From Bauldia sp. (GTDB lineage: Bacteria > Pseudomonadota > Alphaproteobacteria > Rhizobiales > Kaistiaceae): a DNA stretch of 64,000 nucleotides. Below are positions 1-64,000 of this stretch, one piece after another. How positions within the stretch are numbered: the first letter of the stretch is position 1; the number at the start of each line of letters is the position of its first letter. Location of the stretch: contig JBBCGQ010000001.1 of the NCBI GenBank assembly GCA_037200845.1, positions 1,426,001-1,490,000 on the forward strand, written 5' to 3'. Under the pieces are notes generated by a model that saw only the letters and a list, made by a program, of their open reading frames with translations, was not told the origin of the DNA and ran no database searches. Position numbers and translations under genes: made by a program.

Positions 1-279
1 GAGGGTGCGCCCGGTTCGGGCACAGCAGCAAGGCCACTCACTGCCGCGCGCGATAGCGCCGCGTCAGGCTTTCGGGTGGCGGGTGGCGTTGAGCCCGGTC
101 AGCAGGGCATGACGGAGCAAGACTTCGTCTCGGCCTATTGCGGCGCAAGTATCAATCGCGTTCTGCCTGGTCAGTTTTACGACATGACGATTGCTGATGT
201 AATGGCAATGGCGAGCACAGGTGACAGCGCAGCGCGGCGCTGCATTAAACTTCTTAATCAAGACCGTTTCAGAAAATAG
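1..279 (+). CDS. C-terminal end of a larger protein, probably a polymorphic toxin (5' partial)
   Basis: The frame ending at the TAG at 277-279 has no stop back to base 1, so this is the tail of a gene that begins outside the window. An internal ATG at 76 exists, but it lies mid-frame and is unlikely to be the true start. The last 55 or so residues (from MTEQDFVSAYCG to the terminal RFRK) form a compact, more conserved-looking block after a low-complexity Gly/Ala/Arg stretch. That is the usual build of polymorphic-toxin C-termini. A small acidic immunity-like gene starts 14 bp downstream, as expected for such pairs. The toxin activity is not recognisable to me. The toxin call is inference from layout; only the open frame and stop are directly seen. 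Confidence 0.5.
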   Translation, partial: EGAPGSGTAARPLTAARDSAASGFRVAGGVEPGQQGMTEQDFVSAYCGASINRVLPGQFYDMTIADVMAMASTGDSAARRCIKLLNQDRFRK

Positions 280-292
280 CCGGGAAAGAACT

Positions 293-670
293 ATGCAGCT
301 GAATGGCATAAAAGACTTGCTCTCATTTCTTCAGCATCTGCGGGATTTATCGGGCGCTCCATGGTTTCGTCTCGACTACAGTCGGTACGATGCAGTCATG
401 GTCGAGATCGATATGCCTGGGGTGCGGCTGGAGGTCGAATTTTTCGAGGATCACGTCGAGTACAGCATCTTTGAGGGCAGTGAGGATGTGCTCGACGACC
501 AGGCGCGACTCTTCACGCTGATCGACGAGCGGGGGAAAGTAGCGGGCCGCGCGAGATCGCGCTCGCCTTCGGCGTGCCGCCGATGTTGCTCGGCATCCCC
601 GGCGACAACACGTATGCGAATTACAAGGAAGCCAACGCCGCCTTCTGGCGCGGCACGGTGCTGCCGCTGA
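293..670 (+). CDS. Immunity-like small protein, frame running on into portal remnant
   Basis: The ATG at 293 begins a protein whose first ~82 residues are acidic and well formed (aromatic start, then EVEFFEDHVEYSIFEG and DVLDDQARLF), resembling small immunity proteins of polymorphic toxins. After LIDERGK the frame continues into low-complexity Arg/Ser sequence that is an out-of-frame reading of a phage portal gene. A G5 tract lies at 531-535; with one G fewer, the TAG at 540-542 would come into frame and end the protein as ERGK. So either a one-base insertion or a recombination junction has fused the immunity gene to the portal remnant. Real immunity function is inferred from its position 14 bp after the toxin-like end. 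Confidence 0.5.
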   Translation: MQLNGIKDLLSFLQHLRDLSGAPWFRLDYSRYDAVMVEIDMPGVRLEVEFFEDHVEYSIFEGSEDVLDDQARLFTLIDERGKVAGRARSRSPSACRRCCSASPATTRMRITRKPTPPSGAARCCR

Positions 671-858
671 CGGCGAAGATCGCCGGCGCGATCGGCGCCT
701 GGCTGGCGCCGGCGTTCGGCGATCAGCTCAGGCTGTGGTTCGACGCCGACCAGGTCGATGCGCTCAGCGCCGACCGCGAGGCGCTGTGGGCGCGCGTCGC
801 GGCGGCGGATTTTCTCACCGTGAACGAGAGACCGGCGGACGATGAAGGGAACGTTTGA
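541..858 (+). pseudogene. HK97-type portal protein, C-terminal fragment only
   Basis: From about 550 the frame reads REIALAFGVPPMLLGIPGD, then NTYANYKEANAAFWR and VLPL. This is the signature of the C-terminal third of HK97-family (and GTA) portal proteins, which form the DNA-packaging ring of the capsid. The N-terminal two thirds are absent; upstream sequence switches abruptly to the immunity-like gene, so 541-550 is a deletion or recombination junction. The fragment ends naturally at a TGA (856-858). An ATG at 574 could start a 94-residue peptide, but it would be nonfunctional as a portal. Homology is recognised from motifs; the junction position is inferred. Confidence 0.75.
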
Positions 859-957
859 TGCGCCTCGTCGCCGAAGCTCACGTCGAGGCCGCCTTAGGGT
901 TGTACAGCGTGAGTTAGTTCATTAGCTTTACCGCCGGTCATAGGCGGGGAAAACGTT

Positions 958-1881
958 ATGCGGCGCTGCGGGGCGGAAGCCTATTTGGTTGAAGTACGAC
1001 CTCTAAATGGACGGCAAAACTCAAATCTCACGTTTGGAAAATTTGACGGCACCGCTGACCTAGCGACCGTATTGAGAAAATTGATCGGGAAATACAGCAA
1101 GTATACAAATATACCGCTGCTGCAAAGATCGTTCAAAATTGATCTGTCTAAGCTGAACGGCTATGCAATTAGTGGATTTATATCAATGGGGGACTACGGG
1201 ACGGAATCCGAAATCATAAATACTGTCACCGGCAGCGCCAGCTATAAAAAGAAGAAAAATGAAACCGATCCAACGCCGTTTTACTTTCAATTGCATCTGC
1301 CTTCGAAGGAGGATCGAGGCATACTTTGTATGCAAAAATGGGGTCTCTCCGGGGTAAAAAGCTTATTCCAAGACGTAATTTCATCTGTGTTCCAAGCCAA
1401 CTATCCGAACCTTCGTCTGCACATAAGGCCACTGACAGTAAGCGACGCGCTTCAACACTACATCGGGAAAGGGCTCGTCCAAGAGATCATAGTGGAGAAA
1501 TCCGAGATACCCTCAGATATAGCTGACAAGTTCATGGGCCAGCGTAAGGCGTTCGAAGGCGTATTCTCTTACTCAATCAAGCCCAAGAGTCGTTCGGTGT
1601 TGAAGAGGCCTGGTCTCATAGCCTTCGCAAAGGGGACCGAGAAACTCGAGAACGTCTATGATTTCGGCGACACGGGCTTCGACACCGTGAAGGTCGTTGT
1701 CGAAATCAATGGAAACGCGAAGACCCTCAACCTCACGAAGCCAGACACCATCTCCTCTACTTTTGACCTAACCGAGGAGGTCGCCTTGGGGCCAAATGGA
1801 TATCCGCTGGAGAGTTCCTTAGCCTCTCAGTTTAGCTCGATCGTCGGCGACTTAGCCAAGCGAGGGGGCATCTCGCTATGA
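958..1881 (+). CDS. Unrecognised 307-residue protein, first gene of an AT-rich two-gene module
   Basis: A soluble protein of 307 residues with no signal peptide or membrane helix that I can see, and no family I recognise. Features include a Lys-rich stretch (SYKKKKNE, about residue 97), an apparent beta-rich core with FYFQLHLPSKEDRGIL followed by an amphipathic GVKSLFQDVISSVF segment (residues 108-150), and LVQEIIVEKSEIPSDIADKF (about 173-192). Base composition is much lower in GC than the neighbours (about 45% in the line from 1021, against roughly 65-70% on either side), pointing to transfer. Its end overlaps the start of the membrane-protein gene by 4 bp (ATGA), implying translational coupling. 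It sits between a portal remnant and a head-region gene. A defence or toxin role is only a hypothesis. Confidence 0.7.
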   Translation: MRRCGAEAYLVEVRPLNGRQNSNLTFGKFDGTADLATVLRKLIGKYSKYTNIPLLQRSFKIDLSKLNGYAISGFISMGDYGTESEIINTVTGSASYKKKKNETDPTPFYFQLHLPSKEDRGILCMQKWGLSGVKSLFQDVISSVFQANYPNLRLHIRPLTVSDALQHYIGKGLVQEIIVEKSEIPSDIADKFMGQRKAFEGVFSYSIKPKSRSVLKRPGLIAFAKGTEKLENVYDFGDTGFDTVKVVVEINGNAKTLNLTKPDTISSTFDLTEEVALGPNGYPLESSLASQFSSIVGDLAKRGGISL

Positions 1882-2387
1882 GCAGCAAGATAAATCTGCT
1901 GGTCGTTGTAAGAGATCATCTGGCGACGCTCAAGGACGAGGCGACGGGAAAGACCAGTGTAGCGGACGTGGTCACGATGTTTGTCCTGCCAGCCATATGC
2001 TCCGCAATAGCAGGCGTTCTCGGCTACAAAATCGATGAAGCCGCCGTTGAGATCGTCGTTGGAGTCTTTGCAATTTTCGCCGGGCTTCTGCTCAACGTTC
2101 TTGTCCTCATCTATGGCTTGTCCGACGCGCCCACCGACGATGAAAAGGCAAAAGAAAAAAAGCAGACCAAGGACACGCTTCTTCGACAATCCTTTGCAAA
2201 TATCTCCTACGAAATTCTCGTTTCTCTGCTCGTCGTCGTTGTGCTGTGGGTGACCCTGTTGTCTGGCGAAGTCGGCGTTAGGGTTGCGTCGTGCCTCTTC
2301 ATTTTTTTGGCAGTGCATTTTTTCCTGACGCTGTTGATGGTCCTAAAGAGGATGCACGTGCTGCTTGCTGATCGTTTCGGACCGTAA
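1878..2387 (+). CDS. Four-helix membrane protein coupled to the preceding gene
   Basis: A 169-residue protein with four predicted membrane segments (about residues 33-50, 56-80, 112-129 and 133-157) and a charged cytoplasmic-type loop (DDEKAKEKKQTKD) between helices 2 and 3. The first ~30 residues are hydrophilic and could contact the partner protein. It starts at an ATG overlapping the stop of the 307-residue gene, so the two are produced together. I do not recognise a family. A soluble sensor or regulator paired with a small multi-pass membrane protein is a layout seen in several abortive-infection and toxin systems, where the membrane protein is the effector; here that is inference. No other gene appears to belong to this unit. 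Confidence 0.7.
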   Translation: MSSKINLLVVVRDHLATLKDEATGKTSVADVVTMFVLPAICSAIAGVLGYKIDEAAVEIVVGVFAIFAGLLLNVLVLIYGLSDAPTDDEKAKEKKQTKDTLLRQSFANISYEILVSLLVVVVLWVTLLSGEVGVRVASCLFIFLAVHFFLTLLMVLKRMHVLLADRFGP

Positions 2388-2497
2388 GGGGCGGAACTGG
2401 GGAGACAGACGAATGCAACGAGACGTCTCACGAAGTAGTCGCGTCGTGACTGGGATGCCTCCACGCAGGTTGCGCTCGGTTCTTTCGCCGAAGGAAA

Positions 2498-2689
2498 ATG
2501 GTTTTGGACGACATCACACGCACCTTCACGGAGCGCGGCGATCTTGCGCATCTGGCCCTGTTTTTGTGGGCAAGCGGGGCGAGTGGGTTGCTGGTGTGGA
2601 CGCTGCGCGAGCTCGCGGCTTCCAATCGGCGGTTCAATGATTTCGTCAATGAGATTGCGCGGCTGAACCGGTTTTTCGATCGGGACTAG
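2498..2689 (+). CDS. Small membrane protein of the phage/GTA head region
   Basis: A 63-residue protein: a hydrophilic N-terminus (MVLDDITRTFTERGDL), one hydrophobic helix (about residues 20-38, containing ALFLWASGASGLLVW), then a short charged tail ending NRFFDRD. In rhizobial GTA or prophage clusters a small protein of this type follows the portal gene, matching what I recall of the RCAP_rcc01685 (orfg3.5) family. Here it is separated from the portal fragment by the low-GC two-gene module, which suggests the module inserted between them. The family call is from memory of size, position and the C-terminal pattern. The prohead protease that would normally follow is missing. Confidence 0.5.
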   Translation: MVLDDITRTFTERGDLAHLALFLWASGASGLLVWTLRELAASNRRFNDFVNEIARLNRFFDRD

Positions 2690-2693
2690 CGCG

Positions 2694-2810
2694 ACCCCCT
2701 CCCGAAACCGGCGATGCCGGTTTCGACCTCCCCTCAAGGGGGAGGTTGAACAAGAAGACCCACCCACCGCGTTGCGCGCGGTCCCCTCCCCGGAGCGGGG
2801 AGGGATGGAG
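2694..2810 (+). repeat. Dispersed palindromic repeat, CTCCC/AAACCG type (copy 1)
   Basis: An intergenic block of nested palindromes: CGAAACCGGC-GAT-GCCGGTTTCG (2703-2725), then a CCTCCCC/GGGGGAGG hairpin, then CCCTCCCC/GGGGAGGG near 2784-2804. The same building blocks occur at 18778-18893 and 55596-55742, so this is a repeat family of the genome and not a single terminator. No coding capacity is evident. Such elements are usually small, non-autonomous and transcribed as hairpins between genes. Confidence 0.7.
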
Positions 2811-2832
2811 TTTTACCTACGGAGATTTTGTC

Positions 2833-2967
2833 ATGAGACGAATCCTGGCGCGCTTCGGCGCGGGGCCGGGCGCGGATTATCGCGTCGTGTTTTCTGAGTT
2901 TGCGCGGTCGCTGGAGCGCGTCATGCGCCGGCGCTCGGCGCCCAAGATTCGTGCGGTGGCGGGATAG
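2833..2967 (+). CDS. Hypothetical 44-residue protein in the phage remnant
   Basis: The ATG at 2833 follows a GGAG ribosome-binding site at a usable distance and encodes 44 residues starting MRRILARFG and ending in a basic Arg/Lys tail. A longer in-frame reading from 2746 would run through the palindromic repeat and is not credible. It lies between the small head-region protein and the tail-chaperone-like fragment, so it may be the stump of another phage gene. No family is recognised and it may not be functional. Confidence 0.3.
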   Translation: MRRILARFGAGPGADYRVVFSEFARSLERVMRRRSAPKIRAVAG

Positions 2968-2976
2968 GCGCTCCAC

Positions 2977-3115
2977 CGTCATCCCCGGCGAAAGCCAGGT
3001 CCAGCGCTTACGGCGAGCGAGACGTGTTGCCCGCGCTGGATTCCGGCTTTCGCCGGAATGACAAGACGGTAGTGCCCGCCTCTCCTGGTCCCCCGGTCAA
3101 GCCGGGGGATGACGG
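2977..3115 (+). repeat. Dispersed palindromic repeat, TCATCCCCGGCGAAAGCC type
   Basis: The block begins CGTCATCCCCGGCGAAAGCC, is followed by an inverted partner reading GGATTCCGGCTTTCGCCGGA, and ends with a second hairpin of CCCCGGTCAAGCCGGGG type and GATGACGGC. This architecture (facing GCGAAAGCC / GGCTTTCGCC hairpins) is a common intergenic repeat in alphaproteobacteria. Its right end abuts the beginning of a truncated tail gene, so it may mark the deletion point in the phage remnant. Confidence 0.65.
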
Positions 3116-3142
3116 CGAGGGGACGGGGCCGTCGTCCACGAC

Positions 3143-3376
3143 ATGGACAAGGCCCGCGCCATTCACTGCGACCGGATGCGCGCGGCGCGCGCGCCGCGGC
3201 TGGCGGCGCTCGACATCGCCTATCAGCGCGCCGACGAGAGCGGCGATGCGGCGGCCAAGGCGGCCGTCGCGGCACGGAAGCAGGCGCTCCGCGACGTGAC
3301 CGCGGACCCGGCAATCGCCGCGGCGGAAACTCCGGACGCGCTGAAGGCGGTCTGGCCGGAAATTCTTCAGGACTAG
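3143..3376 (+). CDS. Phage tail-chaperone-like protein, N-terminus probably lost
   Basis: The 77 residues from MDKARAIHCDRMRAAR through APRLAALDIAYQRA and ARKQALRDVTADPAIAAAET to WPEILQD match a conserved C-terminal region of small phage tail proteins seen next to tail fibre genes. The frame continues upstream as GAVVHD, which in homologs as I remember them is also coding, and then runs straight into the palindromic repeat ending near 3115. This suggests the N-terminal half was deleted at the repeat. The ATG at 3143 is the first usable start left. Function in tail assembly is family inference; here it is probably vestigial. Confidence 0.5.
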   Translation: MDKARAIHCDRMRAARAPRLAALDIAYQRADESGDAAAKAAVAARKQALRDVTADPAIAAAETPDALKAVWPEILQD

Positions 3377-3391
3377 CGAAGGAAGATCACC

Positions 3392-3601
3392 ATGCTTGCA
3401 CGGATTGCGAAGCTCTGGGCCGCGGCCAAGGGCTGGCGGACCCTCGTTGTCTCTCTGACGCTGGCAATAGTCGGCGTGCTGCAGACCGCGGATTGGGCGA
3501 CCATCGTCGGCCCCGGCGCGGTCGGCCCGGTCATGCTCGGCATCGGCGCCGTGGTTGCCGTGCTACGCACTTTCACAGATACGCCGATCGGAACGAAGTG
3601 A
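3392..3601 (+). CDS. Small membrane protein of the phage lysis region
   Basis: A 69-residue protein with an amphipathic basic start (MLARIAKLWAAAKGWR) and two hydrophobic segments (about residues 18-34 and 43-60, the latter GPVMLGIGAVVAVLRTF). It lies 15 bp after the tail fragment with a GAAGGAAG ribosome-binding site, and its stop overlaps the ATG of the next membrane protein by 1 bp. Small hydrophobic proteins directly before a holin are typical of phage lysis cassettes. I cannot assign a specific family. Confidence 0.5.
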   Translation: MLARIAKLWAAAKGWRTLVVSLTLAIVGVLQTADWATIVGPGAVGPVMLGIGAVVAVLRTFTDTPIGTK

Positions 3602-4014
3602 TGCTTGCCGCGCTCGCCGGCTTCATCCTCAGGCTGGCGTCTTCCGGCATCCTCGAGAAGACGCTGGCCGCGATGCAGGCACGCTCGACCAGCGACGTCG
3701 AGCGCGAGCGCATCGACGCCGGCGTCGCTATCGAGGAGATACGCGCCGAGCTCGGGCGGCGGCAGGCGCAGCGCGATGTGCTGGTCGCGGAGCAGGGGCG
3801 GCTGGTGACCTCGCTGATGCGGCCGGCGTTCGCCTATCCGCTCGCCGTGTACTATGCGGCGGTGATCGCCGACAGCCTTCTGCATTTTCGCTGGAACGTC
3901 TCCGCCCTCCCATCGCCGATTGGCGACTGGAGTGGGTGGATCATTTCCGCCATATTCCTCTCCGAGAGCGGCGAACGCATCACCCGCACCATCGCCAATC
4001 GCCGCAAGGCGTGA
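3601..4014 (+). CDS. Putative three-helix holin (GTA/phage release type)
   Basis: A 137-residue protein. Residues 1-20 are hydrophobic, residues 30-65 form a charged helical stretch (SDVERERIDAGVAIEEIRAE), and two further membrane segments follow (about 76-96, with RPAFAYPLAVYYAAVIAD, and 108-124, with GWIISAIFLSES). The arrangement fits the GTA_holin_3TM family, whose members release GTA or phage particles by making membrane lesions. It overlaps the preceding small membrane gene by 1 bp, consistent with a lysis cassette. No endolysin gene remains nearby, so lysis function is doubtful. The assignment rests on topology, a few motifs and context. Confidence 0.55.
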   Translation: MLAALAGFILRLASSGILEKTLAAMQARSTSDVERERIDAGVAIEEIRAELGRRQAQRDVLVAEQGRLVTSLMRPAFAYPLAVYYAAVIADSLLHFRWNVSALPSPIGDWSGWIISAIFLSESGERITRTIANRRKA

Positions 4015-4082
4015 TGGCCGGAAATCCAGGGAGCGCAAGGTGTTCAGCGGGTGTTCATGTTTTGGCGCCTATTGAGCGACCC

Positions 4083-4370
4083 ATGTTCAGGACGCTCGCC
4101 ATCGCCGCTCTGCTGACCGCCGGCCTCGCCGCGCCGGCGCTGGCCGACGAGTGCTATTCGGCCGGGCAGACGCGGCAGATGGTGCAGCAGGGCCAGGCGG
4201 TGCCGCTGTCGGGCGTGCTCGGCCAGATCAAGGCGATCGGGCAGATCGTCTCGTCGGACGCGCTGCTGTGCAACGTCGGCGGCCGGCTGGTTTATCTCGT
4301 CGATGTGCTCCAGAACGGCAACGTGATCCACGTGCAGGTGGACGCGCGGAGCGGCCAGATCACGTACTGA
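4083..4370 (+). CDS. feuN: FeuN-like small periplasmic regulator
   Basis: A 95-residue protein with a clear signal peptide (MFRTLAIAALLTAGLAAPALA, cleaved before DECYS). The mature domain of about 74 residues has the PepSY-like pattern of repeated turns (GQIVSSDALLCNVGGRLVYLVDVLQ, then HVQVDARSGQITY). It ends 13 bp before the response-regulator gene. In Sinorhizobium meliloti the small periplasmic protein FeuN is encoded immediately upstream of feuP and restrains the sensor FeuQ. Size, export signal and position agree. By inference it senses or blocks the periplasmic domain of the kinase encoded at 5045-6415. Two cysteines of the mature domain (in DECYS and LLCNV) might form a disulphide. The upstream boundary is the phage remnant. 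Confidence 0.65.
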   Translation: MFRTLAIAALLTAGLAAPALADECYSAGQTRQMVQQGQAVPLSGVLGQIKAIGQIVSSDALLCNVGGRLVYLVDVLQNGNVIHVQVDARSGQITY

Positions 4371-4383
4371 GGAGGCGGCGAAC

Positions 4384-5055
4384 GTGCGGATCCTGGTGGT
4401 GGAGGACGACGCCGACCTGAACCGGCAGCTCAGCGACGCGCTGAAGGAAGCGGGCTACGTGGTCGATTCCGCGAAGGACGGCGAGGAGGGCCACTTCCTC
4501 GGCGACACCGAGCCTTACGATGCGGTCGTGCTCGACATCGGCCTGCCGGTGCTCGACGGCATCAGCGTGCTGGAGAAATGGCGGCGCGACGGGCGCACCA
4601 TGCCGGTGCTGATCCTGACGGCGCGCGACCGCTGGAGCGACAAGGTGCAGGGCATCGACGCCGGCGCCGACGACTATGTCGCCAAGCCCTTTCACATCGA
4701 GGAGGTGCTGGCGCGCGTCCGAGCGCTGGTGCGCCGCGCCGCCGGCCACGCCACCAACGAGATCGAGATCGGGCCGGTGCGGCTCGACGCCAAGGCCGGC
4801 AAGGTCACCGTCGACGGCAATCCAGTAAAGCTGACCTCGCATGAATATCGCGTGCTCGAGTATCTCATGCATCATCGCGACCGCGTCGTCTCGCGCACCG
4901 AATTGATCGAGCATCTCTACGATCAGGATTTCGACCGCGACTCCAACACCATCGAGGTGTTCGTCGGACGGCTGAGGAAGAAGCTCGCCGCCGACATCAT
5001 CGAGACGGTGCGCGGGCTGGGCTATCGCCTTGTCGTCCCCGGCAATGCGGACTAA
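4384..5055 (+). CDS. feuP: OmpR-family response regulator FeuP
   Basis: A 223-residue regulator with an N-terminal receiver domain (acidic pocket E7-D9, phospho-acceptor D51 in VVLDIGLPVLDG, conserved ILTAR and AKPFH) and a C-terminal winged-helix domain (about 128-220, with LTSHEYRVLEYLM and GLGYRLV). It starts at a GTG with GGAGG upstream. In rhizobia FeuP with FeuQ controls export of periplasmic cyclic glucan and other osmotic or envelope genes. The gene overlaps its kinase by 11 bp and follows the FeuN-like gene, giving a three-gene operon. A PhoP ortholog outside the rhizobia would look alike; the conserved position next to the cytochrome maturation genes favours FeuP. Confidence 0.85.
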   Translation: MRILVVEDDADLNRQLSDALKEAGYVVDSAKDGEEGHFLGDTEPYDAVVLDIGLPVLDGISVLEKWRRDGRTMPVLILTARDRWSDKVQGIDAGADDYVAKPFHIEEVLARVRALVRRAAGHATNEIEIGPVRLDAKAGKVTVDGNPVKLTSHEYRVLEYLMHHRDRVVSRTELIEHLYDQDFDRDSNTIEVFVGRLRKKLAADIIETVRGLGYRLVVPGNAD

Positions 5056-6415
5056 CTCGCTCGCCTTCCGCCTGATCGTCGCCGCCGGCCTGTGGAGCGC
5101 GATCGCACTCATCGTCGCCGGCTTCATCCTCACCTCGCTCTATCGCCACAACGCCGAGCGCGCCTTCGACGATCGCCTCGGCGTCTATCTGAAGACGCTG
5201 ATCGGCAACCTCGCCGGCCAGGATCCCGACGCGCCCTTCGCCGAACCCGGGAACCTCGGCGAGCAGCGCTTCGAACTCCTCTATTCCGGCTGGTACTGGC
5301 AGGTGCGCCAGCCGGGCGGCGGCGCCATTGTCCTATCCTCGCGCTCGCTCTTCTCCGACACGCTCGATATCGCCAAGGCGACCGGCACCGAGGCCAACGA
5401 CGGCGTCACCTCGGGCGCGCTGGTCGGCCCGGATAAGCAGCATCTGCGCGTGCTCAGCCAGACCGTGACCTTCGACGCCGCCCGCAAGTTCGACGTGCTG
5501 GTCGCGGGCGACGCCGGCGACCTCGAGACGCAGATCGCCGGTTTTGGCGCAAACGTCGCGGCGACGCTGGCGATCTTCGGCATCGGCCTCATCCTCGCCA
5601 CCACCATCCAGACGCGCTGGGGCCTCAGGCCGCTCGACCGCGTGCGCCGCGGCCTTTCCGATCTCAGAAGCGGCAAGCAGGCGCGTTTCGACGAGGGCAA
5701 CCTGCCCGCCGAGATCGAGCCGCTGGTCAAGGAACTGAACGCGCTGCTCGAATCGAACAAGGAAATCATCGACCGCGCCCGCACTCAGGTCGGCAATCTG
5801 GCGCACGCGCTGAAGACGCCGCTCTCCGTCATCATCAACGAGTCGCGCGCCAACCGGACGCCCTACGGCAGCAAGGTCGCCGAGCAGGCGGAAGCGATGC
5901 GCCAGCAGGTCAATCATTATCTCGACCGCGCGCGCATCGCGGCGCAGGTCAACGTCATCGGCGCGGTGACCGACGTGAACCCCGCGATGGCGCGGCTGGT
6001 GCGCGCCATGAATCGCATCCACAGCGACCGCGGCATCGCGATTGCGGCGACCGGACCGGAGACGGCGCGCTTCAAGGGCGAGCAGCAGGACCTCGAGGAG
6101 ATCGTCGGCAATCTCGTCGACAACGCCTGCAAGTGGGCGAAGGCCAACGTCACCGTTGCGACGGAATACGTCGCGCCCGACGACGCCAACGCCGGGAGGC
6201 TGACCATCACCGTCGACGACGACGGCCCCGGCATCACGGCTGAGCAGATGGCGCAGGCGACGACACGCGGCAAGCGGCTCGACGAGACCAAGCCGGGGTC
6301 TGGGCTGGGACTGTCGATCGTGACCGACTTGGTGCAGCTTTATCAGGGGACGTTCCGGCTGGATCGGTCGCCGATGGGCGGGCTGAGGGCGGTGGTGGCG
6401 TTGCCGGCGGCGTAG
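5045..6415 (+). CDS. feuQ: Sensor histidine kinase FeuQ
   Basis: A 456-residue membrane kinase. The ATG at 5045 overlaps the end of feuP and gives a natural start (MRTNSLAFRL) directly before the first membrane helix (about 10-32). A periplasmic sensor domain follows (about 33-165), a second helix near 170-190, HAMP-like linker, phospho-acceptor H254 in NLAHALKTPLSVI, and an ATPase domain with DNACKWAK, DDDGPGI and GSGLGLSIV. It is the partner of FeuP, and its periplasmic domain is the expected target of the FeuN-like protein. The overall type is PhoQ-like. A HicAB pair has been placed between this gene and ccmI. Confidence 0.85.
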   Translation: MRTNSLAFRLIVAAGLWSAIALIVAGFILTSLYRHNAERAFDDRLGVYLKTLIGNLAGQDPDAPFAEPGNLGEQRFELLYSGWYWQVRQPGGGAIVLSSRSLFSDTLDIAKATGTEANDGVTSGALVGPDKQHLRVLSQTVTFDAARKFDVLVAGDAGDLETQIAGFGANVAATLAIFGIGLILATTIQTRWGLRPLDRVRRGLSDLRSGKQARFDEGNLPAEIEPLVKELNALLESNKEIIDRARTQVGNLAHALKTPLSVIINESRANRTPYGSKVAEQAEAMRQQVNHYLDRARIAAQVNVIGAVTDVNPAMARLVRAMNRIHSDRGIAIAATGPETARFKGEQQDLEEIVGNLVDNACKWAKANVTVATEYVAPDDANAGRLTITVDDDGPGITAEQMAQATTRGKRLDETKPGSGLGLSIVTDLVQLYQGTFRLDRSPMGGLRAVVALPAA

Positions 6416-6483
6416 GTCATTTGCCTGTTGCGCATATCGCAGCTACTTTCGATTGCGGAGCAAATTTGCCACAATCTCAATCT

Positions 6484-6517
6484 TCCACACTTCTGTTGCC
6501 TTCAACAGAAGTGTGGA
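6484..6517 (+). promoter_or_regulatory. Perfect 15-bp inverted repeat upstream of hicA
   Basis: TCCACACTTCTGTTG (6484-6498) and its exact reverse complement (6503-6517) are separated by four bases. The repeat ends 16 bp before the hicA ATG at 6534. HicAB operons are autoregulated by binding of the HTH-carrying HicB to palindromes in the promoter, so an operator is the likeliest role. There is no T-run after it, which argues against a simple terminator for the kinase gene upstream. Confidence 0.6.
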
Positions 6518-6533
6518 GTGCGCTATATGCGAC

Positions 6534-6722
6534 ATGAACGCCAGTGAACTCAGACGACTGCTTGCCAAAAAGGGCTGCAAATTCGCGACCCATCGGGGTG
6601 GTAGCGGTCATATCACAGTCACGCGGGGCCAACGAAAAACACAACTGCCGATGCACGGCGGCTCGAAAGAGCTTGGAACAAAGCTCGTAAAAAAAATCTT
6701 GAAAGACTTGGAGCTCGAATAG
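6534..6722 (+). CDS. hicA: HicA-family mRNA interferase toxin
   Basis: A 62-residue basic protein from the ATG at 6534, which starts NASELRRLLAKKGC as HicA proteins do. It carries the catalytic histidine in GGSGHITVTRG and ends LVKKILKDLELE, the usual HicA helix. HicA has a double-stranded-RNA-binding fold and cleaves mRNA to stop growth. A longer frame from a TTG at 6453 would run through the palindromic operator and adds nothing conserved, so I reject it. The antitoxin gene begins one base after the hicA stop. The pair is lower in GC than its surroundings and splits the conserved feu-ccm gene order, so it is a recent arrival. Confidence 0.85.
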   Translation: MNASELRRLLAKKGCKFATHRGGSGHITVTRGQRKTQLPMHGGSKELGTKLVKKILKDLELE

Positions 6723-7187
6723 ATGGCGATCGCGGAGAAGGAAAAAGGCGGACGCTGGTACGAGGTGAAGTTTGACATGGACGACAACGACACGTTCGTT
6801 GCAACCGTGCCTGACTTTCCTGAAGTGACCACGTTTGGCTCGACGCAAGAGGAGGCACTGCGCAACGCGTTGCGGGCGATCGAAGAGGCAATCGCCTCTC
6901 GCATTGCCGACGCTGACGACGTGCCACATCCGCTCGAGAAGACGAAGGGCAAGGGCCGTTTCGTCGAACTTCCGTTGCTGACGTACCTCAAGGCCGGTCT
7001 TTATATGATCAGCCGCGGCGACGGTGTAACGCGCGCCGAATTAGCGCGCCGTATGGGCGTGCACCGGGAACAGGTTGACCGGCTTTTTCGGATCGATCAC
7101 AAGTCACAGATCGATCAGATCGAAGCTGCCGCAAAGGCGCTCGGTGTTTCTATTTCAGTGGGCATCCCGTTCCCCGCTGCGGCGTGA
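6723..7187 (+). CDS. hicB: HicB-family antitoxin with HTH domain
   Basis: A 154-residue protein immediately after hicA. Residues 8-60 form the degenerate RNase-H-like HicB domain (WYEVKFDMDDNDTFVATVPD, then FGSTQEEALRNALRAIEEAI) that binds and masks HicA. Residues 95-150 form an Xre-type helix-turn-helix (VTRAELARRMGVHREQVDRL) that would bind operator DNA. This is the HTH-bearing HicB type, which represses its own operon. The likely target is the inverted repeat at 6484-6517. The gene ends 79 bp before the lipoprotein gene, which is probably separate. Confidence 0.85.
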   Translation: MAIAEKEKGGRWYEVKFDMDDNDTFVATVPDFPEVTTFGSTQEEALRNALRAIEEAIASRIADADDVPHPLEKTKGKGRFVELPLLTYLKAGLYMISRGDGVTRAELARRMGVHREQVDRLFRIDHKSQIDQIEAAAKALGVSISVGIPFPAAA

Positions 7188-7266
7188 CCGCTTCTCATTT
7201 TCGCCACGCTCGCGTGTGATCTCGCCGGTCTCGAGTTGGGCCGCCCGAATCATCCGGAGACGTGAA

Positions 7267-7728
7267 ATGAACCGCATCGCTTTTGCCGGTGCCCTTGCTG
7301 TCGTGGTGTTGCCGCTTGCCGGGTGCATGGGCAATGGGCCTAACCAGGACGTGGGTACGCTGTTTGGCGCGGCGACCGGTGCGATCGTTGGCGGGTCGCT
7401 CGGCAACGGAAGTCTGGGCGCGGTCGCGGCGGGCGCCGTGGTCGGCGGGTTCCTCGGCAATGCGCTGGGCTCGGAGCTCGATGCGGCCGATCAGCGGCGG
7501 GCGGCGGCGGCGCAATATCAGGCGCTGGAGTATGGGCGGACCGGTGCGCCGGTTGAGTGGCGCGGCGGACGCGGGCGCTATGGCGACGTCGTCGCGGGCT
7601 CGCCCTACCGCGTTAATGACTACAACTGCCGCGACTTCACCCACACCATCTATATCGACGGGCGGCCGGAGACGGCGCGCGGCACGGCCTGCAGGCAGCC
7701 GGACGGCACCTGGAAGGTGGTCGGTTAG
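7267..7728 (+). CDS. Glycine-zipper outer-membrane lipoprotein (17 kDa antigen type)
   Basis: A 153-residue precursor with lipobox LAGC and modified cysteine C20. A glycine-zipper segment follows (about 30-75: GAATGAIVGGSLGNG, VGGFLGNALGS), then a C-terminal domain with NDYNCRDFTHTIYIDGRP and ACRQPDGTWKVV. This matches the RT0821/Lpp0805 (17 kDa surface antigen) family of alphaproteobacteria. It is expected in the periplasmic leaflet of the outer membrane, possibly forming zipper assemblies. The ATG at 7267 is chosen because it alone gives a lipoprotein signal. It lies between hicB and ccmI with its own ribosome-binding site (GGAGACGTGAA). Function in envelope integrity is family inference. 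Confidence 0.85.
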   Translation: MNRIAFAGALAVVVLPLAGCMGNGPNQDVGTLFGAATGAIVGGSLGNGSLGAVAAGAVVGGFLGNALGSELDAADQRRAAAAQYQALEYGRTGAPVEWRGGRGRYGDVVAGSPYRVNDYNCRDFTHTIYIDGRPETARGTACRQPDGTWKVVG

Positions 7729-7817
7729 GCCCGCAGTTGCCTTCGGCCGGTTTCGCGACACTATGTCAGCGGGCGGCCGGTAGGCGGCAGGGCTAAGACC
7801 CCGGCCTGGAAACGTCG

Positions 7818-8852
7818 ATGCTTCTCTGGATCGCCATGGCGGTGCTCGCCGCCGCGGCCTCAATCCCGCTCCTGGTGGCGCTCGGACGCCCGCCGCGCGG
7901 TGCGTCGCAATCGGCGCAGGCGGTGGCGATCTATCGCGATCAGCTCGACGAAGTCTCACGCGATGTAGCGCGCGGCGTCGTAGGCGAGGCGGATGCGGAA
8001 GGCGCGCGGACCGAGATCGCGCGCCGGCTGATCCGCGCCGGCGATGCGCCGGCGGAGGGCACCGCGACGTCGGACCGGTGGCGCAGCGTCGCGACGGCGG
8101 TGATCATCGCGATGCCGGTCGCGGCGCTGGCGCTCTATCTTCTCCTCGGCTCCCCCCTCGATCCCGACCTGCCGCTCGCCGCGCGTCCTGACGTCGCCGA
8201 GTTCCAGAAATTGAATCTCGGCGTCGCGCAGATCGAGGCGCATCTCGCGGCGGCGCCTGACGACGGCAAGGGTTGGGAGGTAATCGCGCCGGTTTATTCC
8301 GCGCTCGGCCGCGATGCCGATGCGGCGCACGCCTGGCAACGCGCGATCGATCTTCTCGGATCGACGGCGGTGCGTCAGGCGAACCTCGGCGAGACGCTGG
8401 TCGCTGTTGGCGGCGGGGCCGTCACGCCGGACGCCAAGGCCGCGTTCGAGAAGGCGCATGCGTTGGCGCAGGACGATGCGCGGCCGCGGTTCTATCTGGC
8501 GCTGGCGCTGTCGCAGGCCGGCGACAAGGATGCGGCGACGGCCGCATGGCGCGATCTCATCGCGACGGCGCCGAAGGATGCGTCGTGGCTGCCGCTCGCC
8601 GCCAACCAGCTTGCCGCGCTGCAGGGCGGGCCGGAAGGCATGGTCGCCGCGCTGGCCGCGCGGTTGAAAACCGAGCCCGGCGACGCCGACGGTTGGGCGG
8701 AGCTCGTCCGCTCCTATATGGTGCTCGGTCGCGCGGTCGATGCGCGCGCGGCGCTCGCCGACGCGCGGGTGGCGCTGGCGGGCGACGCGGCGAAGATCGC
8801 TGCCGTCGAGGCGGCGGCGCGCGATGCGGGTCTGGCGGAGGCGACGCAATGA
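7818..8852 (+). CDS. ccmI: Cytochrome c maturation protein CcmI (CycH)
   Basis: A 344-residue inner-membrane protein. Two helices (about 2-22 and 92-114) flank a cytoplasmic leucine-zipper-like region (IYRDQLDEVSRDVARG), followed by a periplasmic TPR domain (about 135-340, with GWEVIAPVYSALGRDADAAHAWQRAI). CcmI binds apocytochrome c and delivers it to the CcmF/CcmH haem lyase. It is first in ccmI-ccmE-ccmF-ccmH; its stop overlaps the ccmE ATG (ATGA). In rhizobia the gene is cycH. The client-binding TPR part is well preserved. Within this window, the di-heme cytochrome at 60290-61690 is a probable client. Confidence 0.93.
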   Translation: MLLWIAMAVLAAAASIPLLVALGRPPRGASQSAQAVAIYRDQLDEVSRDVARGVVGEADAEGARTEIARRLIRAGDAPAEGTATSDRWRSVATAVIIAMPVAALALYLLLGSPLDPDLPLAARPDVAEFQKLNLGVAQIEAHLAAAPDDGKGWEVIAPVYSALGRDADAAHAWQRAIDLLGSTAVRQANLGETLVAVGGGAVTPDAKAAFEKAHALAQDDARPRFYLALALSQAGDKDAATAAWRDLIATAPKDASWLPLAANQLAALQGGPEGMVAALAARLKTEPGDADGWAELVRSYMVLGRAVDARAALADARVALAGDAAKIAAVEAAARDAGLAEATQ

Positions 8853-9352
8853 CGCGGAAGCAGCGGCGCCTGACGTTGATCGCGATTGCCGGCGTCGTGC
8901 TCGTCGCCGCGGCGGGGCTGGTGCTCTACGCGCTGTCGGACCGCATCGTGTTTTTCAATTCGCCGAGCGACATTGTCGACAAGCAGATCCCGGCCGGCAC
9001 GCGCATCCGCCTCGGCGGGCTGGTGGTCGACGGTTCGCTCGTGAAGCGGGACGACGGGCATGTGCGGTTCGATGTGAGCGACGGGCGGACGTCGATTGCG
9101 GTGAGCTATCAGGGCCTGCTGCCCGATCTGTTTCGCGAGGGGCAGGGCGTGGTCGCCGAGGGCGTGATCGCGCCCGATCTTTCATTTGCGGCGGATACGG
9201 TGCTGGCGAAGCACGATGAGAGATACATGCCGCCCGAGGTGGTCGAGGCGCTGAAGAAGGCCGGGCGGTGGCAGGAGGGGCAGGGCACTGTCGAAGGCGC
9301 GGCGGGCGCGGCCAACGGTCCGCCGATGCCGCTGCAGCCGGGCACGCAATGA
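8849..9352 (+). CDS. ccmE: Haem chaperone CcmE (CycJ)
   Basis: A 167-residue protein with a single N-terminal membrane anchor (about 8-29) and a periplasmic OB-fold domain. It has the haem-binding HxxxY motif: H122, which binds haem covalently, and Y126 in LAKHDERYMPPEV. CcmE receives haem from CcmABC and passes it to CcmF for attachment to apocytochrome. The C-terminal extension after KKAGRWQEG is low-complexity, as usual. The ATG overlaps the ccmI stop. The native junction to ccmF is separated by a palindromic repeat (9399-9491). Confidence 0.94.
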   Translation: MTRKQRRLTLIAIAGVVLVAAAGLVLYALSDRIVFFNSPSDIVDKQIPAGTRIRLGGLVVDGSLVKRDDGHVRFDVSDGRTSIAVSYQGLLPDLFREGQGVVAEGVIAPDLSFAADTVLAKHDERYMPPEVVEALKKAGRWQEGQGTVEGAAGAANGPPMPLQPGTQ

Positions 9353-9398
9353 GCACCACTCTTACCAAGGAATTTGTGAGCGGCGATTTTTCCCCTGC

Positions 9399-9491
9399 TC
9401 TTCCCCGCGAAAGCGGGGATCTAGGTGTCTCCCACTGGCACTGGAGTCGCGGTGACTCCTGGACCCCCCGCTTTCGTGGGGCAAGCGGAGT
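9399..9491 (+). repeat. Palindromic element at the ccmE-ccmF junction (GCGAAAGCGGGG type)
   Basis: A CCCCGCGAAAGCGGGG hairpin (about 9403-9418) is followed about 50 bp later by CCCCCGCTTTCGTGGGG and AAGCGGAG. It aligns, base for base in large parts, with a second copy at 11486-11570 between ccmF and ccmH; both begin CTTCCCC and end AAGCGGAGT. It contains no stop in the ccmF frame, so the frame is open from the ATG at 9349, but the conserved CcmF protein begins at 9499, after the element. Confidence 0.75.
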
Positions 9492-9498
9492 GTGGGAC

Positions 9499-11475
9499 AT
9501 GATCGCCGAACTCGGCCACTTCGCACTGGTACTGGCGCTGGGCCTTGCGCTTGTCCAGTCCATCGTGCCGTTCGTGGGCGCGCTGCGGAACGATGCGCGG
9601 CTGCAGGCGGTGGCCTCGCCCGCGGCGCTGACGCAGTTCCTGTTTGTCGGACTGGCGTTCGCGGCACTCGTTCACGCCTACGTCGTGTCGGATTTCTCGC
9701 TCGCCAACGTCGTCGAGAATTCGCATTCCGCCAAGCCGCTGCTCTACAAGGTCACCGGCGTGTGGTCGAACCACGAAGGTTCGATGCTGCTGTGGGTCCT
9801 GATCCTCGCGCTGTTCGGCGCGCTGGTCGCGGCCTTCGGCGCCAACCTCCCCGACAGGCTCAAGGCGCTGGTGCTGGCGGTGCAAGGCTGGATCGCGGCG
9901 GCGTTTCTTCTCTTCATCCTCACGACGTCGAATCCCTTCCTGCGTCTTGCCAATCCGCCGCTGGAAGGCAACGACCTCAACCCGGTGCTGCAGGACATCG
10001 GCCTCGCGATCCATCCGCCGCTGCTCTACCTCGGCTACGTCGGCTGCTCGATCTCGTTTGCCTTCGCCGTCGCGGCGCTGATCGAAGGGCGCATCGACGC
10101 GGCGTGGGCGCGCTGGGCGCGGCCGTGGACGCTGGCCGCGTGGATGTTCCTCACGGTCGGCATCGCGATGGGCTCGTACTGGGCCTACTACGAGCTCGGC
10201 TGGGGTGGCTTCTGGTTCTGGGACCCGGTCGAGAATGCGTCGCTGATGCCGTGGCTGGCGGCGACCGCGCTGCTCCACTCGGCGGTCGTGATGGAGAAGC
10301 GCGACGCGTTGAAGATTTGGACGGTGCTGCTCGCGATCCTTGCGTTCTCGCTGTCGCTGATCGGTACGTTCCTCGTCCGCTCCGGCGTGCTGACCTCGGT
10401 GCACGCCTTCGCGTCGGATCCGACGCGCGGCATCTTCATTCTCTGCATCCTCGTCGTCTTCATCGGCGGCGCACTGGCACTGTTCGCGTTCCGTGCCGGC
10501 ACGCTCGCGCCGGGCGGCGTCTTTGCGCCGATCAGCCGCGAGGGGGCGCTGGTCCTCAACAATATATTCCTGTCGGCCGCGGCGGCGACTGTCATCGTTG
10601 GTACGCTTTACCCGCTGGCGCTGGAGGCGCTGACGGGGACACGCATCTCGGTCGGCGCGCCGTTCTTCAATCTGACGTTTGTGCCGCTGGTCGTGCCGCT
10701 GCTGGCGATCGTGCCGTTCGGGCCAATGCTGGCGTGGAAGCGCGGCGACCTCCAGGCGGCGGCGCAGCGGCTGATGCTGGCGTTCGGCCTGACACTAGGC
10801 GCGACGATCATTGGCGCGGATTTCGCGGGCGTCGGCACGACGCTGCCGCTGCTCGGCGTCTGGCTCGGGCTTTGGCTGATCGCCGGCGCGATCGCGGAGA
10901 TCGCGTTTCGCGTGAAGCTCGGACTGGCGCCGCTCGACGAAAGTTGGCGCCGTGCGCGCGGCTTGCCGCGCTCCGCCTACGGTACGGCGCTGGCGCATGC
11001 CGGCGTCGGCGTCACGGTGCTGGGCATCGTCGTCGCCACGACCTGGGCGACGGAGGCGATCCGCACGATGCGGCCGGGCGATACGGTCGAGCTGTCGGGC
11101 TACGCGGTGACGCTCAACGGGTTCGTCGATCGCACCAGCCCCGACTATGACGAGACGGCGGTGCAGTTTTCGGTGCGTAAGGGCGGCACGATTGTCGCGG
11201 TTCTGGAGCCGGCGAAGCGGCGGTTCGCGACGCGACAGACGGAGACGACCGAGGCCGGCATCCGCACGTTCGGTTTCTCGCAGCTCTACGTCTCGTTGGG
11301 CGACATCGTCGATAACGCGGTCACGGTGCGCGTGTTCTGGAAGCCGCTGGTGACGCTGATCTGGCTGGGGGCGATCGTGATGGCGGCCGGTGGGCTGCTG
11401 TCGCTGAGCGACCGGCGGCTGCGGGTCGGTGCGCCGAAGCAGGCGGCGCGGCGGCAGATGGCGGCGGCGGAGTGA
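9499..11475 (+). CDS. ccmF: Haem lyase subunit CcmF (CycK)
   Basis: A 658-residue polytopic membrane protein (about 15 helices) of the CcmF/CcmH haem lyase that ligates haem to apocytochrome c. It contains the tryptophan-rich signature GVWSNHEGSMLLWVL, the WD motif region GGFWFWDPVENASLMPWL, and conserved histidines including those near SVHAFASDP. The start at 9499 (MIAELGHFALVLALG) is chosen because it matches the normal CcmF start and length. The in-frame ATG at 9349, overlapping the ccmE stop, would add 50 residues encoded by the palindromic element. The stop overlaps a GTG of the ccmH frame (GTGA). Confidence 0.94.
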   Translation: MIAELGHFALVLALGLALVQSIVPFVGALRNDARLQAVASPAALTQFLFVGLAFAALVHAYVVSDFSLANVVENSHSAKPLLYKVTGVWSNHEGSMLLWVLILALFGALVAAFGANLPDRLKALVLAVQGWIAAAFLLFILTTSNPFLRLANPPLEGNDLNPVLQDIGLAIHPPLLYLGYVGCSISFAFAVAALIEGRIDAAWARWARPWTLAAWMFLTVGIAMGSYWAYYELGWGGFWFWDPVENASLMPWLAATALLHSAVVMEKRDALKIWTVLLAILAFSLSLIGTFLVRSGVLTSVHAFASDPTRGIFILCILVVFIGGALALFAFRAGTLAPGGVFAPISREGALVLNNIFLSAAAATVIVGTLYPLALEALTGTRISVGAPFFNLTFVPLVVPLLAIVPFGPMLAWKRGDLQAAAQRLMLAFGLTLGATIIGADFAGVGTTLPLLGVWLGLWLIAGAIAEIAFRVKLGLAPLDESWRRARGLPRSAYGTALAHAGVGVTVLGIVVATTWATEAIRTMRPGDTVELSGYAVTLNGFVDRTSPDYDETAVQFSVRKGGTIVAVLEPAKRRFATRQTETTEAGIRTFGFSQLYVSLGDIVDNAVTVRVFWKPLVTLIWLGAIVMAAGGLLSLSDRRLRVGAPKQAARRQMAAAE

Positions 11476-11485
11476 CCCGCGCCCC

Positions 11486-11570
11486 GCTTCCCCCGCGCAA
11501 GCGAGGGTCCAGGTTTTTCCGCGCACTGGGTGTGAGGCTCCTGCGCCCCCGCCTTCGCGGGGGAAGCGGA
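11486..11570 (+). repeat. Palindromic element at the ccmF-ccmH junction
   Basis: This is the second copy of the element found at 9399-9491: it begins CTTCCCCCGCGCAAGCGAGG and ends GCCTTCGCGGGGGAAGCGGA. It also leaves the downstream frame open, from a GTG at 11472, adding 35 non-conserved residues before the proper CcmH start at 11577. Two copies of one element at consecutive junctions of one operon are unlikely to be coincidence. Confidence 0.75.
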
Positions 11571-11576
11571 GTTGTG

Positions 11577-12014
11577 ATGCTGCTCCTGTTTTTCTTCGCC
11601 ACCGCAGCGCACGCTGTGCAGCCATCCGAGATGCTGCCGGACCCGGCGCTGGAGGCGCGGGCGCGGGCGTTGTCGGCTGAGCTGCGCTGCATGGTCTGCC
11701 AGAATCAATCCATCGACGATTCCGATGCACCGCTGGCGGCCGACATCCGCGTGCTGCTGCGCGAGCGGATCGTGGCCGGCGATTCGGATGCGGCGGTCGT
11801 CGATTTTCTCGTCGCCCGCTATGGTGAATTCATTCTTCTGAAGCCGCGGTTCAACTGGCACACGGCGCTGCTCTGGATCACGCCGTTCGGCGTGCTGATT
11901 CTGGGGGCGGGGATCGCGGCCGTTGCCTATCGCCGGCGGGCGGTCTCGGTGCCGGTACCGCTCGATCCGGTCGAGCAAGAAGCCTTGCGGCGCCTCACTT
12001 CCGGCGGCCCCTGA
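11577..12014 (+). CDS. ccmH: Cytochrome c maturation thiol protein CcmH (CycL)
   Basis: A 145-residue protein: signal/anchor (MLLLFFFATAAHA), a periplasmic three-helix domain with the redox pair C38/C41 in LRCMVCQNQS, then a membrane helix (about 99-120) and short tail. CcmH keeps the apocytochrome CXXCH thiols reduced and works with CcmF. The ATG at 11577 is preferred because the upstream GTG at 11472 reads through the repeat element. It is the last gene of the ccm operon; degP follows after 132 bp. Confidence 0.93.
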   Translation: MLLLFFFATAAHAVQPSEMLPDPALEARARALSAELRCMVCQNQSIDDSDAPLAADIRVLLRERIVAGDSDAAVVDFLVARYGEFILLKPRFNWHTALLWITPFGVLILGAGIAAVAYRRRAVSVPVPLDPVEQEALRRLTSGGP

Positions 12015-12146
12015 AGGCTGCAACATTACTGAATCTTAATGGGGCTGACAGTGCTCCGTAAGGTCCTCCCTCCCATATTCGCTGGCAACTGATGACGCCC
12101 GATTGCGGACGCCGATCGGTGTCTGAGAGGCCTACGGAGACATCCC

Positions 12147-13676
12147 ATGAACGACCAGATCAACAATCAGAATCCCAAGAAGCGCAGCGTCCGTTCGCTG
12201 GCGCTCGCCGGCACCGCGCTTGCGCTCGTGCTGGGCGGCGCCGTCATCGGCGGTGCTTCGCTTGAAATAGTGCGCCCGAACGCGGCTCTCGCCGATGCCG
12301 TCTCGGTGCAGGGCGTCGAGCCGGCGAGCTTCGCTGACGTCGTCGACAAGGTTCGCCCGGCGGTGGTCAGCGTCCGCGTCAAGTCGACTGCCGACGACGT
12401 CAGCGCAGACGACAGCGACACGCCCTTCTTCGACTTCCCGCAGGGCACGCCGATGGACCGCTTCTTCAAGCAGTTCCGTCAGCAGAACCCGAACGCCCAG
12501 CGTCCGCAGCGGCAGCAGACCAGCCTCGGCTCCGGCTTCTTCATCTCGGAAGACGGCTACGTCGTGACCAACAATCACGTCGTCGACAAGGAGACCCAGG
12601 TCACCGTCATCATGGATGACGGCACGGAGCTCAACGCCAAGGTCATCGGCGTCGACACCAAGACCGACCTCGCCCTTCTCAAGGTCGACGGCAAGGGCCA
12701 GAAGTTCACCTACGTGAAGTTCTCGGACGCCGAGCCGCGCGTCGGCGACTGGGTGGTAGCGGTCGGCAACCCGTTCGGCCTCGGCGGCACGGTTACCGCC
12801 GGCATCATCTCGGCCCACGGCCGCCAGATCGGCGCCGGTCCCTACGACGACTTCCTGCAGATCGACGCGGCGGTGAACCGCGGTAACTCTGGCGGTCCGG
12901 CTTTCAACGCCCATGGCGAAGTGGTTGGCGTCAACACGGCGATCTTCTCGCCGTCGGGCGGCAACGTCGGCATCGCCTTCGCGATCCCCGCGTCCACTGC
13001 CTCCGGCGTCATCAACCAGATCGAGCAGCATGGCTCGGTCACGCGCGGCTGGCTCGGCGTGCAGATCCAGCCGATCTCGCAGGGCCTCGCCGACTCGATG
13101 AAGCTCGACAGTGCTGCGGGCGCTCTGGTCAACGACGTCACGGCCGGCAGCCCGGCCGCCAAGATCGGCTTCAAGGCCGGCGACGCGATCACCGCCGTCG
13201 ACGGCAAGCCGGTCAAGGACTCGCGCGACCTGGCGCTGCGCATCTCGGCGCTCGAGCCCGGCAAGACGATCAAGGTCACCTACTGGCGCGATGGCGCAAG
13301 CCATGACGTCGACGTGACCATCGGCACCTTCCCGACCGACGAACAGCTCGCCGCCGCGAATCCGAAGGACAAGTCTCCGTCGTCCAAGGAAGCCCCGGCG
13401 ACCTCGATGCTCTCCGACTTCGGCCTGAGCATTGCGCCGAGCGATGACAACACCGGCGTCGTGGTCAGCGACGTCGATCCCAATGGGCAGGCCGCCGAAC
13501 TCGGCCTGCAGTCCGGTGACGTGATCCTCTCGGTCGGCGACAGCGATGTCTCCACCCCGGCCGACGTCGAGAGCAAGATCGCGGCCGCGAAGAAGGATGG
13601 CCTCAAGGCCGTCCGCCTGCGCGTGAAGTCCGGCGACACCACTCAGTTCGTCGCACTCACTTTCGCGACGACCTGA
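12147..13676 (+). CDS. degP: Periplasmic serine protease/chaperone DegP (HtrA, Do family)
   Basis: A 509-residue protein with an N-terminal export sequence (hydrophobic about 18-40). The trypsin-like domain has catalytic triad H144 (TNNHVVDKE), D174 (KTDLALLKVD) and S248 (GNSGGPAF). Two PDZ domains follow (about 290-375 and 410-500). It degrades or refolds misfolded periplasmic proteins. The N-terminal loop before the protease domain is Gln-rich (FRQQNPNAQRPQRQQ), as in LoopA of DegP. The gene has its own leader after ccmH and a good terminator at 13733-13770. The position between ccmH and a two-component pair matches rhizobial degP1. Confidence 0.95.
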   Translation: MNDQINNQNPKKRSVRSLALAGTALALVLGGAVIGGASLEIVRPNAALADAVSVQGVEPASFADVVDKVRPAVVSVRVKSTADDVSADDSDTPFFDFPQGTPMDRFFKQFRQQNPNAQRPQRQQTSLGSGFFISEDGYVVTNNHVVDKETQVTVIMDDGTELNAKVIGVDTKTDLALLKVDGKGQKFTYVKFSDAEPRVGDWVVAVGNPFGLGGTVTAGIISAHGRQIGAGPYDDFLQIDAAVNRGNSGGPAFNAHGEVVGVNTAIFSPSGGNVGIAFAIPASTASGVINQIEQHGSVTRGWLGVQIQPISQGLADSMKLDSAAGALVNDVTAGSPAAKIGFKAGDAITAVDGKPVKDSRDLALRISALEPGKTIKVTYWRDGASHDVDVTIGTFPTDEQLAAANPKDKSPSSKEAPATSMLSDFGLSIAPSDDNTGVVVSDVDPNGQAAELGLQSGDVILSVGDSDVSTPADVESKIAAAKKDGLKAVRLRVKSGDTTQFVALTFATT

Positions 13677-13732
13677 TCCCCTGCGAGCGGCGAAGGTACT
13701 CGATCGTCGCCCCGAGGCTTTCGCCAACGCGG

Positions 13733-13770
13733 ACGGCAGGCCGGCTAACCCCGGCCTGCCGTTCTCTTTT
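13733..13770 (+). terminator. Rho-independent terminator after degP
   Basis: ACGGCAGGCCGG (13733-13744) pairs exactly with CCGGCCTGCCGT (13751-13762) across a six-base loop, followed by TCTCTTTT. It lies 57 bp after the degP stop and 28 bp before the next ATG, separating degP from the two-component operon. Confidence 0.85.
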
Positions 13771-13797
13771 GGGCGGCTCGCAATGTATGGTCATCCC

Positions 13798-14466
13798 ATG
13801 CGGATTCTGCTGATCGAGGACGACAAGGAGACTGCGGCCTACCTTTCCAAGGCGCTGCGCGAGGCGGGGCATGTGCCGGACCACGCGCTGGACGGGGACT
13901 CGGGCGCCGCGATGGCCGCCGACGGCGGCTACGACGTGCTGGTCGTGGACCGCATGCTGCCCAAGCGCGACGGCCTCTCCGTCATCGAGGAACTGCGCGG
14001 CAAGGGCGACCATACGCCGGCGCTGATTCTCTCGGCGCTGGGCCAGGTTGACGACCGCGTCGCGGGCCTGCGCGCCGGCGGCGACGATTATCTCCCGAAG
14101 CCTTACGCATTTTCCGAGCTGCTGGCGCGCGTCGAGGCGCTGGCGCGGCGGCGCATTCCCGACGCGGCCGAGACGGTGTTCCGCGTCGGCGATCTGGAAC
14201 TCGATCGCCTGAGCCACACGGTGGCGCGGAGCGGCCAGGCGATCCCGCTGCAGCCGCGCGAGTTCCGCCTGCTCGAATATCTGATGAAGCACGCCGGCCA
14301 GGTGGTCACGCGCACCATGCTGCTGGAAAATGTCTGGGACTATCACTTCGATCCGCAGACCAACGTCATCGACGTGCACATCTCGCGGCTGCGTGCCAAG
14401 ATCGACAAGGGCTTCCGCGAGCCGCTGCTCCACACCGTGCGCGGCGCGGGGTACATGATCAAGTGA
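13798..14466 (+). CDS. OmpR-family response regulator
   Basis: A 222-residue regulator starting at the ATG at 13798 (MRILLIEDD); the upstream ATG at 13783 adds only five residues. The receiver domain has E7-D9, phospho-acceptor D51 (VVDRMLPKRDG) and the K of LPKPYAF. The winged-helix domain spans about 128-220 (LQPREFRLLEYLM, RGAGYMIK). Its stop overlaps the GTG of the kinase gene, so the two form a cognate pair. This pair sits between degP and glnE as SMc02366/SMc02367 do in S. meliloti (from memory). The regulon is unknown; an envelope or metal stimulus would fit the type but is speculation. Confidence 0.88.
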   Translation: MRILLIEDDKETAAYLSKALREAGHVPDHALDGDSGAAMAADGGYDVLVVDRMLPKRDGLSVIEELRGKGDHTPALILSALGQVDDRVAGLRAGGDDYLPKPYAFSELLARVEALARRRIPDAAETVFRVGDLELDRLSHTVARSGQAIPLQPREFRLLEYLMKHAGQVVTRTMLLENVWDYHFDPQTNVIDVHISRLRAKIDKGFREPLLHTVRGAGYMIK

Positions 14467-15848
14467 CGCGCATCGGCAAGGTCGTCCGCACCACAGCCTT
14501 CAAGCTGTCGGCGATCTACATTGCCGTCTTCTCCGTCTTCTCGATCTTCTTCATCTTCTACATTTCGTATTCGACCAACGTGCTGCTCAACCAGCAGCTC
14601 CGCGACACCATTGCGACCGAGCTGCTCGGGCTGAACGACCAGTACAAAATCGGCGGCCTGCCCGCCGTCGTCGATGTGATCGAGCAGCGCGCCCACCAGC
14701 CCGGTGCCAGCCTCTATCTCGTCACCGATATTTCCGGCCGCATTCTCGCCGGCAACGTCGCCGAGGTCGCGGACGACGTGCTGAATTCGCCGGGCATCGA
14801 CCCGATCCTCGTCCAGTACGAGCGCTACACCGGCGACTCGGAGCAGCGCACCGCGATGGTGCAGGTGGTGCGCCTGCAGGGCGGCTTCCTGCTGCTCGTC
14901 GGGCGCGACGTCGGCGAGCGCGAGCAGTTTCGCCAGATCATCGGCCGCGCGCTGCTCTGGGCGCTGGTCCTGATGATCGCGCTGGCGACGCTGTCTTATA
15001 TCTTCGTGTCGCGCGTCGTCCTGCGCCGGATCGATTCCCTCTCCGCCTCGAGCCGCCGCATCATGGAGGGCGATCTCACCGGGCGGCTGGAGGTGACCGG
15101 TTCGGGCGACGAGTTCGACCGGCTGGCCGACAACGTCAACGCCATGCTGTCGCGTATCGAGCACCTGCTCTACGGCGTCAAGGACGTCTCCGACAACATC
15201 GCGCACGACCTGAAGACGCCGCTGACACGGCTGCGCAACCGCGTCGAGGCGGCGCTCGCCGGCCCGGCCGACGCCGAGCGCTACCGCGCGACGCTGGAGG
15301 CGACGATCGAGGAGTCCGACCAGCTCATCAAGACGTTCAACGCGCTGCTCATGATCGCGCGCATCGAGGCGGGGTCGCCGGACGGCGCCATGACCGAGAT
15401 CGACGTCGAGGCGATCGTGCGCGACGTCGGCGAGCTCTACGAACCGGTCGCCGACGAAACCGGCGTCGAGCTCGTCGTCGATGCGGCGCCGCAGCCCATC
15501 GTGATCAAGGCGAGCCGCGAGCTGCTCGGCCAGGCGCTCGCCAACCTCATCGACAACGCCATCAAATACGGCGCGCCGGAGTCGGGCCAGCCGCGCATCG
15601 CGATCAGCTCGGCGCGCGAGGGCGACACGCTGATCCTGCGCGTCGCCGACAACGGGCCGGGCATCCCGGCGGAGGACCGCGAACGCGCACTGCAGCGATT
15701 CGTGCGGCTGGAGAAAAGCCGGACGCAGCCGGGCAGCGGCCTCGGATTGAGCCTTGTCGCGGCGGTCGCGCGCCTGCACCATGGCACCATCGAGCTGGGC
15801 GACGGCAACCCGGGCCTCGTGGTGACCATGCGCTTGCCGCTGAAATGA
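14463..15848 (+). CDS. Sensor histidine kinase partner
   Basis: A 461-residue inner-membrane kinase starting at a GTG that overlaps the regulator's stop. Helix 1 lies at about 13-38 (YIAVFSVFSIFFIFYIS), a periplasmic domain at 39-155, helix 2 at about 160-185, a HAMP domain to about 235 (MEGDLTGRLEVTGSGDEFDRLA), phospho-acceptor H248 in IAHDLKTPLTRLRN, and ATPase motifs DNAIKYG, VADNGPGIP and GSGLGLSLV. It is a QseC/PhoR-like EnvZ-class kinase. glnE begins five bases after its stop and may be cotranscribed. Confidence 0.88.
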   Translation: MTRIGKVVRTTAFKLSAIYIAVFSVFSIFFIFYISYSTNVLLNQQLRDTIATELLGLNDQYKIGGLPAVVDVIEQRAHQPGASLYLVTDISGRILAGNVAEVADDVLNSPGIDPILVQYERYTGDSEQRTAMVQVVRLQGGFLLLVGRDVGEREQFRQIIGRALLWALVLMIALATLSYIFVSRVVLRRIDSLSASSRRIMEGDLTGRLEVTGSGDEFDRLADNVNAMLSRIEHLLYGVKDVSDNIAHDLKTPLTRLRNRVEAALAGPADAERYRATLEATIEESDQLIKTFNALLMIARIEAGSPDGAMTEIDVEAIVRDVGELYEPVADETGVELVVDAAPQPIVIKASRELLGQALANLIDNAIKYGAPESGQPRIAISSAREGDTLILRVADNGPGIPAEDRERALQRFVRLEKSRTQPGSGLGLSLVAAVARLHHGTIELGDGNPGLVVTMRLPLK

Positions 15849-15852
15849 CGGG

Positions 15853-18777
15853 ATGCCCGCGAAGACGCCGCCGAAATCATCGCTCGCCGCGAAGCTGAAG
15901 CCGCGCATCAGGCCGGCGACGGCCGCGGCAACGAAGGCGCGGATGGCGGAGCTGGAGCCGGCCAAGGCGCCGGCATCCGCGGTCGCGCCTTTTCTTGCCG
16001 CGGTGATGGAGTGCTCGCCTTTCCTTGCCGAGTTGATGCGCGACGATCCGGAGCGGCTCGCCGCGCTTCTCGACGCTGATCCGGACGCGCGGCTGAAGGC
16101 GATCACTACTGCCACCGCAGGTGCTTGGCGCGATACGAACGAAGCCGAGTTGATGGCGGCGCTCCGCAAGGCGCGAAATGAGGTCGCGTTGCTTGCCGCA
16201 CTGGCCGATCTCGGCGGCGTGTGGGACGTGACGGCCGTGACGACTGCGCTGTCCGCGTTCGCCGATGCCGCCGTCGGCGCGGCGGTCCGCTTCCTGCTGG
16301 CGCAGGCGGCATCGTCCGGCGACATCGCCATCGCCGATGACTCAGTGCCCGACGAAAACTCCGGCTTCATCGTGCTCGCCATGGGCAAGTTCGGCGCCGG
16401 CGAGCTCAACTATTCCAGCGACATCGATCTCATCGTCCTGTTCGATCCCGAGAAGGTGCGGGTCGCCGACGACAAAATTCCGGCCGAGGTGTTCGTCAAG
16501 CTGACCAAGCGCCTGGTCGCGCTGCTGCATGAGCGCACCGCCGACGGCTACGTCTTCCGCATCGATCTTCGCCTGCGCCCGGATCCGAGCTCGACCAGCA
16601 TCGCGATCTCGACCGACGCGGCGCTGCAGTACTACGAGAGCCTCGGCCAGAACTGGGAGCGTGCCGCGCTGATCAAGGCGCGCGCCGTCGCTGGCGACAT
16701 CCATGCCGGCGAAGTGTTCCTGGCGGAGCTGACGCCGTACATCTGGCGGAAGTATCTCGACTATGCCGCGATCGCCGATATCCATTCGATCAAGCGGCAG
16801 ATACAGGATCACCGCGGCCACCAGGAGATCGCGGTCGCCGGCCACAACGTCAAGCTCGGCCGCGGCGGCATCCGCGAGATCGAGTTTTTCGTTCAGACGC
16901 AGCAACTGATCGCCGGCGGGCGCGACCCGGCGCTGCGCGGCCGCGGCACACTGGCGATGCTGGCGGCGCTCGCCGACGGCGGCTGGATCGACACCGCGGC
17001 GCGCGACGACCTCACGCGCGCGTACCTGTTCCTCCGCGAAGTCGAGCATTGCCTGCAGATGGTCGGCGACGAGCAGACGCATACGCTGCCCGAGGACGAC
17101 GCCGGTCTGGCGGCGATCGCGCGCATGGCGGGCTTCGGCGACACCGCCGCGTTCGCCAAGGCGCTGACCGCGACGCTGACCATAGTCCGCGACCGCTACG
17201 CCCATCTCTTCGAGGCGGCGCCGACGCTGACATCGCCCGCCGGCAGCCTCGTCTTCACCGGCGAGGAGGACGATCCCGAAACGCTGGCGACGCTCCGCCG
17301 TCTTGGCTACCGCAAGCCGGAGGATGTGACGCGCGCCGTCCGCGGCTGGCATCACGGCCGTTACCCGGCGACCCGGTCGGCGAGCGCGCGTGAGCGGCTC
17401 ACCGATTTCGTGCCGGTGCTGATCGAGACGCTCGGCGGCAACGAGAATGGCGACGCCGCCTTCGCCGCCTTCGACCGGTTCCTGGCGCGCGTGCCGACCG
17501 GCGTGCAGCTCTTCGCGCTGCTCCAGTCCAACAAGGGCCTGCTCGGCCTGCTGGCGATGATCCTCGGCGCAGCGCCGCGGCTCGCCGAGACGATCGCGCA
17601 GCGCCCGCATGTGCTGGATGCGCTGATCGAGCCGGCGTTCTTCGGCAACCTGCCGGATCGCAAGACATTGGAGCGGCGCCTTGCCGGGACGCTCGCCGAG
17701 GCGGAGTCGTTCGAGGATGTACTCAATCGCGCCCGCATCTTCGGGCAGGAGCAGACGTTTCTCATCGGCGTTCGCGTGCTGGCGGGCACGGTCAGCGTGC
17801 GCAGCGCCGGCTATGCCTACAGCGACCTCGCCGAGGTGCTGCTGACCTCGCTGCTCGCCGCCGTGCAGGATGAATTCGCATCGGCGCATGGCCGCATGAA
17901 AGGCGGCGCGGTGGCGCTGGTGGCGATGGGCCGGCTCGGCGCGCGCGAGATGACGGCGGCCTCCGACCTCGATCTGCTGCTGCTTTACGATTTCGACGAG
18001 AAGGCAACGGCCTCCGATGGCAAGCGGCCGCTGCAGGGCACGCTGTATTTCGCGCGCCTGACGCAGCGGCTGGTAGCCGCCGTCTCGGCGCCGACGGCGG
18101 AGGGGACGCTCTATCCGGTCGACTTCCGCCTGCGCCCCTCCGGCAATGCCGGTCCGCTCGCCACGCACATCGACGGCTTCGCCGTCTACCAGGCGAAGGA
18201 GGCGTGGACGTGGGAGCACATGGCGCTGACGCGGGCGCGCGTCATCGCCGGCGACGCCAAGCTGGTCGCCCGGGCGCGCGCCGAGATCGCGAAGATCGTC
18301 GCCAGGCCGCGCGACCCGGCCAAGGTCATCGCCGACGTAACCGAGATGCGCGGCATGGTCGAGGACGCCAAGGGCGGCGAGGGCGCGTGGGACCTGAAGC
18401 AGGCCGCGGGCGGGCTGGTCGATATCGAGTTCATCGCGCAAACGCTGCAACTGGTGCACGCCGCGAAGCATCCGGAGATCGTGTCGACGGAAACCAACGT
18501 CGCGCTGGCCGCGGCGGCGAAGGCCGGGCTGCTATCGGCGGCGGATGCGGAGGTGCTGCTGCCGGCGTTGTCGCTCTATCAGGCGCTGATCCAGATTCTG
18601 CGGCTGTGCGTCGATGGCGTCTTCGACCCGGCCGCGGCGCCACGCGAATTTCTCGAGCGGCTGGCAAAGGCCGCGGACCTTCCGGATTTTGTTACGCTCG
18701 ATGCGCATTTGCGGGAGACCGAGCGGGCGGTGCGGGGTGTGTTTACGCGGCTGGTGGGGAAGGTGGGCTCCGCTTAA
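15853..18777 (+). CDS. glnE: Bifunctional glutamine synthetase adenylyltransferase/deadenylase GlnE
   Basis: A 974-residue enzyme that adenylylates and deadenylylates glutamine synthetase in response to PII and glutamine, so controlling nitrogen assimilation. It has two nucleotidyltransferase domains, each with the G-x-x-E-x(5)-S-D-x-D motif: the N-terminal deadenylase (GAGELNYSSDIDLIVLFD, about residue 180) and the C-terminal adenylylase (GAREMTAASDLDLLLLYD, about 697). PII-uridylyltransferase-type helical domains follow each. The length is normal for the family. The ATG lies close behind the kinase stop. A palindromic repeat cluster follows the gene and may end the transcript. Confidence 0.95.
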   Translation: MPAKTPPKSSLAAKLKPRIRPATAAATKARMAELEPAKAPASAVAPFLAAVMECSPFLAELMRDDPERLAALLDADPDARLKAITTATAGAWRDTNEAELMAALRKARNEVALLAALADLGGVWDVTAVTTALSAFADAAVGAAVRFLLAQAASSGDIAIADDSVPDENSGFIVLAMGKFGAGELNYSSDIDLIVLFDPEKVRVADDKIPAEVFVKLTKRLVALLHERTADGYVFRIDLRLRPDPSSTSIAISTDAALQYYESLGQNWERAALIKARAVAGDIHAGEVFLAELTPYIWRKYLDYAAIADIHSIKRQIQDHRGHQEIAVAGHNVKLGRGGIREIEFFVQTQQLIAGGRDPALRGRGTLAMLAALADGGWIDTAARDDLTRAYLFLREVEHCLQMVGDEQTHTLPEDDAGLAAIARMAGFGDTAAFAKALTATLTIVRDRYAHLFEAAPTLTSPAGSLVFTGEEDDPETLATLRRLGYRKPEDVTRAVRGWHHGRYPATRSASARERLTDFVPVLIETLGGNENGDAAFAAFDRFLARVPTGVQLFALLQSNKGLLGLLAMILGAAPRLAETIAQRPHVLDALIEPAFFGNLPDRKTLERRLAGTLAEAESFEDVLNRARIFGQEQTFLIGVRVLAGTVSVRSAGYAYSDLAEVLLTSLLAAVQDEFASAHGRMKGGAVALVAMGRLGAREMTAASDLDLLLLYDFDEKATASDGKRPLQGTLYFARLTQRLVAAVSAPTAEGTLYPVDFRLRPSGNAGPLATHIDGFAVYQAKEAWTWEHMALTRARVIAGDAKLVARARAEIAKIVARPRDPAKVIADVTEMRGMVEDAKGGEGAWDLKQAAGGLVDIEFIAQTLQLVHAAKHPEIVSTETNVALAAAAKAGLLSAADAEVLLPALSLYQALIQILRLCVDGVFDPAAAPREFLERLAKAADLPDFVTLDAHLRETERAVRGVFTRLVGKVGSA

Positions 18778-18893
18778 TCCTCCCCCGAGGGGGGCAAAAC
18801 CGCACAGCGGTTTTGGGGAGGGCCGCTTTGCCTTGGGGGCACCCCTCCCGAAACCGCTTCGCGATTTCGACCTCCCTCAAGGGAAGGTTGGCC
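18778..18893 (+). repeat. Dispersed palindromic repeat, CTCCC/AAACCG type (copy 2)
   Basis: A run of nested hairpins: CTCCCCCGAGGGGGG, CAAAACCGCACAGCGGTTTTG with GGGGAGGG, then CCCTCCCGAAACCG, a short loop, GATTTCGACCTCCC and TCAAGGGAAGG. The second half resembles the repeat at 2694-2810. It fills the convergent gap between glnE and the minus-strand kinase gene, so it may act as a bidirectional terminator. Confidence 0.7.
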
Positions 18894-18897
18894 TCGC

Positions 18898-21243
18898 CTA
18901 CGCCGCCGAGCGATGCGGCTCCGGCACGGGCGGCGCCAGCGGCAGCCTTACCGACACGATCGTACCGCGGCCTTCCGTCGAGCGGATGCGCATCGTGCCG
19001 CCGTGAAGCGAGGCCTGCGACGAGGCGATGGCGAGGCCGAGGCCGGAACCGCGATGGTTCTTGGTGAACTGGTTCGACACCTGCTCGAACGGCCGGCCGA
19101 GCTTGTTGAGCGCCTCGCGCGGGATGCCTATGCCGGAGTCGGAGACCGAGAACGTCGCGGCGCCGCCGACGGCGCGGGCGCGCACGCGGATGCGCCCGCC
19201 GGCCGGCGTGAACTTCACCGCGTTCGACAGAAGATTGAGCATGATCTGCGTCAGCGCGCGCCGGTCGCCGCGCATGTGGAGGCCGTGGCCGATCTCGGGG
19301 ACCACCTCGATCTGCTGCGCCGCCGCCATGGTCGAGACGACGCGGATCGATTCCTCGACCAGCTCGTCGAGGTCGAGGTCCTCCGGGTGCAGCATCATGC
19401 GGCCGGCCTCGATGCGCGACATGTCGAGCACGTCGTTGATGACGCCGAGCAGGTAGGTCCCGCTCTGGTGGATGTCCTGGCAGTACTCGACGTACTTGGC
19501 GGAGCCGAGCGGGCCGAACATCCCGGACTCCATGATCTCCGAGAAGCCGATGATCGCGTTGAGCGGGGTGCGCAGCTCGTGGCTGATGTTGGCGAGGAAC
19601 TCGGACTTCGTCCGGTTCGCCGCCTCGGCGCGGTCCTTCTCCTCGGCGTATTTCTCGGCAAGCTCGACCATCTGCTGCGCCTGCTGTTCCAGCTTCTGGC
19701 GGGATTGGCGGAGGTCCGCGATGGTCGCCATCAGCCGGCGCTCGCCGTCGATCAGCTTGCTCTCGTGGCGCTTGAGCTGGGTGATGTCGGTGCCGACCGA
19801 GACGAAGCCGCCGTCCTTGGTGCGCCGCTCGTTGATTTGCAGCCAGCGCCCATCCTCGAGCTGCAACTCGAAGCTCCGCGCGCCGTCTTCCGGCTTGCCA
19901 TCGACGACGACCTGCGAACGCACCAGCGGCTTGCGGCCGGCGGCGATGACTTCGTTATAGGCGGCGCCGGGCTGCAGGGCGGCGTCGGGGATACCGTGGA
20001 GCTGCTGGTATTTCGAGTTGCACATCACCAGCCGGTTTTCCGAATCCCACAGCACGAAGGCTTCCGACACCGTCTCGATGGCGTCGCGGAGGCGGATGTC
20101 GGCGGTCTTGGAGCGCTCCACCAGCCGCATCTGCTCGGTGACATCGACGGCGATGCCGATGAGGTGCGGCTCGGCCCCGCCGCCGTCGACCAGTTCGGCG
20201 CGGGCGCGCAGCCACACCCAGCGGCCGTCCTCGTGGCGCATGCGGAACATTCGGTCGACCGTGGTCTCGGCGCTGCCGTACATCGATTCGGCGAGCGCCA
20301 TCAGGTCGCCGTCCTCCGGGTGCATCAGCCGCGCCACCTCGCCGTAGCCGAGCAGCGCGTCGCGCGGCTCCAGCCCGACCAGCTCGAACATCGAGCGCGA
20401 CCAGAACATGCGGCCCTTGGCGAGATCCCAGTCCCACAGCCCGCAGCGGCCGCGCATCAGCGCCGTCTCGAAATGGGCCTGCGTCTCGGTGTAGATGCGG
20501 TCGGCTTCCGCCGCCCGCGACACCTGCGCGAAGTAGCCGTAGAGGATGACCAGCAGGATGGCGCTGGTGCCGACGAAGATGGTGACGTTGAGCGACACCG
20601 CCTGGCGCCAGCCGGCGTAGACTGCGGCGACCGGCTGCACGACCGCGACGAAGCCCAGCGGCGCGCCGATCTCGGTGGCGGCGGCAAGCGCCGGGTCGTT
20701 GTTGGTGAGGTTGATCTCGAGCACGCCGGCGCGGGCGCCGAACGTGGTGAGCGGCTGCGCCTCGCCGATGATGTCGGTGAGCGCCTTGCCCTCGATGTCG
20801 GTGGCGCGCGGCGCCGTCGCGACGATGATGCCGGCGTCGTTGGTGACGTAGATGCGGCGGTCGTCGGCGGTGGCGCCCGCCGGCAAGGCGTCGGCGAGCA
20901 TGTTGAGGATCGCGTCGGTCGATAGCGGCGTCGCGCCTTGCCCGGCGAAGGCGGCCGAGGTGACGGCGGCGATCATCGCGACGCTCTGGCGCGCGTTGGT
21001 CTCGTGGTCGGCCTTCTGCTGGTAGAGTTCGACGAAGCGGGCGAGGCCCACCATCACCAGAAACATCACGATCAGGATCGGGATCGCCCGGCGCAGCGCC
21101 GGCTCGGCCGCGAGCAGCTTCTGGTAGGCGGGATGCGCGAGCAGCTTCGCGTGCCCCGGAATGCCGGTTTTCCCGGCCGCTCCGTTACCGGAAAAAGGCA
21201 AACGCTTCGCCACGGGCGGCTGTGCCGCCTCGGCCCGCGCCAT
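18898..21243 (-). CDS. pleC: PleC/DivJ-type PAS-domain sensor histidine kinase
   Basis: A 781-residue kinase. It has a cytoplasmic N-terminus, membrane helix 1 (about 52-70), a periplasmic domain (about 75-195), helix 2 (about 215-238), two PAS domains (about 255-375 and 385-500), and a kinase core with H555 in ISHELRTPLNAIIGFSEIM and ATPase motifs NAVKFTPAGG, VSDSGIGIP and GSGLGLAIA. The core with MFGPLG directly after the H-box is typical of the PleC/DivJ/PdhS kinases that set phosphorylation of DivK in the alphaproteobacterial cell cycle. A PleC-like kinase next to glnE also occurs in S. meliloti. There is no regulator gene beside it. PleC identity is probable but unproven. Confidence 0.75.
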   Translation of the reverse strand: MARAEAAQPPVAKRLPFSGNGAAGKTGIPGHAKLLAHPAYQKLLAAEPALRRAIPILIVMFLVMVGLARFVELYQQKADHETNARQSVAMIAAVTSAAFAGQGATPLSTDAILNMLADALPAGATADDRRIYVTNDAGIIVATAPRATDIEGKALTDIIGEAQPLTTFGARAGVLEINLTNNDPALAAATEIGAPLGFVAVVQPVAAVYAGWRQAVSLNVTIFVGTSAILLVILYGYFAQVSRAAEADRIYTETQAHFETALMRGRCGLWDWDLAKGRMFWSRSMFELVGLEPRDALLGYGEVARLMHPEDGDLMALAESMYGSAETTVDRMFRMRHEDGRWVWLRARAELVDGGGAEPHLIGIAVDVTEQMRLVERSKTADIRLRDAIETVSEAFVLWDSENRLVMCNSKYQQLHGIPDAALQPGAAYNEVIAAGRKPLVRSQVVVDGKPEDGARSFELQLEDGRWLQINERRTKDGGFVSVGTDITQLKRHESKLIDGERRLMATIADLRQSRQKLEQQAQQMVELAEKYAEEKDRAEAANRTKSEFLANISHELRTPLNAIIGFSEIMESGMFGPLGSAKYVEYCQDIHQSGTYLLGVINDVLDMSRIEAGRMMLHPEDLDLDELVEESIRVVSTMAAAQQIEVVPEIGHGLHMRGDRRALTQIMLNLLSNAVKFTPAGGRIRVRARAVGGAATFSVSDSGIGIPREALNKLGRPFEQVSNQFTKNHRGSGLGLAIASSQASLHGGTMRIRSTEGRGTIVSVRLPLAPPVPEPHRSAA

Positions 21244-21334
21244 GCGCGCTCCTCTCGATTTGATAAATGATTTTCGGGAGACGCCACGACCGAATCACCG
21301 TCATTTGAATCGACGGGAATCGGCTTGTCCAGAG

Positions 21335-21353
21335 CGTAAATGAAGTATTTACG
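21335..21353. promoter_or_regulatory. AT-rich dyad between the PleC-like kinase and LysR genes
   Basis: CGTAAAT and ATTTACG form perfect 7-bp arms around a five-base loop. The site overlaps the last bases of the lysR gene and lies about 90 bp upstream of the kinase start. It could be an operator for the kinase gene or part of a transcript end for lysR. No T-run follows, so I lean to a protein-binding site, weakly. Confidence 0.3.
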
Positions 21354-22365
21354 AATGTGACAGTCGCCGTCGCCGAGCCAAGGTTTCCGCGGGCTTTTTG
21401 CGACTCCGGTAGGCGTACCAATCCGAATCGCGCGCCAAGTCGAACGGCGTCAGCAGTTCCAGCAGCCGCTCGCGCAGCCAGCGATGCTCGGGGTCGCCGG
21501 TGTGGCGCCGGTGCCAGAACAACTGCAGCGTCACGGGTTCGACCTCGAACGGATTGCGGTAGACGTTGAGTTCAAGGCGCTCGGCGAGAGCGCGGGCGAA
21601 GGGCGGCGGCACGTTGCCGACCAGTTGGCTCTGTGCCGCGATGCGCGCGACGGCGAAGAATTGCGGCACGCTCGCCACCACGTTGCGCCTGAGGCCAAGC
21701 TTCGCCAGCGCCTCATCCTCGCTGCCGAACATCACGCCGTTCGGCGCGAAAAGGATATGCCGCATCTGCAGGTACAGATCCATCGGGATCGTGTCGCCAT
21801 CCTTGAGGCCGGCGCGCGCAAATTGCCGGTTCCTGCGGCTGGCCACCGCGGCCGAGGCGCCGCGCGCGGCGACGACGTGCTCGACCCAGTCCGGCGTCTC
21901 CTGGCTCTCGGAGAACGCCAGGTCGACGGTGCCGTCGGCGAAAAGCGCTGCCAGAGACTGCGGGCCGAGCGGCAGCAACTGAAGCCGCATCGACGGCGCC
22001 TGCTCGGACATCAGCGTCAGCAGGCCGGGCAGGACCATCTCCGCCAGAAAATCTTCGCTGACGATGCGGAAGGTGCGCGTCGATCTCGCCGGGTCGAATT
22101 TGGCGCCGCCGGACAGCGCGCTCTCGATCTGCTGAAGCGCGTCGCGGAGCGGAGCGTCGAGCGTTTCGGCAAAGGCCGTCGGCACCATGTGGTTTCCCTC
22201 GCGTACGAACAGCGGATCGCCGAGCGCATGGCGGAGGCGGTTCAGCGCCGAGCTGACGGCGGGCTGGCTGAGCCCGACGCGCTCGCCGACACGCACCGTG
22301 CTGCGCTCGGCGAGCATCGCTTCAAGCACGCGGAGGAGATTGAGATCGAGAGCCTGCCAATTCAT
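21349..22365 (-). CDS. LysR-family transcriptional regulator
   Basis: A 338-residue regulator with an N-terminal winged HTH (residues 5-65: DLNLLRVLEAMLAERSTVRV, then GLSQPAVSSALNRLRHALGD) and a C-terminal periplasmic-binding-type effector domain (about 95-305). The HTH resembles the NodD/SyrM branch. It is divergent from a 60-residue membrane peptide gene; the shared AT-rich gap of about 100 bp holds a palindrome (22374-22384) and is the likely control site. The C-terminal tail is Arg-rich (SRKKPAETLARRRR), longer than usual. The effector is unknown. Confidence 0.88.
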   Translation of the reverse strand: MNWQALDLNLLRVLEAMLAERSTVRVGERVGLSQPAVSSALNRLRHALGDPLFVREGNHMVPTAFAETLDAPLRDALQQIESALSGGAKFDPARSTRTFRIVSEDFLAEMVLPGLLTLMSEQAPSMRLQLLPLGPQSLAALFADGTVDLAFSESQETPDWVEHVVAARGASAAVASRRNRQFARAGLKDGDTIPMDLYLQMRHILFAPNGVMFGSEDEALAKLGLRRNVVASVPQFFAVARIAAQSQLVGNVPPPFARALAERLELNVYRNPFEVEPVTLQLFWHRRHTGDPEHRWLRERLLELLTPFDLARDSDWYAYRSRKKPAETLARRRRLSHS

Positions 22366-22373
22366 GACATGAA

Positions 22374-22384
22374 TATATCATATA
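22374..22384. promoter_or_regulatory. Palindrome in the lysR divergent promoter
   Basis: TATAT-C-ATATA is a perfect 11-bp dyad, 9 bp upstream of the lysR start, in the most AT-rich stretch of the region (22366-22405). LysR regulators usually bind dyads of T-N11-A type in such divergent gaps. This is a candidate only, since AT-rich promoters contain chance dyads. Confidence 0.3.
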
Positions 22385-22466
22385 CAATCTATCCATTTCA
22401 TAAATTCCGCGTCGCACGGCAAAGTCTGCCCATCGCAACGGCCACAGCGGCCGAAACAAGAGGAAG

Positions 22467-22649
22467 ATGAAAATGGAAACGATGATTGTCGCCGGTCAGG
22501 CCGCCGCCTTCGCCAAGTCCCGCCGCCAGGGCGAGGACGCCTTCTACCGGCAGCAGGCGCCGCGCCGGCCCATCGCCATCCGCGGCCTGGACGTCGTCCT
22601 CGCGGTTGCCCTGATCGCGTTTGTCGCAGTCGGCGTGCTGACCGCCTGA
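22467..22649 (+). CDS. Small single-helix membrane protein divergent from LysR
   Basis: A 60-residue protein preceded by AAGAGGAAG. It has a hydrophilic, Gln/Arg-rich N-terminal half (FAKSRRQGEDAFYRQQAPRR) and one hydrophobic segment at the C-terminus (about 42-58, LDVVLAVALIAFVAVGVL). It is probably a tail-anchored inner-membrane peptide. I recognise no family. Divergence from the LysR gene suggests it is the regulator's target. It ends four bases before the convergent pepN stop. Confidence 0.55.
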   Translation: MKMETMIVAGQAAAFAKSRRQGEDAFYRQQAPRRPIAIRGLDVVLAVALIAFVAVGVLTA

Positions 22650-22653
22650 GCGG

Positions 22654-25284
22654 TCAGGCGAGCGTCCGCGTGACGATGTCGCGCGTGTCCGACGAAAGGT
22701 CGGAAACCTGCGCTACCTTGCGCAGCGCCTTCTCGGCGAGCGCGCGCCGCCTGGCTTCGAGCGCGCGCCAGGAGCGGAAGCTGACCAGCAGCCGCGCCGC
22801 GGTCTGCGGATTGCGCCTGTCGAGGTCGATGACGAAGTCGGCGAGGAAGTCGTAGCCGGCTCCGTCGGCGCGGTTGAACTGCGTCTGGTTGCCGCCGGCG
22901 AAACTGCCGACCAGCGCGCGGATACGGTTCGGGTTGGTGGCCGCGAAGCTCGGATCGTCGAGGAGGGCGCGGACGCGGTCGAGCGTCTCCGGCGCCGGCA
23001 CCGACGCCTCGAAGCCCAGCCACTTGTCGAGCACCAGTGGATCGTTCGCGTAGCGGCGGTGGAAATCTTCCAGCGCGGCGATGCGTTCCGGCCGCGCCGC
23101 AGCGACGAGAGTGCTGAGCGCCGCCGAGCGGTCGGTCATGTTGTCGGCTTCATAGTAGCGGCGCACGACGCGGGCAACCGCATCGGCGTCGCCATTCGCG
23201 GCGGCAAGATCGAGCGCGACGTTGGCGAGCGCCCGGCGGCCGGCCGAGGCGGCATCCGAGGTGAAGGTCCCGCCGGTCGTCATGCGCTCGGCGACGGCGG
23301 TCAGCCGCGCACCGGCACGAACGCCGATCGCGGCACGGAAGCTGTTGCGCGCGGTGGCGATCGCCTCCGGATCGACGTCGCGGCCGATCTCCCGCGCAAT
23401 GTCGGATTCGCCCGGCAGCACCAGCACCTGCGCGCGGAAGGCGGGCTCGAGGTCGTCGTTCTCGGCGACCTCGGCGAGCGCGTCGATCAGCTTGTCGTCG
23501 GCGGACAGGGAGCGCCTCGCGGCCACGGCAGCGGCGCCCGCGATCAGCCCGCGCACGATTAGCGTCTGCGCTGCCTGCCAGCGGTTGAAGGGATCGGCGT
23601 CGGTACGCAGCAGGAAGAGAAGATCGGCCGGCGGTGTGTCCATCACCAGACGCACCGGCGCCGAGAACCCGCGGAACAACGACGGCACCGGCTTGGTCGA
23701 CACGCCGCGGAAGACGATCGTCTGCCTCGCCTCGGTGAGGTGGATGACGTTGCCCTCGACGCGTCCGCCGGTGGTGCTCTCGTAGGCGAGGTCGGCGCCG
23801 TTCTGGCCGACGAGGCCGAAGCGGACGGGAATGACCATCGGCTTCTTCAGCGGCTGCCCAGGCGTCGGCGGGCACGTCTGCGACAGCGTCAGCGTGTAGG
23901 TCTTCTGCTGCGCATCATAGACGCCGCTGGCGGTGACCTCGGGCGTCCCGGCCTGGCTGTACCAGAGCTTGAACTGCGTCAGGTCCACCTGGTTGGCATC
24001 GGCGAAGGCGGCGAGGAAATCCTCGATCGTCACCGCCTGGCCGTCATGCCGCTGGAAGTAGAGGTCCATGCCGGCGCGAAAACCGTCGCGCCCGATCACG
24101 GTCTGCAGCATGCGCACGACCTCGGCGCCCTTCTCGTAGACCGTCGGCGTATAGAAGTTGTTGATCTCGGAATAGACCTCGGGCCGCACCGGATGGGCGA
24201 GGGGGCCGGCGTCTTCCGGGAACTGGCGCGCGTGCAAGGTGCGTACGTCGGCGATGCGCTTGACCGGCCGCGAGCGCACGTCGGAAGAAAATTCCTGGTC
24301 GCGATAGACGGTCAGGCCTTCCTTCAGGCAGAGCTGGAACCAGTCGCGGCAGGTGATGCGGTCGCCCGTCCAGTTGTGGAAGTATTCGTGCGCGATGACG
24401 CCCTCGACGAAGACGAAGTCGACGTCGGTGGCGGTGTCGGGATCGGCCAGCACGTACTTGTCGTTGAATACGTTGAGGCCCTTGTTCTCCATCGCGCCCA
24501 TGTTGAAGTCGGACACGGCGACGATGTTGAAGACGTCGAGATCGTACTCGCGGCCGAAGGCGGTCTCGTCCCAGCGCATCGATCGCTTCAGCGCCTCGAG
24601 CGCGTAGGCACAGCGATCCTCCTTGCCGTGCTCGCAGTAGATGCCGAGCGCGACGTTGCGGCCGGACATCGTCTTGAACGTGCCGTGGATAGACCCGAGG
24701 TCGCCGGCGACCATGGCGAAGAGATACGCCGGCTTCGGAAACGGATCGTGCCAGACGGCGAAGTGGCGCCCGCCGGGAAGATCACCGGACTGCGTCAGGT
24801 TGCCGTTCGACAGCAGCACCGGCGCGCCGGCTTTCGGCGCCTCGATGCGCGTCGTGTAGACCGCGAGCACATCCGGCCGGTCGAGGAAATACGTGATGCG
24901 GCGGAAGCCTTCCGCCTCGCACTGCGTGCAGTAGGTGCCGCTGGAGCGATAGAGCCCCATCAGCTTCGTGTTGGCGGTCGGGTTGATCTCGGTCTCGACG
25001 GTCAGCGTGAAGCGGCCGGCGGGCACGTCGCGCACCGTCAGCCGCTGCGGCGTCGCATGGTAGCGGTTGGCGGGCAGCACCGTGCCGTCGAGGGCGACCG
25101 ACACGAGCTTCAGTTCGTCGCCGATGAGCACCAGGTCGCTAGCTCCGTCGCGCGGCCTGAGCTTCAGGATCGCGGTTACCCGCGTCGCCTCCGGGTCGAG
25201 CCGGAAGGTCAGATCGACCGTGTCGATCCAGAAATCCGGCGGGCGGTAGTCTTCCAGGCGAACGGGCGCCGTCTCGATCTTCAT
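22654..25284 (-). CDS. pepN: Aminopeptidase N (M1 metallopeptidase)
   Basis: An 876-residue cytosolic zinc aminopeptidase. The zinc site is H299-E300-x-x-H303 (HEYFH) with E322 18 residues on (LKEGLTVY). The substrate-recognition GAMEN motif is present (GAMENKGLNVF), and the long C-terminal helical domain (about 540-876) is typical of the E. coli PepN type. The start at 25284 (MKIETAPVRLEDYRPPDFWI) fits the family; longer in-frame readings add only low-complexity sequence. It is divergent from the LacI operon across about 200 bp. Confidence 0.94.
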   Translation of the reverse strand: MKIETAPVRLEDYRPPDFWIDTVDLTFRLDPEATRVTAILKLRPRDGASDLVLIGDELKLVSVALDGTVLPANRYHATPQRLTVRDVPAGRFTLTVETEINPTANTKLMGLYRSSGTYCTQCEAEGFRRITYFLDRPDVLAVYTTRIEAPKAGAPVLLSNGNLTQSGDLPGGRHFAVWHDPFPKPAYLFAMVAGDLGSIHGTFKTMSGRNVALGIYCEHGKEDRCAYALEALKRSMRWDETAFGREYDLDVFNIVAVSDFNMGAMENKGLNVFNDKYVLADPDTATDVDFVFVEGVIAHEYFHNWTGDRITCRDWFQLCLKEGLTVYRDQEFSSDVRSRPVKRIADVRTLHARQFPEDAGPLAHPVRPEVYSEINNFYTPTVYEKGAEVVRMLQTVIGRDGFRAGMDLYFQRHDGQAVTIEDFLAAFADANQVDLTQFKLWYSQAGTPEVTASGVYDAQQKTYTLTLSQTCPPTPGQPLKKPMVIPVRFGLVGQNGADLAYESTTGGRVEGNVIHLTEARQTIVFRGVSTKPVPSLFRGFSAPVRLVMDTPPADLLFLLRTDADPFNRWQAAQTLIVRGLIAGAAAVAARRSLSADDKLIDALAEVAENDDLEPAFRAQVLVLPGESDIAREIGRDVDPEAIATARNSFRAAIGVRAGARLTAVAERMTTGGTFTSDAASAGRRALANVALDLAAANGDADAVARVVRRYYEADNMTDRSAALSTLVAAARPERIAALEDFHRRYANDPLVLDKWLGFEASVPAPETLDRVRALLDDPSFAATNPNRIRALVGSFAGGNQTQFNRADGAGYDFLADFVIDLDRRNPQTAARLLVSFRSWRALEARRRALAEKALRKVAQVSDLSSDTRDIVTRTLA

Positions 25285-25486
25285 GGGGCAATCTGCTGTT
25301 TTCGGTAGGTGGCTCGCCCTTTCTGGCGCATTCGGGGCCGCTCTGCAATTGAGGGATGCGCGGCCTTTCATGGGTGCGCGGGCAGATGGATTTAGTTCAT
25401 ATTTGAAGTGCGCCCCTCTCGCCTCGCATTGGCCGAATTGCAATCCATTCCGGGCCACGTTAAGGAGCGGTGTGGAGGGGTTTTTG

Positions 25487-26512
25487 ATGCCGCGTACCAC
25501 GCTTGAGGACGTCGCCCGCACGGCGGGCGTCAGCCTGGCGACAGTTGATCGTGTGTTGAACCGGCGTCCCGGCGTTCACGCGAATACGGCGGAGCGTGTC
25601 CAGGCGGCGGTCGATCTCCTCAAGTATCGCCCGGACCGTCTCGCCGCGCGGCTCGCCCGCGGCCGCGACCATCGTTTCCGCTTCGTGCTGCCGACGGGCG
25701 ACAACGCCTTTATGCAGACGCTCGAGAAGGAGGCGCTGTCCGCCGCCGAGCGTTTTGCCGAGGAACGCGTGCAGATCGGCATCACGCACGTCGACGTGTT
25801 CGACGGCGATGTACTCGCCACCGCGCTCGAAGGGTTGCAGGGCGAGGTCGACGGCATCGCGGTCGTCGCCCTCGACCATCCGCGCGTCCGTGAAGCCATC
25901 GACGATCTCGCCGCCGCAGGCGTGACGGTGGTGACGCTGGTCTCCGACGTGCCGCGCGCCGGCCGCGCCCACTACGTCGGCATCGACAACTCCGCCGCCG
26001 GCCGCACCGCCGCGAGTCTGCTCGGCCGTTTCCTCTCCGGCCGCGAGGGCAAGGTCGGCCTGATCGCCGGCTCGGTCGCGCTGCGCGATCATATCGAGCG
26101 CCAGCTCGGCTTCGAGCAGGTGATGAGCCGCGACTTTCCGCATCTCAAAGTGCTGCCGATCCGCGAAGGGCGCGACGAGGACGAGCGCGCCGAGGCGCTG
26201 TGCCGCGACCTGCTGCGCGACCATGCCGATCTGGTTGGCGTCTACAACATCGGCGCCGGCACCTCGGGCGTGGTCACGGCGCTGGAGTCGGCCGGGCGCG
26301 AGCGCGACATCGTCTTCATCGCCCACGATCTCACCACCTTCAATCGCAAGTACCTGATCCGCGGCGCCATCGACGCCGTCATCCACCAGGATCCCGGCCA
26401 CGAGGTACGCAGCGCCGTGCGGCTGCTGCTCGCCGAGCGCGAGGGCGTGCCGATCTACCCCGGCCAGGAGCGCATCCGCATCGACATCTTCCTGCGCGAA
26501 AATGTTCCGTAG
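25487..26512 (+). CDS. LacI-family regulator of the xylose-type operon
   Basis: A 341-residue regulator from the ATG at 25487 (MPRTTLEDVARTAGVSLATV), the only start that puts the LacI HTH at the N-terminus. GGAGGGG precedes it. Residues 4-55 are the HTH and hinge; residues 65-340 form a periplasmic-binding-like sugar domain of the type with an AllR-like DNA-binding end. The xylB gene follows after 22 bp on the same strand, so the regulator is probably in the operon and represses it until a sugar binds. The palindrome ATTGCAAT lies in the leader, about 55 bp upstream, but is unproven as an operator. Confidence 0.85.
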   Translation: MPRTTLEDVARTAGVSLATVDRVLNRRPGVHANTAERVQAAVDLLKYRPDRLAARLARGRDHRFRFVLPTGDNAFMQTLEKEALSAAERFAEERVQIGITHVDVFDGDVLATALEGLQGEVDGIAVVALDHPRVREAIDDLAAAGVTVVTLVSDVPRAGRAHYVGIDNSAAGRTAASLLGRFLSGREGKVGLIAGSVALRDHIERQLGFEQVMSRDFPHLKVLPIREGRDEDERAEALCRDLLRDHADLVGVYNIGAGTSGVVTALESAGRERDIVFIAHDLTTFNRKYLIRGAIDAVIHQDPGHEVRSAVRLLLAEREGVPIYPGQERIRIDIFLRENVP

Positions 26513-26534
26513 ACGGCGCGGGGAGGCGCTCTGA

Positions 26535-27992
26535 ATGTACGTCGGCCTGGATATCGGCACCTCGTCGGTGAAGGCGGTTCTCATCGACGAGAACCAGAAA
26601 CTCGTCGCGAGCGAGACGGCGCCGCTGGAGGTGTCGCGCCCGCATGCCGGCTGGTCGGAACAGGACCCGGACTCATGGTGGACGGCGTGCGAGGCGGTGA
26701 TGGATCGCCTGGCGCAGTCGCATGCGCGTGAGCTGGGCGCCGTCAAAGGCATCGGCCTCTCCGGCCACATGCACGGCGCGACGCTCCTCGATGCGAACGA
26801 CAAGCCGCTCCGGCCCTGCATCCTGTGGAACGATGTGCGCTCCGCCGACGAAGCCGCGGCGCTTGACCGCAACCCGATCTTCCGCGCCCTCACCGGCAAC
26901 ATCGTGTTCCCCGGTTTCACCGCGCCCAAGCTGGTATGGGTCGCGAAGCACGAGCCGGAAATCTTCGCCAGGGTCACGACGGTCCTGCTGCCCAAGGACT
27001 ACGTCCGGCTGAAGCTCACCGGCGACCGCGCCTCCGAGATGTCGGACTCGGCCGGCACGTCGTGGCTGGACGTCGGCAAACGCGACTGGAGCGACGAGCT
27101 GCTTGCGGCGACCAAGCTCGCCCGCAAGCAGATGCCGAAGCTTTACGAAGGGTCGCAGGCGACCGGGAAACTGCGCGCCGATCTCGCCAAGCGCTGGGGC
27201 ATCGCGACGGCGCCGGTCGTGGCCGGTGGCGGCGGCGATAACGCGGCGTCGGCTTGCGGCGTCGGCGTGGTCAAGCCGGGCACCGCGTTCCTGTCGCTCG
27301 GCACCTCCGGCGTGCTGTTCGTTTCCAACGCGCGCTTCTCGCCGGATCCGGCGACGGCGGTGCACGCCTTCTGCCACGCCGTGCCCAACACCTGGCACCA
27401 GATGGGCGTCATTCTTTCCGCCGCCGGCGCGCTCGAATGGCTGGCCGGAGTCTTCGCAACCGATGCCGCGCACCTGACCAAGCCGCTGGAAGGCGAGAAG
27501 GGCGGCCCGGGCGACGTGATGTTCCTGCCGTATCTCGGCGGCGAGCGCACGCCGCACAACGACGCCGCGATCCGCGGCAGCTTCACCGGCCTAAACTACG
27601 CCACCGACAAGACGGCGCTGACCCGCGCCGTGCTGGAGGGCGTCGCCTTCGCTTTCGCCGACAGCCTCAGGGCACTCAGCACCGCCGGCGCCGATGTCGA
27701 CCGCGCGCTGGCCGTCGGCGGCGGCTCGCGCTCGCGCGCGTGGCTGCAGATCATCGCCAGCACGCTCGACATCGCCATCGACGTTCCGGAGGAGGGCGAC
27801 TTCGGCGCGGGCTTGGGCGCCGCGCGACTGGGCCTCATCGCGGCGACCGGCGCTGATCCGTTCGCGGTCTGCACGCAGCCGAAAATCCGCGAGACGATCG
27901 AGCCCGACCGGAACCTCGTGCCTGCTTATGCAGCGGCCTACGCGACCTACAAGAGACTCTATCCTGCCATCAAGGAGGCAATGCCCCGATGA
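26535..27992 (+). CDS. xylB: Xylulokinase
   Basis: A 485-residue FGGY-family kinase phosphorylating D-xylulose to xylulose 5-phosphate. The N-terminal actin-like fold starts [20 protein letters not shown]. Substrate-site residues appear as [13 protein letters not shown]; the ATP-site region is [13 protein letters not shown] and GTSGVLFV; and the C-terminal signature is [16 protein letters not shown]. The length is standard. GGGGAGGC lies before the ATG. The stop overlaps the xylA ATG by 4 bp. Confidence 0.93.
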
Positions 27993-29302
27993 GTGCTCGT
28001 TTCTTCACCCAGGAGAAGCCAATCAAGTACAAGGGCCCGAAGGCCGAGGGTCTTGCCTACCGCTGGTACGACCCGAACCGGAAGGTGCTCGGCAAGCGCA
28101 TGGAGGATCATCTCCGCTTCGCCGTCGTCTATTGGCACTCGTTCACCTGGCCGGGCGGCGATCCCTTCGGCGGCGAGACTTTCAACCGCCCGTGGATGCA
28201 CACCAACGACGCCATGGAAGGCGCGCGCCAGAAGGCCGATGTCGCCTTCGAGATGTTCCGCCTGCTCGGCGTTCCGTTCTTCTCGTTCCACGATCGCGAC
28301 ATCGCGCCGGAAGGCGAGACGCTGGCCGAATCCAACAAGATGGTCCGCCAGATCGGGGAGATCTTCGCGAAGAAGATGGAGAAGACCGGCGTAAAACTCC
28401 TCTGGGGCACCGCCAATCTCTTCTCCAACCGCCGCTACATGGCAGGCGCCGCGACCAACCCCGACCCGGAAATCTTCGCCTACGCCGCAGGGCAGGTGAA
28501 GAACGTGCTCGAGCTGACGCATGAGCTTGGCGGCGCCAACTACGTCCTGTGGGGCGGCCGCGAGGGCTACGAGACGCTGCTCAACACCGACATCAAGCGC
28601 GAGCTGGCGCAGCTCGGCCGCTTCCTGACGCTGGTCGTCGAGCACAAGGAGAAGATCGGCTTCAAGGGCACCGTCCTGATCGAGCCGAAGCCGAAGGAGC
28701 CGACCAAGCACCAGTACGACTACGACGTCGGCACCATCTTCGGCATGCTCAAGCAGTTCGGCCTCGAGAAGCAGGTCAAGATCAACATCGAGCAGAACCA
28801 CGCTATCCTCGCCGGCCACACCTTCGAGCACGAGCTGCAGCTTGCCGGCGCGCTCGGGATCCTGGGCTCGATCGACATCAACCGCGGCGACTATCTCCTG
28901 GGCTGGGACACCGACCAGTTCGCCATGAACGTTCCCGAGATGGCGCTGGCGGCGCTCGCCATTCTCAAGGCCGGCGGCCTCGGCACCGGCGGCTACAACT
29001 TCGACGCCAAGATCCGCCGCCAGTCGATCGACCCGGACGATCTGCTCATCGCGCACGTCAACTCGATGGACGCCTGCGCCCGCGGCCTGCTCGTCGCCGA
29101 GAAGATCATCGAGGACGGCAAGCACGACGCCTTCCTCGCCGACCGTTATTCCGGCTGGGACGGCAAGGAGGGGAAAGCCATCCTCGCCGGCAAGCGCTCG
29201 CTGGACGACCTCTCGGACTATGTGCTGAAAAAGAAGCTCGATCCGCAGCCGAAGAGCGGCAAGCAGGAATATCTCGAAGGGCTGATGAACGACTATCTCT
29301 GA
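27989..29302 (+). CDS. xylA: Xylose isomerase
   Basis: A 437-residue TIM-barrel isomerase converting D-xylose to D-xylulose. Catalytic H101 and D104 lie in [12 protein letters not shown]; metal ligands are in [22 protein letters not shown] and [20 protein letters not shown] is the usual signature. The length fits class II enzymes. It is translationally coupled to xylB. Use of the isomerase route is notable, since some alphaproteobacteria instead oxidise xylose. Confidence 0.95.
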
Positions 29303-29341
29303 CCAGCGCCGGCAAACAGAGCGCGACCGGGAGAAACGAAA

Positions 29342-30580
<1,239 letters not shown>

Positions 30581-30602
30581 GCAAGAACGAGGGGGAGCGA
30601 CA

Positions 30603-31772
30603 ATGGTTGAAGCAAGAAGCGACGCCAGCACCGGCCGGCGCATCCGCCTCGGCATGGTCGGCGGCGGGCAGGGCGCCTTCATCGGTGCCGTCCACCGCAT
30701 CGCCTCACGCATCGACGACCGGTACGAGCTGGTCGCCGGGGCGCTGTCCTCGACGCCGCAGAAGGCGATCGACTCCGCGCTGGAGATCGGCATCGCTCGC
30801 GACCGCGCCTACGGCAGCTTCGAGGAGATGGCCAAGGCCGAGGCGAAGCGCGCCGACGGCATCGAGGCCGTCGCTATCGTGACGCCCAACTACATGCACG
30901 CCGGGCCGGCAAAGGCTTTCCTCAAGGCCGGCATCCACGTCATCTGCGACAAGCCGCTGGCGCTCTCCGCCAAGGAGGCGAAGGAACTGGTCGCGCTGAC
31001 CAGGAAGACCGGCAAGATTTTCGCGGTGACGCATAACTACACCGGCTACCCGATGATCCGGCAGGCGCGCGCCATGATCGCCGCCGGCGAGCTCGGCGAG
31101 ATCCGCATCGTCCAGGCCGAGTACGCGCAGGACTGGCTGACCGAGAGCACCGAGGGCAAGGGCAACAAGCAGGCCGACTGGCGCACCGACCCGAAAAAAT
31201 CAGGCGCCGGCGGCGCGCTCGGCGACATCGGCACGCATGCCTATAACCTCGCGTGCTTCGTTACCGGCCTGACGCTGGATTCACTGCTGGCGGACCTCAC
31301 CTCGTTCGTGAAGGGCCGCAAGCTTGACGACAACGACAATGTGCTGCTCCGCTTCAAGGGCGGCGCCAAGGGCATGCTCTGGGCGAGCCAGGTCGCGCCC
31401 GGCAACGAGAACGCGCTGACGCTGCGCGTCTACGGCACCAAGGGCGGCCTGTCGTGGAAGCAGGAGGACCCGAACTACCTCTGGTTCGCGCCCTTCGGCC
31501 AGCCGCCGCGCAAGATCACCCGCGGCGGCGCCGGCGCCGGCCCCGAGGCGGCGCGCCTCACGCGCGTTCCTTCCGGCCACCCGGAGGGCTACCTCGAAGG
31601 CTTCGCCAACATCTACTCCGAGGTCGCCAAGGCGATCGTCGCGGCCCGCACCGGCGCCAAGCTCGACCCGGCGGTGACCTTCCCGACGGTCGAGGACGGC
31701 CTCAAGGGCATGCAGTTCATCGAGGCGGCAGTGAAATCGAGCGCCAAGGGCGCGACGTGGGTGAAGGTGTAG
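30603..31772 (+). CDS. Gfo/Idh/MocA-family NAD(P)-dependent oxidoreductase
   Basis: A 389-residue dehydrogenase. The Rossmann motif is at about 14-35 (IRLGMVGGGQGAFIGAVHR), the conserved lysine motif at about 118 (VICDKPLAL), and the C-terminal alpha/beta domain contains GALGDIGTHAYNLACFV with the usual active-site histidine. Substrates are typically sugars or inositols. A strong GAGGGGGAG precedes the ATG. It is the last gene of the LacI-xylB-xylA operon and probably acts together with the isomerase immediately upstream. Confidence 0.88.
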   Translation: MVEARSDASTGRRIRLGMVGGGQGAFIGAVHRIASRIDDRYELVAGALSSTPQKAIDSALEIGIARDRAYGSFEEMAKAEAKRADGIEAVAIVTPNYMHAGPAKAFLKAGIHVICDKPLALSAKEAKELVALTRKTGKIFAVTHNYTGYPMIRQARAMIAAGELGEIRIVQAEYAQDWLTESTEGKGNKQADWRTDPKKSGAGGALGDIGTHAYNLACFVTGLTLDSLLADLTSFVKGRKLDDNDNVLLRFKGGAKGMLWASQVAPGNENALTLRVYGTKGGLSWKQEDPNYLWFAPFGQPPRKITRGGAGAGPEAARLTRVPSGHPEGYLEGFANIYSEVAKAIVAARTGAKLDPAVTFPTVEDGLKGMQFIEAAVKSSAKGATWVKV

Positions 31773-31921
31773 GCCACACCTCGAGAGGATAGGGAGACCG
31801 TGCGGCTCCTCTCCGGTTTCCCGCGAAGGCAAGGACCAAGGATTATCCGCTGGCCTCTCAGTTTATCCCCTCTCCCTCCAGGGAGAGGTGACCAACTGGC
31901 GATGAGCCTCGCCACGCACCA

Positions 31922-31949
31922 TTGGCCGCCGCGCAGGCTCGGCTAGTAT
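31922..31949 (+). promoter_or_regulatory. Candidate putA promoter, possibly leaderless
   Basis: TTGGCC (31922-31927) and TAGTAT (31944-31949) are spaced by 16 bp. The -10 ends only six bases before the putA ATG at 31956, so the transcript would start at or next to the start codon. No ribosome-binding site is seen before the ATG, which agrees with a leaderless message. Based on sequence similarity only. Confidence 0.35.
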
Positions 31950-31955
31950 GCTGCC

Positions 31956-34900
31956 ATGACCGCGCTCCCGCCGTTCTCCGCCGCCTACGCCCCTGACGAC
32001 GAAAGCCTGATCCGCCGCTTCATCGCCGAGACGAAACTCGATGCCGTCGGCGAGGCGCGCATCGATCGCCTGGCGACGGCGCTGATCGAGCAGATCCGCG
32101 CCAGCGCCGGCTCGATCGGCGGGCTGGAAGATTTCCTCCGCGAGTTCGCGCTGTCGACCCGGGAAGGGCTGGCGCTGATGGTGCTCGCCGAGGCGCTGCT
32201 CCGTATCCCCGACAACGCCACGCAGGACAAGCTGATCGAGGAGAAGCTCGGCGGCGGCGACTGGGAGGAGCACGCCGGCAAGCACGACACGCTGTTCGTC
32301 GCCGCTTCGATCTGGGCGCTCGGCCTGTCGAGCCGCATCGTCGAGCCGGGCGACACGCCGCGGGGAATTTTCGCCGGCATGGTCCGCCGCCTCGGCCAGC
32401 CGGCCGTGCGTGCCGCGACCAAGCAGGCGATGCGCGTGCTCGGCCACCATTTCGTGCTCGGCGAGACCATCGGCGACGCGCTCCGCCGCGCGGCACCGGC
32501 GGAGGCCCGCGGCAGCCGCCATTCGTACGACATGTTGGGCGAGGGCGCCCGCACGGCGCCCGACGCCGAGCGCTACCTCGAGGCCTACGCAAGCGCGCTG
32601 ACCGAGATCGGCAAGGCCGCCGGGAGCAAATCACTGCCCGACCGGCCGGGCATCTCGGTGAAGCTGTCGGCGCTCCACCCGCGCTACGAGGCCGTGAAGC
32701 ACGAGCGCGTGCTGCGCGAACTGGCGCCGCGTCTGCTGTCGCTGGCGCGCATGGCGAAGCAATACGACCTCAACCTCACCGTCGATGCGGAAGAAGCAGA
32801 CCGGCTCGAACTATCGCTGGCGGTGGTCGGCGCCGTCGCCGCCGATGCCTCGCTCGCCGGATGGGACGGCTTCGGCATCGCCATCCAGGCCTACCAGAAG
32901 CGCGCCACGTCGGTGGTGGCGTGGATGGCAGACCTCGCCGCGAGCCTCGACCGCCGTTTCATGGTGCGGCTGGTGAAGGGCGCCTACTGGGACAGCGAGG
33001 TGAAGCGCGCGCAGGAGCGCGGCCTGGCGGACTACCCCGTCTTTACCCGCAAGGCGGCGACCGACCAGTCTTACCTCGCTGCGGCGCGCCGCCTGCTTGA
33101 TGCGCGGGAGCGCATCTATCCGCAATTCGCGACCCACAACGCGCTGACCGTCGCCTCGATCGTCGAGATGGCCGGCCGCGTCGAGGGCTTCGAGTTCCAG
33201 CGCCTGCACGGCATGGGCGAGGCGCTGCAGGAGGCGACCGCCAAGCAGAACGTCGGCGTCGCCTGGCGCATCTACGCGCCGGTGGGCGGCCATCGCGAAT
33301 TGCTGGCATATCTCGTGCGCCGCCTGCTGGAGAATGGCGCGAACTCGTCGTTCGTCGCGGTGGTCGGCGACAAGAACGTGCCGGTGGCGAGTTTGCTGCG
33401 TCGTCCCGCCGAATTGCTGGAAGGCGGCATGCGCGTCCGCCACAGCCGCATTCCGTTGCCGGCTAACATGTATATGCCAAGCCGGCGAAATTCCCGCGGC
33501 ATGGAATTCGGCAACGCCGCCGAACTCGGCGCCTTGGTCGCTGGCGTCGCCAAGGCGGAGGCGCCGCTGCAGCCGGTGCTCGACACGCCGGTGGAAGGCA
33601 TCGACGCCATCATGGCCGCGGCGCAGACAGCCTTCGCGTCGTGGTCGCGCGTGCCTGCGACCGAGCGCGCCGCGGCGCTGGATCGCCTCGCCGATTTGCT
33701 CGAGGCCGACCGCGACGGCCTCGTCGCGCTGATGGCGGCCGAGGGTGGCAAGACGCCGGTCGACGGCATCTCCGAGGTGCGCGAGGCCGCCGACTTCTGC
33801 CGCTACTACGCCGCCGAAGCGCGGCGATTGTTCGCCGGCGAAACGATGCCCGGACCGACCGGCGAAAACGACCGCCTCGTCCGCCGCGGACGCGGTGTCT
33901 TCGTCTGCATCTCGCCGTGGAATTTCCCTCTGGCGATCTTCCTCGGCCAGGTGACCGCCGCGCTCGCCGCCGGCAATGCCGTCGTCGCCAAGCCGGCCGA
34001 ACAGACGCCGCGCACCGCCGCCCGTGCCGTGGCGCTGCTCCACCGGGCCGGCATCCCGGCCGAGGCGGCGCAACTCGCGCCCGGCTACGGCAAGATTGGC
34101 GCCGCGCTGGTCGCCCATCGTCTGGTCGCCGGCGTCGCCTTCACCGGCTCGACCGAGGTCGCCTGGTCGATCAACCGCGCGCTCGCCGCCAAGCAGGGGC
34201 CGATCGTGCCGCTCGTCGCCGAGACCGGTGGCATCAACGCCATGATCGTCGATGCTACCGCATTGCCCGAGCAGGTCGCCGACGACGTCGTCACGTCGGC
34301 GTTCCGCTCGGCCGGCCAGCGCTGCTCGGCGCTGCGGCTGCTGTGCCTGCAGGACGACATCGCCGACCGCATGATCGCGATGATCGCGGGCGCGGCGGCT
34401 GAACTGACGGTCGGCGATCCGCGCCTGCCGGAAACCGACGTCGGCCCGGTGATCGACGCCGAGGCGAAGCAGAATCTCGACGCCCACATCGCGAAGATGC
34501 GCGCCGCGCCGTGGGCGAAGATCGTCTACGCCGGCAGTGCGCCGGCGGCCGGCACCTTCGTTCCCCCGCACATCATCGAGCTGGACGCGCCGCAACGTCT
34601 CGACCGGGAAGTCTTCGGCCCGGTGCTCCACGTCGTCCGCTGGAAGGCCCGCGACCTCGACGCTCTGATCGACGCGATCGCCGCGACCGGCTACGGCCTC
34701 ACCCTCGGCGTCCATTCGCGCATCGACGAAACCGCCCGCCACGTCATCGATCGGCTGCCGGCAGGCAACGTCTACGTCAACCGCAACATGATCGGCGCGG
34801 TCGTCGGCACGCAGCCCTTCGGCGGCTCCGGCCTGTCGGGCACCGGGCCCAAGGCCGGCGGGCCGGACTATCTTCGCCGTTTCGCGCTCGAGCAGGTGGT

Positions 34901-34961
34901 GTCGGTGAACACCGCGGCGGCCGGCGGCAATGCTTCGCTGATCGCGATGGGCGACGACTAG
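31956..34961 (+). CDS. putA: Bifunctional proline dehydrogenase / P5C dehydrogenase PutA
   Basis: A 1001-residue enzyme oxidising proline to glutamate. The first ~80 residues are helical arm sequence; there is no N-terminal ribbon-helix-helix DNA-binding domain, so this is the short type A PutA that is not a repressor. The FAD-binding PRODH barrel spans about 130-480 ([57 protein letters not shown]). The aldehyde dehydrogenase domain spans about 540-985 with catalytic C790 ([12 protein letters not shown]) and Glu in [11 protein letters not shown]. Length fits the Bradyrhizobium-type enzyme. It is monocistronic. Control would need a separate regulator; the Lrp protein at 49834 is one possibility. 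Confidence 0.95.
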
Positions 34962-35010
34962 ATCGGCCACCGGCGCTCTGCCATTCTGGCGGCAGCCAAA
35001 GGACCGAGAC

Positions 35011-36723
35011 ATGATCGACAAAGCTTCCCTTTCGCGCGCCATCGACCAGGGCCGCGGCGCCGCGCCTGCCGATCTCGTGATCAAGAATGTCGGCCTGCTC
35101 GACATCGTCTCCGGCGGCGTCACGGTCACCGACATCGCCATCTCCGGCGACCGCGTCGTCGGCACATACGAGAAGTACAAGGGCGCGCGCGAGATCGACG
35201 GCACGGGACTGTTCGCCGTGCCGGGATTCATCGACACGCACCTGCACGTCGAGTCTTCGCTGCTGACGCCGCAGGAATTCGACCGCTGCGTCCTGCCGCA
35301 TGGCGTCACCACCGCCATCTGCGATCCGCACGAGATCGCCAATGTGCTCGGCGCCGAGGGTATCCAATATTTCCTCGACTCGGCCGGGACGACGGTGATG
35401 GACCTGCGCGTCAATCTATCGTCGTGCGTGCCGGCAACCGCGTTTGAGACATCGGGCGCGACGCTAAAGGCGAAGGATCTGATCGCGCTACGCAATCATC
35501 CGAAGGTCATCGGCCTCGCGGAGTTCATGAATTTCCCAGGCGTTCTCCACAGCGAGCCGGATGTGCTCGACAAGCTGGTCGCCTTCCAGGATGGCCACAT
35601 CGACGGCCACGCGCCGCTGGTGCGCGGCTACGACCTAAACGGCTACCTCGCCGCCGGCATCCGCACCGACCACGAGACGACGATCGCCAGCGACGGCCGC
35701 GAGAAGCTGAAGAAAGGGATGCAGGTGCTGATCCGCGAGGGGTCGGTGACCAAGGACCTGCATGCGCTCGCCGAGATCCTCGACGAGAACACGTCAAGCT
35801 TCTGCTGCCTGTGCACCGACGACCGCAACCCGCTCGACATCGCCGAGGAAGGCCACCTCGATTTCATGATCCGCACGCTGATCGGCCTCGGCCGGCCAGT
35901 GCATCATGTCTATCGCGCCGCGAGCTGGTCCGCGGCCAACGCCTTCGGCCTCCGCGACCGCGGCATGATCGCACCCGGCAGGCGTGCCGACATTGTGCTC
36001 GTTGGCGACCTGAAGGAATGTGACGTCAGGACCGTGATCTCTGCCGGCCGCATCGTCGGCGACGATCTGTTCGCGGCGCGGAAGAAGGTCGCGCCGGTCG
36101 GGCTCGATAGCATGAAGTCGCGCGAGGTCACGGCGGCGGATTTCCGCGTGCCCGGCGAGGCGGCCGAGCTGACCATGATCGGCGTCGCGCCCGGCCGCGT
36201 CGTGACCGACAGCGTGCAGAAATGGGTGGAGAGTATCGACGGCGTACGGCAGACCGATGTCCTCCGCGACGTCGCCAAGGTGGCGGTCATCGAGCGTCAC
36301 GGCAAGAACGGCAACATCGCCCGCGCTTTCGTCACCGGCTTTGGCCTGCAGCGCGGCGCCATCGCATCATCCGTCGGCCACGACAGCCACAACATCTGCG
36401 TCATCGGCATGGACGACGAGGACATGGCGGGCGCGGTCAACCGCCTGCGCGAGCTGGGCGGCGGCTATGTCGTGGCGTCCGGCGGCGAGGTGGTGGCGGA
36501 GATCGCGCTGCCCGTCGCCGGGCTGATCAGCCTGCAGCCGTTCGACGAGGTGCGCGTCGCGCTGAAGAAGCTGCGCGACGCCACCCACGAGGAACTCGGC
36601 TGCACCTTGCCCGAGCCGCTGCTGACGGTGGTGTTCCTGCCGCTGCCCGTGATCCCGCACATGAAGATCACCGACTTTGGCCTGTTCGACGTCGATAAAT
36701 TCGCGCTGGTCGAGCAGGCCTAG
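35011..36723 (+). CDS. ade: Adenine deaminase
   Basis: A 570-residue amidohydrolase converting adenine to hypoxanthine and ammonia in purine salvage. Metal-site motifs are [16 protein letters not shown] and [18 protein letters not shown]; further ligands lie in GHAPLV and [10 protein letters not shown]. The C-terminal region ([14 protein letters not shown]) is typical of Ade. Its start follows putA by 49 bp with AAAGGACC upstream. The last 4 bp overlap the end of the convergent MFS gene. Confidence 0.93.
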
Positions 36724-38168
36724 CTCGCGCGGCGGGCGCCGAAGGCATCGGCCGTCGCTTGCCGGGCGCGGGCGCGTTCGGCGACTTCGTTGGCGCGCTC
36801 GCGGAACCAGTCTTCCAGCGTCCGCTCGGGCGAGACGAACGGCAGGTCGAATTCGATCTCGGGCAGCGCGGCCGCGGGTGCCGGCGCGATCTCCATCGCC
36901 ACCGGCGGCGCGTCGTGGCCGAGCAGCGCGGGCGGCGGCGGCTCGAACAGGAACGACAGGTCGAACTTGATCTCGGGGAAATTGTCGATGTCGGTCGCGG
37001 CCGGCGGCGTGGCGCGGCGGCCTTCGTCGCCGGTCTTGTGCACGGGCCAGAGCAGGAAGGCGGTGAGGCCGAGGAAGCCAACCGCGATCGAGATTGGCAA
37101 GGCTTCGGGCCCGAACAGATCGATCAGGTAGCCGACCGGCGTCGAGCCGACGATGGAGCCGGCGGCGTAGGCCATGGCGAAGCCCGTGGACACGTAGGCG
37201 AGCGTCTGGCCGCGGAAGTCCTGGCCCATGAGGATGACGCCCAGCGTGTAGATGCCGGAGATCGCGCCGCCGGCGAGGAACAGCACCGGCCACAGCGCGA
37301 ACGGCGAGCCGACCGCGAAGGGGAGGAGGGCGCTGGTGATCGTCGCCAGGATCGAACACGTCAGCAGCGTGAACTTGCGGCCATAGCGGTCGGCCATCCA
37401 GCCGAGTACGGCGACCAGCACCGCCTCGCCAAGGCTGAAGATCGCGACCAGTTGCGCCGCGCCGGCGTCGCTGACGCCGTGCGCCAGGCCGTAGAGCGGC
37501 AGCAGGGCCTGCATCGCGGTCTCGCCGATGCCGCCGAGGAAGGCGGCAGCGACCAGCGCGCCGGCGACCGACAGCGCCAAGCGCAGGCTCTTGGTGTCGC
37601 CGAGATTCTCTTCTTCTTCGACCTCGCCCTTTGCCGAGGTGATCGAAACCGCCACCGCGACGCCGACGGCGAGCGGCACCATCGCCACGATCAGCGGCAG
37701 CGAGCCGGTGACGCCGACGCCGCCGAGCACCAGCGGGCCGATGAATTGGCACGTCGCGTAGAGCGTGCCCGACGCGCCGATGATGCGGCCGCGGTGGCGG
37801 TCATCGACGACGCCGTTCAGCCAGATCTCGGTCGTCGTCCACAGCGCCGCGAAGCAGGCGCCCATGACGAAGCGCGCCGCGAACCAGACCACGAGATGAT
37901 CGGCGGCCAGGATCGCTGCGAACGAGGCGAGCGACAGCGCGAAGAGGGCGGTGACCAGTTGGCGGAGGCCGAATTTATCGATCAGCCACGGCAGCACCGG
38001 GCCGACGATCAGGATGCCGGCGCCGGCGAGCGATGCGTTAAGGCCGATCAGCCAGGTCGCCAACTCGCGCTTTTCCAGCGCCAGCGAGAAGAACGGATAG
38101 CTATAGCCGTAGAGCAGCGCCTCCGCACCGATCAGGATGAGTACGCCGATGACACGCCACGTCTTCAT
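36720..38168 (-). CDS. MFS transporter with a repeated-motif cytoplasmic tail
   Basis: A 482-residue major facilitator with 12 membrane segments in about residues 1-385, including the loop-2 motif after helix 2 and a WMADRYGRK loop between the halves. It resembles YcaD/UmuD-like sugar-family MFS proteins. Unusually, about 95 residues follow the last helix. They contain [12 protein letters not shown] (from residue 397) and [12 protein letters not shown] (from residue 435), a short motif repeated with a 38-residue period, then an amphipathic helix ([20 protein letters not shown]). The gene lies 10 bp after the SET-domain gene, in the same operon. Substrate unknown; the tail may dock a partner protein. 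Confidence 0.85.
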
Positions 38169-38178
38169 GAGCGGCTAC

Positions 38179-38595
38179 TCAGATCTGGCAGCGGTTTTCC
38201 GTCTGGCACCAGCACTGCTTGCCTTCCGGCACCAGGTTGAAGGTGCGGTAGTCAGCGGTGATTTCCTCGCCCGGCTGGATGTCGCGGAGCGCATAGACGT
38301 AGAGCTGGCCTTCGACGCGGGCGTTCGGGTGGCAGGAATGGTTGAGGTAGTCGACGCCTTCCGGCTCCCACATCGGCAGCAGGCAGAGCAGCTTGGTGCC
38401 CTCCAGCCTGAGGTGCACCGACTGGCGCCACCAGTAATCGTCGAGCGAAGATTTGTCGGCGAGGTCGACCATGATCGACTTGCCGTCGAAGAAGCCGATC
38501 AATTCGTCCTTGGCGATCGGCTTGGTCGCGTAGATCGCCTTGTGGTCCGCGCTGATCGCGCGCACCTCGAGGAAATCAAAATTGGAATAGCTCAC
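38179..38595 (-). CDS. SET-domain protein with post-SET cysteines
   Basis: A 138-residue protein starting at a GTG (VSYSNFDFLEV) preceded by GAGGGG, overlapping the end of the upstream gene by 20 bp. The SET core is clear: GIY-like opening region, VDYLNHSCHPNARVEG (the NHSCxPN signature for S-adenosylmethionine binding), and IQPGEEITADY (the ELxxDY motif). The C-terminus carries a post-SET-like CWCQTENRC. SET proteins methylate lysines; bacterial ones act on ribosomal or other proteins, or their targets are unknown. It is in an operon with an unrecognised protein and an MFS transporter, so a dedicated substrate is possible. Confidence 0.85.
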   Translation of the reverse strand: MSYSNFDFLEVRAISADHKAIYATKPIAKDELIGFFDGKSIMVDLADKSSLDDYWWRQSVHLRLEGTKLLCLLPMWEPEGVDYLNHSCHPNARVEGQLYVYALRDIQPGEEITADYRTFNLVPEGKQCWCQTENRCQI

Positions 38596-39562
38596 TGGAA
38601 AGCCCCTCGACCTCGAACACTTCGTCCGATACCGCCACGCCGCCCGATTGCCCGTCGCGGGTCGGCACGTACGGTTGTCCATCGAAAAGGTTAGCCGACC
38701 ATTTAGCCGTCAGCCGCGCGGCATAGGTAATCGGCATTTCGTGCTGGTAGGGGCACTTCTTCAGCTCGGCGAACACCGGATCGTTGTGCGCCGCGAACCA
38801 GCGCGTGCGGTCCTCGCTGAGGTGGACGCCGCGCGAGGGATCCTCGGTGACGCGGCTGTAGTTGCCGATGGTGGTGATCGACATGTTCTGCCAGGCCGTG
38901 ACGCAGCGCTGGAACAGCCGCTCGACGGCGTCTCGGTCGTGCGTCATTGCGTGCACCGGCCGACCCCAGGCGCGCCGGGCCTGGTCGTCGACCAGGCGGG
39001 CGAAGGCAAAGGCGTCCGAGGTCGTGTTGACCGCGGTGAAGGGCGCCGACAGCGACGGATCGTAGAGCGGATCGCGTGGGTTGGCGGCGTTGCGGCAGAA
39101 GGCGACCGAGAAGAAATCGTAGAACGTGTCGAGGCCGGTGACCGGGCACGGCACCTCGATGGAATGCGCCAGCGCCTTGCCGGCGATCAGCGCCTCAAGG
39201 TCGTCGGTGAGCCCGGCGTCGTACATCGCGGCGCCGAGGATGTTGAGCTCGTCCTCGACCGTCGGGCAGCGCTCTTCGCTGACCAGGATGGCGAGAAAGC
39301 CGGTCTTGCGATGGGCCGCGACCTCGCGGCGGAAGTCGGCGAGCGCCGCGGCGTATTCCGCGCCGCTGGCAAAGCGGGCGACGTGGTAGCGGCCGAGCCG
39401 GAACTCGCGCTTGCCGGCCATGCACTGCAGGCCCGCCTCGAGCCACGCATTGAAGCTGTCGGCTTTCTGGTGGTAGGGGCAGCCGGCGGCTTTGGCCTCA
39501 GCCGCAACCGGCATCGCCTGCCGCGCGAAAACATTCGCCGACGCGAAATCCGCCAGACTCAT
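38576..39562 (-). CDS. Unrecognised 328-residue protein with two CPYxH motifs
   Basis: First gene of the minus-strand operon with the SET and MFS genes. I do not recognise a family. It has no membrane helix or signal peptide. Nine cysteines are spread along it. Two have a matching context: GCPYHQK near residue 28 and KCPYQHEM near residue 272; others lie in EERCPTVED and VPCPVTGLD. A Cys/His metal site formed from both ends is conceivable. Secondary-structure impression is mixed alpha/beta with FLAILVSEE and TAWQNMSITTIGNYSR segments. It may supply or modify the substrate exported by the MFS protein, but this is only inferred from the operon. TTGACA lies about 80 bp upstream on this strand as a possible -35. 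Confidence 0.7.
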   Translation of the reverse strand: MSLADFASANVFARQAMPVAAEAKAAGCPYHQKADSFNAWLEAGLQCMAGKREFRLGRYHVARFASGAEYAAALADFRREVAAHRKTGFLAILVSEERCPTVEDELNILGAAMYDAGLTDDLEALIAGKALAHSIEVPCPVTGLDTFYDFFSVAFCRNAANPRDPLYDPSLSAPFTAVNTTSDAFAFARLVDDQARRAWGRPVHAMTHDRDAVERLFQRCVTAWQNMSITTIGNYSRVTEDPSRGVHLSEDRTRWFAAHNDPVFAELKKCPYQHEMPITYAARLTAKWSANLFDGQPYVPTRDGQSGGVAVSDEVFEVEGLSSELFQF

Positions 39563-39956
39563 GAACGCCTCCTCGTACGCAACTCAACCGCATTAATACT
39601 TGTCCGCCGGGCGCAACTAAGCTGCCTCTATTAACCAGTTGTCAACTATTCGGGGCCGGCGGAGAGCCTGGAAAATAGGCAGGCCAGCGGAAATTCACCT
39701 TATTTCACTAAGCGTTAACCATGACTGTAATCTTCGTCACAGCCTCCGCGTGTCTGCCGAGCTCCCGGCTCGCCGACAACCCAGGCTAGAATAAGGTCCG
39801 ACGAATACTGGAAAACCCTAGTGTCCGACTATGCGACGCGCGGCGTATTCGGCGCAAAACTGTGCCTCTGGCGCTCTATGCTTAACCAAGGCTTGCCGCG
39901 CTCTTAAACAGATCGCAAGTCCGATTTGCTAGCTCTTCGCCATTATCAGGGGACCT
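39563..39956. other. Long divergent intergenic region with three CtrA-like sites
   Basis: No gene is seen in these 394 bp. It is more AT-rich than its flanks. Three near-identical motifs lie on the + strand: TTAACCAG (39631-39638), TTAACCAT (39715-39722) and TTAACCAA (39892-39899). TTAACCAT is the known short form of the CtrA-binding consensus (with TTAA-N7-TTAA). AGTTG-T-CAACT is an 11-bp palindrome at 39637-39647, and on the minus strand it contains TTGACA. The region separates the c-di-GMP gene from the SET/MFS operon and probably drives both. Confidence 0.5.
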
Positions 39957-39971
39957 GTGGGCGAGACCACG

Positions 39972-42152
39972 ATGGCCAGAGCAATTACCGGGCGGATCAC
40001 CGCCAACCTTATCGCCGGTATCGTCATTACCGTCGGCACGGTGCTCATCACCATCTCGTGGATGGCGCACAAGCATAACGAACAGGCCGCGATCAGCACT
40101 CAGACCATGGTTGCCGGCGGCGTCGAGGCGATGGGCAAGCGCCTGGCCTCGCTCGCCAACGACTACGGCTGGTGGGAAGAGGCCTACGACGCCTACGTCC
40201 GCAAGGACAAGACCTGGATCGACGCCAACGTCGGCACCGGCATCACCGACACCAACATCGCCGACATGCTGGTCATCGCTTCGCCGGACGGCAAGCTCGA
40301 CCCCGACAACGAGTGGCTGATCGACGGCGCGCCCGACGCCATCGAAAAGATCATCACGCCCGGCAAGCTCGCCGCGATCAAGAAGATCGCCGATACTTTG
40401 CCGGTCGAGAATTTCGCCGCCAAGAGCGTCATCTACATCGACACGCCGTCGGTGCCGATGATGATCTCGATCCAGCATCTCAGCCCGGTGTCGAAGGCCG
40501 GCGAGGTCAAGTCGTCCGATCTGCCGATCATCGTCTTCGGCCAGTATCTCGAAAGCCAGCGCCTGATCGATCTCGGCAAGGCGTTCCTGATCGACGACCT
40601 TCATTTCGTCCGCGCCGACAGCGCCCCCGACGGCCAGCCGGCGGTAGTGAATCTTGTCGGCAAGACCACGGGCTACTTTGCCTGGACGCCGCCGAAGCCG
40701 GGCGACGCGCTGCTCCGCAGCGTGCTCCTGCCGATCGGCGTCGCGCTGCTGCTCTTCTGCGTCGTCGCCGCGACCACCGCGTTCCGCGCCCGCCGCATGG
40801 CGATCGCGCTCACCGAAAGCGAGAAGGAAGCCGTCACCGCCGCGCGCACCGACTCGATGACGGGCCTCATGAACCGCACCGGCTTCAGCGAGATGCTGGA
40901 ATCGCCGCACTACGAGGGCGCCTGCGGCGTCGGCGACCTCGCCGTCATCTATCTCGACGTCAACGGCTTCAAGCTGGTCAACGACTCGATCGGCCACCAC
41001 GGCGGCGACGAACTCGTCCGCCTGCTCGCCAGCCGCATCGGCAGCGTCATGCCGGAAGGCGGCACGCTTGCCCGCATCGGCGGCGACGAGTTTGCCGTCG
41101 CGCTGCTCACCAACGGCCATGGCACCCTGGCGCTCGAGACGGCGCGCCGTATCGCCCATTCGATCGACCGCCCGTTCACGATCTCGGGCTTCGAGTTTCA
41201 CGTCACCGCCTCGGTCGGCTACGCCATCGCCAACGAGATCGGCATGAAGTCGTCGGAGATCATCCGCCGCGCCGACGTCGCCATGTATCACGCCAAGAAC
41301 GGCGCCGAGCGCGAGCCGGTCGCCTACCAGGCGACCATGGAAACCGGCGCGCTGGAAAAGAAGCAGATCGAGACCGGCTTGCGCCGCGCCATCGAAAACG
41401 GCGACCTTAAGGTGTTCTACCAGCCGGTCGTACGCGCCATCGACGGCGAGATCGTCGGCCTCGAGGCGCTGATGCGCTGGACCTCGGCCGAATTCGGCGC
41501 CGTGTCGCCGGCGGTGTTCATTCCCGTCGCCGAGGAAACCGGCCTCATCCACGACATCGGCCGCCTCGTCGTCACCCGCGCCTGCATCGACCTGCACCGC
41601 TGGCCGGGCCTGCAGATGGCGATCAACGTCTCGCCGGTGCAGCTCCGCGATCCGGGCTTCGCCGACGAGATCCGCCAGATCGTCGAGAGCCACGGCCACA
41701 GCCCGTCGCGCTTCGACCTCGAACTGACCGAAGGCATCCTGGTCAACAACCCGATGATCGCCGAGCGCAAGCTGCGCAAGCTGAAGGAATTCGGCTTCAA
41801 CCTGTCGCTCGACGATTTCGGCACCGGCTTCTCCTCGATCGGCTACCTCCGCCAGTTCCCGTTCAACACGCTGAAGGTCGACCGCTCCTTCGTGAAGGAA
41901 ATCGGCATGAACGGCGAGGCCAACGCGCTGTTCCAGTCGCTGGTCTCGCTGGGCGATGCCCTCGGCCTGTCGATCATCGCGGAAGGCATCGAGACCGAGG
42001 ATCAGTTGCGGCTGCTGCGGCTGACCCGCTGCCAGCAGGTGCAGGGCTTCTTCTTCAGCCGCCCGGTTCCGGCCGACGACATCGATACGATGCTCGCCGG
42101 CAAGCAGCGCGGCGCGCTGCCCGCCGACCGCCGCGTCGCCGCCCGCGCCTGA
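39972..42152 (+). CDS. CHASE4-GGDEF-EAL cyclic-di-GMP signalling protein
   Basis: A 726-residue membrane protein. Helix 1 lies at about 9-32, followed by a periplasmic CHASE4 sensor domain (about 35-255, with LANDYGWWEEAYDAY), helix 2 at about 256-278, then GGDEF (370-374, intact RIGGDEFAVAL) and EAL (498-500, intact GLEALMRW, with DDFGTGFSSIGYL). Both domains keep their signatures, so diguanylate cyclase and phosphodiesterase activities are both possible; I see no RxxD inhibition site directly before GGDEF. A GTG at 39957 with AGGGGA is an alternative start five residues upstream. Three CtrA-like boxes upstream suggest cell-cycle control of motility or attachment. Confidence 0.92.
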   Translation: MARAITGRITANLIAGIVITVGTVLITISWMAHKHNEQAAISTQTMVAGGVEAMGKRLASLANDYGWWEEAYDAYVRKDKTWIDANVGTGITDTNIADMLVIASPDGKLDPDNEWLIDGAPDAIEKIITPGKLAAIKKIADTLPVENFAAKSVIYIDTPSVPMMISIQHLSPVSKAGEVKSSDLPIIVFGQYLESQRLIDLGKAFLIDDLHFVRADSAPDGQPAVVNLVGKTTGYFAWTPPKPGDALLRSVLLPIGVALLLFCVVAATTAFRARRMAIALTESEKEAVTAARTDSMTGLMNRTGFSEMLESPHYEGACGVGDLAVIYLDVNGFKLVNDSIGHHGGDELVRLLASRIGSVMPEGGTLARIGGDEFAVALLTNGHGTLALETARRIAHSIDRPFTISGFEFHVTASVGYAIANEIGMKSSEIIRRADVAMYHAKNGAEREPVAYQATMETGALEKKQIETGLRRAIENGDLKVFYQPVVRAIDGEIVGLEALMRWTSAEFGAVSPAVFIPVAEETGLIHDIGRLVVTRACIDLHRWPGLQMAINVSPVQLRDPGFADEIRQIVESHGHSPSRFDLELTEGILVNNPMIAERKLRKLKEFGFNLSLDDFGTGFSSIGYLRQFPFNTLKVDRSFVKEIGMNGEANALFQSLVSLGDALGLSIIAEGIETEDQLRLLRLTRCQQVQGFFFSRPVPADDIDTMLAGKQRGALPADRRVAARA

Positions 42153-42162
42153 CGCGCCACTG

Positions 42163-42179
42163 GCGCGGCGTTGCCGCGC
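42163..42179 (+). terminator. GC hairpin after the c-di-GMP gene
   Basis: GCGCGGC and GCCGCGC form 7-bp arms around GTT, 10 bp after the stop. Only TT follows, so this is at best a weak intrinsic terminator before the gene at 42198. Confidence 0.3.
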
Positions 42180-42197
42180 TTGGCATAAGGCGGGCGA

Positions 42198-43427
42198 ATG
42201 CCCGCCGATCTCCCGCCGCCGAAAACATCGCTGACCGCGGACGAAGCCCGCCGCATCGCGCTCGCCGCGCAGGGCTTCGCCCATCGCAAGACCGCCGGCC
42301 GCTCGCCGTGGCCGGCCGTTGCCGCGACCATCGACCGCCTCGGCCTGCTGCAGCTCGACTCGGTCAACGTGCTGGTGCGCTCGCACTACCTGCCGGTGTT
42401 TTCACGCCTCGGCGACTACGACCGCGCCGCGCTCGACAAGCGCGGCTTCGCTTCCGGCAAGGAGCGCACGCTGTTCGAGTATTGGGCGCACGAGGCCTCG
42501 CTCCTGCCGCTCCGCCTGCAGCCGCTGCTGCGCTGGCGCATGGACCGCGCCCGCCGCCTAGTCGACCACACGCCGGCGCGCGCCAAGGCGCACCGCGAAC
42601 TCCGCGCCTACTACCGCGCCATCCTCAAGGAGGTCGCCGCGCGCGGGCCGATCGCGGCGAGCGAACTGCAGGATCCCGGCGAGCGCTCCGGTCCCTGGTG
42701 GGGCTGGCACAAGGGCAAGGGCGCGCTGGAGCGCCTGTTCCACACCGGCGAGGTTACCTCGGCCGGCCGCCGCGGCGGCTTCGAGCGCGTCTACGATCTG
42801 CCCGAGCGCGTCATCCCCGCCGACATCCTCGCCGTGCCGACGCCATCGGAGAGGGACGCCATCCGCGAGCTGGCGCTGATGGGCGCCCGCGCCTTCGGGG
42901 TCGCCACCGAAGCCGACATCCGCGACTATTTCCGCCTACCGATACCCGAAGCGAGGAAGGCGCTGGCGGAACTCGCGGAGGAGGGCGCCCTGATCCCCGC
43001 CGCCGTCGAAGCTTGGGACAAGCCGGCGTATCTCGCCGCGGACGCCGAGACGCCGGCCCGGGTCACGGCCAGCGCGCTGCTGTCGCCGTTCGACCCGCTG
43101 GTCTGGTTCCGCCCGCGCACCGAGCGCGTGTTCGACTTCCACTACCGCATCGAGATCTACACGCCGCAGGCCAAGCGCCGCTTCGGCTACTACGTGCTGC
43201 CGTTCCTCCACCGCGGCCGCCTCAGGGCGCGCGTTGACCTCAAAGCCGAGCGCGACTCCGGCACCCTTGCCGTGCGTGGCGCCCACGCCGAGGCGGGCGC
43301 CGACCGCGACGCCATCGCCCCTGACCTCGCCGCGGAACTCCGCCGCATGGCGGCGTGGCTGGGCCTCGCCGAAATCCGCGTCAGCCCGAACGGCGACCTG
43401 GCCGCGGCGTTGGCGAAGCACCTCTGA
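42198..43427 (+). CDS. YcaQ-family winged-helix DNA glycosylase
   Basis: A 409-residue protein of the HTH_42 / AlkZ-YcaQ family, which unhook interstrand crosslinks or remove bulky alkyl adducts. The N-terminal winged helix shows the family's catalytic QxD motif in LLQLDSVNVL followed by RSHYLPVFSRLG; FEYWAHEASLLP is another signature. The central part has WGWHKGKGALERLF, and the C-terminal part LLSPFDPLVWFRPRTERVFDF and GYYVLPFLHRGRL. Length fits the family. A short gap (about 40 bp) precedes dusA. Which adduct it repairs cannot be told. Confidence 0.9.
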   Translation: MPADLPPPKTSLTADEARRIALAAQGFAHRKTAGRSPWPAVAATIDRLGLLQLDSVNVLVRSHYLPVFSRLGDYDRAALDKRGFASGKERTLFEYWAHEASLLPLRLQPLLRWRMDRARRLVDHTPARAKAHRELRAYYRAILKEVAARGPIAASELQDPGERSGPWWGWHKGKGALERLFHTGEVTSAGRRGGFERVYDLPERVIPADILAVPTPSERDAIRELALMGARAFGVATEADIRDYFRLPIPEARKALAELAEEGALIPAAVEAWDKPAYLAADAETPARVTASALLSPFDPLVWFRPRTERVFDFHYRIEIYTPQAKRRFGYYVLPFLHRGRLRARVDLKAERDSGTLAVRGAHAEAGADRDAIAPDLAAELRRMAAWLGLAEIRVSPNGDLAAALAKHL

Positions 43428-43468
43428 CGCTGGACTTTCCGCCGCCTCCGGTCCATTTCACGCCGACC

Positions 43469-44461
43469 ATGACCGCGCCCCACGCCATCGCCATCGCCCC
43501 GATGATGGACTGGACCGACCGCCACTGCCGCTTCTTCCACCGGCAGTTGACCGGACGGGCGCTGCTGCACACCGAGATGATCACCGCCGACGCGATCCTG
43601 CACGGCGACCTCCACCGGCTGCTCAGCTTCTCGCCGGCGGAGCATCCGGTCGCGCTCCAGCTCGGCGGCTCCGACCCGGCGAAGCTGGCACGCGCCGCCG
43701 CCGTGAGTGCGGAGCGGGGCTACGACGAGATCAACCTCAACGTCGGCTGCCCGTCCGACCGCGTGCAGTCCGGCACCTTCGGCGCCTGCCTGATGCGGAC
43801 GCCGGCACTGGTCGCCGAATGCATCGCCGCCATCAAGGCGGCAGTCGCCGTGCCCGTGACAGTGAAGTGCCGCCTCGGCGTCGACGACCAGGACACCGAG
43901 ATCGCGCTGGACGCGCTCGCCGATGCAGTCATCGCGGCGGGCGCGGACGCGATCTGGGTGCACGCCCGCAAGGCGTGGCTGCAGGGCCTCAGCCCGAAGG
44001 AAAACCGCGAGGTGCCGCCGCTCGACTACGCGCGCGTCTATCGCCTGAAGGCGCGGCTGCCCGGCGTCTTCGTCGGCATCAACGGCGGCATTGCCACCCT
44101 CGATGACGCGGCGGAGCACCTCCGCCATGTCGATGGCGTCATGCTCGGCCGCGCCGCCTATCACACGCCGGCGATCCTCGCGGGCGTCGATGCGCGGTTC
44201 TACGGCGAGCCGGCCGCGGATCGCGACGTCATGGACGCGATGATCCCATACATCGAATCCGAACTGGCGCGCGGCGAGCGTCTGTCGCACATCACGCGCC
44301 ACATGCTCGGCCTGTTCCACGGCGAGCCCGGCGCGCGGAGCTGGCGGCGCATCCTGACCGTCGGCGCGGTCAGGCCCGGCGCCGGCATCGAGGTCGTGCG
44401 CGAGGCGCTGGCGGCACTCGATTTTGCCGGCGAAACATCGGACGAGCGCGCCGTCGCCTGA
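43469..44461 (+). CDS. dusA: tRNA-dihydrouridine synthase A
   Basis: A 330-residue FMN-dependent TIM-barrel enzyme reducing uridines in the tRNA D-loop. The start at 43469 (MTAPHAIAIAPMMDWTDRH) is chosen because APMMDWTD is the usual DusA opening. Active-site cysteine and substrate loop: NLNVGCPSDRVQSGTFGACLM; TVKCRLGVDDQD and GINGGIATLDD are further signatures. The C-terminal helical domain (RHMLGLFHGEPGARSWRR) is specific to DusA. Its stop overlaps the ATG of the next gene (TGATG). Confidence 0.95.
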   Translation: MTAPHAIAIAPMMDWTDRHCRFFHRQLTGRALLHTEMITADAILHGDLHRLLSFSPAEHPVALQLGGSDPAKLARAAAVSAERGYDEINLNVGCPSDRVQSGTFGACLMRTPALVAECIAAIKAAVAVPVTVKCRLGVDDQDTEIALDALADAVIAAGADAIWVHARKAWLQGLSPKENREVPPLDYARVYRLKARLPGVFVGINGGIATLDDAAEHLRHVDGVMLGRAAYHTPAILAGVDARFYGEPAADRDVMDAMIPYIESELARGERLSHITRHMLGLFHGEPGARSWRRILTVGAVRPGAGIEVVREALAALDFAGETSDERAVA

Positions 44462-45282
44462 TGGATATTTCGGTTACCCAGCTAATTGAACTCGCCGTAG
44501 CCGTCTTGGTATCCGGCGCCATTTCCGGCCTGCTCGCCGGCCTGTTCGGCATCGGCGGCGGCACGGTTCTGGTGCCCGTGCTCTATCAGGGGCTGGAGCT
44601 GATCGGCGTCGATGAGGGCGTGCGCATGCAGGTCTCGGTCGGCACCTCGATCGCGATCATCGTGCCGACGGCGATCCAGTCGTTCCTGGCGCACCGCAAG
44701 CGCGGCGCCGTCGATACGCAACTGCTCAAGGATTGGCTGATCCCGCTGCCGGTCGGCGTCATCGCCGCCTCGATCGTCGCGGCCTACATCTCGGGCGGGG
44801 CGCTGCGCGCCATCTTCGCGGTCGTCGCGCTGCTGGTCGCGATCCGCCTCATCTTCAATCGCGAATCGTGGCGCCTCGGCAGCGATCTGCCCGGCCAGCC
44901 GGCGCGCTCGGTGGTTGGCGTCGTCATCGGCTTCCTGTCGACGCTGATGGGCATCGGCGGCGGCGTGCTCAACAACACGTTCATGACGCTCTACGGCCGC
45001 TCCATGCATCAGGCGGTAGCGACGTCGTCCGGCGTCGGCGTCATCATCTCGATCCCCGGCATCCTCGGCTACATCTGGGCCGGCTGGGGCGCGAGCGGCC
45101 TGCCGCCGCTGTCCACCGGCTTCGTCAATTTCCCCGCAGTGCTGATCCTCATCCCGACGTCGGTGCTCGCCGCGCCTTATGGCGTGCGGCTGGCGCACGC
45201 GCTGTCGCGGCGCAAGCTCGAGGTCGCGTTCGGCTGCTTCCTGCTGTTCGTCGCCGCGCGCTTCGCCTGGAGTTTGTTCTAG
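44461..45282 (+). CDS. TauE/SafE-family (TSUP) membrane transporter
   Basis: A 273-residue protein with eight predicted membrane segments and two internal repeats, each with the family glycine motif (GLLAGLFGIGGGTVLVPVL near residue 22 and LMGIGGGVLNNTFMTLYG near 163). Family members export sulfite, sulfoacetate or related organic anions. It is coupled to dusA by a 1-bp overlap, which says nothing about substrate. It ends overlapping the convergent protease gene by 4 bp. Confidence 0.9.
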   Translation: MDISVTQLIELAVAVLVSGAISGLLAGLFGIGGGTVLVPVLYQGLELIGVDEGVRMQVSVGTSIAIIVPTAIQSFLAHRKRGAVDTQLLKDWLIPLPVGVIAASIVAAYISGGALRAIFAVVALLVAIRLIFNRESWRLGSDLPGQPARSVVGVVIGFLSTLMGIGGGVLNNTFMTLYGRSMHQAVATSSGVGVIISIPGILGYIWAGWGASGLPPLSTGFVNFPAVLILIPTSVLAAPYGVRLAHALSRRKLEVAFGCFLLFVAARFAWSLF

Positions 45283-46013
45283 GGCGTCAGCACGAGGCGG
45301 TCGCCGGAGATGGCGTAGCCGTCGAGCGTGTTGAGGAAGCTCATGCCGAGCAGGCTCTGATCCAGCGAATTTGGCGGCGCCACCAGCGCCGCGATCTCGC
45401 GCCGCTCGATCGAGCCGACCGCCAGCTTGGCGATGGTGATGGGCGCAGCCTCGATCGTGCCGTTGGCGGTGCGGATCGTCATGTTGAAGCGCAGCGTGCT
45501 GGTGTCGATGCCGATGGCCTTGGCGTCGGCGGGCGTCAGCGTCACGAAGCTCGCGCCGGTATCGACCATCATGGTCATCGGCTTGCCCTGCACCTCGGCG
45601 TGCACGCCGAAATGCCCGTCGAGCCCGCGCGCGATGACCACCGCGCTGTCCGCCTCACCTGCCAGCCGGCCGGAGATCGGCACGCCCGGCGCCAGGACGC
45701 CCAGCATGCGCGCGCCGACGCCGGTGAGTTCGGTGCGGTAGGCATACGCGCCGATCAGGAACAGAAACACCGCCAGCCAACCGGCCGTGGCGCGCACGAT
45801 CTCGCCGGCACCGAGCCCGCGCCCGAGCAGCGCTGAGCCGACGAAGATCAGGATCACGACCAGATAGCCGAGCTGCGCCAGGTCCTTGTTGTCGAGGCCG
45901 AAGGTCGTGCCATTGGCGTCGCGCGCGGCGAGCGCCACGGCCAGCGCAACGACGCCCGCGAGCAGGATCCAGAAGATGAATTGCGGCCGGCGCCGCACCC
46001 GCGGCGCGCTCAT
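45279..46013 (-). CDS. TIGR02281-type retropepsin-like aspartic protease, membrane anchored
   Basis: A 244-residue protein with N-terminal hydrophobic segments (about 13-30, 48-65 and 73-90) and a C-terminal retropepsin-like domain (about 125-244) with the single catalytic motif MVDTGASFVTLT and a downstream SLLGMSFLNTLDGY flap/core motif. Such clan AA proteases work as dimers, with the catalytic domain outside the cytoplasm. It is the last gene of the cobS-DUF1289-protease operon; its ATG overlaps the DUF1289 stop. Natural substrates in rhizobia are not known to me. Confidence 0.85.
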   Translation of the reverse strand: MSAPRVRRRPQFIFWILLAGVVALAVALAARDANGTTFGLDNKDLAQLGYLVVILIFVGSALLGRGLGAGEIVRATAGWLAVFLFLIGAYAYRTELTGVGARMLGVLAPGVPISGRLAGEADSAVVIARGLDGHFGVHAEVQGKPMTMMVDTGASFVTLTPADAKAIGIDTSTLRFNMTIRTANGTIEAAPITIAKLAVGSIERREIAALVAPPNSLDQSLLGMSFLNTLDGYAISGDRLVLTP

Positions 46014-46189
46014 CCGGGGCCGCTCGGCCGGTGCCGTTCAAGCCGCGCCGGCAAGAGCGCCATGATGGCGCAGCGCTCGTCGTCGGAATAGCGCATCCAG
46101 CGGCCGATCTCGGCGAGCGTGCGCCCGCAGCCGACGCAGAAGCCGCTATCGGGATCGAGGGTACAGAGGCGCACGCAGGGGGAAATCAT
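46010..46189 (-). CDS. DUF1289 Fe-S-type small protein
   Basis: A 59-residue protein with start at 46189 (MISPCVRLCTLDPDSGFCVG). It has the DUF1289 cysteine pattern C-x3-C-x8-C-x2-C (SPCVRLC and FCVGCGRT) followed by EIGRWMRYSDDER. Such proteins are small and may bind a metal or Fe-S cluster; function is unknown. It lies eight bases after cobS and overlaps the protease start, so all three are probably cotranscribed. Confidence 0.85.
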   Translation of the reverse strand: MISPCVRLCTLDPDSGFCVGCGRTLAEIGRWMRYSDDERCAIMALLPARLERHRPSGPG

Positions 46190-46197
46190 CAGGGAGG

Positions 46198-46998
46198 CTA
46201 GACCACCGATGCGCCGATGAGGAAGGCGGCGACCGCCACCTGCTGGCAGGCGCCGAGCGTGTCGCCGGTCCGCCCGCCAAGCGTGCGCGCCGTAACGCGG
46301 ATCACGACGTACGTCGCGACGACGGCGAAGGCGCCGGCGAGGATCGTCGGCCATAGTCCCACGGCGGGCAGCGCGACGATCACTGCGATTGCCGCGGCGG
46401 CCGCGATGGCGATCAGCATCGCGTTCTGGTCTGGCGCGCCGGTATCGTTGGAGAGGCCGCCCATGCGCGCCGCGGGCAGGTCGTGCCAGAGCCGCACCAT
46501 GGAGGCGCGCGACACGGCCTCCGCCGCGATCAGCACCAGCCCGGCGCGCACCGACCCGACGACGACCGCCAGCGCGCCAAGCGCAGTGATGCGGATCACG
46601 ACCGAGAGAATGAGCGCCAGCGCGCCGTAGGTGCCGACGCGGCTGTCGTCCATGATCGCCAGCTTCTTCTCGGTCGTGGAGCCGCCGAGGCTGTCGGCGG
46701 CATCCGCGAGGCCGTCTTCGTGCAGCCCGCCGGTGAGGATCACGGTTGCCGAGACCGCCAGCGCGGCGCCGACCATCGCCGGAATGTTGAGCAGGTCGGC
46801 GACCACCAGCACGACGCCGCCGACGAGGCCGACCAGCGCACCGACCACCGGGAACACCCGCGCCGCGTGCCGGAAATCCGGAACGGCGGCGGCGCTCGCG
46901 CCGAGGTAGCGGGGCGGCACGCGCGTCAGGAAGATCGACGCGCTCCGCAACTCCGCCACCGCGATGCCGATCTCGCTCGGAACCTGGCTCTCGCTCAT
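46198..46998 (-). CDS. cobS: Adenosylcobinamide-GDP ribazoletransferase CobS
   Basis: A 266-residue polytopic membrane protein (about 6-7 helices) with the CobS signatures FLTRVPPRY near residue 23, FPVVGALVGLVGG, GGLHEDGLADAADSLGGS (the acidic active-site motif at about 92-108) and MDDSRVGTYGALAL. It joins alpha-ribazole to adenosylcobinamide-GDP, the last step of vitamin B12 synthesis. It is divergent from cobT, which makes the alpha-ribazole phosphate precursor. No cobalamin riboswitch was recognised in the 105-bp gap. Confidence 0.94.
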   Translation of the reverse strand: MSESQVPSEIGIAVAELRSASIFLTRVPPRYLGASAAAVPDFRHAARVFPVVGALVGLVGGVVLVVADLLNIPAMVGAALAVSATVILTGGLHEDGLADAADSLGGSTTEKKLAIMDDSRVGTYGALALILSVVIRITALGALAVVVGSVRAGLVLIAAEAVSRASMVRLWHDLPAARMGGLSNDTGAPDQNAMLIAIAAAAAIAVIVALPAVGLWPTILAGAFAVVATYVVIRVTARTLGGRTGDTLGACQQVAVAAFLIGASVV

Positions 46999-47035
46999 CC
47001 CCGTCTCCAGTTGCCCGCCCGCGACAGCGGTTCGC

Positions 47036-47063
47036 TTGCCGACGGTGCAGGCAAGGTTATAGA
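47036..47063 (+). promoter_or_regulatory. Candidate cobT promoter
   Basis: TTGCCG (47036-47041) and TATAGA (47058-47063) with a 16-bp spacer, about 40 bp before the proposed GTG start. The position fits a short leader. Based on similarity to the sigma-70 consensus only. Confidence 0.4.
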
Positions 47064-47103
47064 ACCTCGGCGCCTCCCTTCAAAGAATCCGTGGGATTCG
47101 CCG

Positions 47104-48128
47104 GTGGTCGCCCCTTCCTCTGGCCTGCCTTTCGATGATTTCCGCGCCCTTGTCCGCGCCATGCCCGGCCCCAGCGAAGCCGCCGTGGCGGCGGTCCGCG
47201 CCCGCGATTCGGTGCTGACCAAGCCGGCCGGCTCGCTCGGCCGCCTCGAGCAGATCGTCGAGTGGCTGGCCGCCTGGCAGGGCAAGGCGCCGCCCTCGGT
47301 CCAGCGGCCGCTGGTCGCGGTCTTCGCCGGCAATCATGGCGTGACGGCAGAGGGCGTCTCGGCTTTCCCCGCGGCGGTGACGCAGCAGATGGTCGAGAAT
47401 TTCGCCGCCGGCGGCGCGGCGATCAACCAGATCTGCCTCGCCTTCGACCTGTCGCTGAAGGTTTACGACCTCGCGCTCGACATCCCGACCGGCAACATCG
47501 CGCGCGACGCCGCGCTCGACGAGGCCGCCTGCGCCGCGACCATGGCCTTCGGCATGGAGTCGATCGCCGGCGGGATCGATCTCCTGTGCATCGGCGAGAT
47601 GGGCATCGGCAACACCACGGTCGCCGCCGCGATCTTCGCCGCGCTGTTCGGCGGCACCGGCGCCGATTGGGTCGGCCGCGGCACCGGCGTCGACGACGCG
47701 GGTCTGGCGCGCAAGCGCGACGCCGTCGATGCCGCGCTGGCGACCCACGCCCGCCACCTCGCCGATCCGCTCGAGGTGCTGCGCCGCGTCGGCGGCCGCG
47801 AGATCGCGGCGATGACCGGCGCCATCCTCGCCGCACGCATGAATCATGTGCCGGTGATCGTCGATGGCTACGTCGCGACGTCCGCCGCGGCGGTGCTCTA
47901 CGCGATGGACAAGACCGCGCTCGACCATTGCCTGTTCGGCCACGTGTCGGCCGAGCCCGGTCACCGCAAGGCGCTGGCGCGGATGGAAAAGACACCGCTG
48001 CTCGATCTCGGCATGCGCCTGGGAGAGGGGACGGGCGCGGCGCTCGCCGCCGGCATCGTCAAGGCCGCTGTCGGCATGCACACCGGCATGGCGACGTTCG
48101 CCCAGGCCGGCGTCGCGACGAAGGAAGG

Positions 48129-48132
<4 letters not shown>
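47104..48132 (+). CDS. cobT: Nicotinate-nucleotide--dimethylbenzimidazole phosphoribosyltransferase CobT
   Basis: A 342-residue enzyme making alpha-ribazole 5'-phosphate for the lower ligand of B12. Signatures: TKPAGSLGRLEQIVEWLAAW, VFAGNHGVTAEGVSAFP, GEMGIGNTTVAAAI (substrate site), PVIVDGYVATSAAAVL and the C-terminal GEGTGAALA with the catalytic Glu. The GTG at 47104 is favoured because SGLPFDDFRALVRAMPGPSE, upstream of the ATG at 47161, matches the usual CobT N-terminus. It is divergent from cobS and ends overlapping the convergent kinase gene. Confidence 0.93.
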
Positions 48133-49664
<1,532 letters not shown>

Positions 49665-49724
49665 TGTCCGACCTTGGCCGGTCCACGGTTAATTTCGTCC
49701 TGCCATGCCGCGCACGGCGTCACA

Positions 49725-49753
49725 TTGACTTTCGGAGAAAATATTTCTACAAG
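49725..49753 (+). promoter_or_regulatory. Candidate promoter of the Lrp-type gene
   Basis: TTGACT (49725-49730) and TACAAG (49748-49753) have the ideal 17-bp spacing, in an AT-rich patch (GAGAAAATATTTC) 80 bp before the ATG at 49834. Lrp-family regulators often bind and repress such leaders themselves. Confidence 0.45.
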
Positions 49754-49833
49754 CGCGGCGAAATGGCCGCAGATTGGACGGCAAATCCGCATTTGCGCCC
49801 ATTCTGAAATCAGATTGCCCGAGGAGCCGAAAG

Positions 49834-50331
49834 ATGGTCGATCGCCTGGACCGCAAGATCCTGCAGATTCTGCAGGAGGATGCGACCGTTCCCGTGGCCG
49901 AGATCGGCCGCCGCGTCGGCCTGTCGACCACGCCGTGCTGGCGCCGCATCCAGAAGCTCGAGGAAGACGGCGTCATCGTCGGCCGCGTCGCGCTGCTCGA
50001 TCCGCGCAAGGTCAACACGCGCGTGACGGCGTTTGTCGCGGTCACCACCAATCAGCACAACGAGGAATGGCTGAAGCGTTTTGCCGAGGTCATCCAGGAA
50101 CTCCCCGAGGTCGTCGAGTTCTACCGCATGGCCGGGCAGGTGGATTACCTGCTGCGCGTCGTGGTGCCCGACATCGAGGCGTACGACGCCTTCTACAAGC
50201 GGCTGATCGCCCGCATCGACATTTCCGATGTCTCCACGACCTTCGCCATGGAGCAGATCAAGTACACCACCGCGGTGCCGCTGAACTACATCGTGGTCGA
50301 GAAGGAAAAGGCGAAGGCGCCGGCCGCCTAG
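49834..50331 (+). CDS. Lrp/AsnC-family transcriptional regulator
   Basis: A 165-residue regulator starting at the ATG at 49834 (MVDRLDRKILQILQEDATVP) behind GAGGAG. The N-terminal HTH spans about 4-55 (VAEIGRRVGLSTTPCWRRIQKL); the C-terminal RAM domain, which binds amino acids, spans about 70-150 (VAVTTNQHNEEWLKRFAEV, VDYLLRVVVPDIEAYDAF). The form is that of the general Lrp-like activators common in rhizobia. It has its own promoter. A role over proline or other amino-acid genes (putA or the ABC importer in this window) is possible but not shown. Confidence 0.92.
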   Translation: MVDRLDRKILQILQEDATVPVAEIGRRVGLSTTPCWRRIQKLEEDGVIVGRVALLDPRKVNTRVTAFVAVTTNQHNEEWLKRFAEVIQELPEVVEFYRMAGQVDYLLRVVVPDIEAYDAFYKRLIARIDISDVSTTFAMEQIKYTTAVPLNYIVVEKEKAKAPAA

Positions 50332-51026
50332 CCGCCGCGCTTTGCGATCCGCGACAACTGCGCCGGGGCGGTCAATTCCCGGACGGCGTCCTTGCCGATC
50401 CAGCGCCGGGTCTTGTCCTCCGATGCTGCGAGTTTCTCGGCCAGCGCCAGCGCCCGGCGGTGCAATCCCGGCGACCGCTTGCCGATCTGGCGGAGCGCCC
50501 AGTTCACCGCCTTGCGGACGAAGTTGCGCTCGTCGTCGGCGTACTGCTCGATCAGCGCCAGGAACGGGGCGAACTCCGCGTCCGGCGCCTTCTTCGCGCT
50601 GACCGCATAGCCGGCGATCGTCGCGAACGCCGCCCGGCGGACAAACTCGCGCTTGTCCTTCGCCCACTTCGCCGCCTTCGCCGCGACGTAGGGCGTCCGC
50701 GCAAACAGCTTCATGCAGGCCTGGTCGCAGAGGTCCCACGAATTGAAGTCGCCGACCCACGAGTCCATCTGCTTCGGCGTCACCAGCTTGGGATCGTCGA
50801 TCAGCGCCGCAAGGATCCGCGCCTCGTGGATGCCGGAGGCCCAGAGCGCGACGGCCAGCGCGTGATCGCGACGATATTTGCGTTGCAGCGGCCGCTGCGC
50901 CGCCATCGACACGCCGAGCGCGCTCGCGACGTTGATGCCGAAACGCGCCATGCCGGCGCGGCCGGACTCGGAGCCCAGGGCTCGCAGCTCCCGCAGCACA
51001 GTCTCGGCTGCATCAACCGTCGGCAT
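50328..51026 (-). CDS. DNA alkylation repair (AlkD-like HEAT-repeat) protein
   Basis: A 232-residue all-helical protein of the AlkC/AlkD glycosylase superfamily. Family signatures are GVSMAAQRPLQRKY (the N-terminal helix-turn that positions DNA), ALALWASGIHEARILAALI, WVGDFNSWDLCDQACMKLF, and FVRKAVNWALRQIGKR. These enzymes excise positively charged alkylated bases. It overlaps the end of the Lrp gene (convergent, 4 bp) and is divergent from the glycosyltransferase-like gene. There is no LexA-type box that I can point to. Confidence 0.9.
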   Translation of the reverse strand: MPTVDAAETVLRELRALGSESGRAGMARFGINVASALGVSMAAQRPLQRKYRRDHALAVALWASGIHEARILAALIDDPKLVTPKQMDSWVGDFNSWDLCDQACMKLFARTPYVAAKAAKWAKDKREFVRRAAFATIAGYAVSAKKAPDAEFAPFLALIEQYADDERNFVRKAVNWALRQIGKRSPGLHRRALALAEKLAASEDKTRRWIGKDAVRELTAPAQLSRIAKRGG

Positions 51027-51111
51027 TTGCTGTGACCGCCTTCACCCGCATAAGCTGGCGGGGAGCGATGCCGCCAAGTGTATCCCGCGCCGGTTCTGTA
51101 TATCCGAAGCC

Positions 51112-52071
51112 ATGCTGCCGCCGATAACCTACAACGAACTCCACGAGAGACAGCGACGCGCGATCGTCGATTTCGCGCGTCAGCCCCGCGACCACAGCGG
51201 CCGCGGCATCGTCACCAGCGTCTTCGATCCTCATATCGCGTCCGCCTGGGTGATGCTTTCCGAACTGGCGCGGCTGAAGGTCGACCTGCCGGTCGAGGCA
51301 TTCCACCACGCCGACGAACTGTCGCCGCGTCATGCCGAGCTCCTGAAGACCCTGGATATCGACCTGCGCCTCCGTCTGATGACGGAGCCGGCCCGCGGCG
51401 TGACGATCAAGCCCGTGGCAATCCGGCGGAGCAGCTTTCAGGAGGTGATGTGGATCGACTGCGACAGTTTCCCGCTGCGCGATCCCGCGTTTCTGTTCGA
51501 AGACCCCGAATACGTCGCCAAGGGCTCCATGTTCTGGCGCGACGTTGCCGGCGTCGATCGTTCGACGATCTGGTATCCGCTGTCGCCGGTATGGCCGCTG
51601 TTCAACGTCGCGCCGAACGACGCGGAGGAATTCGAGACCGGGCAACTCCTGCTCAACAAGGACAAGTGCTGGGCGGAGCTCGGCCTGACGTTGCACTTCA
51701 ACGCCGACCAGAAGACCTACGCGGCCATCGTCGTCGGCGACAAGGATATGTTCCGCCTCGCCTGGCAGAACCTGGCGCAGGTCAGGAAGAAGTCGCCGCC
51801 GCAGGAGGGCTACCTGGTCGATTCCGCCATGGTCCCCTACGGCTTCATGCCCTACGGCCCGTTCCACATGGGCCGCCCCAACTTGGGCCATCGCTGGGGC
51901 GGCGGCACGGTCATGGTCCAGCGCGACCGCCAGGGCGCGCCGCTATTCGTTCATCGCAATCTCGATAAATTCAAGCTGAACGGCGACAATCCGTTCAATG
52001 CCGACGTGCCGAATGAGGCGATCTATCATGAGCACGTCGCGCGCCTGCGCGAGCTGCTGAAGCAGCCCTAG
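51112..52071 (+). CDS. GT71-like putative alpha-mannosyltransferase
   Basis: A 319-residue soluble protein. A GT-A-type DxD motif stands in the context VMWIDCDSFPLRDPAFLFED (about residue 117), with an N-terminal nucleotide-sugar-type fold (GIVTSVFDPHIASAWVMLSE) and HMGRPNLGHRWGGGTVM late in the protein. This context is that of the Mnn1/GT71 mannosyltransferase family, best known from fungi and also found singly in bacteria. The ATG at 51112 is the first sensible start; earlier in-frame starts overlap the divergent repair gene. No other polysaccharide genes lie nearby, so the acceptor is unknown. Confidence 0.7.
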   Translation: MLPPITYNELHERQRRAIVDFARQPRDHSGRGIVTSVFDPHIASAWVMLSELARLKVDLPVEAFHHADELSPRHAELLKTLDIDLRLRLMTEPARGVTIKPVAIRRSSFQEVMWIDCDSFPLRDPAFLFEDPEYVAKGSMFWRDVAGVDRSTIWYPLSPVWPLFNVAPNDAEEFETGQLLLNKDKCWAELGLTLHFNADQKTYAAIVVGDKDMFRLAWQNLAQVRKKSPPQEGYLVDSAMVPYGFMPYGPFHMGRPNLGHRWGGGTVMVQRDRQGAPLFVHRNLDKFKLNGDNPFNADVPNEAIYHEHVARLRELLKQP

Positions 52072-52076
52072 CGCCG

Positions 52077-52949
52077 CTACTTCCGCTCCAGCCGCGCGAT
52101 CAGGCTTGAGGTGTCCCACCGGTTGCCGCCCAGCGCCTGCACCTCGGCATAGAACTGATCGACCAGCGCACTGAGCGGCAGCTTGGCGCCGTTGGTGCGC
52201 GCCTCTGCGAGCGCGATGGAGAGATCCTTGCGCATCCAGTCGACGGCAAAGCCGAAGTCGAACTTGCCGGCGTCCATCGTCTTGTAGCGGTTCTCCATCT
52301 GCCAGGATTGCGCGGCGCCCTTCGAGACGACGCTGACCACCTTCTCGACGTCGAGGCCGGCGCGCTTGGCGAAATGGATGCCCTCGGCCAGGCCCTGCAC
52401 GACGCCGGCGATGCAGATCTGGTTGACCATCTTGGTGAGTTGCCCGGCGCCCACCGGCCCCATGAGGCCGACCATTTTGGCGTAGGAATCGATCACCGGC
52501 TTGGCCTTGCCGAAGGTCGCCTCGTCGCCGCCGACCATGACGCTGAGCTGACCGTTCTCCGCCCCGGCCTGGCCGCCCGACACCGGCGCATCGAGGAAGC
52601 CGACGCCCTTCGCCGATGCCGCCGCCGCGATCTCGCGCGCCACCGTCGCCGACGCCGTCGTGTTGTCGATCAGGATCGCGCCGGCGCTCGTGCCGGCCAG
52701 CGCGCCATCGCTGCCGAAGACGACCGAGCGCAAGTCGTCGTCATTGCCGACGCAACTGAACACGAACTCCGCGCCGGTCGCCGCCGCCCTGGGCGTCGGC
52801 GCCGATTTGCCGCCGTGCTTGGCGACCCACGCCTCGGCCTTGGCGGCGCTGCGGTTGTAGACGGTGAGGTCGTGCCCGCCGCGCTTGGCGAGATGGCCGG
52901 CCATGGGGAAACCCATGACGCCGAGGCCGAGAAAAGCGACTTTTGCCAT
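52077..52949 (-). CDS. Beta-hydroxyacid dehydrogenase (3-hydroxyisobutyrate dehydrogenase-like)
   Basis: A 290-residue NAD(P)-dependent dehydrogenase. The Rossmann motif GLGVMGFPMAGHLAKRG is at residues 7-23, followed by the substrate motif DAPVSGGQAGAENGQLSVM (about 118-136) and the catalytic lysine in GQLTKMVNQI (about residue 170). Family members oxidise 3-hydroxyisobutyrate, tartronate semialdehyde or succinic semialdehyde. It lies 48 bp behind the amino-acid ABC permease genes on the same strand and may handle a catabolite of the imported compound. The exact substrate is not readable. Confidence 0.9.
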   Translation of the reverse strand: MAKVAFLGLGVMGFPMAGHLAKRGGHDLTVYNRSAAKAEAWVAKHGGKSAPTPRAAATGAEFVFSCVGNDDDLRSVVFGSDGALAGTSAGAILIDNTTASATVAREIAAAASAKGVGFLDAPVSGGQAGAENGQLSVMVGGDEATFGKAKPVIDSYAKMVGLMGPVGAGQLTKMVNQICIAGVVQGLAEGIHFAKRAGLDVEKVVSVVSKGAAQSWQMENRYKTMDAGKFDFGFAVDWMRKDLSIALAEARTNGAKLPLSALVDQFYAEVQALGGNRWDTSSLIARLERK

Positions 52950-52997
52950 GACGAGGCAACCCTTCTGCTTTGCGTTTTTGAACCGCCGGCGGTTGGA

Positions 52998-53825
52998 CTA
53001 CCGCGGCGCCTGCCGGAGATGGAGGTGGCGCGTTATACGCCGCTCGACGGCGTTGACGATGCGGCTGAAGACTTCGACCGCGACCAGATAGATCGCCGCC
53101 GCCCAGAAATAGAAGGACAGGTCGTACGTCTTGGAGAAGACGAAGCGCGTCTGGCCCATCAGGTCGAGCACCGTGATGATCGAGGCCAGCGACGACGCCT
53201 TGGTGAGCAGGATCACTTCGTTGCCGTAGGGCCTGAGCGCGCTGATGAAGGCCTGCGGCAGCACCACCTTGCGCAGTTCCGCGACCATGTGGAAGCCCAG
53301 CGCCCGCGCCGCCTCGCGCTGGCCCGGCGGCACGTTGCGGATCGCGCCGGAAAGAATCTCCGCCTGGTAGGCGGCGGTGTTGAGTGCGAACGACAGGACG
53401 GCGCAGTTGAACGAGTCGCGGAAGAACCACCACAGGCCGATCGAGCGGAGCTGCGGCGAGAACTGCCCGGCGCCGTAGTAGATCAGGAACACCTGCGCGA
53501 TCAGCGGCGTGCCGCGGAAGAAATAGGTGTAGCCGAAGGCGAGCGCGCCGACGAACCGGTTGTTCGAAAGCCGCCCGAAGGCGACCGGCAGCGACAGGAT
53601 GGCGCCGAAGAACAGCGACACGCCGACGAGTTTCAGCGTCACGCCAAAGCCCTGCAGCACGCGGCCGCCGTAGGTGCCCAGCCTTGCGCTGTCGATGCTG
53701 TCGAGGAGCGCCAGCAGGATCGCCGCGATGATCACCAGCCACACCGCGATCATGACGACGCCGGTCGTCGTGATGTTGTCGAAGCGGCCGGGCCGCGGCG
53801 GCGCGCTGCTGATCGCGAGCGTCAT
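52998..53825 (-). CDS. Polar amino-acid ABC transporter permease (HisM/ArtM type)
   Basis: A 275-residue permease with five to six membrane segments. The first helix (about 22-44) precedes the typical permease core. The binding-protein-dependent transport signature is near residue 185-205 (EAARALGFHMVAELRKVVLPQA), with YTYFFRGTPLIAQVFLIYYG and LLTKASSLASIITVLDL. The ATG at 53825 overlaps the stop of the other permease, as usual for HisQ/HisM pairs. With the binding protein at 54621 it forms an arginine/lysine/octopine-type importer. No ATPase gene is in the cluster. Confidence 0.92.
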   Translation of the reverse strand: MTLAISSAPPRPGRFDNITTTGVVMIAVWLVIIAAILLALLDSIDSARLGTYGGRVLQGFGVTLKLVGVSLFFGAILSLPVAFGRLSNNRFVGALAFGYTYFFRGTPLIAQVFLIYYGAGQFSPQLRSIGLWWFFRDSFNCAVLSFALNTAAYQAEILSGAIRNVPPGQREAARALGFHMVAELRKVVLPQAFISALRPYGNEVILLTKASSLASIITVLDLMGQTRFVFSKTYDLSFYFWAAAIYLVAVEVFSRIVNAVERRITRHLHLRQAPR

Positions 53826-54541
53826 CGCCGCGCCCCCCGCGCCGCCCCCCGTGCCGCCCACGTATCGATCCGCTGGATGCCGACCGACGAGATCAGCGAG
53901 AAGCAGAGATAGATGAGGCAGGCGACGAGATAGAAGAAGAATGGCTGCTTGGTCGAGCTGACGGCGACTTGCGTCTGGCGCAGGAGATCGTTGAGCGTGA
54001 TCACCGACACCAGCGCCGTGTCCTTCATCAGCGACAGCCAGAGATTGGAGAGGCCGGGCAGCGCCAGGCGGATCAGTTGCGGCAGGATGATCAGGCGGAG
54101 CGTCTGCCAGCGCCGGAGCCCCATCGCATCGGCCGCCTCGTACTGGCCGTGCGGGATGGCGCGGAAGGCGGAGAGGAACACCTCGCTGACATAGCTCGCC
54201 AGCACGAAGCCCAGCGCGATCATGCCGGCAACGAACGGGCTGAAGTTGAAATCGACCCCGAACGTCGCGTGGCTGATCGCCGAGAAGGCGAACTGCGCGC
54301 CGTAGTAGACGACGAACAGCGTCAAGAGGTCGGGCATGCTGCGGAAGAGGGTGGTGTAGATCTGCGCCGAAAGGCGGACGAGCGGGTCGCGCGACTGCTT
54401 GGCGAGCGCGATGAAGAAGCCGGCGATCAGCCCGCCGGGCAGCGTCGCCAGCGACAGGGCGATGGTTACCGCCGCGCCCGCGGCGAGTTCGTCGCCCCAT
54501 CCGGTGGGGCCCCAGGCGAGAAGGGCGATCAGGTTCTGCAA
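53822..54541 (-). CDS. Polar amino-acid ABC transporter permease (HisQ/ArtQ type)
   Basis: A 239-residue permease with about five membrane helices. Signatures include IYTTLFRSMPDLLTLFVVYYG and, for contact with the ATPase, YEAADAMGLRRWQTLRLIILPQL (about 137-159). It is preceded by the binding-protein gene (79-bp gap) and overlaps the second permease by 4 bp. Its partner binding protein suggests basic amino acids or opine-like compounds. Confidence 0.92.
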   Translation of the reverse strand: MQNLIALLAWGPTGWGDELAAGAAVTIALSLATLPGGLIAGFFIALAKQSRDPLVRLSAQIYTTLFRSMPDLLTLFVVYYGAQFAFSAISHATFGVDFNFSPFVAGMIALGFVLASYVSEVFLSAFRAIPHGQYEAADAMGLRRWQTLRLIILPQLIRLALPGLSNLWLSLMKDTALVSVITLNDLLRQTQVAVSSTKQPFFFYLVACLIYLCFSLISSVGIQRIDTWAARGAARGARR

Positions 54542-54620
54542 GTCGTCGCGCTCGGCCGCAAAAACGAGTGCGGCGCGACCATGCCGGCCGCGCCGCTCCT
54601 CAAAACACTACGCCGAAGTC

Positions 54621-55403
54621 CTAGCCGCCGTAAGCATCGAACTTGAAGTACTTGTCGTTGATTTCCTTGTACTTGCCGTTGGCGCGGATCGCGGCGAGGC
54701 CCTTGTTGAACAGGTCCTTGAGGTCCGTGTCTTCCTTGCGGATGCCGATGCCGGCGCCGGCACCGTGAATGGCGGGGTCGGGCTTGATGGTGCCGAGCAG
54801 CTTGCAGCAATCGCCGTCCGGCGATGCCAGCCAGTCCGACAGCACGATGATGTCGTCCATGGCCGAGTCGATGCGGCCCGCCGCGAGGTCGAGCTTATAG
54901 TCGTCGGAGGTCTTGTAATATTTGACCTCGGCGCCGGTGTAGACCTTCTCGGCGTAGGCGGCGTGGGTGGTCGACGACTGCACGCCGATCGTCTTGCCGG
55001 CGAAGGCGGCCGGATCGACGCTCGCGATGGTGCTGTCCTTCGGCACGGCGATCGCCGGCGGCGTGTTGTAGACCTTGTCGGTGAAGTCGATGGACTGCAG
55101 CCGCTCCGGCGTGATCGACATCGACGAGAGGATCGCGTCGATCTTGTTCGAGGTCAGCGCCGGGATGATGCCGTCCCAGTCCTGGTTCTGGAACTCGCAC
55201 TTCAGCTTCAGCTCGTCGCAGACCGCGTTGCCGATTTCGATGTCGAAGCCGACGATCTTGCCGGCCGCATCCTGCGATTCAAAAGGCGGGTAGGTCGCAT
55301 CGGTGCCGATGCGGATTGTCTCTTTGGTCCAGTCCTTCGCCGTGGCGAGGCCGGTCGCCGCGAGGAGGGCGGCGGCGGCAATCAACAGACGGGGCAAGCG
55401 CAT
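54621..55403 (-). CDS. Periplasmic polar amino-acid binding protein
   Basis: A 260-residue precursor. The start at 55403 gives a normal signal peptide (MRLPRLLIAAAALLAATGLATA, cleaved before KDW). The mature protein has the HisJ/LAO/OccT opening (IRIGTDATYPPFE), GFDIEIGNAVCDELKLKCEF, WDGIIPALTSNKIDAILSSM and TIGVQSSTTHAAY. These position the ligand's carboxylate and amino groups. The cysteine pair near CDELKLKC and the SPDGDCCKLL segment may form disulphides. It is first in the importer operon. A leader of about 140 bp holds TATAAT on this strand (55491-55496). Confidence 0.9.
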   Translation of the reverse strand: MRLPRLLIAAAALLAATGLATAKDWTKETIRIGTDATYPPFESQDAAGKIVGFDIEIGNAVCDELKLKCEFQNQDWDGIIPALTSNKIDAILSSMSITPERLQSIDFTDKVYNTPPAIAVPKDSTIASVDPAAFAGKTIGVQSSTTHAAYAEKVYTGAEVKYYKTSDDYKLDLAAGRIDSAMDDIIVLSDWLASPDGDCCKLLGTIKPDPAIHGAGAGIGIRKEDTDLKDLFNKGLAAIRANGKYKEINDKYFKFDAYGG

Positions 55404-55595
55404 AGCGGTGCTCTTCTCCAAACGATGAGCGGCAACCTTGCGGGGTTCCGCAGGGTTTCGGCCGATATATCAATCGGATGCCGGCATTTTATTATAATTC
55501 CACCAAGCGGGCCGGCGGGCAATGGTGACGAATCGCACCGTTGCGTGAGGGTGAACGGGGCCGGGAAGGGCCAGTCCGGCTTCGGCGTTTGCGGA
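55404..55595. other. Leader and promoter region of the importer operon
   Basis: No gene is seen between the binding-protein start and the repeat at 55596. On the minus strand there is a perfect TATAAT at 55496-55491 without a good -35, and GATATATCAATC with GCCGATATAT nearby (about 55461-55476) is AT-rich against the GC-rich surroundings. The importer operon's promoter probably lies here. Confidence 0.35.
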
Positions 55596-55742
55596 GAGAC
55601 ACCCCCTCCCCAAAACCGCGAAGGGCGGTTTTGGCCCTCCCGCAAGGGGAGGGCTCGGCTTGCTGCCCGACCCGGACTCCACTTGAACCCTCCCCTTGCG
55701 GGAGGGTCAAAACGCCGTAGGCGTTTTGGGGAGGGGTGTCTC
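55596..55742. repeat. 147-bp inverted-repeat element (MITE-like), CTCCC/AAACCG type (copy 3)
   Basis: The left arm begins GAGACACCCCCTCCCCAAAA and the right arm ends TTTTGGGGAGGGGTGTCTC, so the termini are inverted repeats of about 20 bp. A second, internal pair is a perfect 19-bp inverted repeat: CCCTCCCGCAAGGGGAGGG against CCCTCCCCTTGCGGGAGGG. A spacer of about 38 bp separates the arms. No coding capacity. The CTCCC and AAACCG modules recur at 2694-2810 and 18778-18893. This copy is the most complete and best defines the element. Confidence 0.8.
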
Positions 55743-55790
55743 ATCCCCGCTGCGCGGCCGGATCGCGGGCTTTCGCCCGAGCGACGGCGG

Positions 55791-56291
55791 TCAGTTCAAC
55801 GCATAGATCGCCGCATTGAGCACCGTGGCGAAGGCGACCCACAGCAGGTACGGCAATAGCAGCAGCGCACCCGTCCGCGAGATCGGCCAGAACGCGGCCA
55901 CGGTCCACAGGATCGCGACGGCAAGCAGCGCGATGACCACCAGCCCTGCCAGCGGGCTGTGCGCCGCGAAGAACGCGAACGACCACGCGACGTTCAGCGC
56001 AAACTGCAGAAAGTACGGCGTGAGCGCCCGCGTCCCCGTCCGCGCCGGCGCCCGCCACGCCAGCCAGCCCGAAACCGCGATGAGGACATAGAGCGCGGTC
56101 CACACCAGCGGGAAAACCACGTTCGGCGGGTTGAACCACGGCTTCGCCAGCGCGGCGTACCAGGTCGGGATATTGGGCGTGGTGGCGAGCGAGCCGAGCC
56201 CGCCGGCGAGCGCGGCGAGCACCAGGAAGGCGCCGAGCGCCGCCCAATCCTGGCGGCGCGAGCGCGGATGATAGGTTGCCGTATTGGCCAT
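55791..56291 (-). CDS. tspO: TspO/MBR-family tryptophan-rich sensory protein
   Basis: A 166-residue protein with five membrane helices and the aromatic signatures of the family: TWYAALAKPWFNPPNVVFPLVWTALYVLI (helices 1-2 region), FALNVAWSFAFFAAHSP and LLLPYLLWVAFATVLNAAIYALN. TspO proteins bind porphyrins and in photosynthetic alphaproteobacteria tune tetrapyrrole genes in response to oxygen. No photosynthesis or haem-synthesis gene is nearby. It is divergent from mrp across 75 bp and faces the repeat element at its 3' end. Confidence 0.93.
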   Translation of the reverse strand: MANTATYHPRSRRQDWAALGAFLVLAALAGGLGSLATTPNIPTWYAALAKPWFNPPNVVFPLVWTALYVLIAVSGWLAWRAPARTGTRALTPYFLQFALNVAWSFAFFAAHSPLAGLVVIALLAVAILWTVAAFWPISRTGALLLLPYLLWVAFATVLNAAIYALN

Positions 56292-56366
56292 ATTGCTGAT
56301 CGCGGGTTGACCGCGCGCCGCGCGCGGCTAGGTTCCGCCCGAGATTCTCCTCGAGGCTCCATATAG

Positions 56367-57530
56367 ATGGCCGACATCGACAGGGAAGCCGTTCTGGCGC
56401 GGCTAAGTGGCATCCGCGGGCCGGACGACGACCGCGACATCGTCCGCCGCGGCATGGTGTCCGACATCGTCATCGCCAACGGCCGCGTCATGTTTTCGGT
56501 GACCGTCCCGGCCGAGCGCGCCGCCGCCTTCGAGCCCATGCGCGAAGCCGCCGAGACCGCCGTGAAGGCGATGCCCGGCGTCACCGGCGCCATGGTCGTG
56601 CTCACCGCCGAGAAGAAGGGCGGCGCCGGCGCTCCGGCTCCCCGCCCGGCCGCGCCGCCGCGGCCAGCGCCGCCGCAGCAGCCGGCGCACAGTCCCGCGC
56701 CGCAGCGTCAGGCGCGCCAGCCGGCAAAGGCCGAGGTGCCCGGCGTCGGCGCGATCATCGCGGTGGCGAGCGGCAAAGGTGGCGTCGGCAAATCTACGAC
56801 CGCCGTCAATCTCGCGCTGGCGATGAAGGCGAACGGTCTGCGCGTCGGCATTCTCGACGCCGACATCTACGGCCCCTCGATGCCGCGCCTGCTCCATCTC
56901 ACCGGCCGGCCGGAGGCGATCGGCGGCCGCACGCTGAAGCCGATGGAGGCGTACGGCATCCCGGTCATGTCGATGGGCTTCCTCGTCGAGGAGGACACGC
57001 CGATGATCTGGCGCGGGCCGATGGTCGTCTCGGCGCTGACCCAGATGCTGCGCGAAGTCGCGTGGGGGGATCTCGACGTGCTCGTCGTCGACATGCCGCC
57101 CGGCACCGGCGACGCGCAGTTGACCATGGCGCAGCAGGTGCCCTTAGCCGGCGTGGTGATTGTTTCGACGCCGCAGGATCTGGCGCTGATCGATGCGCGC
57201 AAGGGCCTGGCGATGTTCCGCCGCGTCGACGTGCCGGTGCTCGGCATCGTGGAGAACATGAGCTATTTCATCGCGCCCGATACCGGCAAACGCTACGACA
57301 TCTTCGGCCACGGCGGCGCGAAGGCCGAGGCGGCGCGGCTGGAGGTTCCCTTCCTCGGCGAGGTGCCGCTGGTGATGGCGATCCGCGAGACGTCGGATGC
57401 CGGCACGCCGATCGTGGTGTCGGAACCGGACGGGCCGCACGCCAAGGTCTATCGCGAGATCGCGGCGAAGGCGTGGGAAGGTGTAAAGGCGAGCACGCGG
57501 CGGGCGGCGCCGCGGATCGTGGTGGAGTAG
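56367..57530 (+). CDS. mrp: Mrp/ApbC-family Fe-S cluster carrier P-loop ATPase
   Basis: A 387-residue protein. An N-terminal MIP18/DUF59 domain (1-85) joins, through a Pro/Ala/Gln linker (about 90-127), to an NTPase with the deviant Walker A GKGGVGKST (136-144), VDMPPGTGDAQLT (Walker B/switch) and PQDLALIDARKG. Such proteins carry Fe-S clusters to apoproteins. The usual C-terminal CxxC (in SYFxCPHC) is replaced here: NMSYFIAPDTGKRYDIFGHG has no cysteines, as I recall for many rhizobial homologs, so the cluster would need other ligands. The carbonic anhydrase gene follows six bases later. Confidence 0.92.
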   Translation: MADIDREAVLARLSGIRGPDDDRDIVRRGMVSDIVIANGRVMFSVTVPAERAAAFEPMREAAETAVKAMPGVTGAMVVLTAEKKGGAGAPAPRPAAPPRPAPPQQPAHSPAPQRQARQPAKAEVPGVGAIIAVASGKGGVGKSTTAVNLALAMKANGLRVGILDADIYGPSMPRLLHLTGRPEAIGGRTLKPMEAYGIPVMSMGFLVEEDTPMIWRGPMVVSALTQMLREVAWGDLDVLVVDMPPGTGDAQLTMAQQVPLAGVVIVSTPQDLALIDARKGLAMFRRVDVPVLGIVENMSYFIAPDTGKRYDIFGHGGAKAEAARLEVPFLGEVPLVMAIRETSDAGTPIVVSEPDGPHAKVYREIAAKAWEGVKASTRRAAPRIVVE

Positions 57531-57536
57531 ACGGCG

Positions 57537-58136
57537 ATGCTCGATAACCTGAAAGCGAAGAACCGGGCGTGGGCGGCGCGCAAGATCTCCACCGACGCGG
57601 ATTTCTTCAAGCGCCTCGAGCGCCAGCAGGCGCCGGAGTATCTCTGGATCGGCTGCTCGGACAGCCGTGTGCCGGCTAACGAAATCGTCGACCTTGACCC
57701 GGGCGAGCTGTTCGTCCACCGCAACGTCGCCAACCTCGCGCCGCCGCAGGACGCGAATTATCTCTCCGTCCTCCAGTTCGCCGTCGACGTCATCAAGGTC
57801 AAGCACATCATGGTCGTCGGCCACTACGGCTGTGGCGGTGTTGCTGCCGCGGTTGACGGCAAGCGTCGCGGCCTGGTCGATCACTGGCTGCACCCGATCC
57901 GCGAATGCGCCCACGACCACAAGGCCGAGCTCGACGCCATCCCCGAGATGCGCGTGCGCCTCGACCGGCTGTGCGAGCTGAACGTGAAGCGGCAGGTGCA
58001 AAACGTCGCGTCGGACGTGTTCGTGCAGGACGCATGGGCGCGCGGGCAGGAGCTCCACGTCCACGGCTGGGTCTATTCGCTGGCGACCGGCCTGATCAAC
58101 GATCTCGACGTGACGGTGAACGGGCCGGAGGCCTAG
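57537..58136 (+). CDS. Beta-class carbonic anhydrase
   Basis: A 199-residue zinc enzyme interconverting CO2 and bicarbonate. Zinc ligands are C40 (in GCSDSRVPANEI, with the D42/R44 dyad), H96 and C99 (in VGHYGCGGV). It is cytosolic. It starts six bases after mrp and may be cotranscribed. It ends overlapping the convergent dioxygenase gene by 4 bp. The length fits the CanA/can type. Confidence 0.95.
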   Translation: MLDNLKAKNRAWAARKISTDADFFKRLERQQAPEYLWIGCSDSRVPANEIVDLDPGELFVHRNVANLAPPQDANYLSVLQFAVDVIKVKHIMVVGHYGCGGVAAAVDGKRRGLVDHWLHPIRECAHDHKAELDAIPEMRVRLDRLCELNVKRQVQNVASDVFVQDAWARGQELHVHGWVYSLATGLINDLDVTVNGPEA

Positions 58137-58795
58137 TCCTCCGCCCACATGCGCAGCAAATTCGCGCTGGTCTTCGACAGCAGGTCGAACTCCGCCGTCT
58201 TGCCCTGCTTCTGGAACAGCGACTGCCGCGCCGTGTCGAGATCGAACAGCAGTTCGCGCCGCGACTGGTCGCGGATGAAGCTGCGGGCCCAGCCGACTGC
58301 GGCGAGGCGTGCGCCGCGCGTCACCTCGGCGACGTGGTGCAGCGTCGTCGAAGGATAGGCGACCAGCGATCCTGCCGGCAGCTTCACGTCCTCCTCGCCG
58401 GCCGACGTCTCGATGACCAGCGCGCCGCCGTCGTAGGTGTCGGGATCGGAGAGGAACAGCGTGAACGACACGTCGCTGCGGATGCCGTTCATCAGCGCGT
58501 CGTCCACATGACTGCCGTAGGCCATGCCCGGCTCGTAGCGCGACAGGACGAGCGGCGACAGCGACTTCGGCCGCGTCACCAGGCGGAAGAGGGGATGGTT
58601 GCCGATCTTCGCCGACAGCGTCTCGCGCAGCGACTGGACGATGACGTCGGCCGAGGCGGCCTGCAGGTTGTTCTTGACCAGCTTGGCGTGCCAGCCGGCG
58701 GTGGCGCGGCCATCGACGAAGGCGACCTTGCCGAGGGTCTCGCGCGCCGCGGTTGTCTCAGTAGCGTCAAGGACGTCGGCGATAACCGTGATCAT
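58133..58795 (-). CDS. PiuC/YbiX-type Fe(II)/2-oxoglutarate dioxygenase
   Basis: A 220-residue PKHD-type hydroxylase. The iron ligands are H96 and D98 (SHVDDALMNG) and a histidine at 153-154 (STTLHHVAEVTRGARLAAV), with the arginine of GARLAAVGW as the 2-oxoglutarate anchor. PiuC-like proteins typically accompany siderophore receptors or iron uptake genes. Here the gene is divergent from the imelysin gene, and the shared gap contains an Irr/ICE-like box, so both are probably iron-regulated. The hydroxylated substrate is unknown. Confidence 0.9.
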   Translation of the reverse strand: MITVIADVLDATETTAARETLGKVAFVDGRATAGWHAKLVKNNLQAASADVIVQSLRETLSAKIGNHPLFRLVTRPKSLSPLVLSRYEPGMAYGSHVDDALMNGIRSDVSFTLFLSDPDTYDGGALVIETSAGEEDVKLPAGSLVAYPSTTLHHVAEVTRGARLAAVGWARSFIRDQSRRELLFDLDTARQSLFQKQGKTAEFDLLSKTSANLLRMWAED

Positions 58796-58835
58796 CCCGT
58801 TCCGATCTTCGAGTTATTCCAGTGCCAGACTGCAG

Positions 58836-58852
58836 TTTGGAACTGTTCCATA
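58836..58852. promoter_or_regulatory. Irr/ICE-like iron-control box between piuC-like and imelysin genes
   Basis: TTTGGAA-CTG-TTCCATA is a 7-3-7 dyad close to the rhizobial iron control element (TTTAGAA-N3-TTCTAAA) bound by Irr. The core TGGAACTGTTCCA is a perfect 13-bp palindrome. A second partial dyad, CCAGACTGCAGTTTGG (58826-58841), overlaps its left side. TATATA follows at about 58862 for the rightward promoter. The 180-bp gap serves two genes of iron-related families. Confidence 0.55.
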
Positions 58853-58975
58853 TGTAATTGATATATATAGCGAATTTGTCCTCGACGGTCTAGACAATCG
58901 CGGCCCGGTCTGCAATGCCTCCCAACCATCGTTGGAAGCATACCGCGATCGGGGATCGCGCTGCAGGAGGGTGAT

Positions 58976-60277
58976 ATGACGACACGACGCAAGACTTGGA
59001 TCGGGGTTGGCCTGTTTGCCATCGCGGGCACCGCGCTGCCGGTAGCCGCCACGCTGGCATCCTCGTCGCCCGACGTTGCGACCGCCCGGCACAGTGCCGG
59101 TCCGCTGGCGCTCGATCCGACGCTGATGCTCGCCGCCGGCGGCGAGGAAGGCGGCGAGGGCGGCGGCGCCCCGGTAGAAAGCTACCTGCTGCCGAACAGC
59201 GACCCCGCCCAGTACACCTACGATGCGACGTCCGAGATCGCCGCCTACGCGGCCGGCGTCCACGCCAGCTACGCTGCCGCGAGCGACGGCGCCAAGACGC
59301 TCGCCACCGCGATCGCCGCGCTGCTCGACAAGCCGACCGTCGAAACATTGGCGGCGGCGCGCAAGGCGTGGACCGCGGCGCGGCCGTCGTATCTGGTCAC
59401 CGAGGTCTACCGCTTCTACGACGGCCCGATCGAGGCGCGCGAGGGCGAGATCAACTCGTGGCCGATGAACGAAGCCTTCATCGACTACGTCGTCGGCAAT
59501 CCCGACGCCGGCATCATCAACGACCCGAAGTCCGAGATTTCGCTGGTCAAGCTGATCCTCAACAACCAGGCGAGCGACGAGTCCGACGTGACGCTCGGCT
59601 GGCACGCCATCGAGTTCCTGCTCTGGGGCCAGGACCTCAGCGCCACCGGCCCCGGTGACCGCCCGGTCAGCGATTTCATCCCCGGCCAGGGCAACAACGA
59701 TCGCCGCCGCACCTACCTCAAGGTCGTCACCGACCGTCTCGTCGCCGATATCGCCCAGGTCACCGAGGCGTGGGCGCCGGACGCCACCAACTACGCCACG
59801 ACGTTCCTGGCATTGCCGCCGCGCGAGGCGATCGGGCGCATCCTGAACGGCCTCGCCATTCTTTCGGGTTCGGAACTGATGTCCGAGCGCATGGCGGTCG
59901 GTCTCGATTCCGGCGATCAGGAGGACGAGCACTCCTGCTTCTCCGACACGACCCACCAGGATTTCGTCTACGACGTGAAGGGTGTCGAGAACGTGTGGAC
60001 CGGCAAGTATCCGGGCTACACCGGCCCGGGCGTGCGCGACCTCGTGGCCAAGGTTGACGCCGGCCTCGCCACAGAGATCGACGGCCTGCTCGCCGACACC
60101 ACCGCCAAGATCGCCAAGCTCGGCGACCCGTGGGACCAGGTGTTGGCCGCTGCGCCGGACACGCAGGCGCGTAAGGACGCCGAAGCCGCGGTCGCCTCGC
60201 TGGGCGTGCTCGCCGACAGCTTCAAGCGCGCCGGCGAGAAGCTCGGCGTGCTGGTGCAGATCCCCACCGGGGGCTAG
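58976..60277 (+). CDS. Imelysin-family (EfeO/ICMP-like) iron-regulated periplasmic protein
   Basis: A 433-residue precursor with an N-terminal signal (hydrophobic about 8-28, cut near LASSSPD). The imelysin fold is marked by GWHAIEFLLWGQDLS with H210 and E213 of the GxHxxE motif. Other conserved features are RPSYLVTEVYRFYDGPIEA, INSWPMNEAFIDYV and ERMAVGLDSGDQEDEHSCFSD. Imelysins are periplasmic or outer-membrane proteins tied to iron uptake; the metal or substrate bound is unsettled. The gene is 12 bp before a di-heme cytochrome, a common pairing. The cysteine in EHSCFSD is typical of this subgroup. Confidence 0.9.
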   Translation: MTTRRKTWIGVGLFAIAGTALPVAATLASSSPDVATARHSAGPLALDPTLMLAAGGEEGGEGGGAPVESYLLPNSDPAQYTYDATSEIAAYAAGVHASYAAASDGAKTLATAIAALLDKPTVETLAAARKAWTAARPSYLVTEVYRFYDGPIEAREGEINSWPMNEAFIDYVVGNPDAGIINDPKSEISLVKLILNNQASDESDVTLGWHAIEFLLWGQDLSATGPGDRPVSDFIPGQGNNDRRRTYLKVVTDRLVADIAQVTEAWAPDATNYATTFLALPPREAIGRILNGLAILSGSELMSERMAVGLDSGDQEDEHSCFSDTTHQDFVYDVKGVENVWTGKYPGYTGPGVRDLVAKVDAGLATEIDGLLADTTAKIAKLGDPWDQVLAAAPDTQARKDAEAAVASLGVLADSFKRAGEKLGVLVQIPTGG

Positions 60278-60289
60278 AACGGGAGCTCC

Positions 60290-61690
60290 ATGCTCCGTGC
60301 GCTTTTCGTCGTCGTCGCCGCGATCCTCGCCGGTGCGTCCGCCCTTGTCCTGACCTCGGGCGGCGCGCTGACGGGCGCGGCCGACGTGCGCGCCGAGCTG
60401 ATGGTGACACCGGTGACGCCCGATCTCGGCGGCGGCACCACCCGCGTCGTCGAGGGCAGCCAGGCCTTCACCTTCGTCGCGCCGAACTCGCCGGCCGAGC
60501 GCCAGCGCGTCTTCTCGTTCGGCAACCGCGTCTTCAACACCAAGTGGGCGGAGTATCCGGCCTCCGTCCAATCCTTCGACGGCCTCGGCCCCACCTTCAA
60601 CCGCAACTCCTGCTCCGGCTGCCACACCTTTGACGGCCGCGGCCGGCCGCCGGAAAACGTCGGCGACCCGATGGACACGATGCTGGTCCGCCTGTCCGGC
60701 GCCGACGGCAAGCCCGATCCGCGCTACGGCGACCAGCTCAACGACCACGCCAACCTCCACGTCACGCCGGAGGGCAGGGCGATCATCGACTACACCGAGG
60801 TGCACGGCACCTATGGCGACGGCACGCCCTACACGCTGGCCGAGCCGCATCTGCGCTTCGCCGACCTCGCCTATGGCTCGCTCGACGGCGACCTGTTCTC
60901 CGCCCGCGTCGCGCCGCAGGTGATCGGCCTCGGTCTGCTTGAGGCGGTGCCGCAGGCGACGCTTGAGGCGCTCGCCGATCCCGACGACAGGGACGGCGAC
61001 GGCATCTCCGGCCGGGTCAACCACCTCACCGACCACGACGGCAACCCGGCCGCCGGCCGCTTCGGCTGGAAGGCGAACGAGCCGTCGCTCCGCGAGCAGG
61101 CGGCGGGCGCCGCGCTGGGCGACATCGGCCTGACGACGTCGCTCGATCCGCGCGCCAACTGCCCGCCGGTGCAGACGACCTGCAGCGACGCGCCGGCGCA
61201 GGCCGATCCCGAACTCTCCGACTCGTTCCTCGACCGGATGGTGACCTACCTGCAGACGCTCGCCGTGCCGCGCGCCCGGCCGGTGGACGACGCCACGTTC
61301 CAGCAAGGCCTGCGCACCTTCACCGCGATGGGCTGCGCCGCCTGCCACATGCCGACGATGCAGACCGCGGCGGCGCCGCTGCCGGAGCTCGCCAACCAGA
61401 CCTTCCACCCGTTCACCGATCTGCTGCTGCACGACATGGGCGAGGGCCTCGCCGACCATCGCCCCGACCACGAGGCGACCGGCACCGAATGGCGCACGCC
61501 GCCGCTCTGGGGCCTCGGCCTTGTGCCGGTGACCAACGGCCACGACCGCCTGCTGCACGACGGCCGCGCCCGCGGCTTCGCCGAGGCGATCCTCTGGCAC
61601 GGCGGCGAGGCGGCGAAGGCACGCGAAGCCTTCCGCACGGCGCCGGCGGCGGATCGCGATGCGCTGGTGGCGTTCCTGAAGTCGCTGTAG
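60290..61690 (+). CDS. Di-heme oxidoreductase (DHOR, DUF1111 thiol oxidoreductase)
   Basis: A 466-residue exported cytochrome with an N-terminal signal/anchor (MLRALFVVVAAILAGASALV). Two c-type haem sites are visible: C108-x-x-C111-H112 (SCSGCHTFDGRGRPPEN) and C349-x-x-C352-H353 (GCAACHMPTM). It has the peroxidase-like DHOR features EPHLRFADLAYG and FGWKANEPSLREQ. It needs the Ccm system, whose genes are at 7818-12014. It follows the imelysin gene by 12 bp; in many alphaproteobacteria an additional imelysin lipoprotein and a DUF1513 protein follow, but here the operon ends. A role in iron oxidation state is suggested in the literature context of such clusters, not shown here. Confidence 0.92.
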   Translation: MLRALFVVVAAILAGASALVLTSGGALTGAADVRAELMVTPVTPDLGGGTTRVVEGSQAFTFVAPNSPAERQRVFSFGNRVFNTKWAEYPASVQSFDGLGPTFNRNSCSGCHTFDGRGRPPENVGDPMDTMLVRLSGADGKPDPRYGDQLNDHANLHVTPEGRAIIDYTEVHGTYGDGTPYTLAEPHLRFADLAYGSLDGDLFSARVAPQVIGLGLLEAVPQATLEALADPDDRDGDGISGRVNHLTDHDGNPAAGRFGWKANEPSLREQAAGAALGDIGLTTSLDPRANCPPVQTTCSDAPAQADPELSDSFLDRMVTYLQTLAVPRARPVDDATFQQGLRTFTAMGCAACHMPTMQTAAAPLPELANQTFHPFTDLLLHDMGEGLADHRPDHEATGTEWRTPPLWGLGLVPVTNGHDRLLHDGRARGFAEAILWHGGEAAKAREAFRTAPAADRDALVAFLKSL

Positions 61691-61699
61691 CGAAGCCCC

Positions 61700-62608
61700 C
61701 TACAATCCTTCCCCCGCCGCCGCTTCCTCGAGCAGCCGCGCCCGGTTGCGCTCGCGCTGGAACGTATAGATCCCGGACGCCGCGATGATCGCCATGCCGG
61801 CGTAGACCGGCCAGTCGGGAATGTCGCCGAAGACGAAGAAGCCGAGGATGATCGCCCAGATAATGGCGAGGTAGCGGAACGGCGCCACCACCGAGATATC
61901 GCCGTGGCGCATGAAGGCGACCGACAGCAGGTAGCCGCCGATGAGGAACACGACCGACGCGCAGAGATAGCCGAACGCCCAGAGCGGCGGCATCACCCAG
62001 GCTTCGCCGATGGCGACCGCGTAGACCGGACCGCAGAGCCCGACCGACGCGCCGGTGACCCAGGCGACCAGCAGCGCGGGCAGGCCGCGCGGCATCACGC
62101 GGCCGCTGACGTCGCGGAGTGCGATCAGCAGCGCCGAGGCGACCGCCAGCAGGCTGTACACGTTGAAGCCTTCCACTCCGGGCCGCACGACGATCAGCAC
62201 GCCGAGGAAGCCGACCGCGATCGCCGCCCAGCGCCGCGCCCCGACCATCTCGCCGAGGAACAGGGCGCCGGCGGCGGTGATCGCCAGCGGCACGATCTGC
62301 AGGATCGTGTTGAGGTTGGCGATCGGCATGTGCATCAGCGCCGCAAGGTAGGTGAACGCCGACGCCGCCTCGCCGACCGTGCGCCAGAACAGCGCCCGGC
62401 TGCGGATCATCGGCAATTGGCGCCAGACGCCGGTTGCGGCGACCATCGGCGCCAGCGCGATGGTGACGACGAGGCCGCGGATGGCGATGAATTCCCCGAG
62501 CGGTATCGCGCTGCCGATCAGCTTGATCAGCGTGTCGCTGAGCAGGAACGCGAGGTTGCACGCCGTGAGATACGCGATGCCGCGAAGGTTTTCGCTGAAG
62601 GTTGTCAT
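61700..62608 (-). CDS. DMT-superfamily (EamA) transporter
   Basis: A 302-residue protein with ten membrane helices in two EamA repeats (about 8-135 and 148-280). The start at 62608 (MTTFSENLRGIAYLTACNLA) places the first helix normally; a GTG at 62644 would add 12 residues. Signatures include the helix 1-2 loop SAIPLGEFIAIRGL and, in the second half, APFRYLAIIWAIILGFFVFGD. Such proteins export or exchange amino acids or other metabolites; the substrate is unknown. It is convergent with the cytochrome gene. Confidence 0.9.
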   Translation of the reverse strand: MTTFSENLRGIAYLTACNLAFLLSDTLIKLIGSAIPLGEFIAIRGLVVTIALAPMVAATGVWRQLPMIRSRALFWRTVGEAASAFTYLAALMHMPIANLNTILQIVPLAITAAGALFLGEMVGARRWAAIAVGFLGVLIVVRPGVEGFNVYSLLAVASALLIALRDVSGRVMPRGLPALLVAWVTGASVGLCGPVYAVAIGEAWVMPPLWAFGYLCASVVFLIGGYLLSVAFMRHGDISVVAPFRYLAIIWAIILGFFVFGDIPDWPVYAGMAIIAASGIYTFQRERNRARLLEEAAAGEGL

Positions 62609-62742
62609 GCTGGAGGGAGTCGCCGAAGTCACGAGGTGGGGCACGACCTATGCCACCGATCGCGACGCCGATCACGTCATAGCTTCTGGTAGGACCTTCC
62701 GGCAGCGTTCGCCCATTTTGGCACGCCCGGTCGCCGGCGTCG

Positions 62743-64000
62743 CTACTGCCCTGTAAGCGAAAGAAATTCTGGATATGTAAGCACGCCCGTGTCGGCGTCG
62801 CCTATCCGACGCTGATAGCCTTTCAGGGCCGCGGCCGTTCGACGACCGTAGACACCGTCGATCTTGCCCGGATCAAATCCGCGTTGCCGCAGCGCGGATT
62901 GCACCGCCCGCCAGTCCGAACGCGACAGACCGGCGAGCCCGGTCGTCGGAATGGTCGCGCGAGCGAGTCCGGCTTCAAGGAGACGAAGCCGGTCCTGAAC
63001 GCTCTTGAGCCGCGCAGCCGCATCCTTGGCATCGAATTCGAGGCCGGGTGCAGCGGTCGTGGCGGCCTTCAGCGACGCCAGGCGGGCGCTCGCCTCCGTC
63101 ACTTCTGCCTCGACTGCAGTGAGTTTCTCGGCGACCTTGCCGCTTGCCAGCATGCTGCCCAAGGCGTGCTGGTTCGCCGCATCAAGCGAGGCGACCGCCG
63201 CACTCGCAACCTCTCTTGCAGTCGATGCCGATAGCCTGGCCTGATCGGCGGAAGCCTGCGCGTCCTGCAAAAGGCCGTCGGTCTTGCTGAGATCGACTTC
63301 CGCCGATTTGGCACGCGCCACGAAATCAACCAGCCATTGGCCGTCGATTGCGCCCGCCGCCTGCTTCGTTGCCGCGACAGAGCTTGTGACCGCTGCGATG
63401 CCATCGTCGATCGTCTTGAGCTGCCCCATGTCCACCGTTTGACGAGCTTCAATTGCCGTGACCGCCGCGGTCACGGCGGCGTCGATCCTTTGTTGACCGG
63501 AACGATCTTTGGTAATGCTCTCGACGGCGGCGTTCAAAAGCTGCGTCGCGCGGTCCTGCGTCCTGTCCGCAGTATCCGCGATCGCCTTTTGTGCGTCGCG
63601 TGACGCTTTGCCGACGTCGACCACCTGACTTCCGATGACAAATCCGCCGCCGATGGCGAGCGCGGCCGCCACGATCAACGTGCCGGCGGCGATACGAAAC
63701 GCCCACGACCCGTAGAACTTCTCGGTTAGAGAGCCAAACAGCGCGGCCTCAGTCGCCACGAATGTCGGGGAGCCAGGCTTGGCTTTGAAACTAGGAGGGC
63801 GCGGCGTATCGGCTGCAGAGAGAGTCGGCGGCTGCGGGGGAAGGGTCTCGAAGAACGTCGCGAAGCCAGGTGGGACATGCCGGGCGATGTTGTCCTGCAC
63901 CAATCCGGCAATCGCGCGTAGCGAGCTGGCCACGTCGCCAACACCGCCGGTGTCGAGCATTGCGGCGATCTGTGGGTGGTACGTGCCGTTGTCTGCGAGA
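62743..64000 (-). CDS. Membrane protein with coiled coil and C-terminal peptidoglycan-binding domain (5' partial)
   Basis: The frame is open to the right edge of the window: codons upstream of the ATG at 63960 still read as plausible protein (ADNGTYHPQIAAM), so the true start is probably beyond 64000. From 63960 there are 405 residues: a Pro-rich cytoplasmic stretch, one membrane helix (about 86-108, with IAAGTLIVAAALAIGGGFVIG), an Ala-rich helical/coiled region (about 110-325) and a peptidoglycan-binding type 1 domain (about 345-400: LSRSDWRAVQSALRQRGFDP, GVYGRRTAAALKGYQ). The domain would lie in the periplasm. N-terminal function is unknown; a caspase-like or other catalytic domain could lie outside the window. 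Confidence 0.8.
   Translation of the reverse strand, partial: LADNGTYHPQIAAMLDTGGVGDVASSLRAIAGLVQDNIARHVPPGFATFFETLPPQPPTLSAADTPRPPSFKAKPGSPTFVATEAALFGSLTEKFYGSWAFRIAAGTLIVAAALAIGGGFVIGSQVVDVGKASRDAQKAIADTADRTQDRATQLLNAAVESITKDRSGQQRIDAAVTAAVTAIEARQTVDMGQLKTIDDGIAAVTSSVAATKQAAGAIDGQWLVDFVARAKSAEVDLSKTDGLLQDAQASADQARLSASTAREVASAAVASLDAANQHALGSMLASGKVAEKLTAVEAEVTEASARLASLKAATTAAPGLEFDAKDAAARLKSVQDRLRLLEAGLARATIPTTGLAGLSRSDWRAVQSALRQRGFDPGKIDGVYGRRTAAALKGYQRRIGDADTGVLTYPEFLSLTGQ

Follow-up and report, generated by a model that had tools for sequence, protein, structure and literature searches.

CtrA is reported to recognize full sites of the form TTAA-N7-TTAA, half sites and an ungapped variant, TTAACCAT (PMC6180460, PMC4287350). 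In Caulobacter, sites near the -35 position are described as activating and half-sites lying over the -10 as repressing; the P2 promoter of ctrA is described there with a full site at -39, and the degenerate TTAC-N7-TTCA is accepted (PMC4287350). Several reports connect CtrA with the c-di-GMP enzymes. In Agrobacterium tumefaciens, dgcB has a CtrA site at -52 from its start codon and is derepressed when its CtrA-type TTAA is changed (PMC7003649). In Hyphomonas neptunium, eight predicted c-di-GMP genes are reported to be under CtrA control, direct in six cases, with the motif TTAA-N7-TTAAC (PMC7200025), and a comparative study describes altered transcripts of c-di-GMP enzymes upon loss of CtrA (PMC9756655).

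Here we describe a candidate for a further link of this kind, found in a window of 64 kb (the whole stretch of DNA analysed), which spans positions 1426001-1490000 of a genome comprising a single contig of 3,152,584 bp. From its sequence, we assign a probability of about 0.72 to the reading that CtrA binds a 394-bp intergenic gap in this window and that this gap acts as a bidirectional regulatory region for both of the units that flank it.

The gap and its flanking genes

The gap separates a minus-strand gene for a 328-aa protein (start at 39562), which heads a predicted operon, from a plus-strand GGDEF-EAL gene (start at 39957):

39563-39956, strandless: intergenic gap of 394 bp between divergent genes, proposed as a CtrA-controlled bidirectional promoter region
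39957-42152, plus strand: CHASE4-GGDEF-EAL gene, 731 aa, with both the GGDEF and EAL motifs present
38576-39562, minus strand: first divergent gene, for a 328-aa protein of no Pfam or NCBIfam family
38179-38595, minus strand: second divergent gene, for a SET-domain protein
36720-38168, minus strand: third divergent gene, for an MFS transporter

Read by eye, the translation of the GGDEF-EAL gene lacks an RxxD at five residues ahead of GGDEF; with this absence and with the GGDEF and EAL motifs present, the enzyme could either synthesize or degrade c-di-GMP. The 328-aa protein has no match in Pfam, NCBIfam or PDB sequences, and seven aligned members share the invariant C28-P29, C47, AGKREF, CPVTG, HNDPVFAE and RDGQSGG. 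Its fold model is poor (mean pLDDT 66, last residue omitted); the best fold match is AglA at E 0.013 with a TM of at most 0.27, none being found at E 0.001, such that any structural resemblance of the model to this arginine-binding protein is faint and serves as a lead only. The SET-domain protein is possibly a protein lysine methyltransferase.

Close orthologues of the CHASE4-GGDEF-EAL protein (48-67% identity) were recovered from 23 of the 28 family genomes, including the genome under study. Four genomes (G007, G008, G009 and G012) with no close orthologue (best 31-45% identity) were left out, as were the contig-cut copy of G005 and a tandem second copy in G006 (L117). The 328-aa orthologues adjoin GGDEF-EAL within the family: on its other flank the 328-aa gene is found at 17 of the 23 loci and the SET gene directly at four (genus g2, G001-G004), with the order 328-aa/SET/MFS seen whole in the window and at L001, the locus of a relative at 66% identity. 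As the family genomes are related, the counts given below are not independent and overstate the independence of the observations. On the downstream side of GGDEF-EAL, a second, tandem GGDEF-EAL gene (about 30-33% identity) is found at L090-L094 and other loci; the genome under study has an AlkZ-like gene and no tandem copy there.

Three boxes and the predicted divergent promoter

The earlier note on this DNA had singled out three TTAACCA boxes in the same orientation, one of them, TTAACCAT, as a half-type CtrA site. The coordinates confirm both the arrangement and the presence of that form:

39631-39645, plus strand: box 1, TTAA-N7-TCAA (TTAACCAGTTGTCAA), which includes TTAACCAG at 39631-39638; on the minus strand it reads TTGA-N7-TTAA
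39715-39722, plus strand: box 2, the ungapped CtrA half-type site named above, 84 bp from box 1
39882-39889, plus strand: box 3, TTAACCAA, whose position is not conserved

On the minus strand, box 1 presents itself as TTGACA...TTAA, with the TTAA placed inside the spacer of a predicted promoter, upstream of a -10-like GCTTAG:

39640-39645, minus strand: TTGACA, predicted -35 hexamer of the divergent promoter
39617-39622, minus strand: GCTTAG, predicted -10-like hexamer of the divergent promoter, weak in consensus, with a 17-bp spacer

A scan of the gap for promoters with an E. coli-type consensus reported nothing. Among the 21 orthologous intergenic regions that could be placed (L109, with the 328-aa motif absent and the SET motif 1231 bp off, and L112, with neither found, were not), TTGAC-N6-TTAA is present on the divergent side in 10. 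Five regions, from genus g8, keep the TTGAC and have lost the TTAA, and another six have neither, leaving the element degraded or missing in 11 of the 21. The form TTGA-N7-TTAA occurs anywhere in the gap in 14 of 21 regions, with a shuffle mean of 0.12. TTGACN6TTAA is not enriched: we counted two in the genome under study (one being box 1) against four for the reversed control, and 103 against 124 over the 28 genomes. With just these two copies, and 1-8 per genome in the other 27, we rejected the idea that the pattern represents a promoter type of general use. Since this rare arrangement recurs in the GGDEF-EAL/divergent gap of 13 of the 28 genomes, 10 times on the divergent side and three times on the GGDEF side, box 1 is most likely a part of the predicted promoter of the 328-aa/SET/MFS operon.

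Box 2 keeps its distance from box 1: a TTAA lies 83-85 bp away in seven of the 10 genomes in which box 1 is present (that under study, G001-G004, G006 and G011), within a TTAACC in six of these seven. The 84 bp amount to about eight helical turns, from which we infer helical phasing of the two boxes. Searching for the direct pair TTAACC-N64..94-TTAACC gave a single match in the genome under study and in G001, both at this locus, which also accounts for one of three matches in G003 and both matches in G004; the remaining 24 genomes gave no match here, although 17 of them have one elsewhere, and over all 28 the pair is found 33 times against 94 for the control. As for box 3, the alignment used for box positions had four rows, G004 being left out. 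TTAACCAA lies 60-62 bp before the proximal element (see below) in G003 and G004 and 22 bp before it in the genome under study; this box probably adds little. At a different locus, all 14 genomes of genus g8 (G013-G026) were seen by eye to carry TTAACCA(T/C)G...CTTAAG...TTAACC over about 104 bp.

A predicted GGDEF-EAL promoter element

Nearer to the GGDEF-EAL gene lies an element that was absent from the list of the earlier note, followed by a -10-like sequence:

39904-39918, plus strand: TTAA-N7-GCAA, predicted promoter element of the GGDEF-EAL gene
39930-39935, plus strand: TAGCTC, predicted -10-like register of the GGDEF-EAL promoter, weak

TTAA-N7-[TG][AC]AA is found near this position in 22 of the 23 GGDEF-EAL orthologues, its TTAA standing 46-71 bp before the matched start; L090 has CTAA instead. 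When the orthologues are aligned on this TTAA, AA occupies +13/+14 in 22/22, and a TANNNT-like -10 follows at a fixed distance (first T in 9/22, A in 20/22, last T in 19/22). By eye, no TTGACA was seen at the matching -35 in these 22 aligned sequences. With the -10 at a fixed distance, the 5' end of the 39904-39918 element would fall at about -38 relative to the predicted start of GGDEF-EAL transcription, a position from which full sites activate in Caulobacter (PMC4287350). Conservation at the orthologous promoters is thereby seen in part: in 10/21 regions for the divergent element and 22/23 for the proximal one, while box 3 does not keep its position.

The main alternative to CtrA control of both units is that CtrA acts through boxes 1 and 2 on the 328-aa/SET/MFS operon alone, the 39904 element being read by a sigma factor or another activator and c-di-GMP lying outside CtrA control. 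Box 1 sits inside the predicted divergent promoter, at a position relative to that promoter which is kept wherever the box is present. Moreover, the second half of the proximal element is TTAA in 0/22 sequences, and its form is found in 0/27 regions upstream of ccrM (27 of 28 loci; L204 ends at a contig edge and was left out), on account of which the element may be something other than a CtrA site. Against this, the TTAA-N7-xxAA spacing is kept in 22/23 orthologues at the position of an activating CtrA site, with the -35 lacking TTGACA by eye as noted. Further, the pattern TTAAN7KMAA occurs 31 times in the genome under study (56 for the reversed control), and three of these are in the gap. Four more stand at CtrA-type sites: two overlap a TTAACCA, at hemE/Maf (352328) and an export gene (2145042), and two lie 82 bp from the ctrA TTAACCA (2750813) and 19 bp from the TTAACCA at 2780527. 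The proximal pattern combined with its -10 gives 15 matches in the 28 genomes, six of them at this locus and all six from genus g8, and no match in the genome under study. Weighing these points, we consider control of the divergent operon alone unlikely.

CtrA and its motif in the genome

The genome encodes CtrA: the protein at 2751100 has 86% identity to a Caulobacter sequence, the next best reaching 38%, and scores 430 bits with the NCBIfam model NF045991 (cut-off 350). Two TTAACCA lie upstream of ctrA, about 200 and 100 bp away. The full site TTAAN7TTAA is found 19 times genome-wide against five for the reversed control, and all 19 are intergenic. None occurs in its exact form in the gap, which has the accepted half forms TTAACCAT and TTAACC and the degenerate full forms TTAA-N7-TCAA and TTAA-N7-GCAA.

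An intergenic site stands directly ahead of the start of 64 genes; 27 of these, picked by eye, were scanned, so that the following tally is not unbiased. The scanned set includes a DNA methylase with CcrM as its best match (615 bits, under the cut-off of 830), an Flp pilin, RcpC/CpaB, TadE, a TolQ/ExbB-type protein, an OmpA protein whose gene lies behind tolB, RpoD and a sigma-54 activator. One further site is flanked by the uroporphyrinogen decarboxylase (hemE) and Maf genes, and two PAS-GGDEF-EAL genes also belong to the set. Several members of this group are standard CtrA targets. Others that were scanned, namely a FadL-type porin, an aminopeptidase, TPR proteins and HTH proteins, are not obvious ones. 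Among the genes picked by eye, the motif thus appears to mark CtrA-regulon genes in this genome. A rough Fisher test for enrichment of GGDEF/EAL genes among the site-bearing genes used assumed totals and is given no weight.

CtrA-type sites were also noticed at other places. Two further PAS-GGDEF-EAL genes, at 169134 (L158) and 641204 (L130) of the contig (G000:C1), have such sites upstream, one a full TTAA-N7-TTAA and one TTAACCAT. Between the uroporphyrinogen decarboxylase and Maf genes, at G000:C1:352339 (L125), there is a TTTA-N7-TTAACCAT. In Caulobacter, hemE lies next to the origin of replication, so this site may belong to an origin as well. In S. meliloti the origin is reported as unbound by CtrA (PMC4433202). 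At G000:C1:1358119-1358168 (L140), two full CtrA-type sites and one TTAACCA are packed into 50 bp; the neighbouring genes encode a DUF2385 protein and an 89-aa protein of no family. A search of the gap itself with Rfam for riboswitches or other known RNAs gave no match up to E 1.

A motif by itself is no proof of the protein that reads it, and the CtrA query matches 33 places in the genome, which points to many receiver-domain proteins; the boxes could hence be read by another regulator, be it a different OmpR-type protein, MucR or the like. The 86% identity is, however, reached by CtrA only, and the same motif stands ahead of ctrA, the CcrM-like methylase gene and pilin genes. GANTC is absent from the gap, so there is no sign of GcrA/CcrM control either. 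A regulator other than CtrA is therefore, in our estimate, quite improbable.

Occurrence of the motif and controls

The 64-kb window has no TTAACCA other than the three boxes, and the gap is the sole place in the genome where three fall within 300 bp. Shuffles of the window contained a mean of 0.53 and reached three in 3 of 100 cases, whereas dinucleotide shuffles of the gap contained a mean of 0.03 and reached at least three in 0/5000. When the copies were placed at random in a simple model, for which intergenic lengths were assumed, some gap with three TTAACCA arose in 49/5000 trials. Across the 3.15 Mb, TTAACCA is not enriched, with 53 occurrences against 70 for the reversed-pattern control. 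A home-made gene caller places 41 of these 53 between genes, namely the three in the gap and 38 of the 50 that lie elsewhere in the genome. At these counts the motif is not frequent in all intergenic regions; the earlier note had put forward such a check for the 8-mer. As several of the patterns show no genome-wide enrichment, the case for the gap rests on the place of the sites and not on their totals.

In the 21 orthologous intergenic regions, TTAACC is present in 15 and absent from six (shuffle mean 3.2), and in the 300 bp upstream of the 23 GGDEF-EAL genes it is present in 13 (shuffle mean 2.8). The equivalent figures are 22/27 upstream of ccrM (shuffle mean 1.8) and 0/17 upstream of putA (shuffle mean 0.5); for putA, 17 of the 26 returned loci were used, the others being second segments, and the set has a higher G+C (0.65 vs 0.54). 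Chance occurrence of AT-rich words in an intergenic gap, with which the lack of genome-wide enrichment would agree, is very improbable in view of the gap shuffles, the putA control and the conservation of positions and spacing in other genera.

Proposed regulation by CtrA

With a CtrA orthologue encoded, its motif ahead of typical targets and the sites conserved in the family, CtrA control of the gap appears well supported at the level of sequence. The best reading is that this control is strongest for the divergent operon and good for GGDEF-EAL. The earlier note had suggested cell-cycle control of c-di-GMP or, alternatively, of the divergent operon; the data favour both targets, each through a different part of the gap. 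Under the favoured reading, CtrA~P would bind box 1 (39631-39645), where it overlaps the minus-strand -35, together with box 2, and the occupancy of the two would set transcription of the 328-aa/SET/MFS operon. CtrA would also bind the degenerate full-type site at 39904-39918 and so set expression of GGDEF-EAL. As for the sign of regulation, we would guess activation, judging from the position of the site, though the Agrobacterium dgcB site represses.

In other Alphaproteobacteria, CckA-ChpT, with DivK and PleC/DivJ-class kinases upstream, is established as the phosphorelay that feeds CtrA. Expression of GGDEF-EAL and the divergent operon would be expected to follow it, and a link of both flanking units to the cell cycle is probable. 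A more specific proposal is that, in this family, CtrA uses two helically phased sites spaced by about 84 bp, one of them over a -35, to couple the c-di-GMP enzyme to the divergent operon, so that the state of the cell cycle would reach a small-molecule output or one of protein methylation; this is speculative and we doubt it.

The window also has two histidine kinase genes, which the earlier note had placed in the PleC/DivJ class:

18901-21243, minus strand: PAS-HisKA-HATPase kinase, whose top NCBIfam model is DivJ, at a score under the cut-off
48132-49664, minus strand: HisKA-HATPase kinase, for which the PdhS and DivJ models rank second and third, both scoring under their cut-offs

Both have cores of the type seen in this class; the DivJ and PdhS cut-offs are far from reached, and the assignment would be to the PleC/DivJ 'class' only and not one of orthology. 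Nothing ties either kinase to the gap. The genes from 12147 to 21243 follow the order 509-aa gene, OmpR-type regulator, kinase, glnE and PAS-kinase, which we take to recall the S. meliloti pleC region; this likeness in order hints that the 18901-21243 kinase is PleC-like.

Comparison with known systems

CtrA control of c-di-GMP genes is already known from Agrobacterium and Hyphomonas, and the gap would be a fresh, well-conserved candidate example of it. The less expected part is the apparent link of CtrA to the SET-domain/328-aa/MFS operon. Our literature search found no paper joining CtrA, a SET domain and a diguanylate cyclase, and it is on that search alone that we regard this link as having no earlier report. 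The locus thus adds a conserved and precisely arranged candidate to the connection between CtrA and c-di-GMP, in a family of the Hyphomicrobiales that is probably little studied. It also points to defined elements, the 39904 site and the pair of boxes 1 and 2, through which to tell which of the two divergent units CtrA controls. More generally, for the reading of genomes, a visible cluster of boxes can belong chiefly to the neighbour on the opposite strand.

As in A. tumefaciens dgcB, a CtrA-type TTAA stands here near the start of a gene for a c-di-GMP enzyme; unlike dgcB, which is a gene for a GGDEF diguanylate cyclase, this one encodes a CHASE4-GGDEF-EAL protein and has a divergent operon and several sites. 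The Hyphomonas regulon was defined by ChIP-seq and expression, whereas the present candidate is known from sequence alone and has degenerate full sites. The rule on site position described for Caulobacter (PMC4287350) is applied here to predicted start sites. Finally, the gap resembles the fla2 region of Rhodobacter sphaeroides in having CtrA sites between divergent promoters (PMC6180460); while that region is flagellar and its promoters are described as a few bp apart, the gap studied here spans 394 bp and holds two well-separated elements.
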